A stretch of DNA of 20,052 bases from a virus. Shown one piece after another: positions 1-20,052 of the stretch. Each line of letters starts with the position of its first letter. Positions within the stretch are counted from its first letter, which is position 1. The stretch spans positions 1 through 20,052 of the IMG/VR virus record IMGVR_UViG_3300030109_002152. One strand, 5' to 3'. A program made the translations under genes and the position numbers. The notes under the pieces were generated by a model that was given only the letters and a program-made list of their open reading frames with translations, was not told the DNA's origin and ran no database searches.

Positions 1-439
1 GCTGCAACGCATAGTTCTCCGCAGGTTCAGGGTCTGGTGTTCTACCAAACAAGTTTCTCCACTTGAAACTATTACATGTCTTGACATCATACATTGCATC
101 ATCATCCACTATACATATATCAAAGAATCCTCTGACATTTATATCTTGAATCCGTATCTCTTGTTCTATCAGAACATCAATCTTTTCTTTCTGTCCGTGC
201 TTTACAAGTGCATCTTGTATGTCGTTGTGTACCAAGTCTCCAAGCCTAAACAATCTTAATGTATTGTCATCTATCTCTGTGCTTTCTACTTGCTCTACAC
301 TGTTATAGTATATCTTTCTCATGCACATCCCACTTGATGACGCATGAAACCAACTCTCCCTATCCTCGTATCTGTTGATACGGTTATCTTCGTTTAGTTT
401 TTTAAGATAGCCTGCATACACTGTCTTAATATTAAGCAT
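1..439 (-). CDS. PD-(D/E)XK nuclease, Cas4/RecB-like (partial, C-terminus outside window)
   Basis: This reading frame starts at ATG 439 and runs off the left edge, so only the first 146 residues are visible. The order of motifs is that of the PD-(D/E)XK nuclease superfamily of the Cas4/RecB/AddB type: a serine- and cysteine-containing stretch SSSGMCMRKIYY (residues 34-45, with C39 and R41), GDLVH with H71, VRGFFDI with D107, and YDVKT with D118 and K120. In this family the H-D-D-K residues bind metal and cleave DNA, and the cysteine often belongs to an iron-sulphur cluster whose other cysteines lie near the C-terminus, outside this window. In phages such proteins serve in recombination, replication or host DNA degradation. 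The start overlaps the stop of the upstream gene by 8 bases, and it is the last visible gene of the unit starting at the 1338 promoter. Superfamily call is firm; exact role is inference. Confidence 0.85.
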   Translation of the reverse strand, partial: MLNIKTVYAGYLKKLNEDNRINRYEDRESWFHASSSGMCMRKIYYNSVEQVESTEIDDNTLRLFRLGDLVHNDIQDALVKHGQKEKIDVLIEQEIRIQDINVRGFFDICIVDDDAMYDVKTCNSFKWRNLFGRTPDPEPAENYALQ

Positions 440-770
440 CACCTAATCCCAGCATATACACCTCGTCTTCATCTTGAAACTTTAACTCATTCAATCTGCA
501 AACTTTTTTAATTGCATACTTTACAAGGGACATGAACTTATTTGTTTCATGTTCGTTCTCATAATTTTGTAGCACAATCATTTCTAATTCTAGTATATTT
601 ATAACCTCTCTACATAGCTCATTAGATTTGTTTGTATCCATCTTGTCAAACCCTACAATATGTTTACCAATATCTTCTTTGTGCAATGGAACTACAATAG
701 AGTATTCTCCTAGCTGCTCCAATTCTGCACGGCATTTTGATTCAATGCTCTCTGCTAAATATGTTCTCAT
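432..770 (-). CDS. hypothetical phage protein, 112 aa
   Basis: I do not recognise this protein. It is soluble, acidic overall and probably mainly helical, with no membrane segment, signal peptide or metal-binding cysteine pattern. The start ATG at 770 directly follows the stop of the preceding gene (TAA then ATG) and has a GGGAGAA ribosome site inside the end of that gene, while its own end overlaps the start of the nuclease gene by 8 bases. It is therefore translated as part of a four-gene unit whose last visible member is the PD-(D/E)XK nuclease. That context suggests an early DNA-metabolism unit, but nothing in the sequence itself shows a function. Confidence 0.75.
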   Translation of the reverse strand: MRTYLAESIESKCRAELEQLGEYSIVVPLHKEDIGKHIVGFDKMDTNKSNELCREVINILELEMIVLQNYENEHETNKFMSLVKYAIKKVCRLNELKFQDEDEVYMLGLGDA

Positions 771-995
771 TTATTCTCCCTTCTGCCAATCTGGTTTCCA
801 TTTGTTTTCTTTTGCTAACTTTACAACATCATCTCTTGTGCAGTGTGTGTCAGACATGTAATCATAAAACCTTAAATCACCACCATCGTCATCGTCATCT
901 GCAGTTATATTGTCTATGTATTGAAACTCAGCAAACCTATTTACTCTGAGAAATAATATCATGTTGTTTATATCTTTATCTTTGTATTCTTTCAT
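771..995 (-). CDS. hypothetical acidic protein, 74 aa
   Basis: Unrecognised small protein. It has a run of five aspartates (near residues 34-38) followed by GGD and ends in a lysine- and tryptophan-rich stretch (KENKWKPDW). No domain is recognisable. The start at 995 overlaps the stop of the upstream gene in an ATGA arrangement and a GGAG ribosome site lies about 8 bases upstream inside that gene. The stop touches the start of the next gene. These couplings are the main reason to accept it as real. Confidence 0.7.
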   Translation of the reverse strand: MKEYKDKDINNMILFLRVNRFAEFQYIDNITADDDDDGGDLRFYDYMSDTHCTRDDVVKLAKENKWKPDWQKGE

Positions 996-1282
996 AGTTC
1001 AACTCCATCTTTGTTTCTTCTTAAATGCGAGTTGTCAACTAAAAGTTCCCCAGTATTTGCATCAACAACATCTTGAACCTTTTGTTGTTCCTCCAACCAC
1101 TCTGAGTCTTTTCGTTCATGAGTCCATGACAAGTCCCAAACTACTGAGATAAAATATGTCAACTCATTCTTTATCTCATGCGGTTTTTTGTGTTTGCAAA
1201 GCATGTCAACAAACTTTGACAGCTTGTCCATCTTTGTTCTTTGTTCTTTATCTTTCTTTGTGTGTATGTTATATCGTTCCAT
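992..1282 (-). CDS. hypothetical protein, 96 aa, first gene of an early unit
   Basis: First gene after the compound promoter at 1300-1338. The start is supported by an AAAGGAGATGG ribosome site 5-6 bases upstream. The protein is highly charged, with a lysine-rich N-terminus and a central stretch resembling part of the 142-aa gene at 3918-4346: KNELTYFISVVWDLSW here against KNELSTFCDYRMTMDK there, each followed by a charged stretch. This hints that the two are distant relatives. I cannot assign a function. Its end overlaps the next gene by four bases (ATGA), so it is probably translated in step with the nuclease-containing unit. Confidence 0.75.
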   Translation of the reverse strand: MERYNIHTKKDKEQRTKMDKLSKFVDMLCKHKKPHEIKNELTYFISVVWDLSWTHERKDSEWLEEQQKVQDVVDANTGELLVDNSHLRRNKDGVEL

Positions 1283-1299
1283 TTAACCATCTCCTTTTT

Positions 1300-1338
1300 T
1301 ATTTATCTATTATACTATGTAAACCAATAAAGGTTCCC
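1300..1338 (-). promoter_or_regulatory. compound early promoter/operator, copy F
   Basis: On the minus strand GGGAAC (1338-1333) begins a weak dyad (AACC...GGTT). TATAAT lies at 1314-1309, at the same distance from GGGAAC as the TATA block in the other copies. An A-rich leader leads to AAAGGAG before the 1282 start. It is the most sigma70-like of the six copies. Confidence 0.7.
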
Positions 1339-1345
1339 AATTATT

Positions 1346-1851
1346 TATTGGAGATTATTATTGTAATGTTCTTACCTATCTCATTTTCCGTTGTTTAACC
1401 TCAATCATACCTCGCCTGTTAATATATACCCTCTTGTAAGTCATATAACCACGCTTACTAATATTACTTATTTTATATCCCTTAGTTTCTCTCCAAGGTT
1501 ATACAAAACTTTCATACTTTCTCGCCGCCCACTTCCGATTGATAACTGAATTTACAAAGTTCAGAAAACTCAAAGCCGTTAATGTAAGTTTATTCAAACC
1601 TCAACGCAATATATTGCTGTGTCTGCTCAACATACTTACAACTCAAACTATCTTTGTATAGTTTTTTATAATCTCCAATTTTTAAATATCTTTTAAAACT
1701 AGTGGGGGCTTCTGAATATAATAGCCATGTAATAAGTCGTAAGATATTCTCATTTTTCGTATCCTACATTTTCTCTTACTACTTACTACCCTGACTAACA
1801 CTCTTTCGCAAAGAGTGGCGACAATATCCACCACCCCCAAGTCTAAATCTT
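1346..1851. other. about 500 bases with no convincing gene; possible decayed coding sequence
   Basis: This stretch lies between the end of the 168-aa gene and the next promoter. No frame has both a plausible start and a ribosome site. On the minus strand, however, there are open stretches that read like protein but are broken by stops: about 57 codons ending near 1587-1589, an in-frame continuation after that stop (TYINGFEFSELCKF), and a 40-codon stretch at 1495-1376 containing WRETKGYKISN and RVYINRRG, which faintly recalls the NUMOD4/HNH homing endonuclease pattern. It could be a decayed gene, an untranslated RNA or chance. A small hairpin lies at its right-hand end. Confidence 0.35.
1799..1817. 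terminator. 8-bp perfect hairpin just past the 168-aa gene
   Basis: CACTCTTT and AAAGAGTG form a perfect 8-bp stem with a CGC loop (GCG on the minus strand), starting about 35 bases past the minus-strand stop at 1852. No T-run follows on the minus strand, so it is not a textbook intrinsic terminator; it may stabilise the 3' end of the transcript. Confidence 0.35.
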
Positions 1852-2358
1852 TTACCAAGGCCTACCTGTGTCAATGGTATACAGCAACTTGCTGTTATCA
1901 TCCCAAGTCCTACCGCCTACGGTCTTGAATGATATAGTCCCATGATTATAACTCATGATAAACTTGTCCTTGAATGTTGCAAGTTTATATCCTCCATTAC
2001 TCGGTAAATTTTTGTTGATGCTATCAACCTTGATGCATCCAATACTACCGCTATCCACATCAATACTACCAACTCTATTACCTGCTGGGCTTTTGATTGG
2101 GTAGCTCCCATCTCCATGTGCGGTGCCATATATACTTATGTTTCTGTTGTCTGCAAGTTTTAGTTTACCTGACAACTGAATTGACTGAATCCAACTTGGG
2201 TAGTCAACACCTTTACTGCCTGAGAATGGGAAAGTTAAATCACATATCTCACCCCACGCATCATTAATTACATAGCATAAGTCTCCAATGTAATATCTAC
2301 CTGCATCCATCATTTCTACTTCTTGCTCTCTATGTTTACTTTTAAATTGTATTTTCAT
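1852..2358 (-). CDS. phage protein of the 'GD-CYVI' type, 168 aa
   Basis: The protein has the pattern YYIGDLCYVI...W, then GTAHGDGSY near residue 79-87, then VDSGSIGCI near residue 101-109. This arrangement (GDxCYV, TAxGDGxY, VDSGxIG) is one I recognise from a widespread group of small beta-rich proteins in phages and bacteria with no established function. The start at 2358 is supported by AAAGGAGCATT immediately upstream; the internal double methionine lacks a ribosome site. It is alone in its unit, driven by compound promoter copy E and followed by the gene-poor stretch at 1346-1851. Family resemblance is from memory of the pattern and not from a search. Confidence 0.75.
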   Translation of the reverse strand: MKIQFKSKHREQEVEMMDAGRYYIGDLCYVINDAWGEICDLTFPFSGSKGVDYPSWIQSIQLSGKLKLADNRNISIYGTAHGDGSYPIKSPAGNRVGSIDVDSGSIGCIKVDSINKNLPSNGGYKLATFKDKFIMSYNHGTISFKTVGGRTWDDNSKLLYTIDTGRPW

Positions 2359-2374
2359 AATGCTCCTTTGTTTT

Positions 2375-2421
2375 GTTATCTGTCCTTTAAATGTGGGAAC
2401 TCAAATAAAGTTCCCACATTT
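2375..2421 (-). promoter_or_regulatory. compound early promoter/operator, copy E, with a perfect 13-bp hairpin
   Basis: GGGAAC (minus strand 2415-2410) lies inside a perfect inverted repeat: 2389-2401 pairs with 2409-2421 around a 7-base loop. The TATA-like block is the weakest of the six copies (CATTTAAA). The leader GATAACAAAACAAAGGAG leads to the 2358 start. The hairpin could also act as the end signal of the unit that stops at 2450, but no T-run follows. Confidence 0.65.
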
Positions 2422-2449
2422 CCACTTAACAAACAACAATTAATTTATT

Positions 2450-2899
2450 CTACCAACTACAAATATAGTAGACTGCTTTGCCACTTTCAAATCTATCTCG
2501 TGCATACTCAATAAATTTTAAGTCCTGCTCTCTGTAATACTTGGCACTGTCCTCCTGTGTTTGATGTCCCCAGAAGAAACCACCATCACAAAAGTAGTCC
2601 ATGTATCCATTGTTTACTGCCTTCTCTAATGAGTCAATGTCCTGTTGTTTCAATCTGATTCTGTTTGTCTTACCAAACTCTATCGGAAACCATTCGTCAT
2701 TGCCTCTGTCATACCATTTGTTTTTGATTCTCTTTCTTTTCATGTAAAGTCTCGTCATAAACTCCTGTAATCGTGCGTGTTTTCTCCACTCAAACGGCCC
2801 TACATTTGTCCATTCGTGAGTGCTTTTCTCTCCTTCTTTGTTTGTAAACTCATACTTATACTCATGTTTTAGTTTACCTGCGTTCTGGTCTAATCCCAT
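2450..2899 (-). CDS. phage protein, MGLDQ...RKH..LQ...GGFFWG family, 149 aa
   Basis: The pattern is MGLDQ at the N-terminus, WRKHARLQEFM in the middle, GGFFWGHQ near residue 106-113 and a C-terminal GKAVYYICSW. I know this arrangement from a common family of phage proteins of unknown function, sometimes mislabelled by automatic annotation as a metabolic kinase; nothing here resembles a kinase. No membrane segment is seen. An AGGAGG ribosome site lies just upstream and the start overlaps the stop of the CxxC protein by one base (TAATG). It is the last gene of the unit starting at compound promoter D. Confidence 0.8.
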   Translation of the reverse strand: MGLDQNAGKLKHEYKYEFTNKEGEKSTHEWTNVGPFEWRKHARLQEFMTRLYMKRKRIKNKWYDRGNDEWFPIEFGKTNRIRLKQQDIDSLEKAVNNGYMDYFCDGGFFWGHQTQEDSAKYYREQDLKFIEYARDRFESGKAVYYICSW

Positions 2900-3126
2900 T
2901 ATATTCCTCCTGTTATTTGTTCCATGTCACTATGCAAGCATAAGACTTGTATCTCGTCTGTGCTACATCCTTCACAAAAATATCTGCTGTCATCAATGTA
3001 GTCTGAGAGTTCATCCGTGTTTATATATGTCCAACTTTGTTGCTGGACCTTATCACTAAAACACTCTTTACAGATATAACTTGCATCATTTTTTTCTGCT
3101 CGTTTTAAGTTTGTTATCTTGTTCAT
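2899..3126 (-). CDS. small protein with two CxxC motifs (zinc-ribbon-like), 75 aa
   Basis: Two cysteine pairs, C19-x-x-C22 and C51-x-x-C54, are spaced as in a zinc ribbon, separated by a stretch with SWTYINTDEL. A single structural zinc is the likely ligand; the target (DNA, RNA or protein) cannot be read from the sequence. The start overlaps the preceding stop (ATGA) and the stop overlaps the next start by one base, so the gene is embedded in a coupled early unit. No catalytic residues are recognised. Confidence 0.75.
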   Translation of the reverse strand: MNKITNLKRAEKNDASYICKECFSDKVQQQSWTYINTDELSDYIDDSRYFCEGCSTDEIQVLCLHSDMEQITGGI

Positions 3127-3332
3127 TGTGTTATCTCTTCCAATTCAACGCTTGAATTTGGTTTTTGTTCCCAATTATTTTTCTCGTCTATTAATTTATT
3201 TAATGACTTCATTGCGTCTGTCAATTCATCATTCATTACATCCGCATCTATAATATATTTTCCCCCTTCATTAATATAATAATAAACTCCTATTTCAATC
3301 TTCATTGGTATTCCGTATTCATCTTTCTTCAT
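3123..3332 (-). CDS. hypothetical protein, 69 aa
   Basis: Unrecognised. The start at 3332 has an AAAGGAG ribosome site about 8 bases upstream, preceded by the AACAAACA leader typical of this arm. The N-terminal half looks beta-rich (KIEIGVYYYINEGGKYIID) and the rest is helical and charged. The stop overlaps the next gene (ATGA). Its upstream gap contains a GGGAAC box directly joined to the leader, as if the middle of a compound promoter had been lost. Confidence 0.65.
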   Translation of the reverse strand: MKKDEYGIPMKIEIGVYYYINEGGKYIIDADVMNDELTDAMKSLNKLIDEKNNWEQKPNSSVELEEITQ

Positions 3333-3339
3333 TGTTTAT

Positions 3340-3364
3340 ACTCCTTTGTTTGTTATTTGTTCCC
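3340..3364 (-). promoter_or_regulatory. shortened compound element: GGGAAC joined directly to the leader
   Basis: On the minus strand GGGAAC (3364-3359) is followed at once by AAATAACAAACAAAGGAG, the leader/ribosome-site part of the compound element, without the dyad's second half or the TATA block. It may be a degraded copy or an operator overlapping a ribosome site. It follows the stop of the upstream gene directly. Confidence 0.4.
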
Positions 3365-3366
3365 AA

Positions 3367-3546
3367 CTATTCGGCCTTGATATAAATTTCTATTTCATCT
3401 GTCAAGTCCATGTGTTCCGCCATGCAATCATCATCAAAAGAATACATCATATTGGAACCAGAATCCATTTCTACTATGCTTATCCTTTTGTTTCCATGTG
3501 TCAGCAATAACACTATCAACTTATTTATTAGCTTTTTTATTTTCAT
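3367..3546 (-). CDS. hypothetical protein, 59 aa
   Basis: Unrecognised. The frame is open to 3573, but I place the start at 3546 (MKIKKL...) because AAACAAAGGAG lies about 10 bases upstream of that ATG, the stop of the preceding gene ends one base before it, and the extra upstream residues would encode the ribosome site itself. The N-terminus has a short hydrophobic stretch (LINKLIVLLL) between lysines, too short for a confident membrane segment, and the C-terminal half is acidic. Confidence 0.6.
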   Translation of the reverse strand: MKIKKLINKLIVLLLTHGNKRISIVEMDSGSNMMYSFDDDCMAEHMDLTDEIEIYIKAE

Positions 3547-3547
3547 A

Positions 3548-3841
3548 TCATTTGCTCTCCTTTGTTTGTTCACTTCTGAGCATGTTATTCATTGACTGAA
3601 CCACATAATATAGCTCTCTCTTTGTCATCCTGTAATAAGTAATCTCTCTTACTCCTCCGCCTTCGTTAACTATTTGTTCTAACTTACAGCCTCCATACGC
3701 TTGGCTAATATGATAGCATCCCACATTAGAGCTATATTTTCCGTCTTCTTTCTTTGTATAGCTTTCTTGTGGCTGTCCTGTGAACTCGTTTAATATGTCC
3801 ACTTGGTTTTGTATGTGTTTAATCGTTATTCTGTTTGTCAT
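3548..3841 (-). CDS. hypothetical phage protein, 97 aa
   Basis: First gene after compound promoter D. The middle reads YHISQAYGGCKLEQIVNEGGG followed, after a gap, by RMTKRELYYVVQSMNNML. I recall a phage family with this AYGG...L...GGG...R..K.EL layout and no known function; the resemblance is from memory. The start at 3841 is preceded by the AACAAACAAAGGA leader, and the ribosome site is about 8 bases from the ATG. The stop is one base from the next start. Confidence 0.7.
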   Translation of the reverse strand: MTNRITIKHIQNQVDILNEFTGQPQESYTKKEDGKYSSNVGCYHISQAYGGCKLEQIVNEGGGVREITYYRMTKRELYYVVQSMNNMLRSEQTKESK

Positions 3842-3863
3842 TTTGTTTGTCCTTTGTTTGTTT

Positions 3864-3902
3864 GTTATACTCTATAAACGCTGGGAACTCGTGAAAGTTC
3901 CC
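3864..3902 (-). promoter_or_regulatory. compound early promoter/operator, copy D
   Basis: Minus strand GGGAACT (3902-3896) and AGTTCCC form a 7-bp dyad. CGTT lies exactly 16 bases after GGAAC, inside CGTTTATAGAGTATAAC, and the AACAAACAAAGGA leader follows. It drives the five-gene unit 3841-2450. Confidence 0.75.
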
Positions 3903-3917
3903 AACTATTTATATTAT

Positions 3918-4346
3918 TTAGTTTCTTTTGTGTTCGTCTTTGTCTTGTCTTACTATCATCTCATCGTAGTTCTTATCATCGTCTCGTGGATTCAGGCTGT
4001 TAAACTCTCCGCTTTCGTATTCTAAGTCCTCGTCATACATGATAAGTTCATTTAATATCCTACTGACCAAAGCTTCCACAGCGTTTCCAAATTGATTTGA
4101 CCTGTTGTAGAATCGTAATGTTTCCTCAAACGCTTGTAAGTTCATGTCTTGTATATTTCCTGTGCTGAATGGGGCGTTCCCAAATTTTTCTTTGGTCTCG
4201 TATTTTCCATCGTGCCAGTCTTTTTCTTTGTCCATTGTCATTCTATAATCACAAAATGTTGACAATTCATTTTTTATCTTTAATAGTAAATGCTCGCTGT
4301 TTGATAATGTAATTTGTTTTCCGTTTGCTAATTTAACTTTTTTCAT
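3918..4346 (-). CDS. hypothetical protein, 142 aa
   Basis: Single-gene unit behind compound promoter C. The start has an AAAGGAG site. The protein is soluble and rich in charged residues, with a likely helical middle (ETLRFYNRSNQFGNAVEALV) and a strongly hydrophilic tail. A weak local resemblance to the 96-aa gene at 992-1282 (KNEL...F..., followed by HD-like charged residues) suggests a common ancestor. No function can be assigned. Confidence 0.7.
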   Translation of the reverse strand: MKKVKLANGKQITLSNSEHLLLKIKNELSTFCDYRMTMDKEKDWHDGKYETKEKFGNAPFSTGNIQDMNLQAFEETLRFYNRSNQFGNAVEALVSRILNELIMYDEDLEYESGEFNSLNPRDDDKNYDEMIVRQDKDEHKRN

Positions 4347-4365
4347 TGTTGCTCCTTTGTTTGTT

Positions 4366-4404
4366 GTTATATCATATAAACGGCGGAAACTCTGAAAAGT
4401 TCCC
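4366..4404 (-). promoter_or_regulatory. compound early promoter/operator, copy C
   Basis: Minus strand GGCGGGAACT and AGTTTCCGCC form a near-perfect dyad (one mismatch). CGTT lies exactly 16 bases after GGAAC, in CGTTTATATGATATAAC, followed by CAACAAACAAAGGAG before the 4346 start. Confidence 0.75.
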
Positions 4405-4416
4405 GCCTTTATATTT

Positions 4417-4704
4417 TTATATATATGTTCCTATGAACTTCTGAGAGTGATTAATATTTACCTCTCTCTTATATTCATCCATTGCCATGGTGATGGCTCT
4501 TTGTCTGTCCCTTGTTAAATATCTGTCGCCCTTCGTCATTGGAAATTTGACTCCGTTCAGCCTTACAATTAATCCATTGTCTTGGCTCAAATATTGTCCT
4601 TGCATGGTGCGGACTTTCTTAATTTTCAGAGCCTGTAATCTTGCTCCGTGTTTTTTATATGCTGTTCTTATTACTTTCTTTTCTTTCTTTGTTAAGTTTG
4701 CCAT
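4417..4704 (-). CDS. hypothetical basic protein, 95 aa
   Basis: I start this gene at 4704 (MANLTKKEKK) because CAGGAGG lies 8 bases upstream. The frame stays open to 4773, but that extra 23-residue stretch is encoded by the promoter B sequence and should not be translated. The protein is rich in lysine and arginine, with TKKEKKVIRTAYKKHG at the N-terminus and GDRYLTRDRQRAITMAMDEYKRE near the C-terminus, so nucleic-acid binding is conceivable, but there is no recognised fold. It is the first leftward gene from the switch region, a common place for a regulator; that is inference. Confidence 0.7.
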   Translation of the reverse strand: MANLTKKEKKVIRTAYKKHGARLQALKIKKVRTMQGQYLSQDNGLIVRLNGVKFPMTKGDRYLTRDRQRAITMAMDEYKREVNINHSQKFIGTYI

Positions 4705-4732
4705 TTTGTGGCCTCCTGTTGTTGTGTTAAAT

Positions 4733-4771
4733 TTCATACTATATATACGGCGTGAATCTTGGAAGGTTCCC
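4733..4771 (-). promoter_or_regulatory. compound early promoter/operator, copy B
   Basis: Minus strand GGGAAC (4771-4766) begins the dyad GAACCTT-CC-AAGATTC. CGTA lies 16 bases after GGAAC and continues as TATATAGTATGAA, a 15-base block (TATATATAGTATGAA) identical to that of copy A on the other strand. It drives the 4704 gene leftwards. Confidence 0.75.
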
Positions 4772-4773
4772 AA

Positions 4774-4999
4774 AATAATTAAATTAATTTATTTCTATGA
4801 CGACAAGATGATGAAATGATACCTACGCCTAATTATAATTAGTTTTTAATGCTAACTTATGACCAAGTGAGAAAACGCCGTGAAGGTACCAAATAAGCCC
4901 AAAAAAGGCCTATCTGTATAACTTGTGGATATGTGTATAACTTGTGTATAACTATTAGCCTGTGGATAACTTGTGGATAACTATTTTTATTATATAAAT
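4774..4999. other. divergent switch region, candidate replication origin
   Basis: No gene fits between the leftward promoter B and the rightward promoter A. The left half is very AT-rich and includes a 14-bp palindrome CTAATTATAATTAG (4829-4842); the right half holds the DnaA-box-like cluster. AT-rich DNA next to clustered DnaA boxes at a strand switch is the usual layout of an origin. Function is inference. Confidence 0.5.
4924..4980. repeat. cluster of DnaA-box-like 9-mers with 11-base spacing
   Basis: Four 9-mers match TGTGNATAA, the complement of the DnaA box TTATNCACA: 4932-4940, 4943-4951, 4961-4969 and 4972-4980. A fifth at 4924-4932 has one mismatch, and a shorter TGTATAAC lies at 4915-4922. 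The boxes come in pairs 11 bases apart, placing neighbours on the same helix face. Confidence 0.7.
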
Positions 5000-5038
5000 G
5001 GGAACTTTTAAAGCCCTATGTCATATATATAGTATGAA
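5000..5038 (+). promoter_or_regulatory. compound early promoter/operator, copy A
   Basis: GGGAAC at 5000-5005 is followed at the standard distance by CATATATATAGTATGAA (from 5022), then by a leader of three CAAA-type repeats and CGGAG before the 5070 start. It is the only copy on the plus strand and starts 20 bases right of the DnaA-box cluster. Confidence 0.75.
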
Positions 5039-5069
5039 TACAAACAAACAAACAAACGGAGTTAAAAAG

Positions 5070-5360
5070 ATGACAAAAAAAGACATGGTAAAAACAATAG
5101 TGGACAGATTCAACAAAATGGATTGGTTCATCAACTACCACCAAGAAAAGGCTAATTATTGGGAAGCTGAGGCTAAACTAATATTAGATAATTCTGACAT
5201 GACATACCAAGAATACGAGGAGAGCCAAGGTATGATGAATTATAAATCTCATTCTTCAATCGTCAGAGAATACAAAAACAAGAAAGATTTATTAAATTCT
5301 CTCTTGGTAGAAATTACTGGTAACTATTACGGAAAGATGGAAAATAAATATAACGACTAA
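5070..5360 (+). CDS. hypothetical helical protein, 96 aa, next to the candidate origin
   Basis: The start is placed at 5070 (MTKKDMVK) because ACGGAG lies 9 bases upstream. The frame is open back to 4998, but that part is the promoter itself. The protein is charged and probably all helical (VDRFNKMDWFINYHQEKANYWEAEAKLIL), with no recognised domain. It is the only gene driven rightwards by a compound promoter and is followed by a terminator, so it forms a one-gene early unit between the DnaA-box cluster and the repeat array. A role in origin function or regulation would fit this place, but the sequence does not show it. Confidence 0.7.
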   Translation: MTKKDMVKTIVDRFNKMDWFINYHQEKANYWEAEAKLILDNSDMTYQEYEESQGMMNYKSHSSIVREYKNKKDLLNSLLVEITGNYYGKMENKYND

Positions 5361-5377
5361 GCAGTCGGTTTTCAACT

Positions 5378-5409
5378 GGGGTTGGGTTTTCAGAATCTCA
5401 ACCCTTTTT
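5378..5409 (+). terminator. intrinsic terminator after the 96-aa gene
   Basis: GGGTTG (5379-5384) pairs with CAACCC (5399-5404) around a 14-base loop and is followed directly by TTTTT (5405-5409). It would end the transcript from promoter A. Confidence 0.65.
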
Positions 5410-5440
5410 GGAATTTCCAACCTCCCGCACGGCGGGGGGG
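5408..5440. repeat. two adjacent hairpins, one very GC-rich
   Basis: TTGGAA/TTCCAA (5408-5420) is followed at once by an 8-bp stem CCTCCCGC (5421-5428) with GCGGGGGG (5432-5439), including one T-G pair, around loop ACG. Such a GC-rich stem stands out in this AT-rich genome. It may be a second terminator barrier or a structural element of the switch region. Confidence 0.5.
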
Positions 5441-5503
5441 TCTCTGCAATAAAAGAAGAACACACATAATCCTAATATTTTTTTGGGAATTTTTTTTCCG
5501 ATA

Positions 5504-5620
5504 GGGTTCCCGAATATTAGGGTCCCTAATATTAGAGGGGGGGTAGGGTTCCCAAATAAGGTTACCCTAATAAGGATACCTTAATAAGGTTTCCTTAATA
5601 GGGTAATACCTTAATAAGCC
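5504..5620. repeat. array of degenerate ~14-base iterons
   Basis: Units of the form GG-N-(T/A)-(A/C)CC-(T/C)-TAATAA follow each other head to tail: 5504-5519, 5520-5535, 5547-5559, 5560-5573, 5574-5587, 5588-5600 and 5601-5617, separated only by a G-rich gap at 5536-5546. Lengths are 13-17 bases, mostly 13-14. Two units contain GGGTTCCC, whose complement carries the GGGAAC core of the early promoters. No gene fits here. Iteron arrays next to an origin usually bind a replication initiator or a repressor. Confidence 0.65.
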
Positions 5621-5763
5621 TTCCAAAAGAGGTCTTTTAAGATAAGACATTTAGAGGGGATAGTCAAGAAATACTTTGTTTACGACACAAATAAATTTAA
5701 TTCTTGTATTTATAAACATATTGTGTATAAATTGTGGATAACTTAATCACAAACGGAGAATCA
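5621..5763 (+). promoter_or_regulatory. leader of the rightward late operon with DnaA-box pair
   Basis: This gap precedes the first right-arm gene. It holds a dyad AAAAGA-GG-TCTTTT (5625-5638), a possible sigma70-like promoter TTGTAT (5704-5709), 16 bases, TATAAA (5726-5731), and two DnaA-box-like 9-mers 11 bases apart (5722-5730 and 5733-5741). The ribosome site is ACGGAGAATCA before 5764. The promoter call is weak. Confidence 0.4.
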
Positions 5764-5997
5764 ATGGCTAAGAAAAAAGAAAAAAATCTAATGACATTAA
5801 ACTATGGTGGGCAAGAATATAAGTTTGAACTTGAATCTTTATCACCTGAAGGAAAAGCTCATTATAACAGAGCTAATGAAGTAGCCGCAGAGTTGTTAAG
5901 ATTTGAACAACAAGTTGCTGAAAAGAAATGGTTGACAGGTAAATACCTTTCTTTTATAGCAGCAGAGTTAGACGATAAAGATAAAGATAAAAAATAA
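5764..5997 (+). CDS. small DUF6447-like phage protein, 77 aa
   Basis: I start at 5764 (MAKKKEKN) because ACGGAG lies 7-8 bases upstream; the frame stays open to 5734, but the upstream part overlaps a DnaA-box-like site. The pattern is a lysine-rich start, then a short beta strand (LNYGGQEYKFELESLSPEGKAHY), then a helix (ANEVAAELLRFEQQVAEKKWLTGKYLSFIAAEL) and an acidic-basic tail. This layout matches the small DUF6447 proteins known from marine cyanophages, whose role is unknown. The stop overlaps the next start (TAATG). The assignment rests on pattern memory. Confidence 0.7.
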   Translation: MAKKKEKNLMTLNYGGQEYKFELESLSPEGKAHYNRANEVAAELLRFEQQVAEKKWLTGKYLSFIAAELDDKDKDKK

Positions 5998-6200
5998 TGG
6001 AGTTAGTAAACGGTTTACAAAAAGCTAAGAAGTTAGTAAAAAGATTAAAAGATTCTGACATACTATCACCCGACCCTTTAGCATTAGAGTGGGTTATTGA
6101 ACTATTTGAAACAATAGAAAAAATAGATACCCCCGAACTAGTAGAAGGAGCTGATATGGCTTTTACCTTTACAGATGATGGCGAAAAAATTAAAGCTTAA
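5997..6200 (+). CDS. hypothetical protein, 67 aa
   Basis: Unrecognised small protein with an amphipathic, lysine-rich N-terminal helix (VNGLQKAKKLVKRLKD) and an acidic second half. The start overlaps the preceding stop by one base and the end overlaps the phosphoesterase start by 26 bases. An internal AGAAGGAG before an in-frame ATG (6156) lies close to the phosphoesterase start and may help ribosomes load on that gene. Confidence 0.65.
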   Translation: MELVNGLQKAKKLVKRLKDSDILSPDPLALEWVIELFETIEKIDTPELVEGADMAFTFTDDGEKIKA

Positions 6201-6951
6201 AAGAGGAATTGTATTTCCAGATATTCATTTTCCTCTTCACGATGAGAAAGCACTGTCCTGTGCATTGCAAGCAGTCAAGATAGTTAAACCAGATATTTAC
6301 ATTAACATTGGTGATGTAGGTGAATGGCATAACTTTTCTGCCTGGAAGTACAAAGGAAAGAAACTTCCTTCTTTAGAATACCAAATACCATATTGTGAAC
6401 AAGACATTGCTGATGTCAATGCAGGTTTAGATATGATAGATGATGTTATGTCTAAAGAAAAAGTAAAAGAAAAGTATATGTTGCAAGGTAATCATGAGTT
6501 GTGGATGGACAACTTTGTAGAAAAATATCCTTATATGTCTGATTATACTTTTCCTAAAGCATGTTATTTAAAAGAACGAGGGTACAAATATTATGAATAC
6601 AACCTTCCATTAAAGATAGGGAAGATAAATTTTATACACGGTACCTACGCAACTACTTACCATGCTAAAAAACATCTTGAAACATACGGAGCCAATATCA
6701 TGTATGGACATACTCACGATGTTCAACGACATACTTTAACTAAATTAGACGCAGGAACCATTGGAGCTTGGGGAATAGGATGTCTTAAAGATATGTCAAG
6801 AGATAAAAACAAGTGGTTGCGTGGCCGCTTACATAATTGGAATCATGCTTTCAGCATTATTACTTGGTTTCCTAATGGCAACTTTCAAGTTGAAGTAATT
6901 GAAATTGTTAATGGGAAGTGTATCGTATGGGGTAATGTTGTTGAAGGCTAA
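6175..6951 (+). CDS. calcineurin-like metallophosphoesterase, 258 aa
   Basis: The complete set of metal-binding motifs of the calcineurin-like phosphoesterase superfamily is present: D16-x-H18 (PDIHFP), GD47VGE, GN106H107E, H155 (FIHG) and GH179TH181. These residues hold two metal ions and hydrolyse a phosphoester; the family covers protein phosphatases, nucleases and nucleotide hydrolases, and substrate cannot be read here. There is no signal peptide or membrane segment. The gene sits directly before the terminase genes and overlaps its neighbours on both sides, so it is expressed with the packaging genes. That placement occurs in other phages and suggests a job in DNA processing or late regulation, which is inference. 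Two tandem ATGs (6175, 6178) make the exact start uncertain by one residue. Confidence 0.9.
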   Translation: MMAKKLKLKRGIVFPDIHFPLHDEKALSCALQAVKIVKPDIYINIGDVGEWHNFSAWKYKGKKLPSLEYQIPYCEQDIADVNAGLDMIDDVMSKEKVKEKYMLQGNHELWMDNFVEKYPYMSDYTFPKACYLKERGYKYYEYNLPLKIGKINFIHGTYATTYHAKKHLETYGANIMYGHTHDVQRHTLTKLDAGTIGAWGIGCLKDMSRDKNKWLRGRLHNWNHAFSIITWFPNGNFQVEVIEIVNGKCIVWGNVVEG

Positions 6952-7685
6952 TGCATAAAAGAATTATTAAAGGTATACCTCGTTATGTATTTGATAGCGA
7001 GAAAGAATTTCGTGACATGTTTCCCGATGCAAAGCTAATAGCTGATTGGAGAAAAGCAAAAGTGAATGACTGGGTATTAACCGATGATAATAAAGTCACA
7101 CAAATACTCAACAAGAAAACAATGAAGAACTCTACGATTAAAGCGTATGATGATTACTTTGTTACATTGCTTGGCCCAACCTTTGCTTCTTCTAAGATGG
7201 AAGGCACACCAAAAAAAGATTATAACTCTTTTAGTAAGAGAAAAGACATAGAAGAAAAACCGTTAACATGGAGAGAGATACGCTTTGTTAAAATGATTGC
7301 TCATGGTGAAAACCCATTGCAAGCATATTTAGATTCGTTTGAAACAAACAATCAACAAACAGCTAAAGTTAAATCATCTCTACTTTTAAAACAAACAAGG
7401 ATAAAACAAGAAGTGGAAAAAGAAATAGAAGGAATACTAAATGAAATTGGTATTGATAAAAAATGGACACTAGAAAAAGCTAGAGACATTGTAGACAATC
7501 CAGATACATCTGATGCTGTCAAGCTAAGAGCATTAGAAAATTTTATGAAGATACAAAGCATGTATCCTAAAGAAAAGAAAAACGAATCGTTGTTATTAGG
7601 ACAAGCTTTTACTGGGTTTAGTAAAGAAGAAATATTAGAAATGAGTAATATGAAACTAATTGATGATGGAAAAAAAGAAGATTAA
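6951..7685 (+). CDS. terminase small subunit (probable), 244 aa
   Basis: Residues about 104-165 carry the helix-turn-helix pattern of Terminase_2-type small subunits: LTWREIRFVKMIAHGENPLQAYLDSF, a short spacer, then LLLKQTRIKQEVEKEI. Small subunits bind the packaging site and regulate the large subunit's motor. At 244 residues it is long for the family; about 100 N-terminal residues have no recognised domain, with a basic patch (PKKDYNSFSKRKD) before the HTH. The C-terminus looks helical, as expected for contact with the large subunit. It starts at the stop of the phosphoesterase (TAATG) and overlaps the terL start. Position immediately before terL strongly supports the call. Confidence 0.8.
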   Translation: MHKRIIKGIPRYVFDSEKEFRDMFPDAKLIADWRKAKVNDWVLTDDNKVTQILNKKTMKNSTIKAYDDYFVTLLGPTFASSKMEGTPKKDYNSFSKRKDIEEKPLTWREIRFVKMIAHGENPLQAYLDSFETNNQQTAKVKSSLLLKQTRIKQEVEKEIEGILNEIGIDKKWTLEKARDIVDNPDTSDAVKLRALENFMKIQSMYPKEKKNESLLLGQAFTGFSKEEILEMSNMKLIDDGKKED

Positions 7686-9264
7686 TATTATACCTGGACC
7701 TTCTGTTATGGCAGAAAGGGATGAGGTTTTAGCAAAAGCGTATAAAGATTTAATATTTTTTGGCCGTGTGTTCTTACCTCAAGACTTTTTACATAAAAGT
7801 GAAAGTCCTCAATTCCATTATGATTTATCTAGAAGATTAATCCAACACAAGCCTGGTGCTCGTATATGTAACATCATTCCTCGTGGTATGGGTAAAAGTA
7901 TTTTATCTAAAGCTGCTATTATGCATAAATTTTTATTTGCAGAAACAGATAAACAAAACTTTGTAGCTTGGGTATCAGAAGAAGGTGGGCAATCTATAGA
8001 CCATTTAAAATACATACGACACCACTTTGAAGAAAATGAAATGATACGGTACTACTTTGGAAACATGGATGGTGGTAGTGTAGGTAAACGATGGACAGAA
8101 AAAGATATTGTAACTCCAAAAGGAGATAGAATTATAGCTAAAGGTTCTAATCAAAGACTTCGTGGTAGGGCAGAAGTAGGAGTTAGATACACTGGTATAA
8201 TTCTTGATGACTTTGAATCAGAGCTAAATACTAAGACTCCTGAAAGAAGAGCAGAGTTAAAGAAGTGGATTGTCTCTACTGTATATCCATCACTAGAAGA
8301 AACTCCAGGTAATGAAGGTTGGATATGGTTGACAGGTACTATTGTTCATTATGATTCTTTTTTGCAAAACATAGTAGACGGTTATAAAGAATCACAAGCA
8401 AATAATAGAAGCTACCCTTGGGAAGTAACATTTCATAGAGCTGTTGAAAATGATAAACCTTTATGGCCAGAACAATTTTCTTTAGCAAAATTACAAAAGA
8501 AACGAAAAGAATTTATTGAAGCAGGTCTTGTAAACAAGTTTGCACAAGAGTATATGAACGATGCTAGAGATTCTTCAGCGGCTTCTTTTAAGATTGACAG
8601 AATACAAAACTATAATCACAGGTTTGAAAACAGAGAGAACTATGCTTATCTTGTAAATAATAAAGAAGCAATACCTGTAAATATTTATATAGGGGTTGAC
8701 CTTGCAGCTACTGCTAGTGCTACATCTGACTACCAAGTAATTCTAGTTATGGCTATGGATGCAAACAAAAATAGATATGTCTTAGAATATTTTAGAGAAA
8801 AAATACCAGCATTTGATATGGCTGAACAAATTGTAGAGATGGCTAAAAAATATTCTCCTGTTAGGAGAGTAACAATAGAAACTGTTGCAGCACAAGAAAT
8901 GGTTAGAGATATGACTACAAGAATTTCTGTAAAAGATAGGCGTTTACTACCAGGAATTTTTAAAGGAGTAAAACCTCCTTATGGTATTAAGAAAGAAGAC
9001 AGGTTAGAAACAGCACTAGGGCCTATAGTAAATTCTAAAAAATTATATATTAAAAAAGAAATGACTGAAATAGTGGATGAATTTTTTGAACATCCCAAAC
9101 CAAAGAACGATGACTTGATGGATGCTTTGTATTATGCTGATTATTTTGCAAAAGCTCCTAGTAGTACCGCTATAGATATAGCAGATTTAGCAGATTCTGT
9201 AGGAAAATCTACTAAGCTTAAAGCAAATAAAGTCTATAATTGGATGACAGGAACAATTAAATAA
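7663..9264 (+). CDS. terL: terminase large subunit, packaging ATPase/nuclease
   Basis: All terminase motor and nuclease landmarks are visible: Walker A PRGMGKS near residue 73, Walker B IILDDFE near 180, a coupling motif LTGTIVHYDS near 225, and an RNase H-like nuclease with VDLAATASATSD (first acid near 345), VTIETVA near 405 and DDLMDALYYADYF near 485. The enzyme cuts concatemeric DNA and pumps it through the portal. Length (533) is typical. The frame could begin at TTG 7660, ATG 7663 or ATG 7666; I chose the first ATG. No clear ribosome site is present, which fits translational coupling with the overlapping small-subunit gene. Confidence 0.95.
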   Translation: MMEKKKINIIPGPSVMAERDEVLAKAYKDLIFFGRVFLPQDFLHKSESPQFHYDLSRRLIQHKPGARICNIIPRGMGKSILSKAAIMHKFLFAETDKQNFVAWVSEEGGQSIDHLKYIRHHFEENEMIRYYFGNMDGGSVGKRWTEKDIVTPKGDRIIAKGSNQRLRGRAEVGVRYTGIILDDFESELNTKTPERRAELKKWIVSTVYPSLEETPGNEGWIWLTGTIVHYDSFLQNIVDGYKESQANNRSYPWEVTFHRAVENDKPLWPEQFSLAKLQKKRKEFIEAGLVNKFAQEYMNDARDSSAASFKIDRIQNYNHRFENRENYAYLVNNKEAIPVNIYIGVDLAATASATSDYQVILVMAMDANKNRYVLEYFREKIPAFDMAEQIVEMAKKYSPVRRVTIETVAAQEMVRDMTTRISVKDRRLLPGIFKGVKPPYGIKKEDRLETALGPIVNSKKLYIKKEMTEIVDEFFEHPKPKNDDLMDALYYADYFAKAPSSTAIDIADLADSVGKSTKLKANKVYNWMTGTIK

Positions 9265-9370
9265 AAAGTTTTCCACATGTTATCCACATTTTGCTTGCAT
9301 TTATAGAGGGTAAAGAGTTAAATTCAACTACGAAATACTGTATCGTTTTTTACAACAATAGGGCCATTGA
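9265..9370 (+). promoter_or_regulatory. gap before portal with DnaA-box-like pair
   Basis: TTTTCCACA (9269-9277, one mismatch to the DnaA box) and TTATCCACA (9280-9288, exact) lie 11 bases apart, the same spacing as in the switch region but in the opposite orientation. No clear hairpin terminator is seen. A promoter for the head genes could lie here, but I see no convincing -35/-10 pair. Confidence 0.45.
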
Positions 9371-11416
9371 ATGGAATATGACAAAAGAGCATTAAAAAAC
9401 CAAGAAATATACGATAGATACAAAAATGATAGAAAGGCTTGGGAAAGAGATGCTAGACAAGATATAGATTTTTATTTAGGAAATCATTTTACTTCAGACG
9501 AATCCAATGAATTGGCATCAAGAAACCAAGCAGATGTTCCTATGGATAGAATATCTCCTGCAGTAGAACGATTAAAAAGTATGCTTACTGCTAGACCTCC
9601 CGTGTTTACAGTAGTGCCTAGAGAAGACTCTGATTCTTCTTTGGCTTATTTATGGAGAATTATTATGGGGTTTGTGTGGCAAAACTCAGAGGGTGACGCA
9701 CAAATGAAACAAGCAATACATGATTATTGTGTTGTTGGTTTAGGTTATATTTATGCTTATGTAGATTATGATTCAGATTTTGGTAAAGGAGATGTTAAGT
9801 TTTCTTACATAGACCCTTTTAGAATTTATGTACCAGCAACATCTAGAGATAGATTTTTTTCAGATGCAGATAATATTATTTTATCTACAATACTTACGAA
9901 AGACCAAGTGTTAAATCTTTATCCAGAGTTAGGTATTAATGTAGACCCAAACACCCAAGAAGAAATAGACCCATTGATAGATATGATTTCACCGTATAGC
10001 TTAGAACAAGATTATCCAGACAATGTAAATAAGTCTAGTGTTAATATGTATACGCCAGATAAAGTTAAAGGCTATATAGATACACACGATTCAAGATACC
10101 AAATATTAGAAAGATTTTATAAAACAAAAGTTCCATATTACTTGCTTAGAGAAAATCAATCAGGAGAAGAATTTATTGTTGATGAAGCAGACTTTTCATC
10201 TTTCTTAGAAGAAAACAAACAGATGATAGAAATGGGACAGGTAGACATAACTCAAGTTTATCAAACAAGAATTAAAGTTACTGCAAGTATTGGAGAGGTA
10301 GTGTTATATGAAACAGTCCTAGATACAGATGTTTACCCTATCGTACCTATCGCAAATGTTTGGACACAGACTCCATATCCTCGTTCAGACATATCAAGAG
10401 CAAGGCCAATGCAAAGACTCCTCAACAAGCTTTGGTCTTTGGCTCTATCACATGCACAAGCATCAGCAGGTTTAAAACTTATGGTGCCAATAGGTAGTGT
10501 AGAAAATGTTTCACAGTTAGAAAAAGATTGGGCTAATCCTAATGCAGTTATAGAAGTGGACTCATCACAAGGTGAACCACACTATCCTGCTCCGCAACCT
10601 TTAACAGGTGAGTTCTACAGATTAATACAACAAGCAGAGTTTTATATTAATTTTATTTTTGGTATACCAGAAATAATGCAAGGGGTTGGAGAAAAAGCTC
10701 CTGACACTGCCAGAGGGACAGAAAGATTAATAGCTTTAGGTAGTGAAAGACCTAAATCTAAATTAAGAGATATAGAGTTTAGTATTAAAAGATTAGGAAA
10801 AGTATTATACAATTATGGTAAAAGTCATTATTCGCATGAAAAAATATTTAGACTTGCACAACCAAATAATGATATGTCAGAAATGATGGCACAGATTTAT
10901 TCTGATAAAACACAAACTATATTTGATTTAAAAAAAGATAGACACAATTTAGAACAACATGATGTTGGTATTGAGTCTGGTTCTACTTTACCAACAAGTA
11001 AGTATGCTGAACTTGCTGTGTATATGGAAGCATATCAGATGGGTATAGTAGACCAAGTAGAAGTATTAAAAAAGAATCCAGACATTTTTGACAAAGAAGG
11101 CGTGTTACAAAGAATGAATGAAAGACAGCAACTACAACAACAAATGGCTGCTATGGATGACCAGATAAAGAATTTACAGGGAGACCTGCAAACGGCTACA
11201 AGAGAATCTATCTCTGATAGAAAACGAACTGAAGTTGAGAAATTTAAGACTCGTTTGAAAGATATAGAATCTAACGCCAGTGCCGATAGGCGTGTAAATA
11301 AAAACAAACTAAACGACAAGGTGTTGCTTGAATTGGAGAAATTGCGTGGTGAAATTAAAGTAATAGAATCACAAATGCGTAGTTCTGCTCAAGAAGACAA
11401 GACATCAAAGGAGTAA
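9371..11416 (+). CDS. portal protein, 681 aa
   Basis: Position between terL and the scaffold/capsid genes, length and motifs support a portal of the long, short-tailed-phage type. The N-terminal domain has the usual PMDRISPAVERLKSMLTARPPVFTVVPRE stretch near residues 57-85, followed by CVVGLGYIYAYVDYD near 120 and a beta-rich wing. The conserved helical region includes NKLWSLALSHAQASAGLKLMVP near 351-372 and PEIMQGVGEKAPDTARGTERL near 434-454. The last ~110 residues form a charged coiled coil (QLQQQMAAMDDQIKNLQGDL onward), which may make a barrel or bind the scaffold. The portal is the dodecameric DNA channel at the head vertex. Start ATG 9371 has only a weak AGGG site. Confidence 0.9.
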   Translation: MEYDKRALKNQEIYDRYKNDRKAWERDARQDIDFYLGNHFTSDESNELASRNQADVPMDRISPAVERLKSMLTARPPVFTVVPREDSDSSLAYLWRIIMGFVWQNSEGDAQMKQAIHDYCVVGLGYIYAYVDYDSDFGKGDVKFSYIDPFRIYVPATSRDRFFSDADNIILSTILTKDQVLNLYPELGINVDPNTQEEIDPLIDMISPYSLEQDYPDNVNKSSVNMYTPDKVKGYIDTHDSRYQILERFYKTKVPYYLLRENQSGEEFIVDEADFSSFLEENKQMIEMGQVDITQVYQTRIKVTASIGEVVLYETVLDTDVYPIVPIANVWTQTPYPRSDISRARPMQRLLNKLWSLALSHAQASAGLKLMVPIGSVENVSQLEKDWANPNAVIEVDSSQGEPHYPAPQPLTGEFYRLIQQAEFYINFIFGIPEIMQGVGEKAPDTARGTERLIALGSERPKSKLRDIEFSIKRLGKVLYNYGKSHYSHEKIFRLAQPNNDMSEMMAQIYSDKTQTIFDLKKDRHNLEQHDVGIESGSTLPTSKYAELAVYMEAYQMGIVDQVEVLKKNPDIFDKEGVLQRMNERQQLQQQMAAMDDQIKNLQGDLQTATRESISDRKRTEVEKFKTRLKDIESNASADRRVNKNKLNDKVLLELEKLRGEIKVIESQMRSSAQEDKTSKE

Positions 11417-11418
11417 AT

Positions 11419-12159
11419 ATGAATACAGAAACATCACAAACCGATACTCAAGTTTCAGAATCTATGGATGAGGTTCAAACTGAGGGACAACAAGAAGGTA
11501 CTTTTGAAGGAAATGAAAGTATGAATTGGGAAAAAGAAGCTAAAAAGTTTCAATCTATGTATGATAGAGCTGAAGCAGATAAGAAGCATTTATCTCAATA
11601 CAAACCATTAATTAACTTACTAGAGCAACGACCTGACCTTGTTGAAACTTTAAGAGATAATATTGTTGGTAATAAGGGTGTAAACAAACCAACTGAAGCA
11701 CAACAGTTAAACGAAGACGAGTTCAATCCGTGGGATGCGTACAATAAACCTGGTTCTTCATCATACGAAATGCGTGTGAAGCAAGAAGAGTCTAGGATAA
11801 ATAGTGCAGTGCAAAATGCTATGAGAGGCCAAGAGCAAAAACAGTTTCTTAGTGATACTGTTAGTAAGTTAAAGAGTGATTTTGGTATGCAAGAAAATGA
11901 AGTCCAAGAATTTATGGAGTTTACTTCTGCACCGAAAGATTCTGTTCCTTTAGATAATTTGGTTAAGTTATTTAAAATGAATAAAGGTGAATACAAAGAA
12001 CCTGTAATTCAAAAACCAGATACATCTAATCAAGCAAGAACCGCAGGGGTATTGCAAGGAGGAGCAGTTCCTACTAAGTCTGAACAAGACGGAATGTGGG
12101 ACCAAATACTTAATGCCGCATCTTCTGGTAGCATCAAGCAAACTATAAAAAGAAAATAA
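11419..12159 (+). CDS. capsid assembly scaffold protein (probable), 246 aa
   Basis: Lies between portal and major capsid genes, two bases after the portal stop, with an AAAGGAG site. The N-terminus is acidic and rich in Q, T, S and E without order-promoting residues; a charged helical middle (NWEKEAKKFQSMYDRAEADKKHL and later QEESRINSAVQNAMRGQEQKQFL) follows, and the end is a basic helix KQTIKRK. An acidic, helical protein with a basic tail at this place is the hallmark of phage scaffolds, whose basic tail grips the coat protein. No protease motif is seen. Call is from composition and place. Confidence 0.8.
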   Translation: MNTETSQTDTQVSESMDEVQTEGQQEGTFEGNESMNWEKEAKKFQSMYDRAEADKKHLSQYKPLINLLEQRPDLVETLRDNIVGNKGVNKPTEAQQLNEDEFNPWDAYNKPGSSSYEMRVKQEESRINSAVQNAMRGQEQKQFLSDTVSKLKSDFGMQENEVQEFMEFTSAPKDSVPLDNLVKLFKMNKGEYKEPVIQKPDTSNQARTAGVLQGGAVPTKSEQDGMWDQILNAASSGSIKQTIKRK

Positions 12160-12172
12160 ATAGGAGAATAAA

Positions 12173-13540
12173 ATGGCAATAAGCGGACAAATTAAGTCAA
12201 CAAACTTGACTGCTGCTACTACATCTGCTGATTATGGAGTTGCTCCAGATAGAAGAAGGTTATATAACTTTTCTGATAGGATTGCTGAACTAGCACCTGA
12301 TGAAAGTCCTTTCTTTGTTTACTTGAGCAAGACTGCAAAACTTCCTACGGATGATTCTTTGTTTCGTTATTTAGAAGATAGAACAAAGATTAATTATACA
12401 AGTAGAGAGTTCCTTTTAAAAGGTAATCACGACAGTAGTGCGGTACAAGTATCTGGAGATACAGTATCATTTACTGTAGACACAGCTGACGGAGCTGCAG
12501 TAGACTTCCTTGTTAAAGGTATGGTCTTTGCAGTTAGAACACTTGGAGGCTCAGAAGGGGATGCAACTTACGCTAACATCGTAGTTAGAGTAGAAGATGC
12601 ACCTGTTCAGAACTCAGCTGATACAACATTTACTGGTAAAGTAATTTCTGTATCATCAACAGCAACTAATGCAAACAAACTTTTGAATGACAAAAAATGT
12701 CAAATCATTGGTACTGCATACGCAGAAGGTTCTGGAGCACCAGATGTATTCTCAGACAGCTTAGAAGATAATTATGGGTATACCCAGATTTTCAAGACAG
12801 CTGCTGAGATTTCAAACACAGCATACGCAACACAACTTCGTGGAGTGTCTAACGAGTTTGAAAGAGTGTTAGCTCAAAAAATGAGAGAACACAAAATAGA
12901 TATGGAAAGAGCATTTCTTTTCAATCAGAAAGCAAAAGTAGGCGGAGTACAATACTCAGAAGGTCTAGTAGGTCACATCATTAAAAACAGTACAGTAGTA
13001 GCTGGAACTGACAACTTATCTTATGAGTCAGGTAAAGCATACTTCAGAACTGCACAAGCTTCAGAGCTTACTTATGATAGACTTTTATCAGACTTTGAAG
13101 TATTGTTTGACCCAGCTAGAGGCGGAAGTAACGAAAGATTAGCATTAGCTTCTCTTCCTGTTATCTCTTTCTTTAACAAAATGGGTAACGGCTCATTTTC
13201 TGATATATCAACAGCAAGCACACAATACCAAATTAATATGGATGAATTAGCAGGACAGTATGGTCACCAGTTAATGGAGATTAATACAGTTCATGGTTCA
13301 GTATATTTAGTGAAAGAACCTCTATTTAGAGGTCATTCATCTGGTATGATGTGTATGGCTGATATGAGTAAACTATACTACAGACCATTAGTAGGTAACG
13401 GAATTAATCGTGATACTCAGGTTATGACAAATGTACAAAGTGCAGATGAAGACCTAAGAAAAGATATGATTCTTACTGAAGCTGGGTTAGAAGTATGTCT
13501 ACCAGAATCACATTACTTAATTAATTTAGAAGGAGTGTAA
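12173..13540 (+). CDS. major capsid protein, SU10/DUF5309-like, 455 aa
   Basis: The sequence follows the pattern of the HK97-fold capsid family known from phage SU10 and many marine phages: a start with RRRLYNFSDRIAELAPDESPFFVYLSK (residues 27-53), a central beta region, then YTQIFKTAAEISNTAYATQLRG and EFERVLAQKMREHKIDMERAFLFNQK (near 203-255), and a C-terminal domain ending in LEVCLPESHYLINLEGV. There is no sign of a cleaved N-terminal scaffold domain, which matches the separate scaffold gene. The start has a strong TAGGAG site; 18 bases around it (AGGAGAATAAAATGGCAA) recur exactly at the gene at 14075, so both may be made at high levels. Confidence 0.9.
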   Translation: MAISGQIKSTNLTAATTSADYGVAPDRRRLYNFSDRIAELAPDESPFFVYLSKTAKLPTDDSLFRYLEDRTKINYTSREFLLKGNHDSSAVQVSGDTVSFTVDTADGAAVDFLVKGMVFAVRTLGGSEGDATYANIVVRVEDAPVQNSADTTFTGKVISVSSTATNANKLLNDKKCQIIGTAYAEGSGAPDVFSDSLEDNYGYTQIFKTAAEISNTAYATQLRGVSNEFERVLAQKMREHKIDMERAFLFNQKAKVGGVQYSEGLVGHIIKNSTVVAGTDNLSYESGKAYFRTAQASELTYDRLLSDFEVLFDPARGGSNERLALASLPVISFFNKMGNGSFSDISTASTQYQINMDELAGQYGHQLMEINTVHGSVYLVKEPLFRGHSSGMMCMADMSKLYYRPLVGNGINRDTQVMTNVQSADEDLRKDMILTEAGLEVCLPESHYLINLEGV

Positions 13541-13541
13541 G

Positions 13542-13973
13542 ATGGCTAGAGCAGCATATTTAGAACAAAACAGTGGTGTTAGTGATATGAAATTAAAATA
13601 CGAACAAATTGCAGCAGCTAGAACACTAACTGCAGCTGACTCAGGAAAAGTATTCGGAGTTAATCAGGCATCTGCCTATGAGATTACTTTACCTTTAGCA
13701 GCTTCAGCTGGTGCTGGTTGGCATTGCAAATTCGTTTTATCAACAGTTGCTAGTAACGCAGTTACTATTGCTAACAACACTGCCGAGGATTCAATCGTTG
13801 GTATGGTTGTTGGAGCAGATGATGGAGCAGCAGGTAATTCTGCTGGTTCTGCAGTTGATGAAATCGTATTCATTAGTGGTGCCGAACTTGGTGACTCAGT
13901 TGTATTTTGTAATGGTATTAATTACTTTGCAAAAGCTGTGGCACACGATGTAGCACACATTACTATATCATAA
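13542..13973 (+). CDS. probable capsid decoration/head protein, 143 aa
   Basis: Directly follows the capsid gene (one base after its stop, AAGGAG site). The protein is small, poor in charge and rich in A, V, G, S and T, with predicted beta strands: LTAADSGKVFGVNQASAYEITLP, CKFVLSTVASNAVTIAN and DSVVFCNGINYFAKAV. The ADSGK...ITLP stretch is common in small beta-structured phage surface proteins (decoration proteins and fibre domains). A head-decorating role is inferred from place and composition. No catalytic residues are seen. Confidence 0.7.
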   Translation: MARAAYLEQNSGVSDMKLKYEQIAAARTLTAADSGKVFGVNQASAYEITLPLAASAGAGWHCKFVLSTVASNAVTIANNTAEDSIVGMVVGADDGAAGNSAGSAVDEIVFISGAELGDSVVFCNGINYFAKAVAHDVAHITIS

Positions 13974-13975
13974 AC

Positions 13976-14045
13976 TAATCCGTAAGGATTAACAGTCTTG
14001 GATACTGTGGGGTTGTTCGTAGAAAGGTTCAACCCCAAAATCCAA
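13976..14045 (+). other. two consecutive RNA hairpins after the capsid/decoration genes
   Basis: First hairpin: TAATCC (13976-13981), GTAA loop of the GNRA type, GGATTA (13986-13991). Second: outer stem TTGGAT (13998-14003) with ATCCAA (14040-14045) and inner stem TGGGGTTG (14008-14015) with CAACCCCA (14030-14037). The second is followed by an A-run, not a T-run, so it is not a standard terminator on the plus strand. It may protect or limit the capsid transcript. Confidence 0.6.
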
Positions 14046-14074
14046 AAAAAATTTTAAACTAATAGGAGAATAAA

Positions 14075-14266
14075 ATGGCAAATTTTGATACTGTAACAAA
14101 AGTTATTATCAATGATATTAGTGTTGCAGCAAGCACAGTTAGTGGTTCTTTAGCAAAAGAAATCAATGACTATATTGAAACTATAGATGATGCAAAACTT
14201 GTAGCTACTAATGCAGTTATGCTTGACAGAAGTAGAATTGCATATATCATCATTACTAAGGTGTAA
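14075..14266 (+). CDS. hypothetical protein, 63 aa
   Basis: Unrecognised. The sequence is low in charge and suggests a short beta strand (TKVIINDISV), a helix (STVSGSLAKEINDYIETIDD) and a final strand (RIAYIIITKV). The ribosome site and first codons repeat exactly those of the major capsid gene, which argues for high expression and perhaps a structural role. The stop overlaps the start of the next gene. It follows the two-hairpin element, so it may be the first gene after partial termination or RNA processing. Confidence 0.65.
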   Translation: MANFDTVTKVIINDISVAASTVSGSLAKEINDYIETIDDAKLVATNAVMLDRSRIAYIIITKV

Positions 14267-14523
14267 TGAAGAAGTGCCAACACTGCAACAAGCCAAACAA
14301 AGAAGGACACTTTAATTGTCCATCTTGTGGGTTGAGAGCACATCCACCACAGTGGAGTACTCAGTTTGTTTTAAGAGATTCACCTATGGCAAGTGCTATA
14401 AGAAAGGACCAAATAGATTTTGGGACTATGAGTATGGATAAACATATAGAAAAAACTAATAAAAAAAATGCTGCAGACAGAGCAAAGAAAATGGACAGCA
14501 TGATATTTGGAGGAAAAAAATAA
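14266..14523 (+). CDS. small zinc-ribbon-like protein, 85 aa
   Basis: The N-terminus has C4-x-x-C7 and C18-P-S-C21, a compact zinc-ribbon/zinc-knuckle layout, followed by GLRAHPPQWS and a basic, probably helical tail rich in K and M. Similar short zinc ribbons are usually nucleic-acid or protein binders; the partner here is unknown. It sits in the late operon between capsid and tail genes with TAATG overlaps on both sides. A virion or assembly role is possible by context only. Confidence 0.7.
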   Translation: MKKCQHCNKPNKEGHFNCPSCGLRAHPPQWSTQFVLRDSPMASAIRKDQIDFGTMSMDKHIEKTNKKNAADRAKKMDSMIFGGKK

Positions 14524-14627
14524 TGTACGGAATGATTAAAAGTAAAAAACTAAATGGCAAAAGAAGAAAGAATGCTATGAATGGTAAAAAAAGAAAAATG
14601 AAAAAGAAAGTTTATAAAAAGAAATGA
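14523..14627 (+). CDS. tiny very basic protein, 34 aa
   Basis: Encodes a peptide in which more than half of the residues are lysine or arginine and almost none are acidic (for example GKRRKNAMNGKKRKMKKK). Its start overlaps the stop of the zinc-ribbon gene (TAATG) and its stop overlaps the next start (ATGA), and no other gene would fill this gap, so I consider it real. A DNA- or RNA-binding or capsid-inner role would fit such a charge, but this is inference. A lysine-rich peptide can also arise by chance in A-rich DNA, which lowers confidence. Confidence 0.6.
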   Translation: MYGMIKSKKLNGKRRKNAMNGKKRKMKKKVYKKK

Positions 14628-15307
14628 ACGGAGATAAAAACAAATCTAAAGAAACTGGGTATGTTGAAAGACCTGAATCTTATAGAAAAAACTATTTTGA
14701 TATGGCAAAGTCTTTTCAAGATTCTTTTGGTGAGCCTACAGAGGTTTTTGACGAAGAAAGTTTAGACTTATTAGAGCAGTGGTTAGATAATTATTTTCCA
14801 CAAACTGTAACTGAAAAATTTGAAAATGTAGATTATTACAATCCTAAATCAGGAGAGCAAGATTTATTAAGTGCTATGAGGGGTAAAGAGTTTATGAATT
14901 TTATGCAAGACCAATTTGAGGGTGTTACACCAGACTCTATAAACACAAGAAGAGAAATGACTAAGGATTATTTTAACACTTTAAAAAAAGAATCAGCTTT
15001 ATCAGAAAGGTTGTTTGGTATAGAAAGTAAAGATTTTGACGAGTTAGATGAATCAGCTTTAAATCAATTTAATTCTTTAGCTATTATACAAAACATGCTA
15101 TCAAATCAAATAACGATGCAAGGAGAATTGGGAGTGGACCCTATGCTACCAGAAGGAATGCCAAGTGAGTTAGACTTTACTCCAAAAAATCGTACACTTA
15201 ATTTTGGTGATATGCTTAGAGAGCAGGAAGAACTAAAGAAAAAGTTTGGTCAGCAGAATCCTTTGGGTGGAATAATAGTGAATGAAGATGGAAGTTTTAC
15301 ATTTTAA
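14624..15307 (+). CDS. hypothetical acidic protein of the late operon, 227 aa
   Basis: Unrecognised. It is acidic and mostly helical (ESLDLLEQWLDNYFPQ, REMTKDYFNTLKKESAL, LNQFNSLAIIQNMLSNQITMQ), with a proline- and glycine-containing C-terminal region and an end GGIIVNEDGSFTF. There are no cysteines or transmembrane segments. It lies between two tiny basic proteins and overlaps both (ATGA and TAATG). An acidic protein flanked by strongly basic partners could mean a complex, but this is only a thought from charge. Possible structural or assembly protein. Confidence 0.65.
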   Translation: MNGDKNKSKETGYVERPESYRKNYFDMAKSFQDSFGEPTEVFDEESLDLLEQWLDNYFPQTVTEKFENVDYYNPKSGEQDLLSAMRGKEFMNFMQDQFEGVTPDSINTRREMTKDYFNTLKKESALSERLFGIESKDFDELDESALNQFNSLAIIQNMLSNQITMQGELGVDPMLPEGMPSELDFTPKNRTLNFGDMLREQEELKKKFGQQNPLGGIIVNEDGSFTF

Positions 15308-15444
15308 TGAGAAGAGGATTTATACAACAGGTTAAACACACAAATGGAAAAAAGAAAACAAGACAAGGACATGGTAAGAATACAAAGTTTGGAAATAAAC
15401 TATCACCAAAGCATTACAAGAAAAAAAGTAGAGGGCAAGGATAA
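15307..15444 (+). CDS. tiny very basic protein, 45 aa
   Basis: Peptide starting MRRGFIQQVKHTNGKKKTRQ and ending KHYKKKSRGQG. It has about eighteen lysines and arginines and no aspartate or glutamate. The start overlaps the stop of the 227-aa gene (TAATG) and the stop overlaps the start of the 862-aa gene (TAATG). The glycine/glutamine mixture makes it less likely to be mere A-rich chance than the 34-aa peptide. Its composition suggests contact with packaged DNA or RNA. No family assigned. Confidence 0.65.
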   Translation: MRRGFIQQVKHTNGKKKTRQGHGKNTKFGNKLSPKHYKKKSRGQG

Positions 15445-18032
15445 TGGCTGAATCATTTAAAGACCAAGTAGATGCGTTAACAGGTTTTGCTACAACAGAA
15501 AATGATGCACTATCTGATTGGTTAACTGCAGGTGCTCGTACTATTTTAAATATACTACCTATAAATAAACTAGAAAGAGTTGCAAGCAACACAAACTTTA
15601 CAAGCACTGTAGATGTAGAAGACAAAAAAATATTATCAGTGCTAAGAAGAGATGAAAATAATAGTGATATAGCTATGCCTTGTAGAAAACTTTTACCTGG
15701 TCAAATGGGAACAGTGCAAGATTCATCTTATATGGAATTTGCTACAACAAGTGACCCAGCTTATATTATTTTTGATAAAGTTTTAAATGTATTTCCTACA
15801 GTGGTTAGTAGTAATCATAGTAGGCTTATAGCTATAGATACCAGCATAACAGTAGCTCATGGTGCTACGAATATAGATAACTTTCCAGACGAAGCAGAGA
15901 ATGCAGTAGTTTTATATGCAGCAAGAAATGCTATACAAAGATTAATGAATAACATACAAACTAACTCAGACATTACTACTGCTTTAACTGCAGTAAATAC
16001 AGAGTTAGATGAAACTCAAGCTATATGCGACTTAATTAATACGCAGGTAGATACTGCAGTAAATGAGTTGGCAGAGTCAGTAGTTAATGTAGACTCAAAT
16101 GTAGACACAGCTTTAGCTGCAATGACAACTGCTGCAGGAAGAATTAATACAGCGGTAGGGTTAGCAAATGCAGAATTTGATAAAAGCGATGCATTATTAG
16201 ATTTAGGAGAGGCTGACACAGAAGGAGCTGTTAATACTGCCTTAGCAGCAATTAATACAGAATTAGATGAATTACAAGCATTAGCAGACAAAGTAGATAC
16301 TGAGGTTGCTTTAATAAATGCTCAAGCAGATTCAGCATTAAGTGAAATAGAACTAGCCAATGCAGAAGTAGATAAAATGGCAGCTGAGGTAGACTTAGAT
16401 AACGCAGAAGTAGATTTAGCAAAAGCAGAAATTACAGAATCTGCAGTACTTGTAGATGTTGCTATAGATACTGCTACTGCGGCAATTAAAACTTCTGTAG
16501 ATAAGATGAATGCTACAATAGAATTGGCTAATGCAGAATTTGATAAAGCTATTTTAGAAGCTGACTCAGCAGAAGCAGAAGCAGATGATGGAGCAGTAGC
16601 TACAGCATTAGGATTGATTAACACGCAAGTAGATGCAGCAGTAGCTTTAATATCTACTGGTTCTGGAGATAATGCAATAGTAAATAAACTTGCTTTAGTT
16701 GAAACAAACATATCAAATGCTGCTACAGAAATAGGACTTGCAAAAGCAGAGGCGACAGAAATAGCAACTCAAACAGATAATAGTGGTGATATAAATACAG
16801 CATTAATTGCAATGAATGCAGCAGTAGATAAGTTTCAAGCAGCAAGTGGCGACCCAGCACTTTACGGAGATGAAGACATTTACACCACTGGTGTAGGATT
16901 CACAAAAGTAAAAGATGCATTAGATAATGCACAAAAAATTGTAGACGATGGTGCTAACTCACCAACTGGTAATGCAGCAGGAGATGCAGCAACTTATCTA
17001 TATACAGAAGAAGATGTAGAGCTTATGAATGGTGCATTACAAATAGCATCTACAGAACAGAACAGAGCAAGAATACATTTGGAAGAATTTTCAACATCTG
17101 TTAATGGACTTCAAGCAGAAATAAATGGATTTGCTACTGAGGTTACCTCAAGGGTTAATTTAACAGGAGCAAAAGGACAGGCGGTACAAGCTTTTATTAG
17201 CACTGCACAGGCTTATATAAACGAAGCACAAGCTAATTTATCACTAGCTAGTGGATATAATAATGCAGTAGGTGCTTATCTAAATGCAGCACAAGGATAT
17301 GCAGCAGAAATACAAGCTTATGTTACTACAACCCAGATGTTTATAGGAACTGCAAGTAATAGAATTAATGTTGGTAATGCATTTTTAGCAGAAGCTAATG
17401 CAAGAGCAGGAGAAGTTTCAACATATATTGGAGAGATAAACGGAAGAACAACTCAAATACAATCTCAGTTAAGCGTAGCACAAGGCTATGTGCAAACAGG
17501 AGCAGGATACTCAAGAGTAGCAGATGGTTATGGTAAAGTAGCACAAGGATATTTAGGAACAGCTGGAACATATTTATCTGCAGGGCAAGGGTTTGCATCA
17601 ACAGCACAGGGATATGCTAATGAAATTCAATCTAAAGTAGGAATAGCATCAGGATATGGTAATGAAATAAGTGCTAGATTAGCACAGGCTCAAGCTAAAA
17701 GAGAAGAGTCTAGTTCTAGATTACAGGCTGGTAATGCTTATTTATCAGAAGCACAGATGGCAGTAAACGAAGTAAACTCTTACGGAGCAGAAGTTACACA
17801 AAGACTACAACAAGTAGGTGCTCAAGGTAATGTTGCTATTTCTTATATATCTGCAGCTCAAGGTTATTCTAATGAGATACAAACTAAGATTGGAATTGCT
17901 TCAGGATATATACAAGAAATGCAAGCAAGACTTGCAGTAGATAATTCAAAGTATACTTGGTATACACAACAATATCAAATGCTAGATGCTCAATATAAAG
18001 AACAAATAGAAACATTGCGTGGAATTATATAA
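15444..18032 (+). CDS. long fibrous structural protein (tail fibre/stalk-like), 862 aa
   Basis: Residues 1-175 form a globular head of a kind I know from marine phage structural proteins: FKDQVDALTG, a LTAGARTILNILP stretch, PCRKLLPGQMG and NFPDEAENAVVLYAARNAIQRLMNN. Residues about 175-465 are an alanine- and aspartate-rich coiled coil with recurring ELANAEVDK-type segments. Residues 466-538 break the coil (DPALYGDEDIYTTGVGF). Residues 539-832 consist of 42 heptads without any insertion or deletion, many of the form A-Q-G-Y-x-x-E. The last 30 residues are Y- and Q-rich. Such architecture makes a long rigid trimeric or parallel stalk on the virion. It starts a coupled set with the next two genes. 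Whether it is fibre, appendage or internal filament cannot be told. Confidence 0.8.
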   Translation: MAESFKDQVDALTGFATTENDALSDWLTAGARTILNILPINKLERVASNTNFTSTVDVEDKKILSVLRRDENNSDIAMPCRKLLPGQMGTVQDSSYMEFATTSDPAYIIFDKVLNVFPTVVSSNHSRLIAIDTSITVAHGATNIDNFPDEAENAVVLYAARNAIQRLMNNIQTNSDITTALTAVNTELDETQAICDLINTQVDTAVNELAESVVNVDSNVDTALAAMTTAAGRINTAVGLANAEFDKSDALLDLGEADTEGAVNTALAAINTELDELQALADKVDTEVALINAQADSALSEIELANAEVDKMAAEVDLDNAEVDLAKAEITESAVLVDVAIDTATAAIKTSVDKMNATIELANAEFDKAILEADSAEAEADDGAVATALGLINTQVDAAVALISTGSGDNAIVNKLALVETNISNAATEIGLAKAEATEIATQTDNSGDINTALIAMNAAVDKFQAASGDPALYGDEDIYTTGVGFTKVKDALDNAQKIVDDGANSPTGNAAGDAATYLYTEEDVELMNGALQIASTEQNRARIHLEEFSTSVNGLQAEINGFATEVTSRVNLTGAKGQAVQAFISTAQAYINEAQANLSLASGYNNAVGAYLNAAQGYAAEIQAYVTTTQMFIGTASNRINVGNAFLAEANARAGEVSTYIGEINGRTTQIQSQLSVAQGYVQTGAGYSRVADGYGKVAQGYLGTAGTYLSAGQGFASTAQGYANEIQSKVGIASGYGNEISARLAQAQAKREESSSRLQAGNAYLSEAQMAVNEVNSYGAEVTQRLQQVGAQGNVAISYISAAQGYSNEIQTKIGIASGYIQEMQARLAVDNSKYTWYTQQYQMLDAQYKEQIETLRGII
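17058..17939 (+). repeat. 42 uninterrupted heptad repeats (21-base period)
   Basis: Residues 539-832 of the 862-aa protein divide exactly into 42 seven-residue units. Clear members are AQGYAAE, AQGYVQT, AQGYLGT, AQGYANE, ASGYGNE, AQGYSNE, ASGYIQE, with alternating members such as IQSKVGI and IQTKIGI. Position 1 is usually a small or branched hydrophobic residue, and positions 3-4 are often G-Y. Confidence 0.85.
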
Positions 18033-18244
18033 TGGCTTTAAAAAGTACATGGACAAAACATACAGATAATATAAAATCTACTAGCTGGACAGAACATACA
18101 GACAATATAAATTCTACTAGCTGGACAAAAGAATTAAGCAGTGCAATAGGAACATCTTGGGCTAGGTTATTACAACTGTTCAATCTTTGGAATGAAACAG
18201 AAAAAAACTGGGAAGATTTAACAATGACATACGAGGATATATAA
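18032..18244 (+). CDS. small tryptophan-repeat protein, 70 aa
   Basis: The N-terminal two thirds is built of a 12-residue unit of the form S-T-S-W-T-(K/E)-H-T-D-N-I-(K/N). Tryptophans fall at residues 7, 19, 31 and 43, exactly 12 apart; the fourth unit is degenerate. The C-terminal part (ETEKNWEDLTMTYEDI) is acidic. The start overlaps the stop of the fibre-like gene and the stop overlaps the next start, both TAATG. It is probably structural, accompanying the fibrous protein, but no family is recognised. Confidence 0.7.
   Translation: MALKSTWTKHTDNIKSTSWTEHTDNINSTSWTKELSSAIGTSWARLLQLFNLWNETEKNWEDLTMTYEDI
18044..18175 (+). repeat. 36-base tandem repeat encoding a 12-aa tryptophan unit
   Basis: The second and third units are nearly identical at the DNA level (TCTACTAGCTGGACA recurs 36 bases apart), the first and fourth are more diverged. 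This indicates recent duplication inside the gene. Confidence 0.75.
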
Positions 18245-18549
18245 TGGCAGCAATAGAATTTACAGTTAAAGAAATAGTAAGTAGGGTAAGACAGGCAGTG
18301 CCTAGCGTGTCAGAAAACTATGTTATTAATCTAATAAATGAAGGTTTAATTGACATGGGTAAATATTCTACAAAAGTAGAGTGGGCTAAAACAAATTTAG
18401 TGCATGACCAAATGTGGTATGGTCTTGACGATGACAGGGATGTTACTGTAAATAAAGTTTTTAAGTGTAGCATTTTAAACTCTGATGGAGAATATATAAT
18501 GATACCAAGATTGTTAAACCAAGATATTAAAATAACAGATACGGAATAA
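18244..18549 (+). CDS. probable structural/connector-type protein, 101 aa
   Basis: The sequence begins AAIEFTVKEIVSRVRQAVPSVSENYVINLINEGLIDMGKYSTKVEWA, a helix-helix pattern (I..VR..V......INL.L.DM..Y...) that resembles small head-tail connector proteins of marine phages, followed by a beta-rich part with VFKCSIL and DGEYIMIPRLL. It overlaps the preceding gene (TAATG) and lies three bases from the next. Connector role is an inference from pattern and place. Confidence 0.65.
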   Translation: MAAIEFTVKEIVSRVRQAVPSVSENYVINLINEGLIDMGKYSTKVEWAKTNLVHDQMWYGLDDDRDVTVNKVFKCSILNSDGEYIMIPRLLNQDIKITDTE

Positions 18550-18552
18550 GAC

Positions 18553-19005
18553 ATGGCAGCAGTAGATAGTAATTATACAGACCCTTCAGACTCTTTTGTT
18601 TGGTGGATAGAAGGAGATAAGCTAGCAATAGCTACAACTAAAGGTGATGGAGGCACAGCTGAAACATCAGAAGGAAAATTTAAAGCAGCAAGTATAGGCT
18701 CATCTGGTGATGTTATTACTTCTGGTTTGTTAATTTCTTACTATGGTGAACCAGATAAAATAACATCTGTTAGCAGTACAATAGATTTAGATAATGTTTT
18801 ACAACCAGCATTAATTGATTTTGTAAAAGCAAAAGCTTTAATGGATTTAGCAGCTAATACAGAAGACCCTAATATAGCACAAATAAAAATGGCTGCTGGA
18901 CAACAAGCTATGGCAAGTTATCAAGATGCTGTCAAAAGATTTGGAAGTAGGAAAAGAGATAAGCTGGGCGGAACAAGAGCAATAGCACCATTTAGTTTTA
19001 AATAA
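18553..19005 (+). CDS. probable structural/connector-type protein, 150 aa
   Basis: The N-terminal half is beta-rich with a DSFVWWIEGDKLAIAT stretch; the middle reads LLISYYGEPDKITSVSSTIDLDNVLQPALIDFVKAKALMDLAA, a pattern (IxYYxxPxxIT......P..L..AL.DFVKA.AL.D) seen in head-tail adaptor or neck proteins; the C-terminus is a helix followed by a basic tail (RFGSRKRDK) and APFSFK. It probably works with the adjacent 101-aa protein at the head-tail junction. The ribosome site is poor; translation may be coupled to the gene just before it. Confidence 0.65.
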   Translation: MAAVDSNYTDPSDSFVWWIEGDKLAIATTKGDGGTAETSEGKFKAASIGSSGDVITSGLLISYYGEPDKITSVSSTIDLDNVLQPALIDFVKAKALMDLAANTEDPNIAQIKMAAGQQAMASYQDAVKRFGSRKRDKLGGTRAIAPFSFK

Positions 19006-19017
19006 GGATAAAGTAAA

Positions 19018-20052
19018 ATGGCAACATTAACAGGACAAAGAGTAAAAGATAGTTATAAAGATTTATTACAAGTCTCTAATAGTAATTCTGGTATAGACTC
19101 AACATTAAGGACAATATCAGATGGAGAAGCTACAGATAGTGTATTACAACTTAGCAGTGCTGCTGTTAATATATCCTCAGCAGGTGCGTTACAGTATGCT
19201 GGTGTTGCTATTACTTCTACAGCTGCTGAACTTAATATCTTAGATGGTGCAACAATTACTGTATCTGAATTAAACATCTTAGACGGAGTAACTGCTACAG
19301 CAACAGAAATAAATCTATTAGATGGAGTTACGGCAACTACTTCAGAATTAAATATCTTAGATGGTGTAACAGCCACAACTTCTGAACTGAATATAATGGA
19401 TGGAGTGACTGCTACTACAGCAGAACTAAATTATGTAGATGGAGTAACTTCTAATATTCAAACACAGTTAGATTCAAAAATAAGTGCTACACTAACACAA
19501 GAGCAGGTAGAAGATTTTGTTGGAGGTATGTTAGAAGGTACAGAAACAGGTATTTCTGTTAGTTATGACGATACAGGTGGTAACATAAATTTTGTTGTTA
19601 CAAGTCAAACTGATGAAAACTTTACAACCGCAGACCATAGTAAGCTAGATGGCATAGAAGCTTCAGCTACAGCTGACCAAACCGCTTCTGAAATAAAAAC
19701 TTTAGTTGGAAATGCTAGTGACTCTAATGTATTTACAGATGCAGACCATTCTAAATTAGATGCAATAGAAGCTAGTGCTACTGCTGACCAAACAAATGCA
19801 GAGATTAGAACTGCAGTAGAAGCAGCGTCAGATTCAAATGTATTTACAGATGCTGACCATAGCAAGTTAAATGCTATTGAAGCGAGTGCAGATGTAACAG
19901 ATAGTGGAAATGTAACAAGTGCAGGTGCATTGATGGATAGTGAACTTACAAGTATTGCAGATGTAAAAGCGTTAGACCAGTCAGTAGTAAGTGGAGCAAC
20001 GCCTACATTTACAACTACTAATTTTACTGACGCTTCAAATAAAAGATTGATG
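19018..20052 (+). CDS. repeat-built tail fibre protein (partial, C-terminus outside window)
   Basis: Open for 345 codons from ATG 19018 (AAGGATAAAG site) to the window end. The N-terminus TGQRVKDSYKDLLQVSNSNSG and the DGEATDSVLQLSS segment form the typical virion-attachment start of marine phage fibres. Residues 71-148 are six units of the ELNILDGVTATTS type (13 residues). Residues from 202 are three units of the FTDADHSKLDAIEASATADQT type with a 37-residue period. Such repeats form slender beta-structured trimeric shafts; the receptor-binding tip would lie beyond the window. The fibre call is strong, the specificity unknown. Confidence 0.85.
   Translation, partial: MATLTGQRVKDSYKDLLQVSNSNSGIDSTLRTISDGEATDSVLQLSSAAVNISSAGALQYAGVAITSTAAELNILDGATITVSELNILDGVTATATEINLLDGVTATTSELNILDGVTATTSELNIMDGVTATTAELNYVDGVTSNIQTQLDSKISATLTQEQVEDFVGGMLEGTETGISVSYDDTGGNINFVVTSQTDENFTTADHSKLDGIEASATADQTASEIKTLVGNASDSNVFTDADHSKLDAIEASATADQTNAEIRTAVEAASDSNVFTDADHSKLNAIEASADVTDSGNVTSAGALMDSELTSIADVKALDQSVVSGATPTFTTTNFTDASNKRLM
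19228..19461 (+). repeat. six 39-base units encoding ELN-LDGVTATT
   Basis: Six consecutive 13-residue units (ELNILDGATITVS, ELNILDGVTATAT, EINLLDGVTATTS and so on), no insertions; the last unit diverges. Internal tandem repeat of the tail fibre shaft. Confidence 0.85.
19621..19895 (+). repeat. 111-base repeats encoding FTDADHSKLDAIEASATADQ
   Basis: Two full units of 37 residues and a third that diverges after the SKLNAIEASA part. The units begin at residues 202, 239 and 276 of the fibre. Confidence 0.8.

Follow-up and report, generated by a model that had tools for sequence, protein, structure and literature searches.

The non-structural arm of this phage raises the question of which factor its promoters are built for. 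The window, by which we mean the whole analysed stretch of DNA (the 20,052-bp viral record IMGVR_UViG_3300030109_002152), has two arms: in the left one, small non-structural genes are read leftward from about 5 kb, and the structural genes, those for terminase, portal and capsid among them, are read rightward. The gene content of the non-structural arm (recombination and nuclease genes, small ORFs) suggests that it is probably early. A sequence-only reading had described six copies of a compound GGGAAC element in this arm and offered two explanations: an ECF-type promoter served by a sigma factor of the host or of the phage, or an operator placed over a sigma70 −10. GGAAC-N16/17-CGTT is the promoter form of ECF sigma factors, including EcfG of Alphaproteobacteria. 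From the sequence evidence set out below, we consider it probable that ECF-type promoters, read by the host polymerase with a host ECF sigma factor, drive the non-structural region.

Putative promoter sites in the window and its relatives

A check of the sequence found all six GGGAAC sites at the positions and on the strands originally assigned to them (Table 1; sites are named by position and strand). With GGGAAC as columns 1–6, column 25 is T and column 28 is A in six of six, which confirms the fixed distance to a TATA-like block. CGTT stands exactly 16 nt after GGAAC at 3902− and 4404−, as does CGTA at 4771−, both as previously noted; the tetramers in this position at the remaining three sites are AGTA (1338−), CATT (2415−) and CATA (5000+). 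The A/C-rich leader ending in AGGAG can likewise be seen, apart from minor deviations (AAGGAC after 3902−, CGGAG after 5000+). A close relative, L170, in which one left-arm protein is 97% identical, retains all six sites; its counterpart of 4771− reads CAGT instead of CCGT, with the G and T retained.

For SIGNIFICANCE, relatives were gathered via the terminase, and seven of them were read almost whole. A held-out matrix was derived from seven related genomes, the window being excluded from training. The matrix scan returned exactly eight matches in the window, namely the six known sites and two overlooked ones, 3364− and 3172−. Their scores range from 14.9 (2415−) to 38.1, compared with a top score of 15.0 in any shuffle and a mean of 0.04 above-cut-off matches in 200 dinucleotide shuffles. 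With both strands of the 20 kb covered, all matches fall at 1.3–5.0 kb, in agreement with the earlier statement that right-arm units lack the site. The companion statement, that a site stands at the start of each left-arm unit, is correct once 3364− and 3172− are included, with the reservation that 3364−, which lies over the ribosome-binding site and start codon of the next gene, is perhaps no ordinary promoter. We regard such a role for 3364− as doubtful; its arrangement is found at two places in L170.

Table 1. Putative promoter sites and associated elements in the window
Feature	Coordinates	Strand	Elements	Context	Score and conservation
Putative ECF-type site 1	1304..1338	−	GGGAAC 1338–1333, AGT 1316–1314, inferred +1 at 1304	upstream of genes 992–1282 and beyond	held-out score 37.6; conserved in L170
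Putative ECF-type site 2	2381..2415	−	GGGAAC, CAT at −10 position; weakest of set	upstream of gene 1852–2358	held-out score 14.9; L170 core identical
Putative ECF-type site 3	3868..3902	−	GGGAAC-N16-CGTT	upstream of gene 3548–3841	score 38.1; conserved in L170
Putative ECF-type site 4	4370..4404	−	GGGAAC-N16-CGTT	upstream of gene 3918–4346	score 24.9; conserved in L170
Putative ECF-type site 5	4737..4771	−	GGGAAC-N16-CGTA	upstream of gene 4417–4704	held-out score 21.1
Putative ECF-type site 6	5000..5034	+	GGGAAC-N16-CATA	upstream of rightward gene from about 5070	score 33.3; conserved in L170
Overlooked site 3172−	3138..3172	−	GGGAAC-N16-CGTT	within 3′ end of gene 3123–3332; upstream of genes 2899–3126 and 2450–2899	held-out score 29.1
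Overlooked site 3364−	3330..3364	−	GGGAAC-N16-AGTA	over ribosome-binding site and start of gene 3123–3332	score 21.1
Inverted repeat over site 2	2389..2421	.	13-bp perfect arms		
Inverted repeat over site 3	3882..3903	.	8-bp arms		
Inverted repeat over site 4	4382..4407	.	one G-T pair		
Sigma70-form contrast site	9294..9324	+	CTTGCAT-N17-TTAAAT	before portal gene	conserved in relatives

A refined matrix of 54 nt, trained on eight genomes, found 75 sites in these eight genomes and none in reversed genomes; many records are fragments and sites in relatives share ancestry, so these counts are not independent events. Of the 75 sites, 70 precede a Shine–Dalgarno (SD) sequence and a start codon, at a median of 29 nt from column 35. 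When 12 related genomes were checked, the window excluded, each carried between 3 and 13 sites above the cut-off, and five of these carriers (G017, G019, G020, G022 and G024) had played no part in matrix building. Six sister genomes, with terminases 65–32% identical to that of the window, had zero sites above the cut-off. In the sister G025 (terminase 65%), TTGACA is enriched upstream of genes, and several TTGACA-N16-18-TAnnnT combinations occur. Sister clades with common structural genes thus use promoters of different classes. The sister clades may infect other hosts. Queries with early genes added few relatives. Among 50,697 phage records, the portal, the exonuclease and two other proteins had no match, and the terminase and capsid had matches below 30% identity only.

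Some right-arm units of the carriers contain another conserved site, TTGCAT-N17-TTAAAT. The CTTGCAT-N17-TTAAAT element before the portal gene recurs in G002 (8898, 29176) and G003 (6207, 31075), and it is a promoter class distinct from the left-arm GGGAAC sites. These sites bear on the proposal that the primary sigma factor of the host itself prefers GGAAC-N16-[CA]GT, which would turn the left-arm sites into housekeeping promoters. Our searches did not identify the host, which leaves room for such a preference. We nevertheless regard it as highly improbable, since the same phages carry TTGCAT-N17-TTAAAT, an ordinary sigma70 form, in their structural arm, and a sister phage carries TTGACA-N17-TAnnnT, also of ordinary sigma70 form, with the proviso that the host of the sister may differ. 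When the window was scanned for generic sigma70 promoters, matches were no more numerous than in shuffles, Rfam gave zero matches in the window, and no tRNA genes were found in the scanned relatives or in window positions 3244–6271.

Anatomy of the element

The spacing was assessed on 127 de-duplicated sites, chosen by [GT]GGAAC with an A/T-rich upstream stretch and unconditioned downstream, which avoids circularity. [CA]GT[ATG] lies exactly N16 after AAC in 64 of the 127, compared with 28 at distance 25, 13 at distance 22 and 0–8 at others; CGT occurs at N16 29 times versus 0–6 times at other distances. The distance-25 peak corresponds to a second block, TAGTATG in columns 31–37, which includes an initiator-like T34-A35 pair at the expected transcription start. 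In a set restricted to GGGAAC (n = 57), G24 (1.25 bits) and T25 (1.07 bits) exceed all other downstream columns in information; T occupies column 30, the position of the sigma70 −7T, in 10 of 57, and A occupies column 26 in 36 of 57. The sites thus lack the conserved A−11 and T−7 of a sigma70 −10. Across 17 orthologous site pairs, a small sample, columns 2–6, 25 and 34 are unchanged throughout.

Among 165 distinct matrix matches, the −35 reads GGGAAC in 96, TGGAAC in 59, CGGAAC in 5, TGAAAC in 4 and AGGAAC in 1; the invariance of AAC in this set partly reflects selection, since the matrix favours AAC. The −10 reads AGTA (55), CGTA (34), AGTT (17), CATA (15), CGTG (13), CGTT (8) or rarer forms, and a few sites are TGAAAC-N16-CGTA (a TGAAAC example is G003 20648−). 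The dominance of AGTA and CGTA, with CGTT in 8 of 165, speaks against the suggested EcfG form GGAAC-N16-CGTT, and EcfG proper was discarded on its −10; nor does anything point to an alphaproteobacterial host. ECF-type promoters in general combine a GGAAC or TGAAAC −35, in which AAC is invariant, with a CGT or GT −10 at a fixed distance of 16–17 nt, and the phage sites agree with this in their −35 and in the exact N16 of 64 of the 127 sites. The ECF-type reading is favoured by the strict N16, by GT in columns 24–25 as the strongest downstream feature and by the absence of the sigma70 −7T in the relatives. Against it stand TATAA at columns 25–29 and the unusual use of an alternative sigma factor for early genes.

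The consensus TATAA in columns 25–29 agrees with a sigma70 −10 at five of six positions, and it keeps an activator model in play. In that model, a phage activator, MotA-like in principle, would bind GGAAC in the −35 region and recruit the primary-sigma polymerase of the host to the TATAA-like −10. The details of the element argue otherwise: G24 lies outside a sigma70 −10, the −7T is missing, and an ECF sigma factor alone accounts for the fixed N16 to [CA]GT. We consider the activator model unlikely, also in view of the distribution of its candidate protein described below.

An inverted repeat, GGGAAC…GTTCCC or GTTTCC, went unmentioned in the sequence-only reading; it occurs in three of the six sites (2415−, 3902− and 4404−), and a few relatives have it too. 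Stems of at least 8 are present in 7 of 165 sites, compared with 0.06 expected from shuffled spacers and 2.6 from spacers swapped between sites, and the excess over swapped spacers indicates that the outer arms covary. Stems of at least 6 are present in 8 of 165, and the sites as a set do not show the palindrome of an operator. The perfect or near-perfect repeats and their excess over shuffled spacers would suit a repressor dimer on GGGAAC-N8/9-GTTCCC that covers the −35 and the spacer in sigma70 promoters. As the core of the system, such an operator is very unlikely: the repeat is found in about 4% of sites, whereas all sites retain GGAAC and the N16 spacing; the arm-to-arm gap varies by one; and the outer arms differ between sites yet remain complementary, as in a hairpin and unlike a fixed operator. 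An operator as core element was rejected because the repeat is too rare. The inverted repeat is a real accessory of this minority of sites, not the core that defines the regulon. Since it precedes the inferred +1, its folding would be confined to RNA from read-through; alternatively, a protein could bind it on the DNA.

The search for the reading factor and the host

Six-frame searches of the phage records with the sigma domain models r2, r4 and r4_2 gave no match at E up to 1. The models do detect sigma factors in control genomes; r4_2 was applied to the first record set only. G002, G019 and G024, whose terminal direct repeats measure 87, 127 and 141 bp, are probably complete genomes, and they too gave no sigma domain. 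The earlier suggestion of a phage-own sigma factor thus found no support in any record. ECF promoters commonly occur in the same genome as the gene of their cognate sigma factor, which is often autoregulated; no such gene turned up in the phage records.

Sigma factors of lytic phages can be quite divergent from bacterial ones (PMC9429907), and many small ORFs here are without an assigned function. A diverged phage sigma factor or a virion-carried factor invisible to Pfam models would therefore be conceivable. We hold it to be quite unlikely, given the zero matches at E up to 1 and the family distribution: blastp clustering yielded only two families present in 12 of 12 carriers and 0 of 6 non-carriers, a Cas4-like exonuclease and a probably SSB-like protein of 89 aa, while the structural families common to all carriers are mostly found in non-carriers too. 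No regulator-like family across all 12 carriers emerged from this clustering, which a small, fast-evolving factor could escape.

This last result also weighs against the activator model. Its candidate, HTH_39, was the only winged-helix protein found; this protein, whose structural model weakly resembles winged-helix regulators, occurs in one subclade (five genomes plus L170 and L171), and in relatives its gene adjoins the exonuclease gene, just past the left end of the window. It was not detected in G010 and G012, two carriers with the same promoter. The predicted structure of the first left-arm protein (pLDDT 50) was too poor for use. The lack of a detectable phage sigma factor and of a regulator family common to the carriers, together with the failure to detect HTH_39 in G010 and G012, favours a host factor. 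Of the initial interpretation, a single left-arm regulon promoter with ECF geometry is supported, and the phage sigma factor and the EcfG form are not. The sequences themselves show the sites, their strict geometry and their confinement to this phage clade and to its non-structural arm. Within the ECF-type reading we infer an ECF sigma factor as reader, the host as its supplier, early timing of the arm and a +1 at the conserved A of column 35.

The host was sought via the terminase and a widespread secreted phage protein, neither of which gave a match in 84,980 bacterial and archaeal genomes. Bacteroidetes proteins carry Q after the signal peptide (PMC5837995), a feature seen in the secreted phage proteins. 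SD sequences precede 36 of 54 ORFs in G002, compared with 10 at a control position. Such strong SD use is atypical of Bacteroidetes; it speaks against the assignment that the Q feature fits, and we do not claim a host.

Proposed mechanism and comparison with known systems

We propose the following hypothetical scheme, in which (i) each promoter would consist of an A/T-rich, UP-like stretch, a −35 [G/T]GGAAC, 16 nt and a −10 [C/A]GT followed by ATAAG, with a T-A initiator about 10 nt past the −10 and then a short AGGAG leader; (ii) the host polymerase with a host ECF sigma factor would bind GGAAC and [CA]GT, N16 apart, aided by the A/T-rich stretch; (iii) transcription would start at the A of the T-A step, and each unit would have its own ribosome-binding site; and (iv) the structural arm would be served by other promoters. 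One may speculate that infection itself activates the sigma factor, in the manner of envelope stress. More tentatively than the promoter assignment, we suggest that in this widespread clade of uncultured marine phages the whole non-structural regulon, with about 3–13 sites per genome, may be under a host ECF stress sigma factor in place of the primary one; the envelope stress that infection brings about would then itself turn on the early genes. Phage early genes are normally under the primary sigma factor of the host and hence on in any cell. If our proposal is true, infection would be tied to a host stress sigma factor, and its success would hinge on how far the envelope of the cell is under stress. 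The sister phages with ordinary promoters offer a natural comparison, and the motif itself is a route to the name of the host, which would be a marine bacterium with an ECF sigma gene preceded by [GT]GGAAC-N16-[CA]GTA.

In the open-access literature, we found no report of a phage clade with ECF-type promoters for non-structural genes and without a phage sigma factor. EcfG promoters, GGAAC-N16-CGTT with a near-invariant AAC and a flexible −10 (PMC7083833), share with the phage sites the −35 GGAAC, the near-invariant AAC, the N16 and the flexibility of the −10. In contrast, the −10 is here mostly AGTA or CGTA (CGTT in 8 of 165), and the regulon belongs to a phage. The phages phiEco32 and 7-11 use their own sigma factor for middle and late genes, with the consensus TAATGTATA; their resemblance to the present phages lies in a lytic lifestyle, in the separation of structural from functional genes into opposite arms and in the possession of a special class of promoter (PMC4331800). 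They differ in encoding the sigma factor, none being found here, and in their motif. Bacillus promoters of the sigW/sigM type, TGAAAC-N16-CGTA/CGTC, have the same spacing and a CGTA −10, and TGAAAC recurs in a minority of phage sites; however, GGGAAC and TGGAAC dominate here, and AGT is as common as CGT. T4 middle promoters combine a MotA box with a sigma70 −10, so that, as here, the −35 is replaced by a box at a fixed distance from a TATA-like −10, whereas our phages yielded no conserved activator gene and have [CA]GT, not TATAAT, as their downstream element. PeSLs, the mobile early promoter and stem-loop cassettes of T4-type phages, are similar in that the promoter recurs and some of its copies come with a stem-loop; in the phages described here, about 4% of copies have the stem-loop, which overlaps the promoter.

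A candidate origin and neighbouring repeats

DnaA-box-like sequences are clustered between the two arms, and we consider this cluster a likely origin; over the whole window, 17 matches to TTATCCACA with at most one mismatch were observed against 6.8 expected. The same kind of cluster lies ahead of a GGGAAC site (putative ECF-type promoter) directed toward it in the related phage genomes G002, G003 and G007. The block of CCTAATAAGG/TAAGGTTACCCTAATA repeats contains 22-bp inverted arms (5562-5606), and similar sequence is found in G002 at about 5060-5220.

Coordinates of the features described
Feature	Genome	Position
DnaA-box-like sequences	window	4924-4980, 5722-5741, 9269-9288
Dense CCTAATAAGG/TAAGGTTACCCTAATA-type repeats	window	5500-5620
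Inferred +1 as A of in-frame ATG	window	5000-5070 (+), 4771-4704 (-)
CTTGCATT-ATAGAGG-TAAAG-GTTAAATT	window	9294-9324
	G002	8898, 29176
	G003	6207, 31075
Secreted 363-aa protein	L086	5640-6731

Possible start codons at the inferred +1

Because the inferred +1 of the ECF-type promoter sites 5000+ and 4771- is the A of an ATG in frame with the downstream gene, their transcripts could be translated leaderless, which would add an N-terminal extension to the gene product. For two sites in relatives, G002 43996- and G003 21430-, the inferred +1 coincides with the gene's actual start codon.

A conserved secreted protein

The highly conserved secreted protein of viral contig L086 (sequence QDFFKFSTIYGAYS...) had no match among 50,697 phage records or among 84,980 host genomes; at least 100 marine viral contigs carry it, including phages with distant terminases.

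Probable promoter elements of the structural arm and a sister phage

The conserved CTTGCATT-ATAGAGG-TAAAG-GTTAAATT element precedes the portal gene and also a second structural gene, and is probably a late promoter. In the sister phage G025 (L253-L255), CTTGACA-N17-TAnnnT sites sharing the spacer TTGTTTTAG lie upstream of genes and are read as this phage's own repeated promoter family.
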